Assembly: GCF_000010305.1 (NCBI RefSeq) | Contig: NC_012489.1 | Span: 1,922,001-1,986,000 of the forward strand | From: Gemmatimonas aurantiaca T-27 | Lineage (GTDB): Bacteria > Gemmatimonadota > Gemmatimonadetes > Gemmatimonadales > Gemmatimonadaceae | Reading direction: 5' to 3' | DNA: 64,000 nt | In this document: piece after piece, positions 1 to 64,000 of the stretch | How the letters are laid out: each line of letters starts with the position of its first letter | How positions within the stretch are numbered: position 1 is the stretch's first letter | Position numbers and translations under genes: made by a program | Notes under the pieces: model-generated | The model's input: only the letters and a program-made list of their open reading frames with translations | What the model was told of the DNA's origin: nothing | Databases searched by the model: none

Positions 1-1
1 G

Positions 2-688
2 CGCGATGCCATCGACGCGCCCATGCGCTATCACGACACGGACCTCGTGTTCGTCGACACCGCTGGTCTGCGCCGGCAGTCGCGCATCGATGACGGTGTC
101 GAGTTCTACTCGGCGCTGCGTACTCGGCGTGCCATTGATTCGTCGGATGTGTGCATCCTGATGATCGATGCCACCGAAGGGCTGCAGAATCAGGATCTCA
201 AGATTGCGACGATGGCTTGGGAAGCGGGCCGCGGCCTGATCCTGGTCATCAACAAGTGGGACCTGTACGAGGACAAGACCGACAAGAGCGCGGACAAGTT
301 CAAGAAGGAGGCTGTGGAAAAAGTCCCCTATCTCAAATTTGTGCCGTTCCTGTTCACGTCCGCGATTTCAGGGCAGCGGGTGACCAAGGTGCTGGACATC
401 GTGCTGTCGGTGCAGGAGCAGCGCACGCGTCGTATCAGCACATCGGAAGTGAACGATGCGCTGGGTGATCTGCTGGCGCGCCTCCAGCCGCCGCAGGCCG
501 CAGGTCGTGAAGTGAAGCTCAACTACGCCACGCAGGTGGAGATCGAGCCGCCGACCATCGCCGTGTTCGGCAATAACCCCGAGGCCATTCCAGAGCACTA
601 CGTGCGCTTTTTGCACAATGGCTTCCGTGAGCGCTGGGGATTCACCGGCGCGCCGCTTCGCATCATCCTGCGGAGAAAGAACTCGTGA
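2..688 (+). CDS. der: GTPase Der (EngA), C-terminal part, cut by window start
   Basis: This is the 3' part (about 228 codons) of the double-GTPase Der, which assists late assembly of the 50S ribosomal subunit. The visible portion begins in the second G domain. The G3 motif DTAG is followed by the Der-typical LRRQSRID stretch, and the G4 motif NKWD follows in a strand of hydrophobic residues. The last ~90 residues form the KH-like domain that binds rRNA, ending in an Arg/Lys-rich tail. The first G domain and the start codon lie outside the window. The stop overlaps the GTG start of plsY by 4 bp, so the two are translationally coupled. The family assignment is secure. Nothing in the visible part is broken. 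Confidence 0.96.
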   Translation, partial: RDAIDAPMRYHDTDLVFVDTAGLRRQSRIDDGVEFYSALRTRRAIDSSDVCILMIDATEGLQNQDLKIATMAWEAGRGLILVINKWDLYEDKTDKSADKFKKEAVEKVPYLKFVPFLFTSAISGQRVTKVLDIVLSVQEQRTRRISTSEVNDALGDLLARLQPPQAAGREVKLNYATQVEIEPPTIAVFGNNPEAIPEHYVRFLHNGFRERWGFTGAPLRIILRRKNS

Positions 689-1320
689 GTTCGTCGCCGG
701 CCATGATCGCGCTTGCCTTGGTGGTGGCGTACGTCGCCGGCTCATTTCCCACAGCCTACCTGGTTGGTCGAGCCAATGGTGTCGACCTCCGCACGGTTGG
801 CTCTGGGAACCTCGGTGCCACCAACGTGCAGCGCACGTTGGGGTGGCGCTGGGGGTTGTTGGTGTATGTGGTGGACTTCCTGAAGGGCTGGTTGCCGACG
901 CTGCTGCTGCCCGGAGCCTTGGGTATTGCAGGTGGGTGGCCGTGGGGTGTGGCCATTGGTGTGGCGGCCATTGCGGGGCATGTGAAGCCGGTGTTCCTGA
1001 TGGGCAAAGGCGGCGGCAAGGGTGTCGCCACGGCGAGCGGCGTGTTCATGGCGCTCGCTCCCACCGCGACACTGGGCGCCATCGCGGCCTTCATCGTGAT
1101 CGTGGCGATAACGCGCTATGTGTCACTGGGATCATTGGTTGGCGCACTGTGTCTCGCGTTGATTCTCCTCTTCCAGGCGAGAGCGGTCACGCCTCTCGTG
1201 GCGGTGGGATTCACCATCGCCGCATTCGTTTTCTGGACACATCGCGAGAATGTGAAGCGATTGATGCGCGGTGAAGAACGCCGCATCGGTCGCGCGTCAA
1301 CGCCAAACGGAGCGACTTGA
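685..1320 (+). CDS. plsY: glycerol-3-phosphate acyltransferase PlsY
   Basis: This 211-residue integral membrane protein transfers the acyl group from acyl-phosphate to sn-glycerol-3-phosphate, the first committed step of phospholipid synthesis. PlsY motifs are visible: GSGNLGATN near residue 33 and the glycine-rich GKGGGKGVAT loop near residue 110, set among about five hydrophobic segments. It starts with GTG inside the der stop (GTGA overlap). The next gene, gpsA, makes its substrate glycerol-3-phosphate. The acyl-phosphate supplier PlsX is encoded in the same window near 39 kb. The length is normal for the family. Confidence 0.96.
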   Translation: MSSSPAMIALALVVAYVAGSFPTAYLVGRANGVDLRTVGSGNLGATNVQRTLGWRWGLLVYVVDFLKGWLPTLLLPGALGIAGGWPWGVAIGVAAIAGHVKPVFLMGKGGGKGVATASGVFMALAPTATLGAIAAFIVIVAITRYVSLGSLVGALCLALILLFQARAVTPLVAVGFTIAAFVFWTHRENVKRLMRGEERRIGRASTPNGAT

Positions 1321-2336
1321 TGTCGACGGAATCAGGGTCTCCCATTCGTTGTGCGGTGATCGGTGCCGGCGCATGGGGCACAGCCATCGCCGACCGTCTG
1401 GCCCGCAACGGCCATGCCGTGACGCTGTGGGCGCGCGAAGCGGACGTTGTCGAAAGTGTGAATACGCGCCACGAGAACGCGCGATTCCTCGCCGGTGCCA
1501 CGCTGCACAGCAGATTGCGGGCGTCCTCCGATATGGCAGACGCCCTGCGAGGCGCCTCGTTGGTGGTGTACGCTGCGCCTTCGCATGTGCTGCGTCCGGT
1601 GGTCGCCAGCGGGGCCACGTATGTGGAAAACCATGCGGTGCTGTCGGTGGCCACCAAGGGCATCGAACGGGAAACGCTCGCGCTGATGACCGATGTCGTG
1701 GCCAGTGAAGCGCCCGGTCGTGCCGTCGTAGCCATCAGCGGGCCGAGCTTCGCGGTGGAAGTGGCAGCGCAACAACCCACTGCTGTCGTGGCCGCGTGTG
1801 ACGATGTGAGCGCCGCGACCTTTGTGCAGTCTGCGATGAGCGCACCGGAGTTTCGTGTCTACACCAGCGATGATGTGATCGGTGTGGAACTTGGCGGCGC
1901 ACTCAAAAACGTGATGGCCCTGGCCACGGGCATTCTTGATGGACTGGGTTTGGGGTACAATCCTCGCGCCGCGCTGATGACACGAGGCCTCGCCGAGATG
2001 ACGCGACTTGGTGTGGCGATCGGTGCGCGGGCGGAGACCTTTGCCGGGCTGGCCGGCCTGGGTGATCTGGTACTGACGTGCACCGGCGCGTTGTCACGCA
2101 ACCGCGCCGTTGGCGTGGCGATTGGTGAAGGGCAGACGCTCGATCAGGCGCTCGCCGGCAAGGAGAGTGTCGCCGAAGGCGTGCTGAACACACAAAGTGC
2201 GAAAGCGCTGGCCGATCGCGCCGGGGTGGAGCTGCCGATCATCGACGCGACGTATCGCATCCTGTTCGAAGGGCAGGCGCCGCGCGCCGCCGTGGCCGAA
2301 CTGATGGCGCGCGAACTGCGCGCAGAGCGCGACTGA
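1320..2336 (+). CDS. gpsA: NAD(P)H-dependent glycerol-3-phosphate dehydrogenase
   Basis: This 338-residue cytoplasmic dehydrogenase reduces dihydroxyacetone phosphate to sn-glycerol-3-phosphate for phospholipid synthesis. The N-terminal Rossmann motif GAGAWGTA starts near residue 15. The substrate-binding core contains ISGPSFA and the lysine-containing GGALKNVMA segment, and the C-terminal helical domain has the AGLGDLVLTC stretch. I chose the ATG at 1320, which shares its A with the TGA stop of plsY; a TTG one codon upstream is also possible. The plsY-gpsA pairing supplies substrate directly to the acyltransferase. Confidence 0.96.
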   Translation: MSTESGSPIRCAVIGAGAWGTAIADRLARNGHAVTLWAREADVVESVNTRHENARFLAGATLHSRLRASSDMADALRGASLVVYAAPSHVLRPVVASGATYVENHAVLSVATKGIERETLALMTDVVASEAPGRAVVAISGPSFAVEVAAQQPTAVVAACDDVSAATFVQSAMSAPEFRVYTSDDVIGVELGGALKNVMALATGILDGLGLGYNPRAALMTRGLAEMTRLGVAIGARAETFAGLAGLGDLVLTCTGALSRNRAVGVAIGEGQTLDQALAGKESVAEGVLNTQSAKALADRAGVELPIIDATYRILFEGQAPRAAVAELMARELRAERD

Positions 2337-2337
2337 G

Positions 2338-2727
2338 ATGGCTGGTCCGCAACGGGAACTGGTCCAGGAGTTCTACTCCATCGGTGATGTCTGCTCGCTC
2401 ACAGAGCTCAAGCCCCATGTGCTGCGGTACTGGGAGAGCCAGTTCAAGCTGCTCAATCCGGCGAAAAATCGCAGCGGAAACCGCGTGTATTCCCGGCGTG
2501 AGGTGGAGCTGATCCTGCTGGTGAAGCATCTTCTGTATACCGAGAAGTACACGATCGATGGCGCGAGGCAGAAGCTCGACGAGCATCGTAAGGGCGGCAC
2601 GCTGCGCCCCGCCGCGCGTGAAGCGCTGGAAGTGGAGGCTCTCGAAAGCCTCGAACGTGAACTTGCGGAACTGCAGGCGCTGCTGGACGATCCGGCGCCT
2701 CGACCGACTCGAAATTCTGAGGGATGA
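2338..2727 (+). CDS. MerR-family transcriptional regulator
   Basis: This 129-residue DNA-binding protein has a winged-helix MerR head at residues 8-75: FYSIGDVCSLTELKPHVLRYWE followed by the wing RNRVYSRREVELI-like segment. A short helical tail (EVEALESLERELAELQALL) could form the antiparallel dimerisation coiled coil. There is no C-terminal effector domain and no cysteine cluster typical of metal sensors. Its ligand, if any, is therefore unknown. It sits one base after gpsA and overlaps surE by 4 bp, inside a housekeeping operon. Similar short MerR proteins accompany conserved genes in many bacteria, and I cannot name its targets. Confidence 0.85.
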   Translation: MAGPQRELVQEFYSIGDVCSLTELKPHVLRYWESQFKLLNPAKNRSGNRVYSRREVELILLVKHLLYTEKYTIDGARQKLDEHRKGGTLRPAAREALEVEALESLERELAELQALLDDPAPRPTRNSEG

Positions 2728-3485
2728 TGCGCATTCTGCTGAGCAACGACGACGGCATTCTGGCCAAGGGGCTGGGCGTACTGGAACGTGCGGCCGAGTC
2801 GTTGGGGGAGCTGCATGTGGTGGCGCCGGATCGTGAACAAAGCGCCACCAGCCATTCGCTGACACTGCACCATCCGCTGCGCCCGGTGCGTCTGGGTGAA
2901 CGCCGCTGGCAGGTGGACGGCACGCCCACTGACTGCGTGATGCTGGCCTGTGAGGCGTTGCTCGAGGCGCGTCCCGATTTTGTGCTGAGTGGCATCAACC
3001 ATGGTCCCAACATGGGTGAGGACGTGCTGTACAGCGGCACCGTGGCTGCGGCGATGGAAGGGCTGGCGCTGGGCATTCCGGCCATCGCGCTGTCGTTCGC
3101 GGGCAATGTGCTCCGCGCCGATGCGTTGCTGGACACGCAGGTGGGGGCGATCCGCTCCTTGTTGCACCACCTCACCGGGCTGCCGGCGTTTCCGGCGGAC
3201 ACGTTGCTCAATGTGAATCTGCCTGCGGTTCCGGGCGACGAGATTCGTGGTATCCGACTGACTCGGCTTGGTCGCCGGGTGTTCAGTGATTCCATCGCCC
3301 GCATGAAGGATCCGTGGGGTCGTGATATCCTGTGGATTGGTGGTGGCTCCGTGGAATGGAGCGGCGCACCAGATTCCGACTTCCGGGCTGTGCACGACGG
3401 ATACATCTCCGTCACCCCACTGCACCTCGATCTCACGCATCGAGACGTGCTCAATACATCGACCGAATGGTGGCAGGAGCCGTAG
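2724..3485 (+). CDS. surE: 5'/3'-nucleotidase SurE
   Basis: This 253-residue metal-dependent phosphatase removes phosphate from nucleoside 5'- and 3'-monophosphates and is linked to stationary-phase survival. The N-terminal ILLSNDDGI holds the two metal-binding aspartates (residues 9-10). The family motifs APDREQSATSHSLT, VDGTPTDCV, LSGINHGPNMG and YSGTVAAAMEG follow in the usual order. Two adjacent ATG codons (2724 and 2727) are possible starts. The first gives an ATGA overlap with the upstream stop. It precedes pcm, an arrangement known from many bacteria where surE and pcm act together in stress survival. Confidence 0.95.
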   Translation: MMRILLSNDDGILAKGLGVLERAAESLGELHVVAPDREQSATSHSLTLHHPLRPVRLGERRWQVDGTPTDCVMLACEALLEARPDFVLSGINHGPNMGEDVLYSGTVAAAMEGLALGIPAIALSFAGNVLRADALLDTQVGAIRSLLHHLTGLPAFPADTLLNVNLPAVPGDEIRGIRLTRLGRRVFSDSIARMKDPWGRDILWIGGGSVEWSGAPDSDFRAVHDGYISVTPLHLDLTHRDVLNTSTEWWQEP

Positions 3486-4126
3486 AGCCGGAATTCCGCG
3501 GGGCGCGTCGTCGTCTGGTGGAAGCCCTGCAGGACAAGGGGATCAAGGATCTCGCACTCCTGCGGGCGGTGGATGCGATCCCGCGTCACCTGTTCGTACC
3601 GCCCACGGTGCGGCATCGCGCGTACGAGGACTCGGCGCTGCCGATCGGGAACGGGCAGACCATCTCGCAGCCCTATGTGCATGCGCGATCGGTGGAGCAA
3701 TTGCTGCTGACCGGCACCGAGCGGGTGCTCGAGATCGGGACCGGCTCCGGCTACCAGACGGCGTTGTTGTCCCATCTGGCGGCGCAGGTGTTTTCGGTGG
3801 AGCGATATCGCGAACTGCTCGATCGGGCGCGGCCAATTCTCCAGCAAGCCAACGTGCGTAACGCCTCGTTGTCTCTGGGCGACGGCACGCTGGGCTGGCG
3901 GGAGTATGCGCCGTACGATGGAATCGTCGTCAGCGCCGGTGCGCCGCATGTGCCTCCGGCGTTGGAGGAGCAGCTCGCCGAAGGGGGGCGATTGCTGATC
4001 CCCGTGGGCAGCAAGGAAGAGCAGATGCTGACCGTGTTCATCAAGCGCGGGGGCCGACTCGAGGGCCGTGACATCACGCCGGTCCGATTCGTCCCCTTGA
4101 TTGGGGCCGGAGGCTGGCCGGGCTGA
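3467..4126 (+). CDS. pcm: protein-L-isoaspartate O-methyltransferase
   Basis: This is a 219-residue cytoplasmic methyltransferase that repairs isoaspartyl damage in aged proteins using S-adenosylmethionine. SAM motif I is visible as VLEIGTGSGYQTA near residue 83. Upstream is the characteristic IGNGQTISQPYV segment, and downstream the post-I acidic loop and the YDGIVVSAGAPHVP motif. The open frame extends upstream to 3332, but that extension lies wholly inside surE. The ATG at 3467 gives the expected family length and a 19-bp overlap with surE. It is translationally coupled to surE and probably ends this operon. Confidence 0.94.
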   Translation: MVAGAVEPEFRGARRRLVEALQDKGIKDLALLRAVDAIPRHLFVPPTVRHRAYEDSALPIGNGQTISQPYVHARSVEQLLLTGTERVLEIGTGSGYQTALLSHLAAQVFSVERYRELLDRARPILQQANVRNASLSLGDGTLGWREYAPYDGIVVSAGAPHVPPALEEQLAEGGRLLIPVGSKEEQMLTVFIKRGGRLEGRDITPVRFVPLIGAGGWPG

Positions 4127-4263
4127 CCCGGACGTCGCCGGCAGCCGTTTGCTCCCGTGGTTTGCACCACATGCGGTTGTCGGTCATTTTCGCCTATCCG
4201 TTGGCAGCGCGGTGAGCTGTGGCGGAGGCGTGCGCCCCACCTCGAGTCCACCCCGAGTTCGCT

Positions 4264-5379
4264 ATGTCCAATCCCTCCACGACTCCGCTTTCCGAATCGG
4301 AAGCGCCGTTCCCGCCACGCACGGCGGTGCCGCCCTATGCCGCGCCCGCCTTGCGCGGGGCAGGGAACAATGGGTCGTCGGTACGCTTGGCGGCTCCGTA
4401 TGTGCCCGCGGCTTGGCGCACGCATCCGCTGGTTGCTTCGGCCGTGTCCGTGCCGCCGACGCTGATCATGGAAGGGGCGTTCCCAACGCCAGCCGGTGTG
4501 GAGTCGCTTTTTGGAAGCGAGGCGTCCGCGACCACGATTGATTCGTTTGCGCGGCCTGAGCCGCTCGAGTCGTTGTCGCCGGAGCAGGGGACCTTGGACG
4601 ATTCGTTGCCGTGGATTGATGCCTTTCTGTCCACCACACCGGTCGTGCCGATGGCCGCCATTGCGGCTGACGAGAACGACGCCGGTGATGTCGACGCCGT
4701 GGCACCATTCTATGAAGAGACGTTCGCCACCTCGGCATTCGAAGAAGCTGGCGACCTGGACGATGGAGCGGTGGATGGTGCGGACGTCGTGGCAGACCTC
4801 GCGGTGCCAGACCTCGCGGTGCCAGACCTCGCGGTGGAAGCGCCGGTTGTAGAGGTCGCCGAACCGGAGACTGCGTCGTCGGAGGTGATGACGTCAGAAG
4901 TGATGACGTCAGAGGTGATCGCGTCCGATGAGGACGTTGCAGCCGAGGTGATCGCGCGCCAGGCCGAGACGCAGGCAGAAGATTGGCCGCTGCAGCAGGC
5001 GGCCAGCGAGTTTGATGCCTTGGCGGAGCAACTCGAAGCACTGGCTCCACCTGTGCCCACGGAGCCCGCAGCGCTGTTCGCGGAGCCGGCGCAGCCCGAG
5101 CCGCTGCCTGCGTGGAGCGATGACGACATGGTCGACATCATGCCGGTGCGTCAGCCACTGTTCACACCACGCAGCCTGCCAGCCGAACCGGACCATTTGA
5201 TCGGCGCACAGGCGGCGCATCGCGATGACAACGCCGAAGCTGCTGCGCTGGCTCTTGAACTTCTGGCCGGGCGGGTGCGGGCCGGAGACCTGCCGTTGGC
5301 CGGTTACGAACCCCGCATGGGTGACGCCGCGGCCCTCGTGGCGGCACTCGCGGCCTTGCTTGGCGTGAAGCTCCGCTAG
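4264..5379 (+). CDS. acidic Ala/Pro/Val-rich protein of unknown function with tandem repeats
   Basis: I do not recognise a family for this 371-residue protein. It has no signal peptide or membrane segment. The N-terminal ~60 residues are Pro/Ser-rich. The middle (roughly residues 80-310) is strongly acidic and low in complexity, with two runs of 15-bp in-frame repeats (DLAVP units and EVMTS units). The C-terminal ~50 residues look like a folded helical module (ALALELLAGRVRAGDLPL...AALLGVKLR). ATG 4264 is preferred over GTG 4219 because the residues between are unremarkable. The layout suggests a disordered linker with a C-terminal binding module. The function is unknown. Confidence 0.7.
   Translation: MSNPSTTPLSESEAPFPPRTAVPPYAAPALRGAGNNGSSVRLAAPYVPAAWRTHPLVASAVSVPPTLIMEGAFPTPAGVESLFGSEASATTIDSFARPEPLESLSPEQGTLDDSLPWIDAFLSTTPVVPMAAIAADENDAGDVDAVAPFYEETFATSAFEEAGDLDDGAVDGADVVADLAVPDLAVPDLAVEAPVVEVAEPETASSEVMTSEVMTSEVIASDEDVAAEVIARQAETQAEDWPLQQAASEFDALAEQLEALAPPVPTEPAALFAEPAQPEPLPAWSDDDMVDIMPVRQPLFTPRSLPAEPDHLIGAQAAHRDDNAEAAALALELLAGRVRAGDLPLAGYEPRMGDAAALVAALAALLGVKLR
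4792..4836 (+). repeat. three tandem 15-bp repeats inside the acidic protein gene
   Basis: Three head-to-tail copies of a 15-bp unit (CCAGACCTCGCGGTG; the first copy starts with G) encode (A/P)DLAV three times. Because the unit is a multiple of three, copy-number change keeps the reading frame. Confidence 0.9.
4879..4923 (+). repeat. second set of three 15-bp repeats in the same gene
   Basis: Three imperfect copies of TCAGAGGTGATGACG encode SEVMT, SEVMT, SEVIA. The second set lies 42 bp after the first and has a different sequence, so the two arose separately. Confidence 0.85.
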
Positions 5380-5407
5380 CGCCCGTTCCGGTGCTACTTT
5401 TTCCCTC

Positions 5408-5944
5408 ATGACACTGCAGCGTCGTCTCGAGGGGACCATTCGGGATGTGCCGGACTTTCCCACTCCGGGCATTCTGTTCAAGGACATCACGCCGGTGCTG
5501 GCGGATCCGGTACTGCTGGCCGATGTGATCGATGCGATGGCGGCCCCGTACGCCGGACGCGGCATCACGCACGTGGTGGGCGTCGAGAGCCGAGGCTTTC
5601 TGTTCGGAGTTCCGGTGGCGCTGGCGCTCGGCGTTCCGTTTGCTCCAGCCCGCAAGCCGAGCAAACTCCCTTGGCGGACCCAGCGGGAAGCCTACGCCCT
5701 CGAGTACCGCAAAGATGTGCTCGAGATGCACGTGGATGCGCTTGGCACGCCGGGTCAGGTGGCGGCTCGCGTCTTGGTGATCGACGACGTGCTGGCGACC
5801 GGCGGTACCGCGATGGCCACCTGCCGATTGGTGGAACGCCTGGGTGGGGAAGTCGCCGCGGTGGCCGTGGTCGTGGAACTGGGCTTTTTGAACGGGCGGG
5901 CCGCATTGGCCGGACGCGAGGTCCACGCGGTCGTGGGTTTCTAG
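5408..5944 (+). CDS. apt: adenine phosphoribosyltransferase
   Basis: This 178-residue purine-salvage enzyme makes AMP from adenine and PRPP in the cytoplasm. The PRPP-binding loop is clear as VLVIDDVLATGGTA near residue 120. The N-terminal DVPDFPTPGILFKDITP and the mid-protein GVESRGFLFG and KLPW...YALEYRKDVLEMH segments are typical of Apt. The length is normal. It starts 28 bp after the acidic protein gene. A GC-rich hairpin follows the stop. Confidence 0.96.
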   Translation: MTLQRRLEGTIRDVPDFPTPGILFKDITPVLADPVLLADVIDAMAAPYAGRGITHVVGVESRGFLFGVPVALALGVPFAPARKPSKLPWRTQREAYALEYRKDVLEMHVDALGTPGQVAARVLVIDDVLATGGTAMATCRLVERLGGEVAAVAVVVELGFLNGRAALAGREVHAVVGF

Positions 5945-5955
5945 TCGGCTTGCAC

Positions 5956-5993
5956 GGGGCCGGAGCCATATAGAGGCCGTGACTCCCGGCCCC
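5956..5993 (+). terminator. GC-rich hairpin after apt, possible terminator
   Basis: GGGGCCGGAG at 5956-5965 can pair with CTCCCGGCCCC at 5983-5993 with one bulged C and a 17-nt loop. It begins 12 bp after the apt stop, but no T-tract follows. It could be a weak or Rho-assisted terminator. Confidence 0.35.
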
Positions 5994-6234
5994 CACCGCG
6001 CATTGATTGTGCGTGGTTTGCCCCCAGGGGAAACATCCCGTTCAAAGCAGCGTAAGTGCCCGTAGGTCATGGGTCATGACTTTGCTTCTCATTCAGCAGA
6101 GCAGGCGTTAGGCCTCACTCGGAGGCTCGTCCCGCGTCACCGACGCCGCGTGTTGGATCGAGGTCTTGCCCGAGCCCACGGGGATGGCCAACGTTGTGCA
6201 TCCAGTCCGTCCAGAGTTCGCCAAGAGGTATGCC

Positions 6235-6849
6235 GTGTCTCACCGCGCGCCGCCCGAGCCGAACAGCGAAACTCTGCCCGCCGAGGTTGCGGCGCGCCTT
6301 TTCGCCCGCGCCAGCGAGCTGGACGTGGCCTACGGCGACAACATCGCCGTGCCTGACCGCCGCGCCATGACCGACCTGCGCGTCGTGGCAGACCTCCGCG
6401 CGGCGGCCATAGAGGCGGGCATCTCCGCCCGTGCCTTCGATGCGGCGCTGGCCGAGCTGGCCGGGACCGCGCCTGAGCGCGTGCCCGAGGTTGGTGGAAA
6501 GCCGCGGCCCCGTCGGGTATGGGCGCTCGCCGCCGGGGTCATGGCGTTCATCGCGGTCGGTGTCGTCGCCGTCCAGCAGTCGCGGCCGTGGAAGCATTCG
6601 GTGCCGACGGTCGACGAAGCGTTCGTGCTTCGCTGCATGACCGCGGACGAGGCCGCCGGCCTGGTACTCCCGGTCCTCGGTGACCCCACCAACAGCCAAT
6701 TGAAGGCCTCCGCCCAGACGCCTCGCGTGCTCACTGTGCGGACGACGCCGGCACAGATGCGGAACGTGCGCGCGGTGCTTGCAGAGCATGAACCCACCGG
6801 GTCGCAGGCTGTTTGCGCGCCACGGTCGGCGTCCAATGTGACCCCGTGA
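6235..6849 (+). CDS. single-pass membrane protein with secretin-N-like C-terminal domain, function unknown
   Basis: This 204-residue protein is not assigned to a named family. Residues ~10-80 contain a helical module (ARLFARASELDVAYG, then VADLRAAAIEAGISARAFDAALAEL). I have the impression that this module recurs at the N-terminus of Gemmatimonadota membrane proteins. A single membrane helix lies near residues 95-118. The outer part (ADEAAGLVLPVLGD, then a 'LTVRTTPAQMRNVRAVLAEHE' ending split by a short loop) resembles the small mixed alpha/beta N-domains of secretins and TonB receptors. I chose GTG 6235 because AAGAGG sits 6 nt upstream; ATG 6184 is an alternative. It stands alone between apt and tRNA-Arg, and its role is unknown. 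Confidence 0.65.
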   Translation: MSHRAPPEPNSETLPAEVAARLFARASELDVAYGDNIAVPDRRAMTDLRVVADLRAAAIEAGISARAFDAALAELAGTAPERVPEVGGKPRPRRVWALAAGVMAFIAVGVVAVQQSRPWKHSVPTVDEAFVLRCMTADEAAGLVLPVLGDPTNSQLKASAQTPRVLTVRTTPAQMRNVRAVLAEHEPTGSQAVCAPRSASNVTP

Positions 6850-7250
6850 GGCGGCGTTGCAGGCGTTGCCGTTCGGTTGTCGAGCGCGCGGTAGCGGTTG
6901 ATTGCTTCGACGGCTTTCCGCGAAATCTGCGGGCATAATGAGCAGATGTCTGCCATACGAGGCGCCCTTCCATGCCGGTCTGGGTTCGGGCAGGCCAAGT
7001 GTATTGCAGCACTCCGTCGAAGCGACTATCGGGAATGACAACGCGAGCCCATACGCCGTGAAGATTGGCCTCAAAAGGCCCTTCAGACTGACAGCGAGAC
7101 ACTGACAAACTATCTTATCAGGGAATGACGATCTTTCCGGGACAGAACAGAAGACGAAGGGTCGAGAATGAAGCCACAGACAGTACCACCGACGCCGATT
7201 CGCTGGGATGAGGATTTCCAGGTGAAAGCGTCTTGACGTAGAGCACGTAA
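6850..7250. other. 401-bp gene-free stretch before tRNA-Arg
   Basis: No convincing gene is seen on either strand. The open frames here are short, lack ribosome-binding sites, and on the minus strand run through tRNA sequence. The stretch looks less GC-rich by eye than its neighbours. Confidence 0.6.
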
Positions 7251-7324
7251 GTCCTTGTAGCTCAGTTGGATAGAGCATCGGTTTCCTAAACCGGGGGTCG
7301 CAGGTTCGAATCCTGCCAAGGACG
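7251..7324 (+). tRNA. tRNA-Arg (anticodon CCU)
   Basis: A complete cloverleaf of 74 nt can be drawn. The acceptor stem is GTCCTTG with CAAGGAC (7251-7257 / 7317-7323) and the discriminator G is at 7324. The D arm is GCTC/GAGC. The anticodon stem is 7278-7282 / 7290-7294 with loop TTCCTAA, so the anticodon CCT is at 7285-7287. The T arm is GCAGG-TTCGAAT-CCTGC. CCA is not encoded. It reads AGG codons, which are rare in this GC-rich genome. Confidence 0.97.
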
Positions 7325-7343
7325 TTTTCAGATATTTCCTGAA

Positions 7344-7376
7344 CTGTCGGCCGGAGGTTCGAATCCTCTCGGGGCA
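7344..7376 (+). pseudogene. 3' fragment of a second tRNA (T arm and acceptor strand only)
   Basis: The stretch contains a full T arm (GGAGG-TTCGAAT-CCTCT, 7353-7369) followed by CGGGGCA, which resembles the 3' half of a tRNA acceptor stem. There is no D arm, anticodon arm or 5' acceptor strand upstream; the sequence instead abuts the end of tRNA-Arg by 19 nt. Such 3' tRNA fragments are typical leftovers of integrase recombination or of partial gene duplication. It cannot be a functional tRNA. Confidence 0.75.
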
Positions 7377-7479
7377 CTTCGCTGCACACCATTTTCTGCT
7401 ATCTTGTCTGACTACCCACGAACGCTTGAATATTCGGCTTCGTGGTCGTTCGAGTCCCTCTTACCGTTGGCATTCACGC

Positions 7480-8142
7480 ATGGCCCAGGCGCCCCGTACC
7501 TCGACTACTCCGACTCACAGCGGCGACGACCCGATGGAGTCGGTCGCCAACTGGTTCCAGACGAACGCCAAGCCGATTGCGTACGTGGTCGGTGCCGCTG
7601 CTGTGGTGACGGCCGCGATTTTTGTCTATCGGAACATGGCGGAGTCCAAGCGTGAGAAGGCTTCGGCGGCGCTGTATGAGGCGCAGGCCCCCTTCGCACA
7701 GGGCAAGTTCGACGAGGCCCAGAAGGCACTGGAGAAGGTGACCAACCAGTATGCCAGCACGTCGTCGGGCCAGCAGGCGGCCGTGCTTCTGGCTCAGGTG
7801 CTGTACGAACAGAAGAAGTACGACGAGGGCATCAAGGCGCTCGAGAAGGCATTGGGGAGCTCGGGCACCGAGTTCAAGGCCAGCCTGGAATCGCTGATTG
7901 CGGGCGGTTACGAGATGAAGGGCGATTTGGCCAAGGCGGCCGAACACTACGCCAAGGCTGCGTCGGCCTCACCGTTCATGGCTGAAAAGCACGCGTACGA
8001 AGCCTCCCAGGCGCGGAGCCTGATGGCGGCCGGCAAGCTGGACGAAGCCCGGACTTTGTGGGAAGCGTTGGCGCAGTTGGATGGCGAGCCGGTTCAGCAG
8101 GAAGCGAACATTCGCCTCGGCGAGCTGGCGGTGAAGAAGTAA
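7480..8142 (+). CDS. membrane-anchored tetratricopeptide-repeat protein (YfgM-like)
   Basis: This 220-residue protein has a short cytoplasmic N-terminus, one membrane helix near residues 34-52 (IAYVVGAAAVVTAAIFVY) and an outward helical region of TPR-type repeats, e.g. FAQGKFDEAQKALEKV and YEQKKYDEGIKALEKA. This layout matches the YfgM/TPR_21 family, whose E. coli member associates with the SecYEG translocon and periplasmic chaperones. That role is an inference here. I chose ATG 7480; an internal ATG at 7534 is possible and would keep the membrane helix. The gene is followed by a strong terminator. Confidence 0.8.
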   Translation: MAQAPRTSTTPTHSGDDPMESVANWFQTNAKPIAYVVGAAAVVTAAIFVYRNMAESKREKASAALYEAQAPFAQGKFDEAQKALEKVTNQYASTSSGQQAAVLLAQVLYEQKKYDEGIKALEKALGSSGTEFKASLESLIAGGYEMKGDLAKAAEHYAKAASASPFMAEKHAYEASQARSLMAAGKLDEARTLWEALAQLDGEPVQQEANIRLGELAVKK

Positions 8143-8168
8143 AACGCTTGGCTGTTGGCGCATTGCTG

Positions 8169-8205
8169 AAAGGGTGGTCCGGGGATTTCCGGATCACCCT
8201 TTTTT
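8169..8205 (+). terminator. intrinsic terminator after the TPR gene
   Basis: A 13-bp stem (AAGGGTGGTCCGG with CCGGATCACCCTT, one G-T pair) encloses a 6-nt loop and runs into six T residues. It lies 27 bp after the stop codon and ends the rightward gene block. Confidence 0.93.
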
Positions 8206-8520
8206 GTGCACATCAGCCAGTTCGCAGGGAGTGTCTCTTGAGCGCCAGTATACAGCCACTATAGGACAACTAGCGATCTGGATAAATGCGTATAATACAT
8301 GTTATGTAAACTTTGTGTGGTGGATAACTGTGGGAAACATTGGCGTGGAAATCCACCCTGGTTGTGGATGACTTGTGTAAGTCGTTGCCGTAAATGCGTT
8401 TGAGGCGTGTGTGTTCATACGGTACGCATTCGTTCACTCACGAAAGACCATTCTGTCCACCTGTCCACATTTTTCTGGGTGATATTTCGAGTGCTGTGAT
8501 AGTCTCAATTGCGCTGGCAC
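8206..8520. other. gene-free, AT-richer terminus segment between convergent gene blocks
   Basis: The segment between two facing terminators has no credible coding frame. It contains the dif-like site, two one-mismatch DnaA-box-like sequences (8319-8327 and 8363-8371), an inverted pair GGTGGAT / ATCCACC (8319-8325 / 8351-8357), and repeats of the XerC-arm sequence (8391-8399 direct; 8424-8430 inverted). All genes to the left run rightward, and nearly all to the right run leftward, towards it. Confidence 0.75.
8285..8312 (+). other. dif-like XerCD recombination site
   Basis: The 28-bp sequence reads as an 11-bp XerC arm AATGCGTATAA (8285-8295), a 6-bp centre TACATG (8296-8301) and an 11-bp XerD arm TTATGTAAACT (8302-8312). 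The XerD arm equals the well-known Bacillus dif arm and differs from the E. coli arm TTATGTTAAAT at two bases. The left arm matches GTGCGCATAA-type XerC arms closely. Size and spacing are exactly those of dif. Its place at the meeting point of two oppositely oriented gene blocks supports a chromosome-dimer-resolution site at the terminus. An XerD-type recombinase is encoded at 29 kb. Confidence 0.88.
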
Positions 8521-8556
8521 AAAAAAGACGTGACCACGGTACTCCGCGATCACGTC
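8521..8556 (-). terminator. intrinsic terminator of the kdsB-dapF operon
   Basis: Read on the minus strand, GACGTGATCGCGG pairs with CCGTGGTCACGTC around a 4-nt loop and is followed by TTTTTT. It lies about 100 bp downstream of the dapF stop. Confidence 0.92.
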
Positions 8557-8653
8557 CATCCAGCATCAATGGGCCTCCGAGGCCCTCCAAACCGCTCATC
8601 TGAACGGCACCCGCTGGACCCTCTCGGGCCCCCGGATCATGGCCTGGGGGCCC

Positions 8654-9541
8654 CTACAATCCCGCGATTTCGCCCCGAAAGACCACCCGACCCTCGCCGC
8701 GCAATGTGGGTCGAAAGCCCTCGAGTGAGCGTCCATCCGGAGCCGTCAGGGGCTCGAGGTCGACCTCCACATCCCGTCCGGAACTCGTGCGGATGGTGGT
8801 GGTGGCACCATCCGAAAGGCCCCAACTGCGCAGCAACACGGCGGTTGCCACCGCCCCCGTGCCGCAGGCCAAGGTCTCGCCTTCGACCCCACGTTCGAAG
8901 GTGCGGTAGCGCCAGGACCCGTCGGGGCGCGGCGATACCCAGTTCACATTGGCGCCGGCCGGTCCGGTAGCCTCGTGCCGACGAAGCGCCGGGCCTGCCC
9001 CCGCGACATCCACTGCATCGGCATCCTCACAGAGGATCACCAGGTGTGGAATGCCGGCCACCGCAAAGCCCACTCGGCGGCCCTGTGCGGTGGCTGGAGC
9101 GATGGGCATATCCGGCCGAATGTCCGTGATCGGCTGCAGCGCAATGGCTGGCAAGCCGTCGATGCGGCTATTGATGAGTCCGGCACCAGTGGCCAACCGC
9201 ATGCCACTCGCCGATGTGATGCCCCATTGGGCGCTGATGGCAGTGGAACAGAGCGTCGCGTTACCGCACAGATCGGCGGCCGTTCCGTCGCTGTTGTAGT
9301 AGTGCACCCGCACATCCGCTTCTTCCTGCAACGGCTCCAAAACAACCAACCCGTCTGCGCCTATTCCGTTGTATCTATTGCAGATAGCCTTGATCGCTTC
9401 AGGTTGTGTCACAAGGTCGATCGGCGTGGTGCGTCCGTCAAAAAACACGAAGTCGTTGCCCGACCCGGTCATCTTCACAAACGACAATCCCCGCAGGCGA
9501 TCGATCAGCCCGGGCGCCGAAACATCCGGTTGCGCGCTCAC
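8654..9541 (-). CDS. dapF: diaminopimelate epimerase
   Basis: This enzyme interconverts LL- and meso-diaminopimelate for lysine and peptidoglycan synthesis. The start MTGSGNDFVFFD and the two catalytic-cysteine regions are present: LCGNATLC (first Cys directly before GN) and ACGTGAVATA (second Cys). The usual CGNGARC motif is altered after the catalytic CGN. I place the start at GTG 9541, which forms a GTGA overlap with the upstream glycosyltransferase stop and gives 295 residues; an in-frame ATG at 9577 would add 12. It is the last gene of a long leftward operon, 98 bp before the terminator. Confidence 0.93.
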   Translation of the reverse strand: MSAQPDVSAPGLIDRLRGLSFVKMTGSGNDFVFFDGRTTPIDLVTQPEAIKAICNRYNGIGADGLVVLEPLQEEADVRVHYYNSDGTAADLCGNATLCSTAISAQWGITSASGMRLATGAGLINSRIDGLPAIALQPITDIRPDMPIAPATAQGRRVGFAVAGIPHLVILCEDADAVDVAGAGPALRRHEATGPAGANVNWVSPRPDGSWRYRTFERGVEGETLACGTGAVATAVLLRSWGLSDGATTTIRTSSGRDVEVDLEPLTAPDGRSLEGFRPTLRGEGRVVFRGEIAGL

Positions 9542-10299
9542 AGCCGCCCCGTGATCGCCCACCACCGAAGCCGCCATACCATCCAGATGGCTTCCCGCAC
9601 GATGCCCTTGGACATTTTCGACTCGCCTTCTGTCCGGTCATGGAACACGATCGGGATCTCGGCGATCCGGAATCCCTTCTTCCAGGCGCGGAAACTCATC
9701 TCGATCTGAAACGCATATCCGTTCGACTTCACCTGGTCGAGCGGAATGCCCTGCAGCACTTCGCGGCGGAAACACTTGAAGCCACCGGTGCCGTCGCCCA
9801 GCCGCAATCCGGTGACCGCCCGCGCATAGATGTTGGCGCCGTACGACAGCATCAGGCGCGCCATGGGCCAATTCACCACGGTCACCTTACCGTCGCGATA
9901 CCGCGATCCGAGCACCAGATCGGCGTCCCGCACGGCCGCCAGGAACTCCGGCAGGTGCGCCGGGTCGTGGGAAAAGTCGGCGTCCATCTCAAAGATGTAG
10001 GCGTAGTCGCGTGCCAGGGCCCACGCAAAACCTGCCAGATATGCACGACCCAACCCTTCCTTCCCCGGCCGGTGCAGCACATGCACACGCGGATTTTCGG
10101 CAGCGAGCTCATCAGCTAGCTGTCCGGTCCCATCCGGAGAGTTGTCATCGACGACCAGCACCTCCAACCGCGGATCCTGATCGAGAATGCGCGGCACGAT
10201 ACGGGTGATGTTCTCGCTTTCATTGTAGGTCGGCACAATGACCACCCCGCGCTCTTCACCCCGAAGGGCACCGCGGGCCGGCGTTTTCATACGCGTCAT
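9538..10299 (-). CDS. GT2 polyprenol-phosphate mannose synthase-like glycosyltransferase
   Basis: This 253-residue family-2 glycosyltransferase resembles dolichol-phosphate mannose synthase (DPM1/Ppm1), which transfers a sugar from a nucleotide donor to a polyprenyl phosphate at the inner membrane. The motifs are IVPTYNESENI, VVDDNSPDGTG, the metal-binding EMDADFSHDP and the GSRYRDG/DGTGGFKCFRR segments. It has no C-terminal membrane helices, as in the soluble DPM type. ATG 10299 overlaps the upstream YfhO stop by 4 bp, so the longer open frame to 10341 is unlikely. The sugar is not determinable from sequence alone; mannose or glucose are the family norm. Confidence 0.88.
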   Translation of the reverse strand: MTRMKTPARGALRGEERGVVIVPTYNESENITRIVPRILDQDPRLEVLVVDDNSPDGTGQLADELAAENPRVHVLHRPGKEGLGRAYLAGFAWALARDYAYIFEMDADFSHDPAHLPEFLAAVRDADLVLGSRYRDGKVTVVNWPMARLMLSYGANIYARAVTGLRLGDGTGGFKCFRREVLQGIPLDQVKSNGYAFQIEMSFRAWKKGFRIAEIPIVFHDRTEGESKMSKGIVREAIWMVWRLRWWAITGRL

Positions 10300-12692
10300 A
10301 CACGTCCTCGCCGATCGAGCACTGCCCCGATGATCCACCACAGCACAGCGCCGCCAAGTGCAAACAGTGTCAACAGTTGTCCCGTGTGATATGGTGCGCT
10401 GTCGAAGCGGAGTTGCACCTTCTTCGCGCCAGCCGGGAGTTCCACGCCGATGAGGGTGAAGTCTGCCCGGTTGGTGGGGGTGGCCTTCCCGTCCACCGTG
10501 GCCTGCCAGCCCGGATAGAAGTTCTCGGACACCACCAGCGCGCTGCCTGCCGGCGCCGGCCCTTCGAGAGTGAGGTCGATCGCGCCGGCGTCGTACCGGT
10601 CCACCTGGACGCGGAACGTGACCGGTTCCGGCAGCGGCGAGTTCACGGGCTGCGACTCGATCGCGGCGGCGGTGTCGAAAATCGCCACGCGACGCACGTC
10701 GAAATTGGGATTGAGCAGCGTAGCCTTGGTGGTCGGGTCGTCGAGTTTGACCTTCATCGGCGTGACCCAGGCCGCCGGATGATCGCCCGGCAACTCATAT
10801 AGATAGGTCATGGTGCCGGCGGCGTTTCGCACGGGGCCGGCCACGAGGCGCGAGCCCGGGAATGGCAGCCCTGGCGTATTTGTATAGAAGAACCGCGCGT
10901 TGGTCAGCGACCAGAAGTTCGGGTTGGCCACCGACTGGTAGCCTTCGTTCTTCGCGTACAGTTCCTGGAAACGGCCCAGCTCGTTGCCGTGGTAACCGAG
11001 CACACCACGCACCCCGTGGTGCATCAGCGCATCGCCCATGAGGAACGGGTCGTGCGGCGCCATGTTATCGCCGAGCGGCAGCGCGATCACCCGCCCCGGC
11101 TCGTCGAGCTTCTGCAGATAGCGGATGACGTCGTCTTCGGCATAGAGCTGGCTGGCCGGTGCCGAGAAACGCCAGTAGAGCCGCTCGATGCTCCAGAGGT
11201 CGAGGGCGACGATGCCCACGAGCAGCCAGCCACCCAGCGACGCGGTCAGTTTTCCACGCGAGAGTCCGAACAGCAGCGCCAGCGTGGCCACCACGGCGAG
11301 GGCGGAACGCCACGCGCCGATCACCACATCATTGGCGTTCGCCAGGATGGCGTCGCCGCGGGCTTCGCCCAACAGGGACATCGCAAAATTCGTCAGGCCC
11401 CCCGTGCTCGCCAACACGGCGACCAGCAGGGCGAAGACGCTCCAGCCGATCGCATAGCGCGTGGTGGCCTTACCAGCGAGCGCACGCTCCGCGCCAAACG
11501 CCGCCAGCACGGAAAACGCGAAGGCGCTCACGTAGAGAATGGTGCTCGGCGCGCGGAAGAACTTGGATCCCGGGACCACCGCGTACACCAGATGATAGAA
11601 CGGTGTGTTGCCGCCCCAGGCCCACAACAGTGACACGATCAGCGTGCCCAGCCAGAACCAGGCATGGGCGCGATGCCGGTTGAGTACGCCTCCGCCAAAG
11701 GCCAGCAGCGCGAGGACCAGGACACTGGCGCCGACGTACTCACTGTGGAAATGGATGCCATTGCGTCCCCAGTAGTTGTCCAAGATACCGGAGAACTGGG
11801 GGAGGTACATGTTGATCGTTTCCTCGAGAGGGAACGAGAAGCTGGTGGCATAGTCGTACCCCTTGCCACCGGCGCGCGGTGACCAGGAGACGTACTCGCG
11901 AACCGGCAGGTACTGCACCGCACCCATGATGCCGCCCAGCACCACGGCACCGAGCGCCAACAGCAGTCGAGGAAAACGCGGGGCGGGATCGGCCACCGGG
12001 CCGCTGTCGGTGATGACGGCCTGAGGCTTGAGAGCCAGCCAGAGCGCGTACGCACCGCTGATCAGCAGCATGTACTGCAGCAACTGCGGGTGCGGCGACA
12101 GCACCGCCAGCCCCACCACGACGGCCAGTGCGCCCCACGCGGCGCGGCGACCGTCCCGCATACCAAGGGTGAGTGCCCAAAGGGCCGCCGGCAGGAGCGA
12201 GCTCACGAACAGCTTGCCGTCATGTCCCGGGGAGGCGTAGGACGCCATGGCCCCGCTGAGCAGGTAGGCTACCGCGCCGATGCAGGCTGCCTGGAACCGC
12301 ACGCCGGCGGCACGCAGAAAGCCGAACGTGAACAGCCCGGCCAATACCATATGGACAATGAAGCCCCACGTCATGGCGACGTCGGTGGGCAGCACCATCC
12401 GAAGCAGGAAGGTCGGGTAAAAAATGTCGCCGTGCATGGCCGCGACGTAGGGCATGCCACCGAACTGGAACGGATTCCAGAGAGGGAAGCCGTTGCCCTC
12501 CCTCAGCGACCGGGCCGCAAACTCACGGAAGGAGTAGCCGGCGATGTACTGGTCGGAATTCGGATTGACCAGAAACGCCCCGCCAAGTGCAGGCCACGCC
12601 AGCAAGAATGTGGCAATGGCGCTGACCACCGCGGCAACCGCGAACGGATGGCGCGGCGAGTGGGTTGTGTCTGTGGCGTCGGTGCGAGCCAT
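10296..12692 (-). CDS. YfhO-family polytopic membrane protein
   Basis: This large (798-residue) membrane protein has about a dozen hydrophobic segments in its first ~500 residues and a soluble beta-rich end (FYPGWQATVDG, then a final membrane helix). This is the layout of the YfhO family, thought to be GT-C-like enzymes using lipid-linked sugars. The first extracytoplasmic loop holds an Asp-rich NPNSDQY and a conserved GFPLWNPFQFGG region typical of the family. In Firmicutes YfhO members glycosylate teichoic acid. Here, with a polyprenol-phosphate sugar synthase directly downstream, it may use that lipid donor to modify an envelope polymer or glycolipid; that is inference. Confidence 0.82.
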   Translation of the reverse strand: MARTDATDTTHSPRHPFAVAAVVSAIATFLLAWPALGGAFLVNPNSDQYIAGYSFREFAARSLREGNGFPLWNPFQFGGMPYVAAMHGDIFYPTFLLRMVLPTDVAMTWGFIVHMVLAGLFTFGFLRAAGVRFQAACIGAVAYLLSGAMASYASPGHDGKLFVSSLLPAALWALTLGMRDGRRAAWGALAVVVGLAVLSPHPQLLQYMLLISGAYALWLALKPQAVITDSGPVADPAPRFPRLLLALGAVVLGGIMGAVQYLPVREYVSWSPRAGGKGYDYATSFSFPLEETINMYLPQFSGILDNYWGRNGIHFHSEYVGASVLVLALLAFGGGVLNRHRAHAWFWLGTLIVSLLWAWGGNTPFYHLVYAVVPGSKFFRAPSTILYVSAFAFSVLAAFGAERALAGKATTRYAIGWSVFALLVAVLASTGGLTNFAMSLLGEARGDAILANANDVVIGAWRSALAVVATLALLFGLSRGKLTASLGGWLLVGIVALDLWSIERLYWRFSAPASQLYAEDDVIRYLQKLDEPGRVIALPLGDNMAPHDPFLMGDALMHHGVRGVLGYHGNELGRFQELYAKNEGYQSVANPNFWSLTNARFFYTNTPGLPFPGSRLVAGPVRNAAGTMTYLYELPGDHPAAWVTPMKVKLDDPTTKATLLNPNFDVRRVAIFDTAAAIESQPVNSPLPEPVTFRVQVDRYDAGAIDLTLEGPAPAGSALVVSENFYPGWQATVDGKATPTNRADFTLIGVELPAGAKKVQLRFDSAPYHTGQLLTLFALGGAVLWWIIGAVLDRRGRV

Positions 12693-12714
12693 GTCTGCGA
12701 TCGATGGGAACGGC

Positions 12715-13680
12715 TCAACCCGATCGACGGAGTCCTGTGCGCTGGGTGGGCGACAGGGCGATCAGGCTGACAATGCCGGGAAGCACTTCGAGGATGGTCA
12801 ACCATACCCGCGAGGTCACGCTGAGGATCACGGCATCTCCGCGTCCCGCTGCGCCGAGCGCAACGAGGAGAGCGACCAGCGCGAACTCCCGGAATCCAAG
12901 CCCACCGGGTGAGAAAAGCACCAGGTAGCCTATGAGATAGGAAGCCGAGAAAACTGCGACGAACACCGCCGGATTGCTACTGACGGACGGTGTGACACCA
13001 CGAGCGAATGCTGCGAATGCGATTCCGTATCCGACCCAGGAGAACAGGTTGATCGCGGTGGCAGTCCACAAGGTGACAGCACTGATGTGACGCCCCACGG
13101 GCGGCAATCCCCGCCATCGGGCCAATCGATCGAGCAGCGGTGGCAGTATCCACGGGAGCGCGATCACGCCGGCGATGAACAACCATGCCAGTGCCGTGGC
13201 CGCCGTGCTCATGCCCTGCCCCAGCGCATCGAGTCCTTGTGCGCCACTGATCACCACCACGGCAAATCCGGCGCCGATATTGAGGGCGGTGCCGAGGAGC
13301 GCGGCGCCGGCTGCGGCGGTGCCTGATACGCCGGCGTCGGCGGCGAGTACGCCGAGGGCTCCAACGCTCCAGACTTTGCCGGGGACCCAACGCCCGAGGT
13401 TGGCAATGGTCCAGATCCGCGCGGCGACCGGAAAGGACAGTGCTCCGCCCCACCCCGCCAGCAACATGCGCCAGCTCTGGATCAGCGCTGCGTAGGTGGC
13501 CAATACAATGACCGTGCCGAGCCCGATCCATGGCCAGTCGATGGACAGATCACGCGCTGCGGTGCGCATCTCCTGCCACTGGCCGGCGAACGCCCATCCG
13601 ATGTACCCAAAGCTGATGGTCATCAGCATGAGCCGCACCATCGGATGCCGGAACCAGCGCATCACGTCGGTGGTGCTCAT
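12715..13680 (-). CDS. lysylphosphatidylglycerol synthase/flippase-type membrane protein (UPF0104)
   Basis: This 321-residue inner-membrane protein has about eight hydrophobic segments and the hallmarks of the LPG_synthase_TM/UPF0104 family: the LGRWVPGKVWSVGALG stretch near residue 95 and the FSPGGLGFREFALVALL motif near residue 250. Relatives are the flippase half of MprF and the archaeal AglD. There is no attached catalytic domain, so it probably moves or organises a lipid rather than making it. It overlaps the upstream GT4 gene by 4 bp, placing it in an envelope-glycan set. Confidence 0.85.
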   Translation of the reverse strand: MSTTDVMRWFRHPMVRLMLMTISFGYIGWAFAGQWQEMRTAARDLSIDWPWIGLGTVIVLATYAALIQSWRMLLAGWGGALSFPVAARIWTIANLGRWVPGKVWSVGALGVLAADAGVSGTAAAGAALLGTALNIGAGFAVVVISGAQGLDALGQGMSTAATALAWLFIAGVIALPWILPPLLDRLARWRGLPPVGRHISAVTLWTATAINLFSWVGYGIAFAAFARGVTPSVSSNPAVFVAVFSASYLIGYLVLFSPGGLGFREFALVALLVALGAAGRGDAVILSVTSRVWLTILEVLPGIVSLIALSPTQRTGLRRSG

Positions 13681-14900
13681 GAGTCGTGCTCACGGTGTGT
13701 GTCATGACCTCGTGCATCCTGGTAGTGCCGGAGGTAGCGCTGTGCGGCGGCCTCGGGTGAGAACCGGGCCAGCATGTCTTCCCGCGCGATGGCTCCGAGC
13801 TGTTCGGCGCGCTCCGCGTTTTCAAGCGTGAGCGCGATGGCCCGAGCCAACGCGTCGATGTCACCCACGGTGACGAGCGTACCGCCGCGGTCGGGATGGA
13901 CCACATCGGGTAGGCCGCCATCGGCATAGGCCACAACGGGTGTGCCACACAACTGCGCTTCCACGGCGACGAGGCCGAGTCCTTCGGCGCGGGACGGCAT
14001 GGCCACCACGCGGGCGGCCCGATACAGTGGCACGAGCTCCGATTGGGACAATACTCGGTGCCAGGTGATGCGATGCTCGAGACCCGCCGCTCTTGCGCGT
14101 GCTTCCAGTGCGGCGCGATCGGGACCATCACCTACCACGTGCAAGGGAACGCCAGCGAGTGCCGGACGCGCCATCGCGTCGAGCAGATCGGCAATGCCTT
14201 TCTGCGCGTTGAGTCGGCCAACAAAGAGCACACCTTCGCGGGGCGGAGGCGGCACCGGCTTCTCGCGGAACAACCGCATGTCCACCGGCATCGGCGATAC
14301 CAGCACGGGCGCCGCGGGAGCGATGCGCTGCGCGGTGTCGGCGAGCCAGGACGATACGGCGGTGCGGATGGCCGCTTCCCCCAGCACGGCGCGCATGAGC
14401 GGGTGCGCCGGCGCCGTCCGTTCGGCGAGGCGCACATCGGACCCGTGCATTGTGATGACGAGTGGTGTCCCCACCGCCGTGCGCGCCCGCAGATGCCAGA
14501 GCGACAACGCCGCGGGAAACCACCAATGTGCGTGCACGATATCGTAGGGCATTCCGGCGCGGCGTGCGGCATCGAGTGTCCGCGCGGTCGTGCGCCGCAT
14601 CGCAAGCATCAACTGCACCAGCGATCGCTTGCCCCGCCACGACGCGCGTACCAACTCGGCCATGTTGCCTTCATAGGCCAGCGTCATGTCCTGATCGTCG
14701 GCGTATCGCACCCGCGTGATCGATACCCCTTCGAGCTGCTCGTGGGGCGCGAGGCCGGCGGCACCGGGCGCCAGGATATCCACCTGCGCTCCCTGTTGCT
14801 GCAAGGCATGCGCGAGACGCAGCACAAAGGATCCGGCCGCATCGCCCACGTAGCGTGGCGCGTTGTGCGTGACGAAGAGGACGCGCGGCGAGCCGGACAC
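13677..14900 (-). CDS. GT4-family glycosyltransferase
   Basis: This 407-residue GT-B retaining glycosyltransferase carries the Glyco_transf_4 N-domain (FVTHNAPRYVGDAAGSFV, HAHWWFPAALSLW) and the Glycos_transf_1 C-domain (VLFVGRLNAQKGIADLLDA near residue 230, VVAMPSRAEGLGLVAVEAQ with the E-x7-E donor motif near residue 310). It uses an NDP-sugar on the cytoplasmic face. Acceptor and sugar cannot be predicted. It starts 35 bp after the upstream GT2 and overlaps the flippase-like gene by 4 bp. Confidence 0.9.
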   Translation of the reverse strand: MSGSPRVLFVTHNAPRYVGDAAGSFVLRLAHALQQQGAQVDILAPGAAGLAPHEQLEGVSITRVRYADDQDMTLAYEGNMAELVRASWRGKRSLVQLMLAMRRTTARTLDAARRAGMPYDIVHAHWWFPAALSLWHLRARTAVGTPLVITMHGSDVRLAERTAPAHPLMRAVLGEAAIRTAVSSWLADTAQRIAPAAPVLVSPMPVDMRLFREKPVPPPPREGVLFVGRLNAQKGIADLLDAMARPALAGVPLHVVGDGPDRAALEARARAAGLEHRITWHRVLSQSELVPLYRAARVVAMPSRAEGLGLVAVEAQLCGTPVVAYADGGLPDVVHPDRGGTLVTVGDIDALARAIALTLENAERAEQLGAIAREDMLARFSPEAAAQRYLRHYQDARGHDTHREHDS

Positions 14901-14935
14901 CGCAGTCGTGGGTGGGATGGGAGACCTGGTGGCGA

Positions 14936-15970
14936 TCAGTCGCGCGACGTGGCGTCGCGACGGTTGTCGAGGTGCCCGTTGAGATCCGAGCCGATATCGT
15001 CGAGTTCACGCCGCAGCTCGCGCACTTCGGCGCGCTGCTGGGCGATCTGTTCACCGAGCAATCCGGTGGCAAAAAAGACCGAGCCGAGAATGAGGCAGGT
15101 CTGGATGACGGTCCATACCCACCGCTGTCCCTGGCCAGTCATGGCGAGCCAGCCCAGCGCTCCAAGGCCCGACAGTACGCCGAGCGCGAAGAGGGCCACA
15201 CCCAACATGCCAAATGCCAGCAGCGGCTTTTGACCGAAGCGCAGTTCGAACCACACCGCCACCATATCGAGCACACCAACCGGAATGCGCGACAAACCAA
15301 ATTTGGAGCGACCCGAGTGACGGGCATACAGCGGAATGGGCACTTCGGTGACCGTGAAGCCCTGCGCAGCCGCCATCACGATCATGTAGCGATGAAAGTC
15401 CGGTCGCATGGGCAATGCGGCCATGATATCGCGTGTGTACGCCTTCACGTTGTTGAGATCGCGCACCGGGATATCGAAGAGCGAGCGGCTCAACCCATTG
15501 TAGATGCGTGACACGAAGGCCTTTTCGTACTTGCCCTGCTTGAAGCCGGTGACCATATCCGACTCCCCGGCGAGAATCGGGTTCACCAGGCTCGGAATAT
15601 CTTCCGGCTTGAATTGCAGATCGGCCGGATAGAACACGAGCACCCGACCGGCCGCATGCAGATAGCCGCTGCGCAACGCTTCGGCGATGCCACGCTGCGC
15701 GCGATGACGCACGGGATGCAGAAAGTCGTAGCGGGCCCGGAGGTCCTGCAGCAGCGCCCAGCTTCCATCGGTGGAACCATCATCGACGACGATCACTTCA
15801 TAGCGCGCCGTCTGCGTGCGGATCATCGCGTCACACAGCTCGACGAACAACGCCAGGTTGCCCGCTTCATCCTTGGCGGGCACCAGCACGCTGACATCAA
15901 CCGGTGCACGGCCGACGCGGCGCACGAGACGTTCGGTATCGGGATGTTGGGGAGCGGTGCTGACGGCCAT
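14936..15970 (-). CDS. GT2-family membrane glycosyltransferase (ArnC/DPM1-like) with C-terminal coiled coil
   Basis: This 344-residue protein has a GT-A domain (VSVLVPAKDEAGN, VVDDGSTDGSW, YPADLQFKPEDI) and then two membrane helices near residues 240-262 and 278-300. This is the form of undecaprenyl-phosphate sugar transferases such as ArnC/GtrB. After the helices, a charged tail (IAQQRAEVRELRRELDDIG) is predicted coiled coil, which may mediate self-association or partner binding. It lies 41 bp after rpoN. The sugar is unknown. Confidence 0.88.
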   Translation of the reverse strand: MAVSTAPQHPDTERLVRRVGRAPVDVSVLVPAKDEAGNLALFVELCDAMIRTQTARYEVIVVDDGSTDGSWALLQDLRARYDFLHPVRHRAQRGIAEALRSGYLHAAGRVLVFYPADLQFKPEDIPSLVNPILAGESDMVTGFKQGKYEKAFVSRIYNGLSRSLFDIPVRDLNNVKAYTRDIMAALPMRPDFHRYMIVMAAAQGFTVTEVPIPLYARHSGRSKFGLSRIPVGVLDMVAVWFELRFGQKPLLAFGMLGVALFALGVLSGLGALGWLAMTGQGQRWVWTVIQTCLILGSVFFATGLLGEQIAQQRAEVRELRRELDDIGSDLNGHLDNRRDATSRD

Positions 15971-16011
15971 GTCGTGGGGAAGCGAACGCAGAGAGAGGGA
16001 CGACGCGGTGC

Positions 16012-17505
16012 TCAGACGCGCTTGCGCATGCGCGCAGGCAGCACGCCGAGTTGGTCACGGTACTTGGCCACCGTGCGTCGCGCAATCTGCACACCGGTTT
16101 CCTGCAGAATCTCCACGATCGCCTGGTCGGTGAGCGGGTTCCGCGGATCTTCGCCGGACACCAGCTTTTCGATCTGGTCCTTGATCCCACGGGCCGACAC
16201 GTCGTCGCCATCGGACGTGGAGAGACCACTCGAGAAGAAGAACTTGAGTGGCAGCACCCCACGCGGCGTCTGCACGAACTTCTCGTTGGTCACGCGGCTC
16301 ACGGTGGATTCATGCATGCCCACCGCTTCGGCCACTTCGCGCAAGGTGAGCGGCCGCAGCCCCTGCACGCCGCGCTCGAAAAATTCGCGCTGCCGATCGA
16401 CGATGTAGTGCATCACCTTGAGCATCGTCTGACGCCGCTGCTCGATGGCCTGGATCATCCAGTTGGCCGAGTTGAGCTTCGTGGCGATGAAATCCTTGCT
16501 CTCGGTATCGAAGCGCTTCTTGTCGCGCGCGATATCCGTATAGATGCGCGAGATCTTGAGCCGCGGGAGGTTGCCGTCGTTCAGGAAGATGTGGTAGTAC
16601 CCATCGATCTTCTCGACGACGAGATCCGGGATGATGTAGTTGTCGCTGCCGGCGCTGAAGCGCAGCCCCGGCTTGGGATCCAGCTTCGCGATTTCATCGG
16701 CGGCGGCCTGCACGGCCTGCGGGCTGATGCCAAAACGCTTGGCCACTTCTCCCCATCGACGCGCGATCAACTCCTCGAATGCCTCGGCCACCAGACGACC
16801 GGCGAGCGAGTCCGCCTGACCATCGGCGCGCAGTTGCAGCAACAGGCATTCGCGCAGATTGCGCGCGCCGACGCCTGGCGGATCGAGTTCCTGAATGATC
16901 AGCAGCAGCGCTTCGATTTCTTCTTCGGAGAACTCCGGAACTTCGCCGTCGATGTCGCGCTCTTCCGCCTCACGCCGCAACACCTGGTTGGCGCCGTCGC
17001 GAATCTCCTCCAACGTGCACGCCAGATACCCGTCGTCGTTGATGTTGCCGACGAATTCTTCGGCCATGAAGGCCTGACGAGGCGACAGGGCCAGCAGTGA
17101 GAGCTGTTCCGTGAGATGGTCCGCGAGATCGCGACCCGCGACCGTCACCGGTTCGTGCCACTCCTGCTGCTCGTGCTCCTCGCGCTGACCGCCCGTCTCG
17201 AAGCCATCGAGCAGCACGGCTTCCCAGTCCACTTCATCATCGCCGGACTTTTCGGGTTCCGGCTCAGCGGGCGCTTCCGGTTCCGCCATGTCCTGCGGTT
17301 CGGGCACATCATCGGCGTCGGACGAGTCTTCTTCTTCGTCTTCGGGCTCGACCAATTCGAGGAACGGATTGGTCAGCAGCTCCTGCTTGAGGTGCTGCTG
17401 CAAATCGAGGAGGGGCATGTACAGCAGATCCATCGCCTGGTACAGGCGTGGATTGACCTTGAGCTCCTGACGGAGACCGGTCGTCTGCTGCAGGCCCGTC
17501 CTCAT
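16012..17505 (-). CDS. rpoN: RNA polymerase sigma-54 factor
   Basis: This 497-residue sigma-54 directs RNA polymerase to -24/-12 promoters activated by AAA+ enhancer-binding proteins. Region I is the Gln/Leu-rich N-terminus ([25 protein letters not shown], split here by several Gln). Region II is highly acidic ([14 protein letters not shown]...). Region III ends with the RpoN box [10 protein letters not shown] near residue 478. The HTH segment ([17 protein letters not shown]) is intact. The lptB-rpoN adjacency is conserved across many diderms. The usual downstream hpf/raiA gene is absent here, replaced by glycosyltransferases. It overlaps lptB by 4 bp. Confidence 0.96.
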
Positions 17506-18791
17506 ACGGTGAGCACCTCGTCCGGGTCTTCGACCTTCGGGGCTTCACTGCGCTCTTCACTCTCGATGAACCGGGACCGCAGGCGCGCCGAGAGTGTGGG
17601 GCCAAGGTAGTCCTTGGCGACGGCTTCGTCGAACACGAGTTCACGCACGGTGCCCGACACCTTCACCTGTCCCTCGAACATGATGTATGCGCGATCGACG
17701 ATATCGAGCGTCTGTTCGACGTTGTGATCGGAGATCAGCACGCCGATGCCGCGTGTGCGCAGGTCGGCCACGATGGACTGGATGTCGTGCACCGCGATCG
17801 GGTCGACACCGGCGAAGGGTTCATCGAGCATCATGAACTTCGGCTCGGTGACCAGTGCGCGCGTGATCTCGAGACGCCGGCGTTCACCACCGGAGAGCTG
17901 ATAGGCGCGACTCTTGCGCAGATGCTTGATCTTGAGCTCATCGAGCAGCGACTCCAGGCGCTTCGCCCGTTCTTCCTTCGACAGCGGGAGCGTTTCGAGG
18001 ATCGCCAGAATGTTCTCTTCCACGGTGAGTTTGCGGAAGATCGACGGCTCTTGCGACAGGTACCCGATGCCCTGCCTCGCTCGCTGGTACATGGGCATCT
18101 TGGTGATGTCCTTGCCATCGAGATGGATGCGTCCGAGCTGCGGTTCGATGAGCCCCACCAGCATGTAGAACGTGGTGGTTTTGCCGGCGCCGTTGGGGCC
18201 CAGCAGGCCCACGATCTCGCCCTGGGCGACGCGGAGTGCCACGTCGTTCACGACCTTGCGACCGCGGTACACCTTCACGAGTCCCTGCGCGCTCAGGATC
18301 GACCCGTTTTCAATGGGACCTCGTCTGGTTGCCGACTCCGCCACCACGTCTTCCACTGTGGCCGCAGACGACGGCGGGGTCGCACTGGTCACGGTCGGGC
18401 GTCGATGCTCACCGGTCTGCCGGAGCTGGGCGGCCACCTCGCCGCGACGCGGTGCCAAGGCTTCCCACACGGCAGGGCGGATCCGGACATGCTGGTCCGG
18501 ATCGGTGCCATGTTCCCACGGTTCAATGACCTGAGCGGCTGACAGCCGTGGCAGGACCGCCGCGACCAGGTGCTGCCGGACATCGTCTGGTGTCAGACGC
18601 TGGTCGTCCGCATGCCGCTCGATGAAGCGGGTGGCCACGTGATGCAGGGGCGTCGTGCCTGCTTCGGTGGCGCCGTCGACAATGGCGGCCAGCGCGATGG
18701 CGAGCGAGCGATCGCCAAGCACGGCACGCTCCACCAGCGACTGCACGTCGGATGGCGGGGCGAACGGTGATGGGGTGTCGGAATCGCTCAT
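17502..18791 (-). CDS. lptB: LPS export ABC transporter ATP-binding protein LptB with a long N-terminal extension
   Basis: Residues ~165-405 are a canonical LptB: Walker [10 protein letters not shown] (198-206), the Q-loop [17 protein letters not shown], signature LSGGE (299-303), Walker B MMLDEP (320-325) and switch His 356. LptB powers lipopolysaccharide extraction by LptFG. The protein is 429 residues, against about 240 for E. coli LptB. The extra ~160 N-terminal residues form a helical segment (residues ~15-125) plus a Ser/Thr/Ala linker that I do not recognise. The ATG gives a 4-bp overlap with the upstream OstA-like gene, so the extension is probably real. lptF and lptG are not in the window. 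Confidence 0.93.
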
Positions 18792-20569
18792 GGGTAGCGC
18801 TGGGGGGCAGTGAGACGTTGTGGAGGCAAGAAGGACAGGGAGAGGCCGGCGTGCGCGGGATCGCGCTTCCCGGGGGGGACGGCTGGGCGTCCGGGAGGCA
18901 GCTTCGCCGTGGTGTCGGGGGGCGCACCTGGTGGCTTCCCCTTGGCGGGAGGCTTCCGGGTGCTATCCGATAGACTATCGGCCTCCGGTTCGAGATACAG
19001 ACCCGATGCAGCGGAATCTACTCGTACTGTACGGACGGCACCGGTATCGAAATTCACAAAAATCCGGGCACCCCGTACGTAGTTGATACCTGGCGGGGCT
19101 TCCCGCCCCCGGCTATTGGCCATGTGAAAGAGCGAACTGGCATTGCCCATGGCGCGGATCTCGTTGATCTGCGTCTTGCGGGCCGTGTCGGCGCCTACCC
19201 GCGGGGTGCTGTCGAAATAGGCGAACACCTTGTCGCCGCGCAGCACATCCTTCTCGGTGGTCTTGATGCGCAAGCTGTCGGGCGTGCCGATCGCCACGGC
19301 TCCCCCCACGGCGTGCACCTCGCGGACGCGCTTGTCTTCGAGGCGGATGCGCAGCGAATCGGCTTCCACATCCTGCTGCGGCGTATGGGCCTTCGCGCGG
19401 CCGGGGCCAAAGGCAAACGCCTCCTTCAGCAAGCGCGTTTCGAGGCGCAGATCAATACGCTCGGCGTCGAGCACCATGTCGTCGTTGGTGGCGGACGACT
19501 TGTGCAGGGCGACGACTCGATCGAGCTCGCGGTTCGTGCTGTACATGTCGATCGTATCACCGACGAGCGTGAAACGCTGTGCGGTATCCCGATTGGTGAC
19601 ACGAGCCCCACGCACCAGCCGGGCCTTTTCCTTGATCTTGTCGAAGGAGGCCGAGTCGGAGCGTCCGTTGAGCTGATCGCGGTCGATGACCACGTCGCCC
19701 CATGCCATGAGCAGCGAGTCGCCCGCGTCTTCGAAGCGGTTGGCCACGATCACGGTCGGCGGACTGTTGCGGCCGAGGCTGTCCTTCTCGATGACGCGCG
19801 CGGTGGACCGGGTCGGCGCAATCATGCGCGAGACCGGACGGTCCGGCATCGCGCGGTAGTACTCGATGGCAGGACCGGAAAAGCTGCTGCCCGTGCCGAG
19901 TTGTGTGGCGGTGACGTTGCCGTCCGCGTACAACCGGCCTTCACGCGTGAAGTAAGTGGCGTGCGAGGCAATGATCTGCACCTTGCCCGGCTCCTCGTAC
20001 ATCACGTTGCCGTAGAGATTCACGATCCCGGGCGCCTGAAACTGCTCTGCGCTATCGGCGCGAATGCGGTTGTTCTCACCCTGGCAATGGCCGACAAAAC
20101 CGCCGCCGATGAACGTGTTCGAGATCGAATCGGTCACCCGGCTGTACAGCAGGCGGGTTTCCGGCGGTGAGTCGGCGAAGTCCATCACGCACGGACGACT
20201 GGCCGGCTTGGCTTTTTTCTTCGCTTCGGCGGCACGGGTCAGCGAATCGGCCCGGGCGGTGCTGTCGCGAATGAGTTTGATGCGTGCCGCTTCTTCAGCC
20301 GCCGCCGCGGTGGCGCGGGCAATGCTGTCGGCACGCGCCGCTGAATCGGGGCGAGCGGCGCTATCGCGGACGGGCGCCGGCGGACGTGCCGAATCGGCGG
20401 GCACCGGTGGAGTGACCGCCACACCGGATGGTGGTGTCTGGGTTGGCGCCGGCTTGGGCGTACCCCCACTGCCACGACTGAACACGCCACAGCCTGCACC
20501 GATGGTGAGCAGGGCGACCAGCGCCAGGCGGGTGCCGGCACGAAGCTGCGCCGACGCAATCTTGCTCAC
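18788..20569 (-). CDS. lptA: LptA/OstA-like lipoprotein of the LPS transport bridge
   Basis: This 593-residue protein begins with a lipoprotein signal (hydrophobic run ending IGAGC, lipidated Cys at residue 27). A Pro-rich and then Ala/Arg/Asp-rich low-complexity stretch follows. The long beta-rich OstA-type region contains repeated units such as [41 protein letters not shown] and [15 protein letters not shown]. The C-terminus is a Pro/Lys-rich tail. E. coli LptA is a soluble ~185-residue protein; this one is three times longer and likely membrane-anchored, closer to a free LptD N-domain. The start is GTG 20569, overlapping lptC as GTGA. Its place between lptC and lptB supports the LPS-bridge role. 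Confidence 0.85.
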
Positions 20570-21183
20570 CGCGTGGGTACCTGCACCGGCGCTGCGCCCT
20601 TGCACTCCTTGAGGCAGCGGAAGTTGGTCAGGCGCGGATCGGACTCGAAGCCCATGCCTGTGAACACCTTGTTCGGTTCGTTCAACACAAACGCCGAATC
20701 CGTGAAGAACTGATTGCGAACCTGATCGAACACGAGCTGCTGGGAAGTGAGACGCTTGCCGTCCTCACGCACCACCACCACATCACCCCGCGCTTCGATG
20801 CGCGAGAGTCGCATGTTGTAGGTCCCGGCGCGCGAGGTCATGACACCGTCCTTCTGCCCCAGCGAATTGTAGAACGTGAGATTGATCCGCCGCAGTTCGA
20901 GACGGGTGCCATCGTCGTAGGTGAACGAGGTATCGGCGAGCAGCTCGCCTTTACTCACCCCTTTATCGGTCAGCACCACCCGAGCCCCGAAGGCAATCTG
21001 ATCGGCCGAATCGGGCAACAGCGACTTGGCCGCCACCGGTGCCTTGGCTTTGGCCTTGCCTTTGCGCGGACAGGCCGCTCCCGCCAGCATCACCACACCG
21101 GCCATGACCATCATGGCGCGTCCTGTCAGGCGCTGCCAGGACGCGTCACGTACGCGTGCCGCAAAAGGCCCGATGTGCATCAC
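20566..21183 (-). CDS. lptC: LPS export periplasmic protein LptC (lipoprotein form)
   Basis: This 205-residue protein has an N-terminal signal ending in the lipobox LAGAAC. It is therefore anchored as a lipoprotein rather than by the single helix of E. coli LptC. A Lys/Ala-rich linker and an OstA-like beta domain follow (ADTSFTYDDGTRLELRRINLTF split by turns, SRAGTYNMRLSRIEARGDVVV). LptC passes lipopolysaccharide from LptBFG to LptA. Two ATG codons are adjacent (21183 and 21180), and the first overlaps the kdsD stop. Four cysteine-bearing residues near the end (NFRCLKECKG) are unusual and could form a disulfide. Confidence 0.88.
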   Translation of the reverse strand: MMHIGPFAARVRDASWQRLTGRAMMVMAGVVMLAGAACPRKGKAKAKAPVAAKSLLPDSADQIAFGARVVLTDKGVSKGELLADTSFTYDDGTRLELRRINLTFYNSLGQKDGVMTSRAGTYNMRLSRIEARGDVVVVREDGKRLTSQQLVFDQVRNQFFTDSAFVLNEPNKVFTGMGFESDPRLTNFRCLKECKGAAPVQVPTR

Positions 21184-22151
21184 ACCGCTCCCGCGCGCAT
21201 GAGATCGTGCAGGTGCACGACGCCGACCAGTCGCTCGTCGGCGTCAATCACCGGCATTGCCATGATGCCATGCGTTTCCATGCGATGCACTACAGCACTC
21301 CCCAGTTCATGATCCACCGCCAGTCGCGGTGTAGCTGACATCACCGACGCGACCGGCATCGACAGCACATCGGCCTGTCGCTCCAGCAGTCGTGTCAGGT
21401 CGCCTGCCGTGACGACCCCGGATACGCGTCCCTGTTCCACCACCACGGCGATACCGCGGCGTCCAGCCAGCAGGACGACCGCTTCCCGCATGGTCGCCTG
21501 CCGATCCAGCGTTGGGAGATTGGTTTGCTCCATCACATCTCGTACCCGCGTGAGCAACTTGCGGCCCAATGCGCCGCCCGGATGGAACCGGGCAAAGTCT
21601 TCGGCCCGGAAGCCTTTCTGCTGTAATACCGCCACTGCCAGCGCATCACCCAGCGCCATGGTGACGGTGGTGCTGGTCGTGGGCGCGAGGTCGTGCGGGC
21701 ACGCCTCCTCCTTCACCAGCAAATCGAGCGTGACATCGGCGTGGCGGGCCAGACGTGATCCGGCCACCGCCGTCATCGCGATCATCCGCACCCCAAGGCG
21801 CGCCAAGGCTTCGATGAGTCCGAGCAGCTCGTCGCTTTCGCCACTCTTGGAGATGAGAATGGCCACATCGTCGGGGCCGACAATGCCCAGGTCACCGTGC
21901 ACACTCTCCACGGGATGCAGGAACATGGCCGGTGTGCCCGTCGACGTGAACGTCGCCGCCATCTTGCGGGCCACGAGTCCCGACTTGCCCACACCGGCGA
22001 CAATCACACGGCCGCGGCATTCGGTGAGTAACTGCACGGCGTGCACAAACTCATCGCCCAGTGCGGTCTCGGATGCACGCAGCGCTTCGGCCTCGAGCGC
22101 CAGCACACGACGGCCGCGCTCGAGAATGGTGGTCGTGTCCGACGCGGTCAT
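21180..22151 (-). CDS. kdsD: D-arabinose-5-phosphate isomerase
   Basis: This 323-residue enzyme converts ribulose-5-phosphate to arabinose-5-phosphate, the first step to Kdo. The SIS domain has VIVAGVGKSGLVARKMAATF near residue 52 and the SKSGESDEL loop. The LAPTTSTTVTMALGDALAVA segment is diagnostic. Two CBS domains follow the FHPGGALGRKLL linker. The open frame continues upstream to 22229, but ATG 22151 has a strong GGGGGCGAG ribosome site and an ATGA overlap with kdsC, giving the normal family length. Confidence 0.95.
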   Translation of the reverse strand: MTASDTTTILERGRRVLALEAEALRASETALGDEFVHAVQLLTECRGRVIVAGVGKSGLVARKMAATFTSTGTPAMFLHPVESVHGDLGIVGPDDVAILISKSGESDELLGLIEALARLGVRMIAMTAVAGSRLARHADVTLDLLVKEEACPHDLAPTTSTTVTMALGDALAVAVLQQKGFRAEDFARFHPGGALGRKLLTRVRDVMEQTNLPTLDRQATMREAVVLLAGRRGIAVVVEQGRVSGVVTAGDLTRLLERQADVLSMPVASVMSATPRLAVDHELGSAVVHRMETHGIMAMPVIDADERLVGVVHLHDLMRAGAV

Positions 22152-22783
22152 GCGCTCGCCCCCACGTCGGCCGTGCCTTCGACCGGCACACTGCGGCTTT
22201 GCACATATCGCTCCACGGCGTCGATCCATTCGCCGCGCGCGTCGAGCAGGGCTTCGGTGAATTCACGTACCGCGCCATGGCCACCGTGTTTCTGCAGGTG
22301 CAGCTTTGCCGTGCGTCGCACTTCCGGAACGGCATTGCCGACCGCCACGGGAAGGCCGACCACGCGCATGACGGCGAGGTCGGGCAGATCATCGCCGACA
22401 AACGCCACCTGATCCAACGTGATGCCCCGCTGCGTGCACAGGGTCTGCAACGCCGGCAGCTTTCTGGCGTGGCGATCCTGGATACACGTTTCGATCTGCA
22501 GTTCACGGGCGCGCTGCGCGACGCTGTCGGAGACACGGCCGGTGATGATGGCCAGTTCGAGTCCACACGAGCGAAGCAACACGGTGCCCAGACCGTCCTG
22601 AATATCGTAGCGCTTCAGTTCGAACGGTGCGCGGGCTTCGTTGGTGCCGGCGCCGAGATAGATGCCACCATCGGTGAGCACACCATCCACGTCGAAACAC
22701 ACGAGGCGTATGCGTCGCGCCAGCGCAGGATCGATGCGCGGCGTGTCCACCACGAGCGGCGGCAACGAATCACGCATGTTCAT
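22148..22783 (-). CDS. kdsC: 3-deoxy-D-manno-octulosonate-8-phosphate phosphatase
   Basis: This 211-residue HAD-superfamily phosphatase removes phosphate from Kdo-8-phosphate. HAD motif I is FDVDGVLTDG near residue 29 and motif II is IITGR. The late motif VAFVGDDLPDLAVM binds Mg. The family-typical absence of a cap domain is consistent with its size. It lies between kdsA and kdsD with 4-bp overlaps on both sides, so the three Kdo enzymes are made together. Confidence 0.95.
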   Translation of the reverse strand: MNMRDSLPPLVVDTPRIDPALARRIRLVCFDVDGVLTDGGIYLGAGTNEARAPFELKRYDIQDGLGTVLLRSCGLELAIITGRVSDSVAQRARELQIETCIQDRHARKLPALQTLCTQRGITLDQVAFVGDDLPDLAVMRVVGLPVAVGNAVPEVRRTAKLHLQKHGGHGAVREFTEALLDARGEWIDAVERYVQSRSVPVEGTADVGASA

Positions 22784-23601
22784 CGGGTGACACGGTCCCA
22801 GATGTCGACGGCACGGGCCACGAGATCGCCGAGTTCGTGAAGCGGGATCATGTTGGGCCCATCGCTGGGCGCACGATCGGGGTCGGGGTGTGTCTCGAGG
22901 AACAGTCCCTGCGCGCCGGAGGCGATGGCGGCCAGCGTCAGCGACGGAATGAACTCGCGCGCGCCACCACTCGTGCCGCCGGCGCCCTGCCCTGGCCGCT
23001 GCACACTGTGGGTCGCATCAAAGATGGCCGGCACACCGCAGGCCTCACGCATGCGGGCAAAGCTGCGCATGTCGACGACTAGGTCTCCGTACCCGAAGAA
23101 GGTGCCGCGCTCGGTCACCGCCAACGCGCCGGCTTCACGGCCGGCCAGCACCGCACCGGCTTCCACCTTGCGAATCGCGCCGCGCATGCCTTCGGGGTGC
23201 ATCCACTGCCCCTTCTTCACGTTCACCGCCTTGCCCGTCGCTCCAGCGGCCAGCAGCAAGTCGGTCTGACGGCAGAGGAACGCCGGGATCTGCAATACGT
23301 CCACGACCTGCCCCGCTGCCGCGCACTGCGAGGCTTCGTGCACATCGGTGAGGATGGGCAATCCGGTGGCAACACGCACACGATCGAGTGCGGCGAGTCC
23401 TTCCTGAAGCCCCGGTCCACGCACGCCATCCACGTTGGACCGGTTCGCCTTGTCGAAGCTGGCCTTGTAGATGATGCCACCCGGCACCTGTTCGGCGAGG
23501 CGAGCCAGCGTCTCGCCGACGCGCAGGTTGAGCGCATCATCTTCGAGCTGACAGGGGCCCGCAATCAGGAACAGTCGATCGGCCGGAAGCTGCGATGTCA
23601 T
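22780..23601 (-). CDS. kdsA: 3-deoxy-8-phosphooctulonate synthase (Kdo-8-P synthase)
   Basis: This 273-residue enzyme condenses phosphoenolpyruvate with arabinose-5-phosphate. Typical segments are FLIAGPCQLED near residue 11, YKASFDKANRSN, LTDVHEASQC, LQIPAFLCRQTDLL, NVKKGQWM and FDATHSVQRPG. A long upstream extension of the open frame lies inside pyrG and is not coding. ATG 23601 starts 12 bp after the pyrG stop and gives the usual length. It ends with a 4-bp overlap into kdsC. Confidence 0.96.
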   Translation of the reverse strand: MTSQLPADRLFLIAGPCQLEDDALNLRVGETLARLAEQVPGGIIYKASFDKANRSNVDGVRGPGLQEGLAALDRVRVATGLPILTDVHEASQCAAAGQVVDVLQIPAFLCRQTDLLLAAGATGKAVNVKKGQWMHPEGMRGAIRKVEAGAVLAGREAGALAVTERGTFFGYGDLVVDMRSFARMREACGVPAIFDATHSVQRPGQGAGGTSGGAREFIPSLTLAAIASGAQGLFLETHPDPDRAPSDGPNMIPLHELGDLVARAVDIWDRVTR

Positions 23602-23612
23602 ACGATCGTCGC

Positions 23613-25355
<1,743 letters not shown>

Positions 25356-26144
25356 TCATGCGGAACGATACGCCGACGAATTGGCAGCATGCAGGACGTC
25401 CCAATGCGTGTTGGCACGCACCAAGTCGTCTTCGGTATCGATGCCCCCTTCGGTGGCTGCGACGGTGGTGACACCGATCGACAAGCCGTGCGCGAGAGGA
25501 CGGAGTTGTTCGAGCCGCTCGATCAGCTCGAGCGGGTGTGGAGGCCAACTGACCCATTGCTGCAGCGCCTGCCGCGCATAGGCATAGACCCCCACGTGTT
25601 GCCGGACGAGCGGTGCGAGCACCGCCGCATCGGAGGCGTCCCGCAGGAACGGAATCGCCGCCCGTGAAAAATAGAGGGCGCGCCGGTCGTCGGCGCATAC
25701 CACCTTCACGACATCCGGTCGCTGCAATGTGTCCACAGACACCGGCACGGCGGCGGTCCCGATGGGTGCCAGCCCCGACGTCACGATTTCCACCGCGCCG
25801 GCGAGGGCTTCCCGGGAGACAAACGGCTCGTCTCCTTGCACATTGAGGAGGACGTCAAAACTGGAAAACTCCGGTTGGGCGGCGACCTCAGCGACCCGAT
25901 CCGTGCCGCTGGGGTGGTCCGCCCGGGTCATGACCACCGGGATACCATGTCGGGCGCAGGCTTCCTGCACTTCGGGATGGTCGGTGGCGACGACACAGTG
26001 ATCGGCGACGCCCAGCTGTACCACACGCTGGTAGACCCGGACCACGATGGGTTCACCTCCGAGGAGGCGAAGCGGCTTGCGGGGCAGCCTGGTCGCGCCA
26101 AGGCGCGCCGGAATCACCGCGAGAACTGGCATCAGATGGGGCAC
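25356..26144 (-). CDS. kdsB: CMP-Kdo synthetase (3-deoxy-manno-octulosonate cytidylyltransferase)
   Basis: This 262-residue enzyme activates Kdo as CMP-Kdo for transfer to lipid A. Motifs are VIPARLGATRLPRKPL near residue 10, VVATDHPEV, HPSGTDRVAE, NVQGDEPF and the IDTEDDL near the end. Either ATG 26144 or the ATG four codons on could be the start. It is the first gene of the long leftward operon, about 50 bp downstream of a good promoter candidate, and is divergent from terC. Confidence 0.95.
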   Translation of the reverse strand: MPHLMPVLAVIPARLGATRLPRKPLRLLGGEPIVVRVYQRVVQLGVADHCVVATDHPEVQEACARHGIPVVMTRADHPSGTDRVAEVAAQPEFSSFDVLLNVQGDEPFVSREALAGAVEIVTSGLAPIGTAAVPVSVDTLQRPDVVKVVCADDRRALYFSRAAIPFLRDASDAAVLAPLVRQHVGVYAYARQALQQWVSWPPHPLELIERLEQLRPLAHGLSIGVTTVAATEGGIDTEDDLVRANTHWDVLHAANSSAYRSA

Positions 26145-26178
26145 TCGCCGCGCTGGATGCCGATGGGTTGAGTCACTG

Positions 26179-26206
26179 TTGCAGCAAATTTCACGCCAAG
26201 TAAGAT
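26179..26206 (+). promoter_or_regulatory. possible terC promoter, overlapping the kdsB promoter
   Basis: On the plus strand TTGCAG (26179-26184) and TAAGAT (26201-26206) are spaced by 16 bp. The -10 shares bases with the -10 of the divergent kdsB promoter, so the two may compete for polymerase. Confidence 0.4.
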
Positions 26207-26230
26207 ACGCCGTTCGGTCCGCGAAGGCAA
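26202..26230 (-). promoter_or_regulatory. sigma-70-type promoter candidate for the kdsB-dapF operon
   Basis: On the minus strand a -35 TTGCCT (26225-26230) and a -10 TATCTT (26202-26207) are separated by 17 bp. The predicted start of transcription is near 26195, about 50 bp before the kdsB ATG. Confidence 0.55.
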
Positions 26231-26263
26231 ACAGGATCGCGCGTCACCTCCCTTCCCGCAGGT

Positions 26264-27199
26264 ATGCCGACAACGACGTGGTGGATTGGCTTCAACGCCC
26301 TGGTGCTGGTGCTCCTGGCCCTCGATCTCGGGGTGTTCAATCGCAAGGCGCACGCGGTGTCGGTCAAGGAGGCCCTCGGCTGGAGCGTGGTCTGGATCTC
26401 GCTTGCCATTTCGTTCGGGCTGTGGATTGGCCACGAAATGGGACGCCAGTCGATGCTGGAGTTTTATGCCGGCTATCTGGTGGAACAGGCGCTGTCGGTG
26501 GACAACCTGTTCGTGTTCATCCTGATCTTCGGCTACTTCCGGATTCCGGCCGAGTTGCAGCATCGCGTGCTGTTCTGGGGCATTCTCGGCGCGCTGCTGA
26601 TGCGCGGGGCCATGATCGGGGCCGGCGCGGTGCTGATCGCGCAGTTCCACTGGGTCATCTACATCTTCGGGGCGTTCCTGGTCATCACCGGTATCCGGAT
26701 GGCCATGGGGGGCAATGAAGAAATCGAGCCAGAGGCCAACCCGGTCATTCGGCTCGTCCGCCGAATCATTCCCATCACCACCCGCTTCCACGGCGAGCAC
26801 TTCTTCGTGCGGGAGTCGCTCACACCGGGCGGCGCCGTTCGGTTGATGGCGACTCCGCTGTTCGTGGTGTTGGTGCTGGTGGAGACCACCGATGTGGTGT
26901 TCGCCGTGGATTCCATCCCGGCCATTTTTGGTGTGACCCGGAACCCGTTTCTGGTCTATACCTCGAACGTGTTCGCCATTCTGGGACTGCGTTCGATGTA
27001 CTTCGTGCTCGCCAACGTGATCACCAAGTTCCACCTGCTCAAGTACGGGCTCTCGGTGGTGCTGGTGTTCGTGGGCGTGAAGATGCTGGTGTCGGAGATC
27101 CGGCCCATTGGCATCGGGGTGTCGCTTGGTGTGGTGGCGGCGGTGCTGATCGGCAGTGTGCTGCTGTCGCTGGTCATCCCGCCGAAAGCGCGGTCCTGA
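26264..27199 (+). CDS. TerC/Alx-family integral membrane protein
   Basis: This 311-residue protein has about nine membrane helices. The family signature ALSVDNLFVFILIFGYF lies near residue 80, and the second conserved acidic segment VETTDVVFAVDSIPAIFG near residue 205. These Asp residues are thought to bind Mn or other cations. E. coli Alx exports Mn(II), and other TerC proteins aid metallation of secreted proteins. It is the only rightward gene between 8.5 and 62.8 kb. The 120 bp upstream do not show a recognisable yybP-ykoY riboswitch, and no clear ribosome site precedes the ATG. Confidence 0.92.
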   Translation: MPTTTWWIGFNALVLVLLALDLGVFNRKAHAVSVKEALGWSVVWISLAISFGLWIGHEMGRQSMLEFYAGYLVEQALSVDNLFVFILIFGYFRIPAELQHRVLFWGILGALLMRGAMIGAGAVLIAQFHWVIYIFGAFLVITGIRMAMGGNEEIEPEANPVIRLVRRIIPITTRFHGEHFFVRESLTPGGAVRLMATPLFVVLVLVETTDVVFAVDSIPAIFGVTRNPFLVYTSNVFAILGLRSMYFVLANVITKFHLLKYGLSVVLVFVGVKMLVSEIRPIGIGVSLGVVAAVLIGSVLLSLVIPPKARS

Positions 27200-27213
27200 G
27201 TCGCTCGCAATCC

Positions 27214-27780
27214 TTACGGAACGAACCGCATCCCCACCCCGAATGCGGACATTCTCAGTGTCTGGCCGAGGTGGTCACCGAACCAGGCATGCGCAGCGGA
27301 GATCGTGAGTCCCACCTTGCTGCGCGGCGGGAAGATGATGTCGACCCGGGCCTGCGGCGCGTTCTTGGCGCCGCCCCATTCGCGGTGGTAGCGAGCTACA
27401 CCGCCCTGCAGGCGTAGAATGATGGATTGGTCGTGATACGCCACGCCGGTGAGCAGCGCACCGCGTGGCGAGACGTCCATGTGGCCGACACAGCCGGTGT
27501 GCCCCTCCGCCATCATGCAGTCCAGATCTTCCCCACTGCCGGCCAATTTGCCGGCAATCTGTGCGCTGCCCACCCAGGACAGGCGTGTCCCGCGCACGAT
27601 GGGAGTGCTCACACCCACGGCGCCGTGAAGCCATCTGCTGTTGATGTACCGGTCGTCCAGATTCGGCCAGAGAACGAGCAGTTCGGCCTCGATGCTCGGC
27701 CGCAGTTGCGCTTCGATCGAAGCCGGAGCGGTGGCCACCAGCGCCACCAACGTGAGGACGAGCGACAAGGTGCGGCGCAT
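27214..27780 (-). CDS. secreted or outer-membrane protein of unknown function
   Basis: This 188-residue protein has a clear Sec signal peptide (MRRTLSLVLTLVALVATAPA, cleavage expected near residue 24 after EAQ). The mature part alternates hydrophobic and polar residues in strand-like segments and ends MRFVP. This suggests a small beta-barrel or beta-sandwich in the outer membrane or periplasm. Two cysteines in DLDCMMAEGHTGCVGH may form a disulfide. It is convergent with terC, 14 bp apart. I do not recognise a family. Confidence 0.65.
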   Translation of the reverse strand: MRRTLSLVLTLVALVATAPASIEAQLRPSIEAELLVLWPNLDDRYINSRWLHGAVGVSTPIVRGTRLSWVGSAQIAGKLAGSGEDLDCMMAEGHTGCVGHMDVSPRGALLTGVAYHDQSIILRLQGGVARYHREWGGAKNAPQARVDIIFPPRSKVGLTISAAHAWFGDHLGQTLRMSAFGVGMRFVP

Positions 27781-27874
27781 GGCAAGGACGGTTCGGGTAG
27801 GGTGAACGGCCGGTCTTTGGGTTTCGGGACGCGTGTCCCTGGGCCCGCGACGCGGCGGGTCATCGGCAAACCTG

Positions 27875-28471
27875 CTACACGCGTCCTGCGACCACTGTTC
27901 TCGCCATGGCCAGGAAATTCACCAGCAGCGTACGGCCGTGCTCGGTGAGAATCGACTCGGGGTGGAATTGCACACCCCACACCGGATGGGTGCGGTGCTG
28001 GAGTGCATGAATCTCCGTGGCGTCATCGGTGGCCACCGCGGTCACCAGCAGGTCGGCGGGCAGCGTCTCACGCTTCACCACGAGGGAGTGGTAGCGCATC
28101 ACGCCAAAGGGCGACGGCACATTGGCGAAGAGGCCGGTGCCGTCGTGCACCAACTGCGACATCTTGCCGTGCATGACACGCGAGGCGCGTACCACATCGC
28201 CGCCGTAGGCCTCGCCGATGGCCTGGTGCCCCAGGCACACGCCCAGCAGCGGGATCTGGCCGCCGTAGCGCCGGATCACGTCCACCGAGATACCGGCCTC
28301 ACGCGGGGAGCACGGTCCGGGCGACACCACGATCGCGTCGGGCTGCATGTCACCCACCTGGTCGACGGTGAGCGCGTCATTGCGGTGCACCTCGATCTGC
28401 TCGCCGAGCTCGCCGAAGTACTGGACCAGGTTGTACGTGAACGAGTCGTAGTTGTCGATGACGAGCAGCAT
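27875..28471 (-). CDS. trpG: anthranilate/aminodeoxychorismate synthase glutaminase component
   Basis: This 198-residue class-I glutamine amidotransferase supplies ammonia to chorismate-using partners in tryptophan and/or folate synthesis. The N-terminus is MLLVIDNYDSFTYNLVQYFG, the oxyanion segment SPGPCSP, the nucleophile Cys79 lies in GVCLGHQAIG, and the His-Glu pair in WGVQFHPES. Sequence alone cannot separate TrpG from PabA, and many bacteria use one protein for both. No trpE or pabB partner is in the window. It follows the segment bounded by xer-end repeats; without that insert it would lie 32 bp behind the xer stop. Confidence 0.93.
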   Translation of the reverse strand: MLLVIDNYDSFTYNLVQYFGELGEQIEVHRNDALTVDQVGDMQPDAIVVSPGPCSPREAGISVDVIRRYGGQIPLLGVCLGHQAIGEAYGGDVVRASRVMHGKMSQLVHDGTGLFANVPSPFGVMRYHSLVVKRETLPADLLVTAVATDDATEIHALQHRTHPVWGVQFHPESILTEHGRTLLVNFLAMARTVVAGRV

Positions 28472-28503
28472 GACGGCATGGGCTGGCGCGCCGGGCCGGT
28501 GGC

Positions 28504-28535
28504 TCAGGCGCGCGGGTGAAACTGGCGATGCACAC
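28504..28535 (-). repeat. direct repeat copy 1: duplicated 3' end of the xer gene
   Basis: These 32 bases are identical to 29140-29171, the last codons and stop of the xer gene; similarity continues for ~19 more bases with several changes. In the matching frame copy 1 reads EYLRRVHRQFHPRA-stop, against EYLRSVHRQFHPRA-stop in the intact gene. It sits 32 bp upstream of trpG. Confidence 0.9.
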
Positions 28536-28624
28536 GTCGAAGATACTCAGGATCTGTTCGCCAAGTCATCGACCAGGGCAGATCCGGAGATTCTGGTCCG
28601 GCACACGCCTGCGCCATCCCCGCG

Positions 28625-29002
28625 TCAGGGCGTTACCGTGATGGCGAGAAAGCCCATGGGGATGGCATTGCGCTCTGCGCGGATTGTGGCGTTTCCTAGG
28701 CCTGCAGCCCGGACCAGACCGGTCACGGAGTCGATTCTGGCGATCGTAGAATCGCTACTGCTGTATCGCCAGACGTAGTGGACTGGCCTAGTGCCCCCGC
28801 ATGTGGTGGCGGAAGCGCTGGCCGTGGTCGTGTCTCCCACGCGTAGTGTTTGCCTGCTGCTCTCGACAACGACTGTAAGCTCTGCGGTACAAACGGAAAT
28901 CGGAGTATCTCTGCAGGAGGCCAGTAGGAGGAACGGCATGCAGAGTGCGGTCACCCACCCCCGCTTGCATGACGTGCCGCTGATCAAGCTCGACGTGGAC
29001 AT
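28625..29002 (-). CDS. small lipoprotein with a bacterial Ig-like (Big_2) domain
   Basis: This 125-residue protein has a lipoprotein signal (a Lys/Arg-containing start, then a hydrophobic run ending LLLASC). The domain matches a Big_2-type Ig fold: TLRVGDTTTASASATTCGG, then VWRYSSSDSTIARIDS and VTGLVRAAGLGNATIRAE. Such domains occur in adhesins and surface proteins and mediate binding or spacing. I chose ATG 29002 rather than the longer frame to 29101 because it puts the signal at the N-terminus. The gene lies wholly inside the segment between two xer-end repeats and looks less GC-rich than its neighbours, so it is probably an acquired cargo gene. Confidence 0.7.
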   Translation of the reverse strand: MSTSSLISGTSCKRGWVTALCMPFLLLASCRDTPISVCTAELTVVVESSRQTLRVGDTTTASASATTCGGTRPVHYVWRYSSSDSTIARIDSVTGLVRAAGLGNATIRAERNAIPMGFLAITVTP

Positions 29003-29139
29003 GGATTCTCCGATTCGAACTCGGTACTCGTTGAATGACGCAGGAGTATCAGAGCACCAGCGTCCGCAAAAGTTCCCGACCGCATTTTGCGTCGACAACA
29101 AGCGACCCTCAGGGCTCCGCTTGTCTCGCGAGCATTGAT

Positions 29140-29171
29140 TCAGGCGCGCGGGTGAAACTGGCGATGCACAC
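29140..29171 (-). repeat. direct repeat copy 2: 3' end of the intact xer gene
   Basis: The 32 bp are identical to 28504-28535. The two copies are 636 bp apart in the same orientation and bracket the lipoprotein gene. Confidence 0.9.
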
Positions 29172-30078
29172 TGCGCAGATACTCACGGTCCACGTGAGTG
29201 TAGATCTGCGTGGTGGCGATATCGGCATGCCCGAGCATCTCCTGCACCGCACGGAGGTCCGCGCCCCCTTCGAGCAGGTGCGTGGCAAAGGAGTGACGGA
29301 GCGTGTGTGGCGACACGGGCTTTTCGATCCCCGCCATCCCCACGTACTTACGGACGAGCTTCCAGGCACCCATGCGCGACAACGGTGCCCCGCGGCCATT
29401 GAGAAACAGAATGCCTTTGCCACCGCCTCGCTCGAGTACGGGCCGCAATTCGCGCAGGTACACCGCGACAGCGCCAATCGCGCTCCGACCAATGGGCACC
29501 AGACGTTCCTTGTTACCCTTGCCCAGGACCCGCACCAGACTGTCCTCGAGCATCACGTCCTTCACCGACATGCCGATCCACTCCGACACCCGCAGACCGG
29601 CGCCGTAGGCCAGCTCCAGCATGGCGCGATCACGAAACGCGAGACGCTCGTCGAGTCCGGGGGCTGCGAGCAGGCGGGTGACTTCGTCCACCGACAATAC
29701 CTCGGGCAACGTACGCCACCGCTGCGGGCTATCGAGCCGCTCGGTGGGATCGGTGGTCACCAGTCCTTCTGCCACCATGATGCGGAACCAGGTGCGCAGC
29801 GCCGAGATGTTGCGACGGATGGAGCTGCCGGCGAGGCCCAGATCCTTGAGGTGGTACACGAACTCACGCAGTGCCGCCGGCGTGATGTCCTTGGCCTGGG
29901 TGATGCCCATGGCGCGCATTTGCGCGGCGCAGCGGATCACGTCGCGGCGATAGGCTTCGATCGTGCGTGGCGATGCGCCCTCTTCGATCTGCAACGCGTC
30001 TTCGAAGGCCTGCAGATGAAAGCCGCGACGCAGCGCGCGCTCTGCTTCCGATGGCGCGTCGGGCGCGGACTCACGCAT
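29140..30078 (-). CDS. xerD: tyrosine recombinase XerD-type
   Basis: This 312-residue site-specific recombinase is expected to resolve chromosome dimers at dif together with a second Xer protein. The N-terminal SAM-like core-binding domain spans residues ~20-105. In the catalytic domain the full active-site set is visible: Arg163 (GLRVSE), Lys187 (LGKGNKER), His258 and Arg261 (HTLRHSFATH), His284 (LGHADI) and Tyr293 (TQIYTHV). The ending HPRA is typical of XerD/XerC. I chose ATG 30078 (8-bp overlap with the DedA gene); an upstream ATG at 30102 is possible. The matching dif-like site is at 8.3 kb. XerC versus XerD is not certain; the ADLRAVQEMLGH segment favours XerD. Confidence 0.9.
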   Translation of the reverse strand: MRESAPDAPSEAERALRRGFHLQAFEDALQIEEGASPRTIEAYRRDVIRCAAQMRAMGITQAKDITPAALREFVYHLKDLGLAGSSIRRNISALRTWFRIMVAEGLVTTDPTERLDSPQRWRTLPEVLSVDEVTRLLAAPGLDERLAFRDRAMLELAYGAGLRVSEWIGMSVKDVMLEDSLVRVLGKGNKERLVPIGRSAIGAVAVYLRELRPVLERGGGKGILFLNGRGAPLSRMGAWKLVRKYVGMAGIEKPVSPHTLRHSFATHLLEGGADLRAVQEMLGHADIATTQIYTHVDREYLRSVHRQFHPRA

Positions 30079-30694
30079 CGGGCGCTTCGCTCCGACGACC
30101 ACGCGTACGCCACCACCACACCAACGCCACCACCAGTGCGATGCCCACGGCGATCGCGCCGATCATGCGCTGCTGACCCGCAATGCGGATGAGCACCGCT
30201 TCGGCGTTGGCTCCCGCGCGAAACGCCAACAGACAGACCAGTCCGTACCAGGCGCCCGAAGCCAAGGACATGGCGATGCCGGCGCGCACCGCGCCAATAC
30301 CCAACGCACCCGCCACCGGCGGAACCACGGCCCGAACGGCTGGCAGAAAACGACTCACCACCACGGCAAACATGCCCTGGGTGGCAAATCGATTGGCAAA
30401 CCGCTCGCTCATATCGGGCGGCAACAGTGCGGGAAAACGGCGCGAAAGCCACGGCAGTCCGTACCGGTGACCAATCCAGTACATGAACATCGCCCCGCCG
30501 ATATTGCCCACCATCGTCGCGCTCCACACACCCAGCGCCGTGCCATTGCCACGGGCAGCCACGAAGGCACCGAGCGCAATCACCGTGTCGGCCGGCAGTG
30601 GTGGAAACACGTTTTCGGCAAATGCCGCGAGCATGATCGCGCCATACATTAGCGGATCCGGCAGCGACGTCAGCCAGTCGAGCAATTCAAGCAT
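30071..30694 (-). CDS. DedA-family membrane protein
   Basis: This 207-residue inner-membrane protein has about five hydrophobic segments and the DedA/SNARE-associated (VTT-like) motif: an E/N-FPPLPAD entry near residue 28 and the FxxRFLPAVRAVVPPVAGALG segment near residue 113. DedA proteins act in lipid flipping (undecaprenyl phosphate or phosphatidylethanolamine recycling) and membrane homeostasis. It starts 60 bp after the ispF stop and overlaps the xer start. It ends in an Arg-rich cytoplasmic tail. Confidence 0.9.
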   Translation of the reverse strand: MLELLDWLTSLPDPLMYGAIMLAAFAENVFPPLPADTVIALGAFVAARGNGTALGVWSATMVGNIGGAMFMYWIGHRYGLPWLSRRFPALLPPDMSERFANRFATQGMFAVVVSRFLPAVRAVVPPVAGALGIGAVRAGIAMSLASGAWYGLVCLLAFRAGANAEAVLIRIAGQQRMIGAIAVGIALVVALVWWWRTRGRRSEAPDA

Positions 30695-30754
30695 GGGTAC
30701 CGGGCTCCATCCAGGGTTGGTGCAGTGCCCGGGGTGCAGCGCCCCTGATCAACG

Positions 30755-31255
30755 TCAGAGGGTGCTGGAGCCGATGGCCAGAATCGTGGCTGTGGCAATG
30801 ACGCCGAGGCCTTCTTCGCGACCGATCCACCCGAGTCCTTCGTTGGTCTTACCCTTCACGAAGACTTCTGTGCTGTTCACGCCCAGCACGGTGGCCAGTC
30901 GGTCGCGCATGGCCGCGCGGTGCGGGCCAATCTTGGGTTGTTGTGTGATGACCGTGATGTCCACGTTGCCCACGCGCCAGCCTGCCGCGTGCAGTCTTGA
31001 CACCGCGGCTTCGAGCATGACCACGGAATCCTTGCCTTTGTTGGCCGCATCCGTATCGGGAAACATCTCTCCGATGTCGCCAAGCCCTGCGGCCCCGAGC
31101 AGCGCATCGGTCACCGCATGACAGATGGCATCTCCATCCGAATGGCCTGCACAATGCCGGTCGGACGGGATATCGATACCGCCCAATCGCATCGGGCCCC
31201 CTTCGCCAAACCGATGCGAGTCGTAGCCGATCCCCACACGCAACAAAAGACTCAT
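30755..31255 (-). CDS. ispF: 2-C-methyl-D-erythritol 2,4-cyclodiphosphate synthase
   Basis: This 166-residue trimeric, zinc-dependent enzyme of the MEP isoprenoid pathway forms the cyclic diphosphate with release of CMP. The metal site GIGYDSHRF is at residues 8-16. The AGHSDGDAICHAVTDALLGA segment, GDIGEMFPDTD and the C-terminal NEGLGWIGREEGLGVIA are all typical. The open frame extends upstream into mqnC; ATG 31255 gives the normal length and starts 4 bp after the mqnC stop. Coupling to mqn genes links isoprenoid side-chain supply with menaquinone head-group synthesis. Confidence 0.95.
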   Translation of the reverse strand: MSLLLRVGIGYDSHRFGEGGPMRLGGIDIPSDRHCAGHSDGDAICHAVTDALLGAAGLGDIGEMFPDTDAANKGKDSVVMLEAAVSRLHAAGWRVGNVDITVITQQPKIGPHRAAMRDRLATVLGVNSTEVFVKGKTNEGLGWIGREEGLGVIATATILAIGSSTL

Positions 31256-31259
31256 CGAC

Positions 31260-32330
31260 TCAGGCGGCCGCGGGAGCCGTGGGGGCGGCGGTCGCCGCCG
31301 ACGCCGTCGCGCTGTCGTTGGTGAGCAACGAATAGTCTTGCCGACGCCGAGCCGGCGTGAAGCCCGCATCCACGATCAGGCGATCGAGTTCGTCGGTGGT
31401 GGTGCGATGTGTGGTATTGGCGGCCGACACCACGTTCTCTTCGATCATCAGCGAACCAAAGTCGTTGCACCCGAAACGCAGCGCCATCTGCCCCACCTTC
31501 ATGCCCATCGTGACCCAGCTCGACTGCAGGTTGGGCACGTTGTCGAGCACGATGCGGGAAATGGCCACCGTGCGCAGGTAGGTGGTCGCGTCGGTCTTTG
31601 GCATGTGCGACATGGCCGGTGTGTTCTCCGGTTGCAACGGCCAGGTGATGAACGCGGTGAAGCCATTGGTGCGCGCCTGCAAATCCCGCACACGCTGCAG
31701 ATGCTCGATGCGTTCAGCCAGCGTTTCACCGATACCGTACATCATGGTGACCGACGTCTTCATGCCTTCGTTGTGCGCGAGCTCCATGATCTCGAGCCAA
31801 CGGTCAGCACCGGCCTTCTTGGGCGCGGCAATATCACGCACCCGCTGCACGAGAATCTCGCCACCACCACCCGGGATGGAATCGAGACCGGCCGCCTTGA
31901 GTTCGCGGATCACGTCCCGTGCATCCATGCGGAACCGTGTGGCGAAGAAGTCCACTTCGCTGGGCGAGAATCCGTGAATGTGAATCGGATGATGCCGCTT
32001 GATGTAGCGCATCAGGTCCAGATACCACTCGAACGGGATGTACGGATTGTGCCCGCCCTGAATGAGGATCTGCACGCCGCCGAGGGCCTTGGTTTCCTCG
32101 ATCTTGTCGCCGATCTGCTCGTACGACAGCGTATACCCTTCCCCGTTCTTCGGACGGCGATAAAACGCACAGAAGCCGCAATCCGCCACACACACGTTGG
32201 TGTAGTTGATGTTGCGGTCGACGATGTACGTCACGATGCCGTGCGGATGTTTGGCCTCGCGGACACGGTCCGCTTCGAGGCCAAGTTCCAGCAAGGGCGC
32301 GTTCGTGTAGAAGTCGAGCAGGTCACGCAT
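31260..32330 (-). CDS. mqnC: cyclic dehypoxanthine futalosine synthase
   Basis: This 356-residue radical-SAM enzyme of the futalosine menaquinone pathway cyclises dehypoxanthinyl futalosine. The iron-sulfur motif is the canonical CX3CX2C, seen as CVADCGFC near residue 47. The segments ILIQGGHNPYIPFEWY, GFSPSEVDFF, SIPGGGGEIL and MMYGIGET match MqnC. The C-terminal tail is Ala/Thr-rich and low in complexity. It follows mqnA and precedes ispF in one operon. mqnB and mqnD are not in the window. Confidence 0.94.
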   Translation of the reverse strand: MRDLLDFYTNAPLLELGLEADRVREAKHPHGIVTYIVDRNINYTNVCVADCGFCAFYRRPKNGEGYTLSYEQIGDKIEETKALGGVQILIQGGHNPYIPFEWYLDLMRYIKRHHPIHIHGFSPSEVDFFATRFRMDARDVIRELKAAGLDSIPGGGGEILVQRVRDIAAPKKAGADRWLEIMELAHNEGMKTSVTMMYGIGETLAERIEHLQRVRDLQARTNGFTAFITWPLQPENTPAMSHMPKTDATTYLRTVAISRIVLDNVPNLQSSWVTMGMKVGQMALRFGCNDFGSLMIEENVVSAANTTHRTTTDELDRLIVDAGFTPARRRQDYSLLTNDSATASAATAAPTAPAAA

Positions 32331-32360
32331 GGCGGCGACTCGTTTCGGGCAAAGATGCGG

Positions 32361-33209
32361 TCAGGCGGCCGGCAGGAAGGCCAACGTCCCATTGGGGACG
32401 CGACCAGCCAACACCAGCCGACGGAAAAACTCGGTCAACCCCGCGAGGTGCGGGTACGACAAGCGATAATCCAAACCGGCGAAATACTCGGCGCAGGTCT
32501 CCACCGGCACGCCGCTCGATTCGGAGGCCTGCTGTGACAGGATATCGAGATGCTCGAGTCCCCAGTCACGCGAGGCGATCAGTGAAGCATGGGCCGACAG
32601 CGCTTCGTGCACCGGCGTGGCGCGTCGCGCCACCCACACCGCAAATACGAAGGGCAGTCCGGTCCAGGCCTTCCACGCGGCACCCAGATCTTCGCGCCAT
32701 GGATACCGCTCAGCCCAGGCGCCACCGCGCGTGCTTTCGTCGAACAGCTTGAGCGCCGCATCGCCGATCACCAGGCGCGCGTCGTGCGGTTCTTCTTCAA
32801 AGCGCGCGATGTCGGACATCTCGGCGTCACCCGGCACAAATTCCGGGCGACAGCGCCAGACATGTTCGAACAACAGCTCCAGCAGCGCCACCGATGTCAT
32901 GCTGCTGCGACTCACCACGACGCGCTTTCCCCCGAGATCCTGTGGCGCGCGCTTGCTGAACAGCATCACACTGCGCACCGGGCCGTCGCTGGTGATGCCG
33001 ATCTCGGGCAACAGCAGGAGTTTGGTCGCATCCCGGGCGTATTCCACGGCCGACACCACGCTGACATCGAGCTCACCGGCCGCCATCAGCCGATTGAGAT
33101 CGGTGGGCACGCCGTTCACCAGCGTGCCCGCCAGCGGTACGATGCCACGATCAATGGCCCCGTACACCGGATAGCAGTTGATATACCGGATGCGACCGAC
33201 GCGCAGCAT
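32361..33209 (-). CDS. mqnA: chorismate dehydratase MqnA
   Basis: This 282-residue enzyme makes 3-[(1-carboxyvinyl)oxy]benzoate from chorismate, the entry to futalosine-dependent menaquinone synthesis. It has a periplasmic-binding-protein-like fold without a signal peptide. Typical segments are VGRIRYINCYPVYGA at the start, DVSVVSAVEYA, VVSRSSMTSVALLELL and DARLVIGDAAL. The TGLPFVFAVWV segment lies at mid-protein. It sits between mqnE and mqnC with 2-30 bp gaps. Confidence 0.93.
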   Translation of the reverse strand: MLRVGRIRYINCYPVYGAIDRGIVPLAGTLVNGVPTDLNRLMAAGELDVSVVSAVEYARDATKLLLLPEIGITSDGPVRSVMLFSKRAPQDLGGKRVVVSRSSMTSVALLELLFEHVWRCRPEFVPGDAEMSDIARFEEEPHDARLVIGDAALKLFDESTRGGAWAERYPWREDLGAAWKAWTGLPFVFAVWVARRATPVHEALSAHASLIASRDWGLEHLDILSQQASESSGVPVETCAEYFAGLDYRLSYPHLAGLTEFFRRLVLAGRVPNGTLAFLPAA

Positions 33210-33211
33210 GC

Positions 33212-34417
33212 TCAGGACGCCGCGGCTGTGATGAGATCCGACGCCGGCGCGTCAGGCGCGGCCTCTCCCGTCTCGTCCGGGCCAAACTCACGCAGGACGT
33301 GGTAGAACGAATCCCGTTCGGCCGGAACCTTCCCTGCTCCACGGATCAGTGTGAGCAGTTGCGGCAAGGTCATGCCCTGCGGCGTGTGGGCGCCCACCGC
33401 ATGATAGATCTTCTCGCGCACCACCGTGCCTTCGATGTCATTCACGCCGAAGTGCAGCGACAACTGCGACACGGCTGACGTCACCATGATCCAGTGCGAC
33501 TTGATGTGTTCGAAGTTGTCGAGGAACAACCGGCCGACGGCGAGATTGCGCAGGTCGTCGGCGCCCGTGGTGGACGTACCCTGACGGCCCAGTGTCTTGC
33601 CCAACTCGTTGTCATCGGGGTGGTACGCCAACGGGATGTAGGCGAGGAATCCGCCGGTTTCGTCCTGCAGGTCGCGCAGCATCTCGAGATGCTGCATGCG
33701 ATCCTCGATGGTTTCCACATGCCCGTACAACATGGTGCAGTTGGAGCGAATGCCCAACTGATGCGCGGTGCGGTGCACGTCGATGTAATCGGTGCCGCCG
33801 AGCTTCTTGGTGGCGATCACGTCACGCACGGCGGCGCTGAACGTTTCCGCACCACCACCGGGCAGCGTGTCGAGTCCTGCTTCACGCAGCGCGATGAGCA
33901 CGTCCGCGCGGCTCATCTTCTCGATGCGCGCGATGTGTGCGATTTCGACGGCGGTGAGCGCCTTGATGTGCACCTGCGGGTGCCGCTCCTTGAGCGCGCG
34001 GAACAGCGTCTGGTAATACTCGAGCCCCGCCTGCATATCGAGGCCACCGACGATGTGAAACTCGCGCGTGATGGTCCCGTCGGCGCGGTCGGACTCGACC
34101 AGGGCTTGTTCCAGCGTGTACCGATAGGCGCCCTCTTCCTTGGGCAGGCGCGCGTATCCGCAGAAGGCGCACGTGGTGCGCAACACGCAGATGTTGGTGG
34201 GATTGATGTGCTGGTTGGACGCGAACGTGACGCGATCCCCGTGACGGGCGCGATTCGCGGCATCCGCCATGGCTCCCACGCCGAGCAAGTCGGGGGAGCG
34301 AAAGAGCACCACACCATCCGCAACGGTGAGGCGCTCCCCGTCGATCAGCTTCTGGCCGATCGGGAGGAGCGCCGAATCGCGCAGCCTGGACAGATCAAAC
34401 GGGACAGCGAGCGGCAT
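33212..34417 (-). CDS. mqnE: aminofutalosine synthase MqnE (variant CX5CX2C motif)
   Basis: This 401-residue radical-SAM enzyme joins the MqnA product to SAM-derived adenosine to give aminofutalosine. The family pattern is visible: NQHINPTNIC, the ALTAVEIAHIAR segment, TLPGGGAETF, MLYGHVET and FLAYIPLAYHPDDNEL. The cluster-binding cysteines read C-VLRTT-C-AF-C, that is CX5CX2C, where I would expect CX3CX2C as in the neighbouring MqnC. The reading frame around it is intact. It is the first mqn gene, 78 bp after fabF. Confidence 0.92.
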   Translation of the reverse strand: MPLAVPFDLSRLRDSALLPIGQKLIDGERLTVADGVVLFRSPDLLGVGAMADAANRARHGDRVTFASNQHINPTNICVLRTTCAFCGYARLPKEEGAYRYTLEQALVESDRADGTITREFHIVGGLDMQAGLEYYQTLFRALKERHPQVHIKALTAVEIAHIARIEKMSRADVLIALREAGLDTLPGGGAETFSAAVRDVIATKKLGGTDYIDVHRTAHQLGIRSNCTMLYGHVETIEDRMQHLEMLRDLQDETGGFLAYIPLAYHPDDNELGKTLGRQGTSTTGADDLRNLAVGRLFLDNFEHIKSHWIMVTSAVSQLSLHFGVNDIEGTVVREKIYHAVGAHTPQGMTLPQLLTLIRGAGKVPAERDSFYHVLREFGPDETGEAAPDAPASDLITAAAS

Positions 34418-34495
34418 CAGGATACATCCGACGTTGGCGCGACCACCCGTGCTTGCGGGCCGTCGCGCGTCACCTCGACCGATGTCCCGACGGTG

Positions 34496-35737
34496 CTATT
34501 CGGTAAACCGTCGGATTGCGATCGAGACGTTGTGACCACCGAAACCAGAGCTGTTCGACATGGCGATACGCACCGGACGCGCCTTGGGCGTGTTGGGCGT
34601 GACGTCCAGGTCGCACTCGGGATCGGGAGTCGCGTGATTGATCGTGGGGGGAATCATGCCGTCGCGCACAGCCAGCGCGCAGGCGATGAATTCCACACCC
34701 CCGGCAGCGCCGAGCAGGTGCCCGGTGGCCGACTTGGTGGAGCTGACGGACAGCGCCTTCGCATGCTCGCCAAACACCGACTTGATCGCCTTGATCTCGT
34801 TGGCGTCGTTGAGCGGCGTGGAGGTACCGTGCGCGTTGATGTAGTCGACTTCCGTAAGGTCGAACCCACCGTCCTTGATGGCCTTGCGCATGGCGCGCTG
34901 CAGGCCTTCGTGGGCGTCGGGCTGGCCTGTGAGGCTGTAGGCGTCACCGGTGGCGCCGTAGCCGATCACTTCGCCGTAAATGCGCGCTCCGCGGCGGCGG
35001 GCGTGTTCGAGTTCTTCGAGCACCACCACACCGGCGCCTTCGCCCAGTACAAACCCGTCACGCGTCGCATCGAACGGCCGCGAGGCGGTGGCCGGCGAAT
35101 CGTTGCGCTCCGAGAGCGCGGTCATGTTGCCAAAACCACCGATGGCCATGGGCAACACCGACGCTTCCGAGCCGCCGGTGATCATGACATCGGCATCTCC
35201 GTACACGATGGTACGGAACGCCTCACCGATGGCGTGAGCACTGGTCGAGCACGCCGATACCGTGGCGTAGTTGGGCCCCTTGGCGCCGAAGCGCATGGAG
35301 ACCACACCCGCGGCGATATCGACGATGTACATCGGCACGAAGAAGGGCGAAATGCGCCGGTTACCGGAATTGATCAGCACCGAGTGCTGCTCTTCCATGG
35401 TTGCCAGGCCGCCGATGCCACTGCCGATGATGACGCCGCAGTCTTCCGGCACAAAATCACCGGACGCGAGGCCGGCATCCTGCATCGCCTGCACGGACGC
35501 CGCCATCGCGTACTGTGTGTACAGGTCCGCACGCTTCGCTTCCTTGCGGTCCATGTACAACCCAACATCGAAGCCCTTCACCTCACAGGCGAAGTGCACC
35601 TTGAAGGCGCTGGCATCGAACTTCGTGATTGGTGCCCCGCCGGACACCCCAGCCAGCAGCGACTGCCAAGTCGTCGCCACGTCGTTTCCGACAGGCGTGA
35701 CCGCCCCGAGCCCCGTGACGACGACCCGCCGCCGCAT
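34496..35737 (-). CDS. fabF: beta-ketoacyl-ACP synthase II
   Basis: This 413-residue condensing enzyme elongates acyl-ACP with malonyl-ACP in type II fatty-acid synthesis. The catalytic triad is visible: Cys163 in VSACSTSAHA, His in NAHGTSTPLND and His in SATGHLLGAAGG. It ends in GGHNVSIAIRRF, typical of FabF. It overlaps acpP by 1 bp (ATG sharing the stop). It is the last gene of the yceD-rpmF-plsX-fab operon. Confidence 0.97.
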   Translation of the reverse strand: MRRRVVVTGLGAVTPVGNDVATTWQSLLAGVSGGAPITKFDASAFKVHFACEVKGFDVGLYMDRKEAKRADLYTQYAMAASVQAMQDAGLASGDFVPEDCGVIIGSGIGGLATMEEQHSVLINSGNRRISPFFVPMYIVDIAAGVVSMRFGAKGPNYATVSACSTSAHAIGEAFRTIVYGDADVMITGGSEASVLPMAIGGFGNMTALSERNDSPATASRPFDATRDGFVLGEGAGVVVLEELEHARRRGARIYGEVIGYGATGDAYSLTGQPDAHEGLQRAMRKAIKDGGFDLTEVDYINAHGTSTPLNDANEIKAIKSVFGEHAKALSVSSTKSATGHLLGAAGGVEFIACALAVRDGMIPPTINHATPDPECDLDVTPNTPKARPVRIAMSNSSGFGGHNVSIAIRRFTE

Positions 35738-35976
35738 CAGCCGCCGACCTTCGCCTCGAGATAGGCGACCGCGTCACCCACCGTGCGGAGCTTCTCGGCG
35801 TCTTCGTCGGGGATGTCGATGTTGAATTCCTTTTCGAACTCCATCACCAGCTCGACGATGTCGAGCGAGTCGGCGCCGAGGTCCTCGATGAAGCTGGCTT
35901 CGGGGGTCAGCTTCTCGCGCTCCACGCCGAGTTCCTTTTCGATGATGTCCTTGATCTTCGACGCGTGATCCGCCAT
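35737..35976 (-). CDS. acpP: acyl carrier protein
   Basis: This small acidic carrier (79 residues) holds growing acyl chains on a phosphopantetheine attached to Ser37 in the DSL motif ([15 protein letters not shown]). It is acidic throughout, with the usual four-helix pattern. About 105 bp separate it from fabG, the largest gap in this operon, which may allow separate translation control for this highly expressed protein; a GAGGAAC-type ribosome site precedes the ATG. Confidence 0.97.
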
Positions 35977-36081
35977 GGGAACGGTTCCTCTGGAGTTGTT
36001 TGAAAGTGAGAGTGGGAAGTTAGCCAGTGCGCTGCACCACAGGGAGGGCCTTCGATTTCCAGGCCCATCCTGACGGTCGCG

Positions 36082-36840
36082 TCACATTACGAGGCCACCA
36101 TCTACCACGAAGACCTGGCCCGTCACATAGCTGGTCAGGTCGGAGGCGAGCACGAGTACCATGTTCGCCACATCATCCGGTGTGCCCAGGCGCTCGAGCG
36201 GAATGTTGGTGCTCAAGCTGGCTCGCGCTTCCGGTGTCATTGCGGCCGTCATGTCCGTCTCGATGAAGCCCGGAGCCACGACGTTGGCCAGGATGTTCCG
36301 CGATGCGAGTTCCTTGGCGATCGACTTGGTCATGCCGATCAGCCCGGCCTTGCTCGCCGCGTAGTTCACCTGCCCCTTGTTGCCCATGATGCCCACGACG
36401 CTGGCCATGTTGATGATCCGGCCCCAGCGGCGCTTCATCATGCCACGGGTGGCGGCGCGACAGGTCGCGAATGCGCCACGCAGGTTGGCATCGATCACCG
36501 CGTCCCAATCATCGTCCTTGAGACGCATCATGAGATTGTCGCGCGTGAGCCCTGCATTGTTCACGAGAATATCGAGCTGACCGAAGTCCTTTTCGACCGC
36601 TTCGATCAGCGCGGCCGCCTGCGCCGTGTCCGACACATCCGCCGCATACCCGCGGGCTTCCACACCGGTGGCCGCCGAAATCTCCTGCGCCGCCGCCGCT
36701 GCCTTCTCCGCGTCCCGACCCGTGACCGCGACACGAGCGCCGGCACGAGCCAGCGTTTCCGCGATGGCGCGGCCGATGCCGCGCGTAGAGCCCGTCACGA
36801 GCGCCACGCGCCCCGTCAGATCGATCGTCGGGTGTGCCAT
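36082..36840 (-). CDS. fabG: 3-oxoacyl-ACP reductase
   Basis: This 252-residue short-chain dehydrogenase reduces beta-ketoacyl-ACP with NADPH. The nucleotide motif TGSTRGIG starts at residue 16, NNAG near residue 94, and the catalytic Ser147, Tyr160 and Lys164 (YAASK) are in place. The family C-terminus VTGQVFVVDGGLVM is intact. The open frame continues upstream into fabD; ATG 36840 shares its A with the fabD stop and gives the normal length. Confidence 0.97.
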   Translation of the reverse strand: MAHPTIDLTGRVALVTGSTRGIGRAIAETLARAGARVAVTGRDAEKAAAAAQEISAATGVEARGYAADVSDTAQAAALIEAVEKDFGQLDILVNNAGLTRDNLMMRLKDDDWDAVIDANLRGAFATCRAATRGMMKRRWGRIINMASVVGIMGNKGQVNYAASKAGLIGMTKSIAKELASRNILANVVAPGFIETDMTAAMTPEARASLSTNIPLERLGTPDDVANMVLVLASDLTSYVTGQVFVVDGGLVM

Positions 36841-37793
36841 CAGCTCTCCTGCTGTGCGAGTTCGAGCAGCTTTTCCACTTCGGCCACCGTACCACAGGCC
36901 ATGGTCTTCACGGAGGGCGCAATGCGGCGGGCCAAGCCGGTCAGCACGGCGCCGGTCCCGATCTCCACAAAGGTGGCGTCCGGGTGCAACTCGGCGAGGG
37001 TGCGCATCACACGCGTCCACTGCACCGGCGCGGTGAGCTGCTGCACGAGCAACGCGCGCGCCTCGACGGCGCTGGTGATCGCGGCAGCGTTCACATTGGC
37101 CACAACCGGGACACGTGGATCCTGCCACGATTCCGCATCGAGTGCTGCGGAAAGGCCCGCCGCGGCCGGCTCCATGAGCGGGGAGTGAAAGGCCCCACTC
37201 ACTGGCAGTGGCAGGCAACGCTTGGCACCGGCTTCCTTGGCCAGCTCCATCGCGCGCTCCACGCCGGCCACTTCGCCGGAGATGACCACCTGCTCTTCGC
37301 TGTTGTAATTGGCCGGCACCACCAGACCCCGTTCGCTCGTGGCTTGCGCACACAGGTCATCGATGTTGGCCGTCAGCACGCCCAGAATGGCCGCCATGGC
37401 ACCAGGACGCGCGACACCTTGCTCGTACATCAGGCTGCCGCGCTGGCGCACCATGCGCGCCGCGCCGGCGGCTTCCAGCGCTCCCGTGACGTGATAGGCC
37501 GAGAACTCGCCGAGCGAGTGGCCGGCCGCCGCGCGCACCCGTGCACCGATGGTGTCCTTCACAACCGCCCAAACGGCGGCGCTGTGCGCCAGCAGCGCGG
37601 GCTGCGCGTTGAGGGTGCGGGTCAGTTCATCGGCGGGGCCTTCGAAGGCCAGCGTGGACAGCGCACTGCCCACGGCATCATCGATGGCGTGAAAGGTCTC
37701 GCGTGCCGCAGGAAACGCGTCGTAGAGATCCTTCCCCATGCCCACTTTCTGCGACCCTTGACCGGGAAGCAGCAGCACAAAATCGGTAGCCAT
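36840..37793 (-). CDS. fabD: malonyl-CoA:ACP transacylase
   Basis: This 317-residue enzyme loads malonate from CoA onto acyl carrier protein. The motifs are LPGQGSQKVGMG at residues 9-20, the nucleophile Ser93 in GHSLGEFSAY, and the catalytic His in VSGAFHSPLM. The C-terminus carries the ETGTGAVLTGL-like segment (VEIGTGAVLTGLARRI). It lies between fabH and fabG, as in the conserved bacterial fab cluster. Confidence 0.97.
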   Translation of the reverse strand: MATDFVLLLPGQGSQKVGMGKDLYDAFPAARETFHAIDDAVGSALSTLAFEGPADELTRTLNAQPALLAHSAAVWAVVKDTIGARVRAAAGHSLGEFSAYHVTGALEAAGAARMVRQRGSLMYEQGVARPGAMAAILGVLTANIDDLCAQATSERGLVVPANYNSEEQVVISGEVAGVERAMELAKEAGAKRCLPLPVSGAFHSPLMEPAAAGLSAALDAESWQDPRVPVVANVNAAAITSAVEARALLVQQLTAPVQWTRVMRTLAELHPDATFVEIGTGAVLTGLARRIAPSVKTMACGTVAEVEKLLELAQQES

Positions 37794-37823
37794 CTTCAGG
37801 AACCAGCGTTCAGCAGGTGAAGA

Positions 37824-38816
37824 TCAGAAACGCACGACCAGAGAGCCCCACGTGAAGCCGGCGCCAAAGGCTGCGAAGAGCACCGTCATCCCTTCTTTCA
37901 CGACGCCCTGCCTCACGGCATCGTCGAGTGCGATCGGGATGGAGGCGGCCGATGTGTTGCCGAATCGGTCGACGTTCACGAACACTTTTTCCATCGAGAT
38001 GCCAGCATGTTTCGCAGTGGCGTCGATGATGCGGATGTTGGCCTGATGCGGAATGAGCAGGTCGACATCGGCGGCCGTCAGGCGGGCCGCGTCGAGGGCA
38101 CGATCGGTGGCTTCGGCCATGGAGCGCACGGCGTGCTTGAACACTTCACGCCCTGACATCTGCACGTAGTGTTGACGCTTCTCGAAGGTTTCGGGCGAGA
38201 AGGGCAACACCCCACCACCGGCGGGACGCCACAACAATTCGGCGAGCGCACCATCTGAACGCATGAAGTGCGAGAGCACACCACGCTGGCCGGTTTCGGA
38301 CCGCCGCATGACGGTGGCACCGGCCCCGTCGCCGAACACGATGCAGGTGTTGCGATCGGTCCAGTCCACGATGCCGCTCAGGCGTTCGGCACCAATCACG
38401 AGCACCGTGTTGGCCGAACCGTTGGCGATGAGTGCTTCCGCCACAATGGTGCTGTACAACCAGCCGGAGCAGGCCGCCGACAGATCGAACGCGGCCGCGC
38501 GCGCGCATCCCAGCGCCGTCTGCACTTCCACGGCGGTCGCCGGCAGCAGATGGTCCGGTGAGGCGGTGCCGAGGATGATGATATCCACTTCACCGGGCGT
38601 CACTCCCGCGCGATCCATGGCCTGACGTGCGGCCTCGGCGGCGATGGAGGTGAGCGTCTCGCCTTCACCCGCGATGTGTCGCTGGCGGATGCCCGTCCGC
38701 TCGATGATCCACTCGTCGTTCGTGTCGACGCCCATCGCCGCGATATCGGCGTTGGTGACGATGCGGCGAGGCACGGCGTGTCCCGTGCCCGCGATGTAGG
38801 CAACCGGGCGCTTCAT
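37824..38816 (-). CDS. fabH: beta-ketoacyl-ACP synthase III
   Basis: This 330-residue enzyme starts fatty-acid chains by condensing acyl-CoA with malonyl-ACP. Cys116 in LSAACSGWLY, His in LIPHQANIRI and Asn in GNTSAASIPIAL form the catalytic triad. The N-terminal IAGTGHAVPRR and the final GAGFTWGSLVVRF are typical. It overlaps plsX by 4 bp. The plsX-fabH pair is a widely conserved unit. Confidence 0.97.
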   Translation of the reverse strand: MKRPVAYIAGTGHAVPRRIVTNADIAAMGVDTNDEWIIERTGIRQRHIAGEGETLTSIAAEAARQAMDRAGVTPGEVDIIILGTASPDHLLPATAVEVQTALGCARAAAFDLSAACSGWLYSTIVAEALIANGSANTVLVIGAERLSGIVDWTDRNTCIVFGDGAGATVMRRSETGQRGVLSHFMRSDGALAELLWRPAGGGVLPFSPETFEKRQHYVQMSGREVFKHAVRSMAEATDRALDAARLTAADVDLLIPHQANIRIIDATAKHAGISMEKVFVNVDRFGNTSAASIPIALDDAVRQGVVKEGMTVLFAAFGAGFTWGSLVVRF

Positions 38817-39853
38817 GTGGCCGAACCGGTATCGGAGGCGTCGGGAACGGATTCGGCGAGACGGCGACCGATTTCGTCCGTCATGCCCGACTCCCAGGCG
38901 CGAATGGCGACCGCGATGGCATTCTTGATGGCCTTCGGGGAGCTCTTGCCGTGCGAGATGATCGACACGCCGCGCACACCCAGCAGCGGTGATCCACCAT
39001 ACTCGTCGACATCGAACTGCTTGAGGGAGCCCATCACCTGTCGGGGATCGAGCTGCGCGACCTTGGAGACCATGCCGATCAACATGGGGCCGATGCTCTC
39101 GTAGAACTTGAGCAGCACGTTGCCCGTGAAGCCGTCGCAGACGACCACGTCGATCGGGCCACGATCGCAGACGCCACGTGGCAGATCACGACCTTCCACA
39201 TTGCCGATGAAGTTGAGCCCGGCGTTCAGCAACAACTGATGGGCGTCTTTCACGGCGAGATTGCCCTTCTCGGCTTCCTCGCCGACGGACAGCAGTCCGA
39301 CGGCCGGATTCTCGCGTCCGAGCAGCGCCTTGGCGTACACCGTGCCGATGCGCGCGAACTGCACGAGTTCGGCAGGGGCACAATCGACATTGGCGCCCAC
39401 ATCCAGCACCAGCAGCGGTTGCTGCATGGAGGGGAAGATGGCGCCAATCGCCGGACGGGTCAGGCCCGGGTGCAGCTTGAGTAGCATGAACGACACGGCC
39501 ATCTGCGCACCGGTGCTGCCGGCGGAGACAAAACCGTGTGCGACTCCGTCGGCGACGCGTTTGACGCCGACGACCATGGAGCTGTTGGGCTTTCGGCGGA
39601 GCGCAGCGGACGGCTTGTCCGACATCTCGATGACATCGGGAGCTTCAACGATCGTGATCCGATCACGGACGTGCGCCAACTCGGCGAGCTCGCCGCGCAA
39701 GAGCGCGTCGAGTTCGGACTCGATGACGGCCGTCTGGCCGACCAGCTCGATTTCGTGATGCGGGGGCAGCGCTCCGAGCGCATGGAGCGCACCCGCAATG
39801 GGGGCCCGGGGGGCAAAGTCACCCCCCATGGCATCCACGGCGATGCGCGCCAA
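38813..39853 (-). CDS. plsX: phosphate acyltransferase PlsX
   Basis: This 346-residue peripheral membrane enzyme makes acyl-phosphate from acyl-ACP, the substrate of PlsY (encoded at the left end of this window). The start IAVDAMGGDFAPRAPI, SAGSTGAQMAVSF, LDVGANVDCAPAELVQFA and VCDGFTGNVLLKF are family hallmarks. It begins 2 bp after the rpmF stop and is coupled to fabH by a 4-bp overlap. Product flow therefore links fatty-acid synthesis and phospholipid synthesis in one transcript. Confidence 0.96.
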   Translation of the reverse strand: MARIAVDAMGGDFAPRAPIAGALHALGALPPHHEIELVGQTAVIESELDALLRGELAELAHVRDRITIVEAPDVIEMSDKPSAALRRKPNSSMVVGVKRVADGVAHGFVSAGSTGAQMAVSFMLLKLHPGLTRPAIGAIFPSMQQPLLVLDVGANVDCAPAELVQFARIGTVYAKALLGRENPAVGLLSVGEEAEKGNLAVKDAHQLLLNAGLNFIGNVEGRDLPRGVCDRGPIDVVVCDGFTGNVLLKFYESIGPMLIGMVSKVAQLDPRQVMGSLKQFDVDEYGGSPLLGVRGVSIISHGKSSPKAIKNAIAVAIRAWESGMTDEIGRRLAESVPDASDTGSAT

Positions 39854-39855
39854 AC

Positions 39856-40038
39856 TTATGCTTCCTGCGCCGCTACCCGCTGCTCACCCGCGTAGTAACC
39901 GCATTCCGCACAGACACGATGCGGACGCTTCGCGGCGCTACACTGCGGGCACGACTGGATCACGATGGCGGGCGCTACCTTGTGCGTGTTGCGGGCGCGC
40001 TTCCGCCGCTTGGATGTGCGGCGCTTTGGTACGGCCAT
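39856..40038 (-). CDS. rpmF: 50S ribosomal protein L32, zinc-binding form
   Basis: This 60-residue ribosomal protein has the classic start MAVPKRRTSKRRKRARNTHK. Four cysteines (30, 33, 43, 46; CPQC...CAEC) form a zinc ribbon. The form with a complete set is called C+ and is usual where zinc is not limiting. A longer upstream reading of this frame overlaps yceD and is rejected. The yceD-rpmF-plsX order is conserved widely. Confidence 0.96.
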   Translation of the reverse strand: MAVPKRRTSKRRKRARNTHKVAPAIVIQSCPQCSAAKRPHRVCAECGYYAGEQRVAAQEA

Positions 40039-40075
40039 GGGACTCTGACCTGAACGTTCGAGACAAAAAAGGCCG

Positions 40076-40588
40076 TCAGGATTGCGGCTCGCGCGCGACG
40101 CGCAAACCATCCCAACGGGGATCCGAGGGTGGAGGACAGGTGCATGCCTCCGAATTGCGATCGGTACCGCACGACGGACAGAACCCCTGACAATCTTCCC
40201 GGCAGAGCGCAAACGCGGGAACGGCCATCAGCCACTCCTCACGCAACGCCGGACGTAGATCGAGATCCCGCTCACCGGCAGGAATCGGCACGACGTCATC
40301 TTCATCCGCCTCGTCGACTTCCGACTCGGCAAACAACAGATGCACCTCGTCCGACACCGGTACCGTGACTTCGCGCAGACACCGCCTGCACTCCGCCACC
40401 GCTGCACCCTCGAATCGGCCACTGAAATAAAACCGACCAGCACCCGCACCCGACAGGCGACCGACCACGTGCACCCCGGGTTCCACCGGACGCGCGTCGC
40501 TCTCCTGCCACACCGGATCACTCACCTCAAGTGTCCCATCGACACTCTCGGCACCGGCTTCCAAACTGCGGATGTCGAAGTACAGCAT
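40076..40588 (-). CDS. YceD/DUF177-family protein with C-terminal zinc-binding cysteines
   Basis: This 170-residue protein belongs to the YceD family, encoded next to rpmF across bacteria and implicated in 23S rRNA accumulation or ribosome assembly. The family motif ECRRCLREV is near residue 70. An acidic loop (VDEADEDD) follows, and the C-terminus has CREDCQGFCPSCG and a last CTC, which could bind zinc. ATG 40588 (MLYFDIRSLEAG) gives the expected length; the frame extends further upstream without support. It heads the plsX-fab operon. Confidence 0.87.
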   Translation of the reverse strand: MLYFDIRSLEAGAESVDGTLEVSDPVWQESDARPVEPGVHVVGRLSGAGAGRFYFSGRFEGAAVAECRRCLREVTVPVSDEVHLLFAESEVDEADEDDVVPIPAGERDLDLRPALREEWLMAVPAFALCREDCQGFCPSCGTDRNSEACTCPPPSDPRWDGLRVAREPQS

Positions 40589-40614
40589 AGCCGTTGAAAA
40601 TAGAGCGGCCGGCC

Positions 40615-40642
40615 AGCCTACACAAGGGTCCGGCCTGCTCAA
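40615..40642 (-). promoter_or_regulatory. weak promoter candidate for the yceD-fabF operon
   Basis: On the minus strand TTGAGC (40637-40642) and TAGGCT (40615-40620) are 16 bp apart, about 27 bp before the yceD start. The -10 is a poor match, so this is tentative. Confidence 0.3.
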
Positions 40643-40714
40643 TTCTCTCTGCCGAGGGCCGCTCAAGTCTCGTGTCCATGCAGACTTAGCGCGCCGCCCC
40701 CGGCAGTTGGCCGA

Positions 40715-41140
40715 TCAGCCTGCCAGGACGTCGGCTTCGGCGAAGAAGAAACGGGCTTCGCGCTCGGCATTCTCGTCGGAATCCGACGCGTGAATCGCGT
40801 TCCGTCCCTTCGATTCCGCGTACAGCTTGCGCACCGTGCCTTCGGCCGCTTCGGCCGGGTCGGTGGCGCCGATCACCGTGCGCAGCGTGGCCACGGCGTC
40901 ATCGCGCTCGAGCACCAGCGGCATGCACGGGCCGCTCGTCATGAATTCCACCAGCTCCGGATAGAACCCACGTTCCTTGTGCACGGCATAGAACTCGCCG
41001 GCCTGCGCCTGCGTCAGGTGCATCACGCGCGACGCCTTGATCACAAAGCCCGACTTCTCGAGCAGCGCGATGATGAGCCCCGCCTTGCCATTGGCAAAGG
41101 CATCGGGCTTCACGATGGTAAGAGTGCGACGACCAGCCAT
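40715..41140 (-). CDS. ndk: nucleoside diphosphate kinase
   Basis: This 141-residue enzyme equilibrates nucleoside di- and triphosphates via a phosphohistidine. The N-terminal [13 protein letters not shown], the KASRVMHLT segment and the active-site His117 in [10 protein letters not shown] are intact. The C-terminal AEREARFFF is typical. The gene lies 3 bp after the EIIA-like/CBS gene, in the same direction, and about 125 bp before yceD. Confidence 0.97.
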
Positions 41141-41143
41141 GGG

Positions 41144-42037
41144 TCAGAATCCGATCAATTTGCGAACGATGTCCCCGCGAGTCAGGAAGCCGACCAAACG
41201 GTCGTTCTTCACCACGGGCACCCGGTCGACGTCCTTGTTGAGCATGAGAGACGCCACTTCGGCCAGCGGCTGATCGGGAGCGACACAGAGGACCTGACGG
41301 GTCATCAAGTCACTCACCGTTCGACGCGCCGTGGTGGGCGGCTGAGGAGTTGCGACGCCCCCAGCGCGGGGAAGATAACGGCTCACGAGGTCCCGCAGCA
41401 GCTCCCGTTCGCTCAACATGCCGACGACCCGGTTGTCTGCGTCCACCACCGGCAATCCGCCGAGGCCGGACCGCACCATTTCGAGGACGGCGCTCTTGAG
41501 CGGCGCATCGGGCCCGACGGTGCGTGGCTGGACGGTCATCAACTCCCGGACCGTGAGCTGTGGCGGGAGATCGGTGGCGGTCAGAAACGGCAGGCCCATC
41601 ACCGCCCCCGGCGTATCGGCGGCCAGCAGGGCGTCCACGTGCGCCGGCTTCGAGAGTGCGCGGGCAAACGCACCCACCACCTGGAGATGCCTGGCTAACT
41701 GACGTGGTGGTGAGCACACCAGAATCACGATGCGGGCGCACTGTTTCTCCTCGTCATCGAGGACGCGGCACACCGGCTTCACCGCCCGACCGAGGGCCAC
41801 CACGAGGTCTTTCACGGCCTCGGTGCGGTAGTGGACCACGAAGGCCCGGTCGGCCAGCCCCACCACGTCCTCGGGGCGCGCCTCCTCGATGCGTTCCTGC
41901 AGCAACTCGGGATGCGACAGGCTGCCCCCTTCTTCGAGGCAGCGCGCGAGTTCATGGGCCGCGTCGGCCAGAGTCGCCGCACTCATCGGCACACGCAGGC
42001 GTGCGGCGGAGAGCAGGTCTGCGAGGCGTGAAGGCAT
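41144..42037 (-). CDS. EIIA-like / tandem CBS-domain protein
   Basis: Residues ~1-145 resemble a PTS EIIA (fructose/nitrogen-type) domain: SHPELLQERIEEARPEDVVG leads into FVVHYRTEAVKDLVVALGRA, where the His before the Tyr-Arg-Thr matches the phosphorylatable His of the G-x-PH motif. Two CBS domains follow (residues ~165-220 and ~242-297; LTVRELMTVQPRTVGPDAPL and VSDLMTRQVLCVAPDQPL), usually binding adenine nucleotides. This 297-residue fusion suggests a regulator sensing energy charge and possibly phosphotransfer. It lies between sucCD and ndk, which also handle nucleotides. No target is visible. Confidence 0.75.
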   Translation of the reverse strand: MPSRLADLLSAARLRVPMSAATLADAAHELARCLEEGGSLSHPELLQERIEEARPEDVVGLADRAFVVHYRTEAVKDLVVALGRAVKPVCRVLDDEEKQCARIVILVCSPPRQLARHLQVVGAFARALSKPAHVDALLAADTPGAVMGLPFLTATDLPPQLTVRELMTVQPRTVGPDAPLKSAVLEMVRSGLGGLPVVDADNRVVGMLSERELLRDLVSRYLPRAGGVATPQPPTTARRTVSDLMTRQVLCVAPDQPLAEVASLMLNKDVDRVPVVKNDRLVGFLTRGDIVRKLIGF

Positions 42038-42060
42038 CAGGCAGTATGGGGGGAAACAGG

Positions 42061-42094
42061 AACGGGGTACAGGGCCATAGCCCTATACCCCGTT
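42061..42094 (-). terminator. strong hairpin after sucD, possible terminator or attenuator
   Basis: AACGGGGTA/TACCCCGTT and AGGGC/GCCCT form a near-perfect 34-nt hairpin 20 bp downstream of the sucD stop. There is no T-tract, so it may stabilise the sucCD mRNA 3' end rather than fully terminate. Confidence 0.55.
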
Positions 42095-42113
42095 GCACTG
42101 TCCGAGAGTCGGA

Positions 42114-42986
42114 TCAGGCCAGACGCGCCTTGATCAGCTCCACGAAGTCGATCGGACGCTGGGCCACGCCCATGCCCGCCGCCTTGAACGAATCGATCTT
42201 CTCGGCCGCCGTACCGGCCGAACCGGAGATGATCGCGCCCGCGTGACCCATGCGGCGTCCCGGCGGAGCGGTCTGACCGGCGATGAAGCCCACGACCGGC
42301 TTGGTCATGTGCTCCTTGATGAACGTCGCCGCTTCCTGCTCGTCCGTGCCACCGATTTCACCCATCATGGCCACGGCCTTCGTGTTCGGATCCTTCTCGA
42401 ACGCCGCGAGGCAATCGATGAAGTTGGTGCCGTTGATCGGATCACCACCGATGCCGACGCACGTGCTCTGGCCGATGCCGGCCTTGGTGAGCGCGTTCAC
42501 GACTTCGTAGGTGAGCGTGCCGGAGCGGCTGACGACGCCGACCGGGCCCGGCGCGCAGATGCGGCCCGGGATGATGCCGACCTTGCTCTCACCCGGCGTG
42601 ATCAGACCCGGGCAATTCGGGCCGAGCAGGCGGGCGCCATGCTCCTTCACGTACGGATACACCTTGGTCATGTCGAGCACCGGCACGCCTTCGGTGATGC
42701 AGACGATGAACTTCACGCCCGCCGCCGCCGCTTCCATGATCGCATCGGCCGCGTACATCGGCGGCACGTAGATCACCGACGTGTTGGCGCCCGTTGCCTG
42801 CACGGCATCGTACACCGTATCGAAAATCGGCGCCGTGCCTTCGAACGTCTGACCGCCCTTACCGGGCGTGACGCCGGCCACGACCTTCGTGCCGTACTCG
42901 ATCATCTGCTTGGCATGGAACGAGCCATCGCGGCCCGTGATGCCCTGCACCACCAGCTTGGTGCTGTTGTCGATGAAAATGCTCAC
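42114..42986 (-). CDS. sucD: succinyl-CoA synthetase alpha subunit
   Basis: This 290-residue subunit interconverts succinyl-CoA and succinate with substrate-level ATP/GTP formation in the citric acid cycle. The CoA-binding fold has [17 protein letters not shown] at the start, the [11 protein letters not shown] segment, and the phosphorylated His in the GHAGAIISG motif near residue 245. It overlaps sucC by 4 bp. The length is normal. Confidence 0.97.
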
Positions 42987-44128
42987 GCGGCACCTCCCTT
43001 GGTGGCGAGTTCCACGGCACGCTGCACGGCCGAGTCCATGTCGCTCGACGCGGAGAAGCCATTCTCCTTCAGGATCTGCAACGCGAGCTCCTCGTTGGTG
43101 CCAGTGAGGCGGATGACGATGGGCACCTTGAGCGGATTCGCCTTCGTGGCCGTGACGATGCCGTTGGCTACGTCATCGGTGCGCGTGATGCCGCCGAAGA
43201 TGTTGAACAGGATACACTTGACGTTCGGATCGGCGGTGATGATGCGCAGTGCATTCACGACCTTCTCCGGGTTCGACGAGCCGCCGATGTCGAGGAAGTT
43301 GGCCGGGTCGCCGCCGTAGTACTTCACGAGATCCATCGTGGCCATCGCGAGACCGGCGCCGTTCACCACGCAGCCGACGTTGCCATCGAGCTTGATGAAC
43401 GTGAGGTTCGCGTTGCGCGCATCGACTTCACTCGGCGCTTCCGACGATTCGTCGCGCAGTGCGGCGATCTGCGGGAGGCGATCGAGTTCGTTGTCGTCGA
43501 TGACCATCTTGCCGTCGACCGCGATGAGTTCATTCTGCGGCGTCACGACGAGCGGGTTGATCTCGGCGATCGAGCAGCCGGCGCTCATGAACGCCGTGTA
43601 GAGCTGCTGCATGATCTTCGCGGCCTGGCGCGCCAGCTTCACATCCTGATACAGGAAGAAGCCCATGCGCATGGCTTCGAACGGCAACAGGCCGTAGCGC
43701 GTGTCCACCGGGTGGTAGAGGATCTTTTCCGGCGTGGTGGCTGCCACCTCTTCGATGTCGATGCCACCAGCGGCGGAGACCATGAACACCGGCTTCTTCG
43801 TGGCACGATCCACGATGATGCCGACGTAGGCTTCCGACGCGATGTCAGCGGCCACCGTGACGAGGACCTTCTCGACGGTCAGGTCCTTGATGGTCATGCC
43901 GAGGATGGCCGTGGCCTTTTCCTTCGCCGCTTCGGGCGTCGGGCAGAACTTCACGCCACCGGCCTTGCCGCGACCGCCGGCATGGACCTGGGCCTTTACC
44001 ATCACGGCGGTGCCAAGCTTTTTCGCAATGGCCTCCGCCTGCTCCGGCGTCGTGGCGATTTCACCTGGCGGGATCGGCACACCGGCCACCCGCAGCAGCT
44101 CCTTCGCCTGATACTCGTGTAGGTTCAC
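42983..44128 (-). CDS. sucC: succinyl-CoA synthetase beta subunit
   Basis: This 381-residue subunit holds the ATP-grasp nucleotide site. It starts with (V)[31 protein letters not shown] and the [22 protein letters not shown] and NIFGGITR motifs follow in order. I chose GTG 44128, preceded by GGAG at 6 nt; the open frame further upstream is not coding. It heads a two-gene operon with sucD. Confidence 0.96.
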
Positions 44129-44163
44129 GCGTTCTCCAAAGATCGAGGAATGTCGATGGTTCA

Positions 44164-44193
44164 ATGCTAGAGGGTCGGGCCCGGCCGCAGCAA
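44164..44193 (-). promoter_or_regulatory. promoter candidate for sucCD
   Basis: On the minus strand TTGCTG (44188-44193) and TAGCAT (44164-44169) are separated by 18 bp, placing the start of transcription about 30 bp before the sucC GTG. Confidence 0.35.
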
Positions 44194-44261
44194 CCGCTTG
44201 CGGCAGGCACGTTCCTCGCGGTCCGCCCGCCGGAACCGGCGACGGGTGGAGCCGGCCGCAG

Positions 44262-46844
44262 TCACTGCGGCGTACGTCCCAATACGCGCCCGAGGCTATC
44301 GAACGCTGTCCCGAATACGCCCCAATCGCCGCGACGGAGGGCCTGCCGCATGACATCGTACAGGCGGCCGGCATCTTCTTCGGGCGATGGGGTGAGCAGT
44401 GTGACCGGCGCTCCCACCATGGTACCGGCGCCGGACGTGGTTTCCCCGATGGCGGCCAGGGCCTGTGACAGCGTGGCCCCGATCCCCACCCGGTCTCCAT
44501 CGGTGACGCCCACCCGCGCCACGACCAGGCTGCCGTCGCCCCGTGACCAGAGGACCGGCTGGACGACGAACAAGCCACTGGTGGTGGCCACCGCTTCGGC
44601 CCGGGCCAGCCGCAACCGATTGTCCCGCCGTGCACCGTCCGGGACCGCCGCGCGCGCACTATCCAGGGCCCCCGCCAAACGATCCAGCATGATGCGCCAC
44701 CGTTTGCCGGGCGCCGTGATGCCGGTCCAATACGTCACGCGGGCCGCTCCTCCGGTCGCGGTGGCGGTGCCATCGATTTCATCGCCGGCATCAAGCAGTG
44801 GCACGGTCCAGCCGATGGTGGTGGTGGCGCCGATCTGCATGGCCAGGGCCGGCGGCGCACCGCCCACCAGCGCACTGTCCGGCAGATGCCGCAGGATCGA
44901 GCCCTCGAGACGGGAGCCGTATCGCGCGAAGGTGCGGATCTGCGCGGCGGCGCCGTCGGTGGCCGGTGGCAGTTGGCTGACCAAACTGGTGGGCAGTGCG
45001 GTCGCCGGAGCAAACAGTGACGGCAGCTTGGTCATCCACGTGCGGGCCAACGGGTCGGGTCGGTCGACGGGAATGAGGCGCACGCGGCCGGTGGTGGCAT
45101 CCACCAGGGCCGTCGCCGACAGCTTGAAATACGAATACACGCCACCACCGATCTGCCATCGCTGACTCAACGGATAGCGGTCGGAGGCGCTGTAGAGGTG
45201 CAGCGCCCAGAAGAGGCGGTCACCATCGCGGACCGGGAACACCTGCTCGCCCTGCACGAAGATCGGCGCGAGCCGTTCCACGCGCTCCCGCACATCGCGG
45301 TGTGTCACGATGAGCAACGCCCGCGCATTGATCGTATCCGCCTGCAACAGGGTGGCGTCGCGGAGCGCCCAGGCATGCGCAATGCGTGACTGGGTGGTCC
45401 CCAGCGAGGCGCCAGGGACACCAGGCACCTCGGCGGCATCGATGAGCTGTGCCCCACTGACACCAGGGGCGACCAGCGGCCAGGCGCCATCGTGATCACG
45501 GGGACGGGCATCGAAGGGGTCGATGGCGCTATCCCGCACAGCAGGCCTGGTCGCATCGACCAGCGATACACGCCATGGCTCGCCGCCAGCCACCGGCCGG
45601 CGCACCAGCAAGGCGGCGATGCGTCCATCGGCCATGGTCCATCCCATCGGCGCGGCGTCGACCATGCGATGCAGCAGCCTGCTGCCGACACGATCCGCGC
45701 GCCGCCCCTCCCCATCGCTGTCGGGCTCGGCATCGAGATCGAGCACACCGGCGTCGCGCGACGGAGACAGACTCGCCCCCAGACCGCCGATCAGCGTGCG
45801 TTCATCCCAGAGGCTCGCGCGCAGGGGCAGAGAGGCCATGGGCAGTTCGAGCACGCCCTGTGCTGGTCGGATGCCATCCACATCGAATGCGCGACGACTG
45901 AACAAGGCCCTCGAGGCCACATAGTCCTGGTCGCGCCGCGCCGGCTCTCCAAAGGCGTCCGTGCGCGCCACAATGGTCGGCGCGATATGTCGGAGGCCGA
46001 TCGCACTCACCAGCACCAGCGTCAGCGTGACGAAGGCGGTGCGCAGTTGGCCGGTCCAACCGGTACGCAACACGATCAGCGCCGCCAGACCACACATCGC
46101 ACTGAGCAGCCAATCCACGCGCAGGGTGAATCGATGATCGATGTGCAGGAAGAGCCCCTCTGCGCCGCTGCCGTACTGCAGGAGATCGAAGGCGTCGAGG
46201 CGATAGCTCCAGGCCAGCAGCACGAGCACCAGCGCCCCCAGGGCGCTCAGGTGGCGGCGGACATGGGTGGAAGCCGCGATACGCCGTCCTTCGAGTCGCA
46301 GAGAGCGTGTGAGGGCATACAGCACCAGGACCATGGCCGTGAGCGATACGACACTGACCAGCGTCCACAGATACAGTGCCTCCTCGAACGGCAACCAGTA
46401 CACATAGAAGCCGAGATCGCGATCGAGGATGCCTTCGATCTCTCCAAAGGCCAGACCGTGCCGCACGAGAGCGAGGTCGGTCCAATTGGTCATCGGCACG
46501 GCCAGCAGCGCCCCGACCACCATCGACAGGATGATGGTGGCGGACAGCAGCCGCTTGTGCGGCACCACCGAGGTGAACTCGAGATTGGCCACGCGCGATT
46601 GCATCGCGACGTCGGCAATGGTGCGACGTACGGCGTACAGGTTGGCAAATGCAAACGCGGACCCCAGCACCCAGGCCCCACCTTGCAGCACGACCGAATC
46701 GATCACCCGTTCCCAGAACAGGGCGGGCGCGTCCATGGCGACAAACCACGCATGGTCCACAACGAGCGCCGTGGCGGTGCGGCCAACGAGCAGCAGCACC
46801 GCTACCACGAGCAGTCCGATCAGGAACCAGCTACGTGCACGCAT
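44262..46844 (-). CDS. UPF0182-family large membrane protein
   Basis: This 860-residue protein has about seven membrane helices in its first ~300 residues. It then has a long soluble region with family features: FSRRAFDVDGIRPAQG near residue 315, an IDPFDARPRDHDGAWPL segment and the YPLSQRWQIGGGVYSYFK stretch near residue 575. That order is typical of UPF0182 (PF03699). The function of the family is unknown; members are predicted envelope proteins. It follows the phosphomannomutase gene by 40 bp and is the last gene of that run. Confidence 0.82.
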   Translation of the reverse strand: MRARSWFLIGLLVVAVLLLVGRTATALVVDHAWFVAMDAPALFWERVIDSVVLQGGAWVLGSAFAFANLYAVRRTIADVAMQSRVANLEFTSVVPHKRLLSATIILSMVVGALLAVPMTNWTDLALVRHGLAFGEIEGILDRDLGFYVYWLPFEEALYLWTLVSVVSLTAMVLVLYALTRSLRLEGRRIAASTHVRRHLSALGALVLVLLAWSYRLDAFDLLQYGSGAEGLFLHIDHRFTLRVDWLLSAMCGLAALIVLRTGWTGQLRTAFVTLTLVLVSAIGLRHIAPTIVARTDAFGEPARRDQDYVASRALFSRRAFDVDGIRPAQGVLELPMASLPLRASLWDERTLIGGLGASLSPSRDAGVLDLDAEPDSDGEGRRADRVGSRLLHRMVDAAPMGWTMADGRIAALLVRRPVAGGEPWRVSLVDATRPAVRDSAIDPFDARPRDHDGAWPLVAPGVSGAQLIDAAEVPGVPGASLGTTQSRIAHAWALRDATLLQADTINARALLIVTHRDVRERVERLAPIFVQGEQVFPVRDGDRLFWALHLYSASDRYPLSQRWQIGGGVYSYFKLSATALVDATTGRVRLIPVDRPDPLARTWMTKLPSLFAPATALPTSLVSQLPPATDGAAAQIRTFARYGSRLEGSILRHLPDSALVGGAPPALAMQIGATTTIGWTVPLLDAGDEIDGTATATGGAARVTYWTGITAPGKRWRIMLDRLAGALDSARAAVPDGARRDNRLRLARAEAVATTSGLFVVQPVLWSRGDGSLVVARVGVTDGDRVGIGATLSQALAAIGETTSGAGTMVGAPVTLLTPSPEEDAGRLYDVMRQALRRGDWGVFGTAFDSLGRVLGRTPQ

Positions 46845-46884
46845 GGACCGAGCGTCAGCGATTCAGCGGTGCATCAACAGTTGG

Positions 46885-48264
46885 TCACAGCGTGACGCCC
46901 TGCTCACGCAACCAACCTTCCATCACCCCGCGAATCTCGGCCAGGCGCTCTTCGCTGCGGGCTTCGTACCGCGCCACGATCACGGGCTGCGTATTCGAGG
47001 CGCGCAGCAGACCCCATCCATCGCCGAACAACACACGCACCCCGTCCACATCGATCACATCGTAGGACGCGGTGAAGTGCGGCACGGCCTTCGCCATGAT
47101 GGCGAACTTGGTGTCGTCGTCGGTATCGATGCGGATTTCCGGTGTCGATACAAAATGCGGCACATCGGCGAGCAGTTCGTCCACGCGCTTGCCGGAGTCG
47201 GCCACGATGCGCAGCAACCGGGCTGCCGCATACAGGGCGTCATCGTGTCCGTAAAAGCCTTCGGTGAAAAACATGTGGCCCGACATTTCGCCCGCGATCG
47301 GCGCATGCATCTCCTTCATCTTGTCCTTGATGAGGGAGTGACCGGTCTTCCACATCACCGGCGTGCCACCGGCCTGGCTGATGCCGTCGGTGAGCGCCTG
47401 TGAGCACTTCACATCGAAGATGATCGGCTGTCCTGCCCCGGTGCGCGCGAGCACGTCGCGTGCATACAGGATCAGGATGTGATCGCCCCAGATGATGCGA
47501 CCGTTGCGATCCACCACACCAATGCGATCGGCATCACCATCGAAGGCGACGCCCAGTTCCGCGCCGGATGAGGCCACGGCCGCAATGCAGTCCTCGAGAT
47601 TCTCGGGGACGGTAGGATCGGGATGGTGATTGGGAAACGAGCCGTCACTCTCGGTGAACAGGCCGATGCCCTGTACCCCCAGCGCCTCCATGAGCTGCGG
47701 AGCGACCAGCGCACCGGCGCCGTTGCCGCAGTCGTACACGACCTTGATGGGCGTGCCATCGGCATGGGTGAGCGGGCCGATGCGGGCGACGATGTCGGCA
47801 ACGTAGCGGTCGATGACTTCGACGTGCCGCACCTGGCCGCTGCCCGACGGGAACTGCCCGCCGATGATCAACTGGTACAGTGTCTGGATATCGGCGCCGT
47901 GCAGCGACGCCGTACCGAGGCACATCTTGAAGCCGTTGTACTCGGGCGGGTTGTGTGAACCGGTGATCTGGATGCCGCCCACCACGGGTTCGTGGTGCAG
48001 CGACCAGTAGAGCAGCGGGGTGGGAACCACCCCCACGTCCACCACATCCACGCCACATTCGGTGAGGCCACGAACGAGGGCGTCTCGCAGGGCATCGCCG
48101 GTCGGGCGATTGTCGCGGCCAACCGCCACCGCGCCCTGAATCCCCCGTTGGGCGAGCAACGCGGCGTATCCCCGTCCCAGTCCATACGCAACTTCGATGG
48201 TCAGGTCCTGACCGACGATGCCGCGAATGTCGTACTGCCGAAAGATCGTTTGACTGATGGCCAT
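46885..48264 (-). CDS. phosphomannomutase/phosphoglucomutase
   Basis: This 459-residue alpha-D-phosphohexomutase (AlgC/ManB type) interconverts hexose 6- and 1-phosphates for nucleotide-sugar synthesis. The active-site Ser103 lies in TGSHNPPEYNG, the metal loop is DGDADRIG near residue 245, the sugar loop is GEMSGHMFF near residue 323, and the C-terminal phosphate loop is RASNTQP. Sequence does not fix the preferred sugar. It starts 57 bp after nuoN and could supply the glycosyltransferases encoded at 9-16 kb with mannose-1-P or glucose-1-P. Confidence 0.92.
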   Translation of the reverse strand: MAISQTIFRQYDIRGIVGQDLTIEVAYGLGRGYAALLAQRGIQGAVAVGRDNRPTGDALRDALVRGLTECGVDVVDVGVVPTPLLYWSLHHEPVVGGIQITGSHNPPEYNGFKMCLGTASLHGADIQTLYQLIIGGQFPSGSGQVRHVEVIDRYVADIVARIGPLTHADGTPIKVVYDCGNGAGALVAPQLMEALGVQGIGLFTESDGSFPNHHPDPTVPENLEDCIAAVASSGAELGVAFDGDADRIGVVDRNGRIIWGDHILILYARDVLARTGAGQPIIFDVKCSQALTDGISQAGGTPVMWKTGHSLIKDKMKEMHAPIAGEMSGHMFFTEGFYGHDDALYAAARLLRIVADSGKRVDELLADVPHFVSTPEIRIDTDDDTKFAIMAKAVPHFTASYDVIDVDGVRVLFGDGWGLLRASNTQPVIVARYEARSEERLAEIRGVMEGWLREQGVTL

Positions 48265-48289
48265 GTGACTGGTGGGGCAAAGGCAGGAG

Positions 48290-48317
48290 CGGCGTGCGAC
48301 CCTGAGGCCACACGCCG
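48290..48317 (-). terminator. short GC hairpin after nuoN
   Basis: CGGCGTG (48290-48296) pairs with CACGCCG (48311-48317) around a 14-nt loop, directly after the nuoN stop. Without a T-tract it is a weak candidate terminator between nuoN and the mutase gene. Confidence 0.3.
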
Positions 48318-48321
48318 GAGA

Positions 48322-49884
48322 TCAGCGCGGAACGCTTGCTGTCTGCAAACGTACCTCGCCGCGCGGTGCGGCGGGATTCGACGTTGGTGACGTGGTGGTG
48401 GTCGCACGTCGAGCCAATTCCATGATGGGCGTGGGATACAGCCCAAAGACCAGCAGTGCAACCGCTGCCGTCGCGATCAGCGACTGGTTCAGCGGTGTGG
48501 TGGACGGCACCGGCTGACCTTCTGGACGTGGGCGCATGAACATCGCCGACACGACCGCCAGATAGTACGCCGCCGACACCGCACTGGCGATCACCAGCAC
48601 CACCGCCAGGATGGTTTGTGGCGCAGGGGCCTGCAGTGCGGCCTGCAGGATGTACCACTTCGCAAAGAAGCCCATGCCACCCAGGACCGGCATGCCCATG
48701 AACGCCAACAGGAACACGGTCATCGCGATCGCCAACCATGGACGCACCAGCCACAGGCCGGCGATATCGTCGAGCGTGGGAGCGCGGTCGCGGCCGCCGT
48801 TGATCGTGATGAGCACCCCAAAGGCCCCCATCGTCGCCAACGTGTAGGACACGACGTAGAAGATCAGGGCGCTGGTGCCAGCGGCGTCGCCCACGATGAT
48901 GGACACCAACAGATATCCGGCGTGGGCGATGCTGGAGTACGCGAGCATGCGCACCAGGTTGCGCTGCGAGAGCGCAAACACATTGCCCACCACCATCGTC
49001 ACCGCGGCCAACCACCACAGACCCATGTGCCAGCGCGGCGCGGCGACGGCCAGGCCTTCGATCATGATCCGGGCGAACACGGCGAACGCGGCCGTCTTCA
49101 CCGTTGCCGACATGAAGGCGGTCACCGGGAGTGGCGCACCGTCGTACACATCAGGGGTCCAGAGATGGAACGGTGCCGCGGCGACCTTGAACGCGAGCCC
49201 CACCAGCAGCAGAGCCACACCAGACATGAACAACGGCGACAGCGTCGCCTGAGCGGCCGCCCATTCGGTGATGTCCTGGAGCCGCGTGCTGCCGGTGGCA
49301 CCGAACAGCAACGCCATGCCGTACAGCAGGAACCCACTCGAGATGGCGCCGAGCAGGAAGTACTTCACGGCCGCTTCGGCACTGCGTGCGCTGCGACGAT
49401 TCACGCCGGCCAGCACGTACACAGCGAGCGACATCAGTTCGACACCGAGGAACACGAACATCAGGTCCCGCGCGCCGGCGAGGACCATCATGCCGGTGGA
49501 CGCGAGCAACATCAGTGACGGGACTTCCGGACCAAACGCCGCACTGCGCTGATGCTCGGCTTCGAGCAGCATGAGCGCCAGCGCGGTGCCGAGCAGGATC
49601 ACGAGGTCAACGGCCCACCGGAACCCGTCACCGGCCACGCGGCCGTCGGGGGTGCCGGCTGCACCATCACCCCAGGCGATCACCACCGCCAGGCCCACCA
49701 CGAGGCAGAGAATGACACCAAAGCGCGCGAGCACCGAGGTGCGTTCGGCACCTTCCGCGGCACCGGGCTGATTGCCTTGCGGCGTCCAGACCGATGCCAG
49801 CAGCAGCAGCATCGCGCCGCCGGAAAGCAGCATCTCGGGAAGAAGGGCGCGCAGGATCGCGCCGGCAGACATAGCGTCGGGCAT
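48322..49884 (-). CDS. nuoN: NADH-quinone oxidoreductase subunit N
   Basis: This 520-residue antiporter-like subunit of complex I has about fourteen membrane helices and helps translocate protons. It has the Mrp-type core: an Lys in AAVKYFLLGAISSGFLLYG near residue 170, the FKVAAAPFHLWTPDVYDGAP segment near residue 233 and a second conserved Lys region (YSSIAHAGYLL). It is the last of the fourteen nuo genes, 2 bp after nuoM. Confidence 0.96.
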   Translation of the reverse strand: MPDAMSAGAILRALLPEMLLSGGAMLLLLASVWTPQGNQPGAAEGAERTSVLARFGVILCLVVGLAVVIAWGDGAAGTPDGRVAGDGFRWAVDLVILLGTALALMLLEAEHQRSAAFGPEVPSLMLLASTGMMVLAGARDLMFVFLGVELMSLAVYVLAGVNRRSARSAEAAVKYFLLGAISSGFLLYGMALLFGATGSTRLQDITEWAAAQATLSPLFMSGVALLLVGLAFKVAAAPFHLWTPDVYDGAPLPVTAFMSATVKTAAFAVFARIMIEGLAVAAPRWHMGLWWLAAVTMVVGNVFALSQRNLVRMLAYSSIAHAGYLLVSIIVGDAAGTSALIFYVVSYTLATMGAFGVLITINGGRDRAPTLDDIAGLWLVRPWLAIAMTVFLLAFMGMPVLGGMGFFAKWYILQAALQAPAPQTILAVVLVIASAVSAAYYLAVVSAMFMRPRPEGQPVPSTTPLNQSLIATAAVALLVFGLYPTPIMELARRATTTTSPTSNPAAPRGEVRLQTASVPR

Positions 49885-49886
49885 CG

Positions 49887-51464
49887 TCAGCGACTCAGCG
49901 ACACAGGCGGAAGCGTCGTCGGGGCATTGGGGCCGAACCGAACCGACTCGATCAGGGCCTGCGACGCGCGGTCGGCGCGCTGCAGGATGGCGTGAGGAGC
50001 CACGCCCAGATAGACCATGGCGGCCACCAGCGTCACCATGACAAAACGCTCACGACCGGACAGGTCGGGAAGCGCGCCATTGGCTTCGGTGTCCACCTTT
50101 TCAAACAGCAACTGCTGTACGGCGCGCAGGCCGTACACGGCCGCGAAGATCACACCCGATGTGGCGATGACGGCGAGCACCGGGAATTCCGCATAGGTGC
50201 CGATCAGCACCAGGAACTCGCCCACGAAGCCGATGGTCCCAGGCAAGGCCACGGTGGACAACATGGACACGATGAGTGCCACGCTGAACCACGGAAGCAC
50301 CTTCGCCAGACCGCCAAATGCGGAGAAGGCGGTGGTGGCCCGTCGGTCTTCGAGCATGCCGGCCAACAGGAACAGCGCCGTGGTGGCGATGCCGCTGCTG
50401 ACAATGCTCATCACCGCACCCTGCACACTCTGCGGGGTCAGCACGAAGCTGCCCAGCATGATGAGACCCAAGTGGCTGACGGAGCTGTACGAGATCACGC
50501 GCTTGAAGTCGCGCTGCGCCATGGCCACCAGTGCGCCATAGACCACCGCGATGACCGACAGCACCAGGATCGTGCTACGCACCGTGTAGTCCATGGCCGC
50601 CGCCGGAAAGAGCGGGATGGCAAAACGCAGAATCGCGTACGCACCAACCTTGAGACCCAGTGTCACCGCAGCCACGGTCGGAGCGGCGCTCTGGGCATCG
50701 GGCAACCACGTGTGGAACGGCACCAGCGCGGACTTCACCGCGAAGGCGGCAAAAAACGCGAGGAACATCCAGAGCTGTGCCCGCGGCGAAAGCGCCACCT
50801 GCAGCAAGTGGTCGATATGCAGCGACGTGCCACCGCCGGCGTTCCACAGCGCGATGATTGCGACCAGCATCAGCAGCGATCCCACCAGCGTGAAGAGCAC
50901 GTAGCGCAGGCTGGCCCGCGAGGTGCCGGCGGCGCCCCACACACCCACCAACAGGTAGGTGGGAATGAGCATCAGTTCCCACGCCAGGTAGAACGCCAGC
51001 AGGTCGAGCGTGATGAACACGCCCACGAGTCCACTGGTGAGCAACAGCAGCAGGGCACCAAAGGCCGGTGTCCGCACGCGCACGTTGTTCCACGAACCCA
51101 ACAGGGCGAGCGGCACCACGAACGCCGTGAGCACCACCATCGGCAGCGACAGGCCATCCACACCAAGGCTCAGCGTCGCGCCCAGATCGGCGAGCCAGGG
51201 GATGTCCACCCGTGCCTGCCAACCACGCCCGTCCACGTCGAACACGCCCCACACGGCAACGGCCAACAGCGCCTCGACAGCCAGCGCGGCCAACGTCAGC
51301 ACACGGGCGTCCGGGCCGCCGCTCGGCGCTTCGTTGCCGGCATCGTCACGCGACACATCACGTCCACCAATGCGCACCAGCACCGCGGCCAGCACTGGCC
51401 ACAGCAGCATCGCCGGCAACACCCAGCGATCGATTCCCAGGGAAAGCAGCATATCGCGCATCAT
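49887..51464 (-). CDS. nuoM: NADH-quinone oxidoreductase subunit M
   Basis: This 525-residue antiporter-like proton-pumping subunit has about fourteen helices. The conserved Glu-containing YLAWELMLIPTYLLVG segment near residue 150 and the Lys-rich FAVKSALVPFHTWLPDAQS region near residue 245 are intact. I chose ATG 51464, which shares a base with the nuoL stop; the adjacent ATG 51461 is equally possible. Upstream extension of the frame lies inside nuoL. Confidence 0.96.
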   Translation of the reverse strand: MMRDMLLSLGIDRWVLPAMLLWPVLAAVLVRIGGRDVSRDDAGNEAPSGGPDARVLTLAALAVEALLAVAVWGVFDVDGRGWQARVDIPWLADLGATLSLGVDGLSLPMVVLTAFVVPLALLGSWNNVRVRTPAFGALLLLLTSGLVGVFITLDLLAFYLAWELMLIPTYLLVGVWGAAGTSRASLRYVLFTLVGSLLMLVAIIALWNAGGGTSLHIDHLLQVALSPRAQLWMFLAFFAAFAVKSALVPFHTWLPDAQSAAPTVAAVTLGLKVGAYAILRFAIPLFPAAAMDYTVRSTILVLSVIAVVYGALVAMAQRDFKRVISYSSVSHLGLIMLGSFVLTPQSVQGAVMSIVSSGIATTALFLLAGMLEDRRATTAFSAFGGLAKVLPWFSVALIVSMLSTVALPGTIGFVGEFLVLIGTYAEFPVLAVIATSGVIFAAVYGLRAVQQLLFEKVDTEANGALPDLSGRERFVMVTLVAAMVYLGVAPHAILQRADRASQALIESVRFGPNAPTTLPPVSLSR

Positions 51465-53488
51465 CAGCTCAGCGTGAGGGCCGCAATCAACGCCAGGGCA
51501 CCGACCGCGAGCAGCCACGCGTACTTGCCCACATCACCATCCTGCAACTTGCTCCCCATCAATGACGCCGTGCGGGACAGCAGCGAGCCGCCAAGCGAGA
51601 ACCCCTGGTCGATGCCACGGTCGACGCCGCGGGCCAGCACGGTGTCGGCCACCGCACTCACCGGCTTCACGATGACCGTGTCGACGATGTCATCCACACC
51701 ATAGGCGCGGGCGAGCAAGCTGTTGTCCACCGGCGCGTGTGCCTTGTCGGCCATCGGCTTGCGATACAACACCACGGCAATCACGATGCCCAGCAGGGCC
51801 ACACCGGTGGCAATCCCCACCAGCACGATCTCGATGTCATGCGACAGGTGCCCTGCCCCGGCCAGTCGTGTGGCGCTGGCGGCGGTGACCGGCGAGAGCC
51901 AATGCTCGAGCACCCCTACGGGTCCAATCGGAATCAGCGCCGGCAGGTTGAGCCAGCCACCGGCGAGCGTGAGTACGCCGAGAATGAGCACCGGCGCGGT
52001 CATGATGAGTGGCGCCTCATGCAGCGCACTGCGTTCGGCTTCGCCAGTGCGATTCTCACCATAGAAGGCGAGCAGCAGCATGCGGGTCATGTAGATGGCC
52101 GTCAGCAACGCCGTCAGGATACCGATGCCATAGGCGGCATACAGCACCGTGCTGCCCGGAATGCCGAGCAGCGAGGCGTTGGCCAGCGGTGAGTCGTGCG
52201 CACGGGCAAAGACACCCGCGAGGATTTCGTCCTTGGAGAAGAAACCGGCGAGCGGCGGTACACCGGCAATGGCCAGCGTGGCCAGCGTCATCGCGCCCGC
52301 CGTGGCCGGCATGAAGCGCGCGAGGCCACCCATGTTACGAAGATCCTGTGGATCGTCGTGGCGGTGCGTGTGGTGATACGCGTGGTGCATCGCGTGGATC
52401 ACCGAGCCGGCGCCGAGGAACAGGAGGGCCTTGAAGAAGGCGTGCGTGACCAGATGAAACACACCGGCGGTATACGCCCCGCTGCCCACGGCCACGAACA
52501 TGTAGCCCAACTGGGACACGGTGGAGTACGCGAGCACCTTCTTGATGTCCCACTGCCGCAGCGCGATGGTCGCGGCAAACAGTGCCGTGAGCGCACCAAT
52601 GGCGGTGATGACCAGCGACGCTTCGGGGGCTCCGGCAAAGATCGGCGCGGCCCGCGCGACCAGGTACACACCCGCCGTGACCATGGTGGCGGCGTGAATG
52701 AGCGCGGAGACCGGCGTCGGGCCGGCCATGGCGTCAGGCAACCAGATGTAGAGCGGCAACTGCGCGCTCTTGCCCGCGCAGCCAACAAACAGGAACAGCG
52801 CGATGGCCAACACCACCGGGGTGCCGCCCATGCCGCCCAACACGCTGTGCGCGCCCACAAAATCGAGGTGTTGCGTGGTGACCCAGATCAGGAACATCGC
52901 GACCAGGAAACCGAAGTCGCCGACGCGGTTCACCACGAACGCCTTCTTGCCGGCGTCCGCGTTGGCCTTGTCACTGAACCAGAAGCCGATGAGCAGATAG
53001 GAGGCCAAGCCCACACCTTCCCAGCCCACGAACATCACGGGGTAACTGCCGCCCAGCACCAGCACCAGCATGAACGCCACGAACAGGTTGAGGTATGCGA
53101 AGTACCGCGCATAGCCCGGGTCGTCCTGCATGTAGCCGATCGAAAACAGGTGGATCAACGAGCCGACGCCCGTGATGACCAGCACCATCAGCATCGACAA
53201 CTGATCCAACTGGAAATTCCAGTCGATGACGAGATTGCCCACGGGCATCCACTGTCCCAGCGAGACGATCGCTGGGCCGGCCATGCCCACGCGCATGCGC
53301 ATGAAGAGCGCCATGGCCACCGCAAAAGCTGCGATGATGACGCCGGGGCCCACGATCGACACGAGCGGATGACGCGCGGTGCTGCGCGCGCCGTCGGCTG
53401 CACTGGCCCGTGACAGCGCGACGGCGCCGTTCACCACGAAGCCGAGCAGCGGCAGCAGGATCAGGAACGGGAGCAGGGCGGCGATCAT
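51464..53488 (-). CDS. nuoL: NADH-quinone oxidoreductase subunit L
   Basis: This 674-residue largest membrane subunit of complex I has about sixteen helices and the long amphipathic lateral helix at its C-terminus. Conserved features include [18 protein letters not shown] near residue 145, [18 protein letters not shown]-type region near residue 240 and the [15 protein letters not shown] segment. The His-rich [11 protein letters not shown] loop lies mid-protein. ATG 53488 overlaps nuoK by 4 bp; the longer frame is not coding. Confidence 0.96.
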
Positions 53489-53778
53489 CCGCGGAGGGTG
53501 CGAAGGTTCGACAGGTCCACAGTTCCGAAGTGCCGGTAGATCGCGATGACGATGGCCAGGCCAAGCGCCGCCTCGGCCGCCGCCACGGTCATCACCATGA
53601 TCACGAACACGTGACCGGTGACACCGTGGAGGCGCGAGAACGCGACAAAGCTCAGGTTCACGGCGTTGAGCATCAGCTCTGCGCACATGAACAGAATGAT
53701 GGCGTTGCGGCGGGTCAGCACGCCGACAACCCCGATGGCGAATAGAATCGCCGAGACGATGAGTGCTTCGGTGATCAT
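53485..53778 (-). CDS. nuoK: NADH-quinone oxidoreductase subunit K
   Basis: This 97-residue small membrane subunit has three helices. The two buried glutamates needed for proton pumping are visible ([14 protein letters not shown] in helix 2 and [15 protein letters not shown] in helix 3). It overlaps nuoJ and nuoL by 4 bp each. Confidence 0.97.
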
Positions 53779-54281
53779 GACGTCACCCGCCGCTTGGCCA
53801 GCACGACGGCACCGATGACCGCCACGAGGAGCACGAGACTGGTCAGTTCGAAGGCCACCAGGTAATCCGTGAACAACGCGGCAGCGACCGGCTCCACCAC
53901 GTTGTCCCTGGCCGCCGAGAACTCAGGTACTTCGATATGCTGCCGGAGAGCCAGCAGAAGATTGGCCAGCAAGGCCAGTCCCACGACCCCACTGCCCAGC
54001 CGCGTACCGAGCGACCGGATGTCGGACACTTCGGTCTTGCCAAGATTGAGCAGCATGACCACGAACACGAACGTCACCATGATCGCGCCCGCGTACACCA
54101 GCACCTGAATGGTGCCGACGAACGGGGCGTCGAGCATGACGTACAAACCGGCCAGCGCAAACATCACGTTCACCAACCACAGGGCGGCCGGGACCGGATT
54201 CTTGCGCGTGACGAACAGCAGCGCCGACGCGATGGCCAGCAGCGAGAAGAAGTAGAACTGAAACTGATAGAAGGCGTTCAT
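53775..54281 (-). CDS. nuoJ: NADH-quinone oxidoreductase subunit J
   Basis: This 168-residue membrane subunit has five helices. The conserved pi-bulge helix segment is seen as [20 protein letters not shown]-like sequence ([17 protein letters not shown]) near residue 60. It is part of the hinge linking quinone reduction to pumping. It overlaps nuoI and nuoK by 4 bp. Confidence 0.95.
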
Positions 54282-54775
54282 TCGCCCTTCGGGTCAGCGG
54301 GGTCCCACAGTTCACTCACCGGGTGGGTCTGCGCGGTGAGACGCTCGAGGTCATAGACGAACGACGCCCGATCGTACTCGGCGTTTTCGTAGTGACGGCC
54401 GAGGTGAATCGCCTCTTCCGGGCACACTTCCTGGCAGTAGCCGCAGAAGATGCAGCGGAACTCGTCGATCTCGAATACGAGCGGATACCGATTGCCCTGC
54501 TCGTCTTCACCGGGCGTCAGCTTGATGCAGTTGGCCGGGCACACCGTGGGGCACAGGCCGCATGCGACGCACTTGGCCTTGCCGTCTTCCGTGGTGAGCA
54601 TCCGGTGCGTCCCTCGCCAGCGCGGCGAGAGATCCCACTTCGTTTCCGGATACTCCATGGTGACCTTGTGCGGGTCGACCAGGTGCTTGAAGGTGGTGGC
54701 CATGCCCGCCAGCGTCGAGCGGATGTAGCTCACGCGCTCGAGTGGACGCTGCATGACCTTCACGCCGATCGCCAT
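54278..54775 (-). CDS. nuoI: NADH-quinone oxidoreductase subunit I (two 4Fe-4S clusters)
   Basis: This 165-residue ferredoxin-like subunit carries clusters N6a and N6b. Both CX2CX2CX3C motifs are intact: CVACGLCPTVCPANC near residue 70 and CIFCGYCQEVCPEE near residue 109. It connects the peripheral arm to the quinone site. It overlaps nuoH by 1 bp and nuoJ by 4 bp. Confidence 0.97.
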   Translation of the reverse strand: MAIGVKVMQRPLERVSYIRSTLAGMATTFKHLVDPHKVTMEYPETKWDLSPRWRGTHRMLTTEDGKAKCVACGLCPTVCPANCIKLTPGEDEQGNRYPLVFEIDEFRCIFCGYCQEVCPEEAIHLGRHYENAEYDRASFVYDLERLTAQTHPVSELWDPADPKGE

Positions 54776-56136
54776 CAGTTGCCCCCTTCGGAAATCACAC
54801 CGGCCGCGGTATTGGCCGCGTCAGGCAGTACACCCTGCGCCGCGAGCTTGCGGCGTGACAAGTCGAGACCACGCGCCCGCAGGCGCTCCAAATCTGTTGG
54901 TGCCACCCGGGCACTCGCGGGGCTGATCAGCTTGCCGCGGTCGAGCCACGTCAGCAAGATGGCAATCAGCACCACGTTCAGGCCGAGCAATGCCAGCGTG
55001 AACAAGGGTCCGCGGGTCACACCCAGCGCATCCAGGCCGAGCGAGGCAACCGCAATGATGACGATGTACGCCAGCGCCACCGGCAGCATGATGCTCCAGC
55101 CGAGCGACATGAGCTGGTCGTAGCGGAAGCGCGGCAGCGTCCAGCGCACCCACATGAAGACGAAGATGAAGAAGCCCGTCTTCAGCGCAAAGGCGATCAG
55201 TGTGACCAGCGTCTTGAGCACCGTGAATGGCGCGACGTTGTCCCACTGCGTGAACGGCAGATCCCAGCCACCGAAGAACATGGTCGCCGTGAGCGCGCTC
55301 ACCGTGATCATGTTCGAATACTCGGCGATGAAGAACATCGAGAACTTCATGCCGCTGTATTCCGTGTGATAGCCGGCCACCAGCTCCGACTCGGCTTCGG
55401 GCAAGTCGAACGGCAGGCGGTTGGTCTCCGCAAATGCCGCGACGAGGAACGTGAACCACGCGATGGTCAGCGAGAACACATTCCAGCCCATGCCAGCCTG
55501 CTGCTGCACGATGGTGTTCAGCGAGACATTGCCGGCCAGGAGCAGCACCGGAATGGTCGACATGCCCATCGCGATTTCATACGACACCATCTGCGCGCTG
55601 GAGCGCAGGCCACCCAACAGCGCGTACTTGTTGTTGGACGACCAGCCGGCCAACACCATGCCGTACACACCAAGCGACGAGATCGCGAGCACGAAGAGGA
55701 AGCCCACCGGCACCGGCGCCACCGCCATGTCGATGAGACCCCACGGTGTTGGCAACGGTGCAGCCAGCGGGATCACGGCCCACGTGAGCATGGCCGGAAT
55801 GAACGCGAGCGCCGGCGCAATGATGAAGAGCCACCGATCAGCAAACGGCGGATTGGTCTCTTCCTTCATGAAATTCTTGATACCGTCGGCGACGGGCTGC
55901 AGGATGCCGCCCGGGCCTGCGCGATTCGGACCACGACGATCCTGGAACCACGCCGCCAGCTTGCGCTCGACGAGCGTCAGCATGGCCACCGTGAGCATCC
56001 AGACACCGAACACCACCAGAATCTTGACCACACTGGCGGCGACAAACGTGCCGATCGCCTCGGGTGCCAACTGCGAATCGGCGCGAGGAAACCACGCCGC
56101 CAGATCGATGGCAGCCATCACGGGTCGGGCGATCAT
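54775..56136 (-). CDS. nuoH: NADH-quinone oxidoreductase subunit H
   Basis: This 453-residue membrane subunit forms much of the quinone-binding chamber. The family motifs are ERKLAAWFQDRRGPNRAGP near residue 57, the E-rich FAETNRLPFDLPEAESELVAGY near residue 237 (key acidic residues), and RWTLPRFRYDQLM near residue 337. The C-terminal ~80 residues are longer than in E. coli NuoH and include an extra charged cytoplasmic tail. ATG 56136 overlaps nuoG by 4 bp. Confidence 0.96.
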   Translation of the reverse strand: MIARPVMAAIDLAAWFPRADSQLAPEAIGTFVAASVVKILVVFGVWMLTVAMLTLVERKLAAWFQDRRGPNRAGPGGILQPVADGIKNFMKEETNPPFADRWLFIIAPALAFIPAMLTWAVIPLAAPLPTPWGLIDMAVAPVPVGFLFVLAISSLGVYGMVLAGWSSNNKYALLGGLRSSAQMVSYEIAMGMSTIPVLLLAGNVSLNTIVQQQAGMGWNVFSLTIAWFTFLVAAFAETNRLPFDLPEAESELVAGYHTEYSGMKFSMFFIAEYSNMITVSALTATMFFGGWDLPFTQWDNVAPFTVLKTLVTLIAFALKTGFFIFVFMWVRWTLPRFRYDQLMSLGWSIMLPVALAYIVIIAVASLGLDALGVTRGPLFTLALLGLNVVLIAILLTWLDRGKLISPASARVAPTDLERLRARGLDLSRRKLAAQGVLPDAANTAAGVISEGGN

Positions 56137-57713
56137 ACCGCCACCTCGGCCGTGCTGGTTGCACCGGCGGGCGCCAACGGCAAGCCGCGCAGACCCAGCG
56201 CGTCGTAGTCGAGCCCCGCGAACGTGCTGTGCGTCGCGGCGAGTGCCGCGAACACTTCGGCCGGCAGGTAGAACCGGCCGTTGCCACCGATGGCGGTGAG
56301 CAGGTCGGCCAACACATACCAGGTCGGGCGCGCCACGCCGGGGGCGGTGCGGGCCTGCAGGTAACGCTGCACACGACCACGCAGGTTGGTGAGCGTACCT
56401 TCCTCTTCGAGCGTATTCGTCACCGGCAACACCGCCGAAACCGAGGCCGCGATGGCCGCCGGCAGCGCCGTGCCGATGTACACCACGCTGCTGGCCGCAG
56501 AGAGCTCCGATGCATTGATACCATCGAGCTGGTCACCCACGACAAACACGGCGTCACCGCTGCGGATGGCATCGGTGAACTGCGTGACTTCACTGAACCC
56601 CAGCGAGCGTGCGCCCGTGGCGTTGGCCGCGCGCTCAGCGCGCAGTGCCAGATCCTTGGCGCCCGGCAACACCGACTCGTTGCCACGCGACAGGCGGAAC
56701 ACACCAGTCCCGTTGCGCTCGGCGATCATGCGTTCGAGCAGGAACAGCGATTCGTTGGACAGGTTGGGTGAGGCGATGACCACCAGGCGACGCCCCTCGG
56801 TGACCTGCGCGGCCACCGTGATCGCGTCTTCCCAATCCGACACCTGCAACTGCCCGTTCACACGCACCAGTGGCTGGTCGGCCCGATCACGACGATTGAA
56901 ATCGCGATAGCCCTGACGACCCACTTCGCACATGTAGTACTGGTTCACTTCGTCGTTCGGACGCGGCTTGAGGCGCACCACCACGTTGTCGCGCGTTTCC
57001 GCGACGGCGTTGCACCCCTGACTGCAGCCGGTGCACACGGTGGCCGCGCGATCGAGCTCCCACGCACGCGCCTTGTTCAGGAAGTCCTTCGACAACAGCG
57101 CGCCCACAGGGCACAGGTCGACGACATTGCCCGCCCACGGGTTCGTCAGGTCGTGTCCTTCGGCCTTGCCGATGAACGCACGATCGCCACGCTCGGACAC
57201 ATTGAGCACGGGTTCATGGACGACATCATCCATGAACCGCACGCAACGCGTGCAGAGAATGCAGCGGTTCTGCACATACAGCACATCGCCGCCGAAGTCC
57301 TCGACGGGATTGAAGCGCTTCGGCTCGCGATAGCGCGAATCGGCGCGCCCTTCGGCGAACGTGTAGTCCTGCAGCTCACACTCGCCGGCCTGATCGCAGA
57401 TCGGGCAGTCGAGCGGATGATTGATGAGCAGGAACTCGAGCACACCCTTGCGCGCTTCGAGCGCCTTCGGGGAATGCACATGCACCACCTGTCCTTCGCC
57501 AACGGACGTGGCGCAGGCCGGTGCGAGCTTGGGGAACTTCTCCACTTCCACGAGGCACATGCGGCACACGCCAGCCACCGGAAGTCCCGGATGGTAGCAA
57601 TAGTGCGGCACGAGCACGCCAGCGGACTTCGCCGCTTCCAGGATCGACGTGCCATCCGGTACCGTGACCGGACGCCCTTCGATCGTGAGCGACACCATCT
57701 TCACGTCAGCCAT
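56133..57713 (-). CDS. nuoG: NADH-quinone oxidoreductase subunit G, short form
   Basis: This 526-residue iron-sulfur subunit carries the N1b [2Fe-2S] site (CYHPGLPVAGVCRMC), the N5 site with its His ligand (HPLDCPICDQAGEC), N4 (CILCTRC...CPVGA), and the optional N7 motif (CTGCSQGC plus a later MC). The molybdopterin-type domain that follows is shortened; E. coli NuoG has about 900 residues. ATG 57713 starts 7 bp after nuoF stop and is preceded by GAGGAC. The upstream frame is not coding. Confidence 0.94.
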   Translation of the reverse strand: MADVKMVSLTIEGRPVTVPDGTSILEAAKSAGVLVPHYCYHPGLPVAGVCRMCLVEVEKFPKLAPACATSVGEGQVVHVHSPKALEARKGVLEFLLINHPLDCPICDQAGECELQDYTFAEGRADSRYREPKRFNPVEDFGGDVLYVQNRCILCTRCVRFMDDVVHEPVLNVSERGDRAFIGKAEGHDLTNPWAGNVVDLCPVGALLSKDFLNKARAWELDRAATVCTGCSQGCNAVAETRDNVVVRLKPRPNDEVNQYYMCEVGRQGYRDFNRRDRADQPLVRVNGQLQVSDWEDAITVAAQVTEGRRLVVIASPNLSNESLFLLERMIAERNGTGVFRLSRGNESVLPGAKDLALRAERAANATGARSLGFSEVTQFTDAIRSGDAVFVVGDQLDGINASELSAASSVVYIGTALPAAIAASVSAVLPVTNTLEEEGTLTNLRGRVQRYLQARTAPGVARPTWYVLADLLTAIGGNGRFYLPAEVFAALAATHSTFAGLDYDALGLRGLPLAPAGATSTAEVAV

Positions 57714-57720
57714 GATGTCC

Positions 57721-59049
57721 TCACGCCGCGGAGGCGCGCAGCGCCCCCGGCACGGTGACCTGCGAACGATTCGCCGCGATCTTGGCCTCGAACTCGTGAC
57801 GGAACTTCTTGAGTCCCGACACCACCGGTGTAGCGCAGGAGTCACTCAGCACGCAGATCGTCTTGCCGCTCATGTTGTCGGCGATCGACAGCAGCGTATC
57901 GAGATCTTCCGCCGTGCCCTGCCCGTCACGGATGCGCTCCATGATGCGCGTGGTCCAGGCCGTGCCTTCGCGGCACTGCGAGCACTGCGCGCAGCTCTCA
58001 TGCGCATAGAAACGCGTGAGGCGCGCGATCTGGCGCACCATGTCCTGCCGGTCGTCGAACACGATCACGCCGCCAGAGCCCATCATCGTGCCGACGGCGA
58101 CCATGCCCTCATAGTCCATTAGCGCGCTTTCCGCTTCTTCGCGCGTGAGAATCGGCACCGATGATCCACCGGGGATCACGGCCTTGATTTCACGGCCCGG
58201 CAACGGACCACCACAGAGATCGTACAGGAACTCCTTGAACGGGAATCCCAGCGCGACTTCGTAGTTGCCCGGACGGCTGATGTTGCCACACACCGAAAAC
58301 AGCTTGGTGCCAATGCTCTTCGGATTGTCGGCGCGCCCGAACTGCTTGTACCACTCGGCGCCGTTCTTCACGATGTACGGCACGGCGGTGAGCGTTTCCA
58401 CGTTGTTGATCGTGGTCGGCTTGCCGAACAGTCCCGCCACCGCCGGAAACGGCGGCTTGATGCGCGGATTGCCGCGACGGCCTTCGAGCGAATTCATCAA
58501 CGCGGTTTCTTCACCGCAGATGTATGCGCCGGCGCCACGGTGCACATGCACATCCACGCGCTTGCCCGAGCCCATCGCATTGGCGCCGAGAATGCCGGCC
58601 GCGTAGGCCTCTTCGACGGCCGCGCACACGCGCGCGTACGGTTCGGTGAACTCACCGCGGATGTAGATGTACGCCGTTTCGGCGTAGATGGCATGCGCCC
58701 CCAGCGCGACACCTTCCACGAGTCCGTGCGGCGTCCAGCGCATGATCTCGCGATCCTTGAACGTGCCAGGCTCCGATTCGTCGGCGTTGCAGCAGAGGTA
58801 GTGCGTCTTGCCGTCGGGCTTCATGAATGACCACTTCATGCCCGTCGGGAAACCCGCGCCGCCACGACCGCGCAGCCCCGATTCCTTGACGATGTTCTGG
58901 ATCTCGACCGGATCAGTGGCGAGCGCCTTTTCGAGCGCCTCATAACCACCGCGGGCACGCCACCCAGCGAGTGTGCGTGCCTCGGGATCCCCGAAGTACT
59001 TCGACAGCACCGGCGTTTCGCGCGGGTGCGACGGATGCGGATAGCCCAT
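57721..59049 (-). CDS. nuoF: NADH-quinone oxidoreductase subunit F (FMN/NADH site)
   Basis: This 442-residue flavoprotein subunit oxidises NADH. The FMN/NADH-binding region GLRGRGGAGFPTGMKWSFM is near residue 60, ICGEETALMNSLEGRRGNPR near residue 175, and the N3 cluster ligands in SCAQCSQCREGTAW near residue 347, with a fourth Cys near 392. The length is normal. It shares one base with the nuoE stop. Confidence 0.97.
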   Translation of the reverse strand: MGYPHPSHPRETPVLSKYFGDPEARTLAGWRARGGYEALEKALATDPVEIQNIVKESGLRGRGGAGFPTGMKWSFMKPDGKTHYLCCNADESEPGTFKDREIMRWTPHGLVEGVALGAHAIYAETAYIYIRGEFTEPYARVCAAVEEAYAAGILGANAMGSGKRVDVHVHRGAGAYICGEETALMNSLEGRRGNPRIKPPFPAVAGLFGKPTTINNVETLTAVPYIVKNGAEWYKQFGRADNPKSIGTKLFSVCGNISRPGNYEVALGFPFKEFLYDLCGGPLPGREIKAVIPGGSSVPILTREEAESALMDYEGMVAVGTMMGSGGVIVFDDRQDMVRQIARLTRFYAHESCAQCSQCREGTAWTTRIMERIRDGQGTAEDLDTLLSIADNMSGKTICVLSDSCATPVVSGLKKFRHEFEAKIAANRSQVTVPGALRASAA

Positions 59050-59600
59050 TACTTCAGCTCCGACAGAATGCGTGGCACCGACTCAGGCGTCACGGACTCG
59101 ACGTAGTCGTTGTTGATCTGCACCGGCGTGGCAAAGCCGCAGGCCCCGAGGCATTCCACCTCGATGACCGTGTACTTGCCGTCCGGGCTCGTGAGACCGA
59201 GGTCTTCGCAGCCCGTGTGTTCGAGGAACGCCTTCACCACGTCTTCCGCGCCACACACGTTGCACGGCGTGGTCGTGCAGACCTGAATGAAATACGTACC
59301 GACCGGATGCTGGTGGTACATGGTGTAAAACGTGACCACGCCCTTCACGTAGGCCGGGGTGATTTCGAGCGCGGCGGCCACTTCTTCCATGCCGGCTTCA
59401 CTCACCCAGCCACGGGCGTCTTGCAGCATCCACAGCGCGGGCAGCAGCGCCGCCTGCTTGTGCGGATAACGCGCCAGGATCTTGTCGAGTTCCGCCCGGG
59501 CGGCTCCGACAAACACCGGCTCGTGCGGCTCATCCTGATGATGGCCGTGCGGTGGCGCGGCGACGATGGCGCCGCCGCTGGCAGATGGGCCGTGGCTCAC
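59049..59600 (-). CDS. nuoE: NADH-quinone oxidoreductase subunit E
   Basis: This 183-residue subunit holds the off-pathway N1a [2Fe-2S] cluster, ligated by the cysteines in CTTTPCNVCG and ECLGACGFAP-type sequence (ECLGACGFATP). The N-terminal ~25 residues are a His/Pro-rich linker (PPHGHHQDEPHE) that is not part of the common family core. The start is GTG 59600, overlapping nuoD as GTGA; the longer frame is a shadow. Confidence 0.95.
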   Translation of the reverse strand: MSHGPSASGGAIVAAPPHGHHQDEPHEPVFVGAARAELDKILARYPHKQAALLPALWMLQDARGWVSEAGMEEVAAALEITPAYVKGVVTFYTMYHQHPVGTYFIQVCTTTPCNVCGAEDVVKAFLEHTGCEDLGLTSPDGKYTVIEVECLGACGFATPVQINNDYVESVTPESVPRILSELK

Positions 59601-60904
59601 CGGTCGATCTCTCCCATCACGATGTCGATGCTGGCGTTGATTGCGATCACGTCCGACAGCAAATGGCCTTCGACCATCTTCGGAATGGCGGACAGATTCA
59701 CGAACGACGGCGGACGGATGCGCCAGCGCACCGGCTTCGATGTGCCATCGCTCACGAAGTAGTAGCCCTTCTCCCCCTTCGGGCTTTCCACCGGCACGTA
59801 ACACTCACCAGCCGGTGGACGTGGGCCTTCCATCACGAGCTTGAAATGATGGATCATCGATTCCATCTCACTCGTCGCCTTGTGCTTCGGCGGCAGAATG
59901 AGACGCGGATCGTCGATGTTCACCGGCCCGTCGGGCAGGCGCTTGATGGCCTGCTCGATGATGCGCACGCTCTGCCGCATCTCTTCCACACGCACCAGGA
60001 ACCGATCGTACACGTCACCCGTCGTACCGACCGGCACGTCGAAGTCGTACGTCTCGTAGTCGAGATACGGGAAGTCCTTGCGCACGTCGTATGCCACACC
60101 AGAGGCGCGCAGCATCGGACCCGACAGACCGGCATTGACGGCGTCGTGGGCACTCATCGCGCCCAGGCCCACCGTGCGGCCCGCCCAGATGGCGTTGGTC
60201 TCGAGCATGCGCACGGATTCTTCGAGGGTCTTCGTGAAACCCTTGAGGAATGCCTTGAGCCCGTCGAGCCACCCGTCGGGAATGTCGGCCGCCATACCAC
60301 CCACGCGCGTGGCGGTGGTGGTCAGACGCGCTCCCACCCAGCCTTCGAGCAGGTTGTACACGTTCTCGCGTTCCTGGAACATCCACAGGAACGGCGTGAA
60401 GGCGCCGATGTCCACCGACGTGGTGCCCATCCACACGTTGTGCGAGATGATGCGCGACAACTCCATCAGGATGACGCGCAGCACTTTGCACCGCTCCGTC
60501 ATCCCGACGCCAAACAACCGCTCGGCGCCGAGCGAAAACGCGACGTTGTTCCCGGGCGAGTTGAGGTAGTCCTCACGATCGGTCCACGGGATGATCTGGT
60601 TGTACTGGCGGTACTCACCGATCTTCTCGAAACCACAATGCAGATAGCCGATGTGCGGAATGCAGCGCACGACGGTTTCCCCATCGAGTTCGAGCACCAG
60701 CCGCAACACGCCATGCGTGGCCGGGTGCTGCGGTCCGATGTTGATGAGCATGTGATCCGACGCGAGGTCGGGTTCCGGCACCTGCGGCGATTCAACGGCG
60801 ACCGCACGGCCACCCTGCGCCACGAGCGGCGCACGCAGCGGCTGCCCCTGGGCGTCGAGGCCACTGGTGCCGAGGGCGACTTCGATGGTACGACGGGTGC
60901 TCAT
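59597..60904 (-). CDS. nuoD: NADH-quinone oxidoreductase subunit D
   Basis: This 435-residue subunit lines the quinone pocket. The start of the core, INIGPQHPATHGVLRLVLEL, is near residue 52; the quinone-facing His lies in this GPQHPATHG loop. HIGYLHCGFEKIGE, the SDVIAINASIDIVMGEIDR end and the QERENVYNLLEGWVGAR segment are all typical. The first ~45 residues are a variable extension. ATG 60904 overlaps nuoC by 4 bp. Confidence 0.96.
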   Translation of the reverse strand: MSTRRTIEVALGTSGLDAQGQPLRAPLVAQGGRAVAVESPQVPEPDLASDHMLINIGPQHPATHGVLRLVLELDGETVVRCIPHIGYLHCGFEKIGEYRQYNQIIPWTDREDYLNSPGNNVAFSLGAERLFGVGMTERCKVLRVILMELSRIISHNVWMGTTSVDIGAFTPFLWMFQERENVYNLLEGWVGARLTTTATRVGGMAADIPDGWLDGLKAFLKGFTKTLEESVRMLETNAIWAGRTVGLGAMSAHDAVNAGLSGPMLRASGVAYDVRKDFPYLDYETYDFDVPVGTTGDVYDRFLVRVEEMRQSVRIIEQAIKRLPDGPVNIDDPRLILPPKHKATSEMESMIHHFKLVMEGPRPPAGECYVPVESPKGEKGYYFVSDGTSKPVRWRIRPPSFVNLSAIPKMVEGHLLSDVIAINASIDIVMGEIDR

Positions 60905-61662
60905 TCGCCTTCTCCGAGCTCGCCGTGCGCGGCGCGATCCGCGATGCGGCGCTTCATGTCTTCCGGCAGCGACTCGAAGGCATCGGCGATGGACAACTCC
61001 TCCATCGAGTAACGTGCTTCCGGGTCGGCCGACAGCGCCTGCTTGAGCTGCTCCGAGCGCGAAAAACGGCCACGCAGCGGGAAGTCCTTTCGCAGCGGAT
61101 AGCCTTCGCGATACTGCTCCCACAACAACAGGCGGCGCAGATCGGGGTGACCGGTGAACGTGATGCCGAACATGTCGTAGCACTCACGCTCGAGCCAATC
61201 GGCGCCGGTGTAGATGTCGTACACACTGGCCACGTCGAGCGGGCCGCGCTTGGGCAGCTCCACCTTGAGGCGCAGAAACTGGCGATGCTGCAACGCGCGC
61301 AGGTGCCACACCACTTCGATGGGGCGATCCGCGTCGCGGTACTCGACCGCGGTCACGTCGACCAGATAGTCGTAGCGCTCGGTGGGTTCGTCGTGCAACC
61401 AGCGCACGATGTCATGCAGGCGCGCCTTGGTGACGTACACGATGGTCTCGCCCCACACCACGTCGGTGCGCAGAATGTCTGCACCAAAGCGGGCCTTGAG
61501 TGTGGCGGCAGAGGGATTCGCCGGTGCGCCATGACGTGGCACGTTGACCGGCGTGATCGGCGCGCCGTTGGCATCGGCGGCCACGGCGGCGTGCACCACC
61601 GGCGTCGTGGGGACGTCAGCGCTGGTCGATGCCGCAGCGGCGGCAGGAACCGGCGCGGTCAC
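60901..61662 (-). CDS. nuoC: NADH-quinone oxidoreductase subunit C
   Basis: This 253-residue subunit (30-kDa type) of the peripheral arm has the family signature [20 protein letters not shown] near residue 175, followed by [20 protein letters not shown]. An Ala/Pro/Val-rich extension of ~55 residues precedes the core. The start is GTG 61662, overlapping the nuoB stop as GTGA. It is a separate gene from nuoD, not the E. coli NuoCD fusion. Confidence 0.94.
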
Positions 61663-62297
61663 GGGGCCGAGCGAGTCTGATGGACCGAGTTGCCGAACGG
61701 CTCCGACAGTTCGTCGATGCGCGACGGAGGGATGTACAGCTGACTCGTCGGATCCGGATCGATCTCGACGTGTCGGGTGCTGTCCTTGAGACGCTCCTGC
61801 ATGACCTTCTTCTGGAGCATGATGATGGCGTGCATCAACGCTTCCGGGCGCGGCGGGCAGCCGGGCACGTAGACGTCGACGGGGATGATCGTGTCGATCC
61901 CCTGCACCACGGCGTAGTTGTCGAACATGCCACCGGTGGACGCGCAGGCGCCCATCGAGATGACCCACTTGGGCTGTGGCATCTGCTGGTAAATGCGTCG
62001 CAGCACCGGGGCCAGCTTGAGCGGCACCCGACCGGCGCACAGCAGCACGTCGGCCTGGCGCGGCGAATAACTCAGCCGCTCCATGCCAAACCGCGAGAGA
62101 TCGAAGCGGCTGGCCGCTGTCGCCATGAACTCGATGGCGCAGCAGGCCGTGCCGAAGGGCATGGGCCAGAGTGAGCCGGCGCGGCCCCAGTTGACGAGGA
62201 AATCGAGGCGCGTGGTGATCCAGCCGTCGTGCCCACCGGCATCGACGTGCGTGATCGCGGATGCGCCGCGTCCCTCTGCAGACGGAATCAGTCCCAC
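61659..62297 (-). CDS. nuoB: NADH-quinone oxidoreductase subunit B (N2 cluster)
   Basis: This 212-residue subunit carries the terminal N2 [4Fe-4S] cluster that reduces quinone. The tandem cysteines lie in [10 protein letters not shown] near residue 50, and the other ligands in [13 protein letters not shown] and [11 protein letters not shown]. The start appears to be GTG 62297, 10 bp inside nuoA; no better ATG is nearby before the core. The C-terminal ~40 residues extend beyond the core fold. Confidence 0.95.
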
Positions 62298-62692
62298 GTC
62301 AGCGCCCCCTTCTTCCAGACGTAGACGAAGCCCACCACGAGAATCGCCACAAAGACGAGCATCTCACCAAGGCCGAAGAACGACAGTTGTCCGGCGGGGC
62401 ACACGCCATTGACCATGGGCACGGCGCACGAGAGTTGCCGGTAGTACACGCCCCAGGGGATCATGAACACCGTCTCGATATCGAAGACGATGAAGAGCAT
62501 GGCCACCAGATAAAACTTGACCGAAAAGCGCTCACGCGCGTCGCCCAAGGGGGTGATGCCGGACTCGTACGGAATGGACTTTACCGGCGTGGGCTGCGCT
62601 TTGATCGTCATGTGCGAGATGCCGAGGATCAGCACCGCGTTCAGGACGACAAAACCGAGGAGCAGCAGGACCGGGAGAAAAGTGCGTAGCAT
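62288..62692 (-). CDS. nuoA: NADH-quinone oxidoreductase subunit A
   Basis: This 134-residue membrane subunit has three helices and heads the 14-gene complex I operon. [16 protein letters not shown] near residue 43 and the [21 protein letters not shown] helix (acidic pair DIE) are hallmarks. A loop between helices 2 and 3 contains two cysteines ([12 protein letters not shown]), which is unusual for NuoA and might form a disulfide on the outer face. I chose ATG 62692 because it begins directly at the first helix. Confidence 0.95.
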
Positions 62693-62733
62693 CGCGTTGT
62701 GGTACTTCCTGGGTACTTCGTGAAAGAATTCAC

Positions 62734-62796
62734 AAAGAGAGTGCCGGAAGCTACCAAAGGGACCGGAATCCCTCAACGGCATGTGGCACTCTCTTT
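62734..62796. repeat. 12-bp perfect inverted repeat flanking the nuo promoter candidate
   Basis: AAAGAGAGTGCC (62734-62745) is repeated inverted as GGCACTCTCTTT (62785-62796), 39 bp apart. The arms bracket the predicted -35/-10. It could be a pair of operator half-sites or fold as a stem in a longer transcript. Confidence 0.75.
62748..62776 (-). promoter_or_regulatory. promoter candidate for the nuo operon
   Basis: On the minus strand TTGAGG (62771-62776) and TAGCTT (62748-62753) are spaced by 17 bp, placing transcription start near 62741 and leaving a ~50-nt leader. It lies between the arms of a 12-bp inverted repeat. Confidence 0.5.
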
Positions 62797-62922
62797 TGTC
62801 TCGCTGCGGGGGCGCCGGCGCACGGCGGCCGTAGCACGGGCCCAGACGGCCCTCTAAGTTACCGACCGGTGCGCCGTCGGTTCACGGCCGAAATTCTCTC
62901 ACCCTTTTGCCCGACCCGCCTC

Positions 62923-63477
62923 ATGGGGCTCTGCTCTGACCGCTGGATCACGCGCATGTCGCGCGAACACGGCATGATCGAACCGTTCGAGGACCGTCAG
63001 GTCCGCCAGGGGGTCATCTCCTATGGCGTCAGCTCCTACGGCTATGACATGCGGGTGGCCCGCGAGTTCAAGATCTTCACCAACGTGCTGAGCTCGGTGG
63101 TGGACCCGAAGGCGTTCGATCCGAAGAGCTTCGTGGAGTTCGAGGGGGACGTTTGCATCGTGCCCCCCAACTCGTTTGCCCTGGCGCGCAGCGTGGAATA
63201 TTTCCGTATTCCGCGCAATGTGCTCACGCTGACCGTCGGCAAGAGCACCTACGCCCGCTGCGGTATCATCACGAACGTGACCCCGTTCGAGCCCGAGTGG
63301 GAGGGGTACGTGACCCTCGAGATCTCCAATACCACCCCGCTCCCGGCCAAGATCTACGCCAACGAAGGGATCGCGCAGGTGGTGTTCTTCACGGGCGACG
63401 AGCCCCCTGAGGTCAGCTATGGGGACAAGAAAGGCAAGTACCAGGGGCAGCACGGCGTGACGCTGCCGCGGATCTAG
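62923..63477 (+). CDS. dcd: dCTP deaminase
   Basis: This 184-residue homotrimeric enzyme converts dCTP to dUTP, feeding thymidylate synthesis. The start is [24 protein letters not shown] 62923 gives the common family N-terminus, while the open frame reaches to 62869. [23 protein letters not shown] and the catalytic-Glu segment [19 protein letters not shown] are typical, with AQVVFF near the end. Whether it also hydrolyses dUTP (bifunctional type) cannot be settled by eye. It is divergent from nuoA. Confidence 0.95.
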
Positions 63478-63489
63478 GCGGCCACCAAG

Positions 63490-64000
63490 ATGATCCCCGC
63501 GCTGCTTCGGTCTTTTGACCTGCGACGGGATCAGCGCGATCCGGAAGCCATCCACGAGGCGGTGGAAGCCGGGGTGCGTTCGGCCGGTACCAATCTGTGG
63601 GTGCTCATTTTTGCCATTTTCATCGCCTCGATCGGCCTGAACGTCAATTCGACGGCGGTCATCATCGGGGCGATGCTCATTTCGCCGCTCATGGGGCCCA
63701 TCGTCGCGGTGGGCTATGGCGCTGGGGTGAGCGATTTCGCGCTCATCAAACGGGCGTTCCGCACGCTCGCGCTTTTCGGCCTGATCAGCCTCGCCACAGC
63801 GACGATCTACTTTCTCCTGACGCCGCTGGCGCAGGCCCAGTCGGAGCTGCTCGCCCGGACCACACCCACGCTCTGGGACGTGCTCATCGCGTTCTTTGGC
63901 GGTGCGGCCGGTATCGTCGCACTCACACGGCGGGAGACCTCCAATGTCGTGCCGGGGGTGGCCATCGCCACAGCCCTGATGCCGCCCATGTGTACCGCTG
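63490..64000 (+). CDS. DUF389-family membrane protein, cut by window end
   Basis: The reading frame starts at ATG 63490, 12 bp after dcd, and is open to the end of the window (170 codons). After ~35 polar residues come hydrophobic segments typical of DUF389: [20 protein letters not shown], then [38 protein letters not shown] and [16 protein letters not shown]. The conserved [11 protein letters not shown] and ATALMPP motifs identify the family. Its function is unknown (a bacterial integral membrane family). The C-terminus lies beyond the window. Confidence 0.88.

Follow-up and report, generated by a model that had tools for sequence, protein, structure and literature searches.

The predicted dif site of the Gemmatimonas aurantiaca chromosome is accompanied by a conserved, DnaA-box-like element beside its XerD arm

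On the chromosome of Gemmatimonas aurantiaca T-27, two opposed blocks of genes converge on a 28-bp sequence that resembles dif, raising the questions of whether this sequence is the working dif site of the chromosome and what else at the locus belongs with it. We analyzed a window of 64,000 nucleotides (NC_012489.1, 1,922,001 to 1,986,000; positions below are those of the window unless given as genome coordinates). By inspection, the sequence at 8285 to 8312 (AATGCGTATAATACATGTTATGTAAACT; genome coordinate 1,930,285) has the 11-6-11 layout claimed for it in a preliminary description. On the plus strand, it comprises a XerC-binding arm (AATGCGTATAA, 8285 to 8295), of which CGYATAA is kept in relatives; a central region (TACATG, 8296 to 8301) found in nearly all listed dif sites of the genus; and a XerD-binding arm (TTATGTAAACT, 8302 to 8312), also kept in relatives. 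Both 11-bp arms match the Xer consensus. The XerD arm is identical to that of Bacillus subtilis dif, whereas the XerC arm is of the CGYATAA type. Within the window, a search for the exact 28-mer allowing up to 3 mismatches gave 1 occurrence (0 expected from shuffles). When a degenerate dif pattern was searched for at a tolerance of 3 mismatches, this site was the sole match in the whole 4,636,964-bp single-contig chromosome, leaving no other copy of the 28-mer elsewhere in the genome at that threshold, and a reversed-pattern control gave 0 matches in the 4.64 Mb. Both the layout and the single-copy status were therefore borne out, and we regard 8285 to 8312 as almost certainly the chromosomal dif site.

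Around the site, two genes converge across ∼510 bp of intergenic DNA, a gene for a TPR-repeat protein on the left (7426 to 8142, plus strand) and dapF, encoding diaminopimelate epimerase, on the right (8654 to 9577, minus strand), both pointing toward dif. Terminator-like hairpins flank it on either side: one 3′ of the TPR gene (8169 to 8208, plus strand; inverted repeat I1 at 8169 to 8202, then TTTTTT) and one after dapF (8526 to 8557, minus strand; inverted repeat I3; 1 found versus a shuffle mean of 0.8). Using a heuristic gene call based on GC3-weighted, nonoverlapping open reading frames, we counted 30 rightward and 0 leftward genes in the 40 kb left of dif, 2 rightward and 29 leftward genes in the first 40 kb to its right, and 4 and 29, respectively, in the next 40 kb, in agreement with the opposed blocks described previously. 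Gene orientation also flips at dif in the related genomes G028 (4,716,552 bp) and G029 (5,179,092 bp).

GC skew places the terminus at the same position. A one-change-point fit to 818 windows of 2 kb, a 1.636-Mb sample covering 35% of the genome, put the best change point at 1,930,000, compared to 1,930,285 for dif (mean skew of +0.032 before and −0.019 after). The sign change in skew that had been proposed as a check was thus found at dif in this sample. With dnaA at genome positions 1217 to 1420, dif lies 41.6% of the way round the chromosome, and the replichores are unequal (1.93 and 2.71 Mb). The proposal that dif marks the replication terminus is therefore supported by skew, gene orientation, and the polarity of a short word considered below, but its corollary that both forks end precisely there is not required: forks need not meet exactly at dif, as argued by Kono et al. 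2011 (PMC3025954). The accompanying premise, that genes run codirectionally with replication, held within ∼0.4 to 0.5 Mb of dif (∼70 to 98% co-oriented) but not elsewhere in the 35% sample (∼45%), and strong co-orientation is therefore a local property and not a genome-wide strand bias. One inverted 40-kb block in the right arm (genome 2,130,000 to 2,170,000) is an exception to the high co-orientation near dif, being 12% co-oriented with reversed GC skew (+0.054), and is likely a recent inversion or insertion. A separate observation concerns rRNA operons, whose usual place is near the origin. The only 16S rRNA gene found (L303; genome 1,882,858 to 1,884,381) lies 47 kb left of dif and points toward it; in both G028 and G029, the distance from rRNA to dif is similar (∼49 kb).

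Comparison across the phylum bears on whether the 28-mer could instead be a dif-like attachment site left by a Xer-using mobile element. Dif-like matches were present in 79 of 100 relatives and, with a stricter pattern, in 256 of 298 genomes of the phylum. In 78 of the 84 loci from the genus and the families f1, f2, and f3, dapF adjoins dif; in families f4 and f6, dif sits in a different gene neighborhood with dapF not nearby. A mobile origin is in keeping with phage-like contigs that carry dif-like sites together with DnaA boxes and with the two dif copies found in a few metagenome-assembled genomes (MAGs). However, the 28-mer is single copy, its TPR-dif-dapF neighborhood is kept across the genus, and both skew and word polarity flip at it, making a mobile-element remnant very improbable. 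A mobile-element source for the dif of this genus was also rejected, as its core was found in no viral contig. The MAGs in question (G011, G061, G212, G216, and G307) carry two near-identical dif copies, several of them at contig ends; these are possibly Xer-integrated elements or assembly duplicates. The dif call itself concerns an ordinary kind of site and is not new: Kono et al. 2011 (PMC3025954) had already included Gemmatimonadetes in their dif predictions.

The earlier suggestion that dif would serve as an anchor for the analysis of FtsK motifs worked as proposed. Without presupposing any motif, we ranked every octamer by its leading-to-lagging skew, and the most strand-skewed one in this unbiased scan was GGGCAGGG (89:13 leading to lagging; 56:1 within 600 kb of dif), a member of the Escherichia coli KOPS set GGGNAGGG. 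Its polarity flips at dif (17 plus and 1 minus to the left, 0 plus and 24 minus to the right), and the same flip was seen at dif in G028 (17/0 and 1/17) and G029 (9/0 and 0/13). The nearest GGGNAGGG words flanking the flip in the three genomes lie at −3.9 and +4.9 kb, −6.3 and +2.3 kb, and −1.6 and +5.1 kb relative to dif. The proteins expected to act here are encoded as well. The xerD gene is 20 kb from dif (29140 to 30102, minus strand; TIGR02225, 351.6 bits versus a cutoff of 329.6), and in two related genomes, too, no more than ∼20 kb separates it from dif. XerC is encoded at 2.94 Mb; XerC and XerD each pass NCBIfam equivalog cutoffs, and FtsK has alpha, motor, and gamma domains (PF17854, PF01580, and PF09397). 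Elsewhere in the genome, we noted an integron integrase (L035; 4,147,622 to 4,148,170; TIGR02249, 409 bits). By the standard scheme for XerCD/dif systems, FtsK would load on the polar KOPS words GGGCAGGG and move sister chromosomes from both arms toward dif, where it would meet XerC and XerD bound to the two 11-bp arms. Its gamma domain would then activate XerD, and recombination between two dif copies would convert a chromosome dimer to monomers before division. We favor this mechanism because the site is single and sits at the flip of skew and KOPS, because the genes for XerC, XerD, and an FtsK with a gamma domain are present, and because dif is conserved phylum-wide. In all of these respects (a single 28-bp site at the terminus with an 11-6-11 layout, a pair of Xer proteins, an FtsK with a gamma domain, and KOPS of the GGGNAGGG type that converge on dif), the system resembles E. 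coli XerCD/dif with FtsK-KOPS, and its KOPS word is E. coli-like rather than the SRS GAGAAGGG of B. subtilis.

What the earlier reading of the locus overlooked is a conserved box beside the XerD arm. A first box, GGTGGATAA (8319 to 8327, plus strand; reverse complement TTATCCACC, DnaA-box-like), is found at offset +6 in 22 of 22 distinct loci of the genus, with bases 8320 to 8327 invariant in all of them. A second, TGTGGGAAA (8329 to 8337, plus strand), corresponds to an order-wide consensus, TGTGGRNAA, starting at +15/+16 after dif. The genus pair GTGGATAA-N-(T)GTGGGAAA is invariant in 22 of 22 distinct loci, and bases further out vary; the pair GTGGATAACTGTGGGAAA occurs once in the genome, besides one match with 3 mismatches. 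A weaker third box, TGTGGATGA (8363 to 8371, plus strand; direct repeat D2), is present at offset +50 in 8 of 22 genus loci. Over the genus, f1, and f2 together, TGTGGRNAA, at a tolerance of one mismatch, starts 15 or 16 bp past the XerD arm in 69 of 69 distinct loci. It stands beside dif in 8 of 10 loci of f4 and f6, and f3 has a looser version. In Gemmatimonadales and two further families, the box is often a 10-bp tandem pair. In families f5 and f7 to f10, the box was found on the XerD side of dif in 0 of 18 loci, and it is therefore not essential to dif function in the phylum; in six f5 loci, a mirrored version, TTTTCCACA, is found on the side of the XerC arm.

The box is retained in f4 and f6 even though dapF is not close by there, and it therefore travels with dif and not with the neighboring gene. 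The same observation, together with a terminator located elsewhere, led us to reject an assignment of the box to the 3′ end of dapF or to the terminator of that gene, and a search for RNA families gave no match except a tRNA. We consider the box probably a functional, dif-linked element. Among its possible roles, a local KOPS at which FtsK loads or docks would fit its G-rich composition and its position next to the XerD arm, the side on which FtsK gamma acts. However, it is GGGCAGGG and not the box that is the skewed word of this genome, GTGGRNAA is only slightly skewed between the strands (232 leading versus 193 lagging), and the G-rich strand of the box points away from dif. The absence of strand skew rules out the box as a KOPS, and an FtsK loading or docking role in general appears highly unlikely. 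Another reading is that of a polar, Ter-like fork-arrest site for a terminator protein, with a genus-specific inverted pair some 150 bp off completing a small trap. This pair, CTGTCCACCTGTCCACAT (reverse complement ATGTGGACAGGTGGACAG; 8453 to 8470, minus strand; repeat D4), is visible in the flanks, with 18 minus-strand box matches at +147 to +150 over the 22 genus loci. While the location of the box at the skew flip and the presence of an inverted partner would suit such a trap, the box pair is confined to one locus instead of forming an array, the partner is found mainly in the genus, and a fixed spacing to dif would be needless for arresting forks. We therefore judge fork arrest improbable.

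The likeliest reading of the box, from its sequence and placement, is a putative site for an accessory protein that would act on, and together with, the Xer complex. Our leading candidate for this protein is DnaA, because the box matches the DnaA-box consensus, although we hold this identification at somewhat below even confidence. The order-wide TGTGGRNAA fits the consensus TTNTCCACA, and nowhere in the 1.636-Mb sample are DnaA-box-like sequences clustered more densely than in the dif flank. On the other hand, each genus box carries one or two departures from the TTATCCACA consensus, and in the few genomes compared, NCCACA is conserved in the oriC boxes, whereas the leading TT retained in the dif box is not; the identity of DnaA as the binding protein is therefore uncertain. 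Resemblance to DnaA boxes, and the density of the cluster at dif, would also fit a locus that titrates or reactivates DnaA, an equivalent of datA or DARS at the terminus that is near dif yet unrelated to Xer recombination. Like DnaA boxes at datA and DARS, the box is TTNTCCACA-like and tandem, but it is located at the terminus, and its copies in the genus are off consensus. Its spacing to the XerD arm is fixed within 1 bp in f1 and f2 and mostly so in f4 and f6, which would be needless for titration, and it stays with dif when the gene neighborhood changes. These features make a titration locus unlikely, and we retain an accessory site for the Xer complex as the preferred explanation.

Similar arrangements occur in several phage-like contigs of other lineages, in which dif-like 28-mers lie beside tandem TGTGGATAAC arrays (L305, 7600 to 7790; L311 to L323; and L348 to L362); therefore, the pairing of dif with DnaA boxes looks recurrent. 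Like the DnaA-box-like element of Gemmatimonas, the DnaA boxes lie past the XerD arm of the dif-like 28-mer; they are tandem in the relatives of L311 and at the second of the two dif copies carried by L305. However, these TGTGGATAAC arrays may represent origins of replication in which a dif sequence is present by chance. The viral-contig matches fall into few phage families, and a control with 58- to 70-bp spacing also matched dif-like sites near DnaA arrays; we therefore rejected them as independent evidence and treat them as supportive only. A more speculative proposal is that Gemmatimonadales dif is a composite, in which a XerCD core is joined by a box at fixed distance for DnaA or another sequence-specific protein. 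Binding there would help to switch on Xer recombination or set its timing and so connect the initiator with dimer resolution, the layout having arisen separately in some phages that carry dif-like sites. We regard this as possible but tentative.

Among known systems, E. coli dif differs in lacking the conserved box found here 15 to 16 bp past the XerD arm: TGTGGRNAA does not occur within 60 bp past the XerD arm in its dif region (L310). The nearest parallel in architecture is with the plasmid Xer sites cer and psi, at which PepA acts with ArgR or ArcA, since these also combine a core Xer site with an adjoining protein-binding sequence (putative in our case). The accessory sequence of cer for PepA/ArgR is ∼180 bp (PMC5357621), whereas the element described here is ∼20 bp, is DnaA-box-like, and is located on a chromosome with KOPS. 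No paper on DnaA boxes beside dif was found, nor was a conserved box adjacent to dif described in the literature searched; coverage was mostly of journals outside subscription, making this weak evidence of novelty.

Taken together, these comparative data fix the terminus and the FtsK word for Gemmatimonadota. Chromosomal dif is commonly described as requiring only the Xer proteins and FtsK; the locus analyzed here indicates that a chromosomal dif can carry a conserved, accessory-like element beside its XerD arm. Should the box bind DnaA, the resolution of chromosome dimers would be coupled to the initiator of replication.
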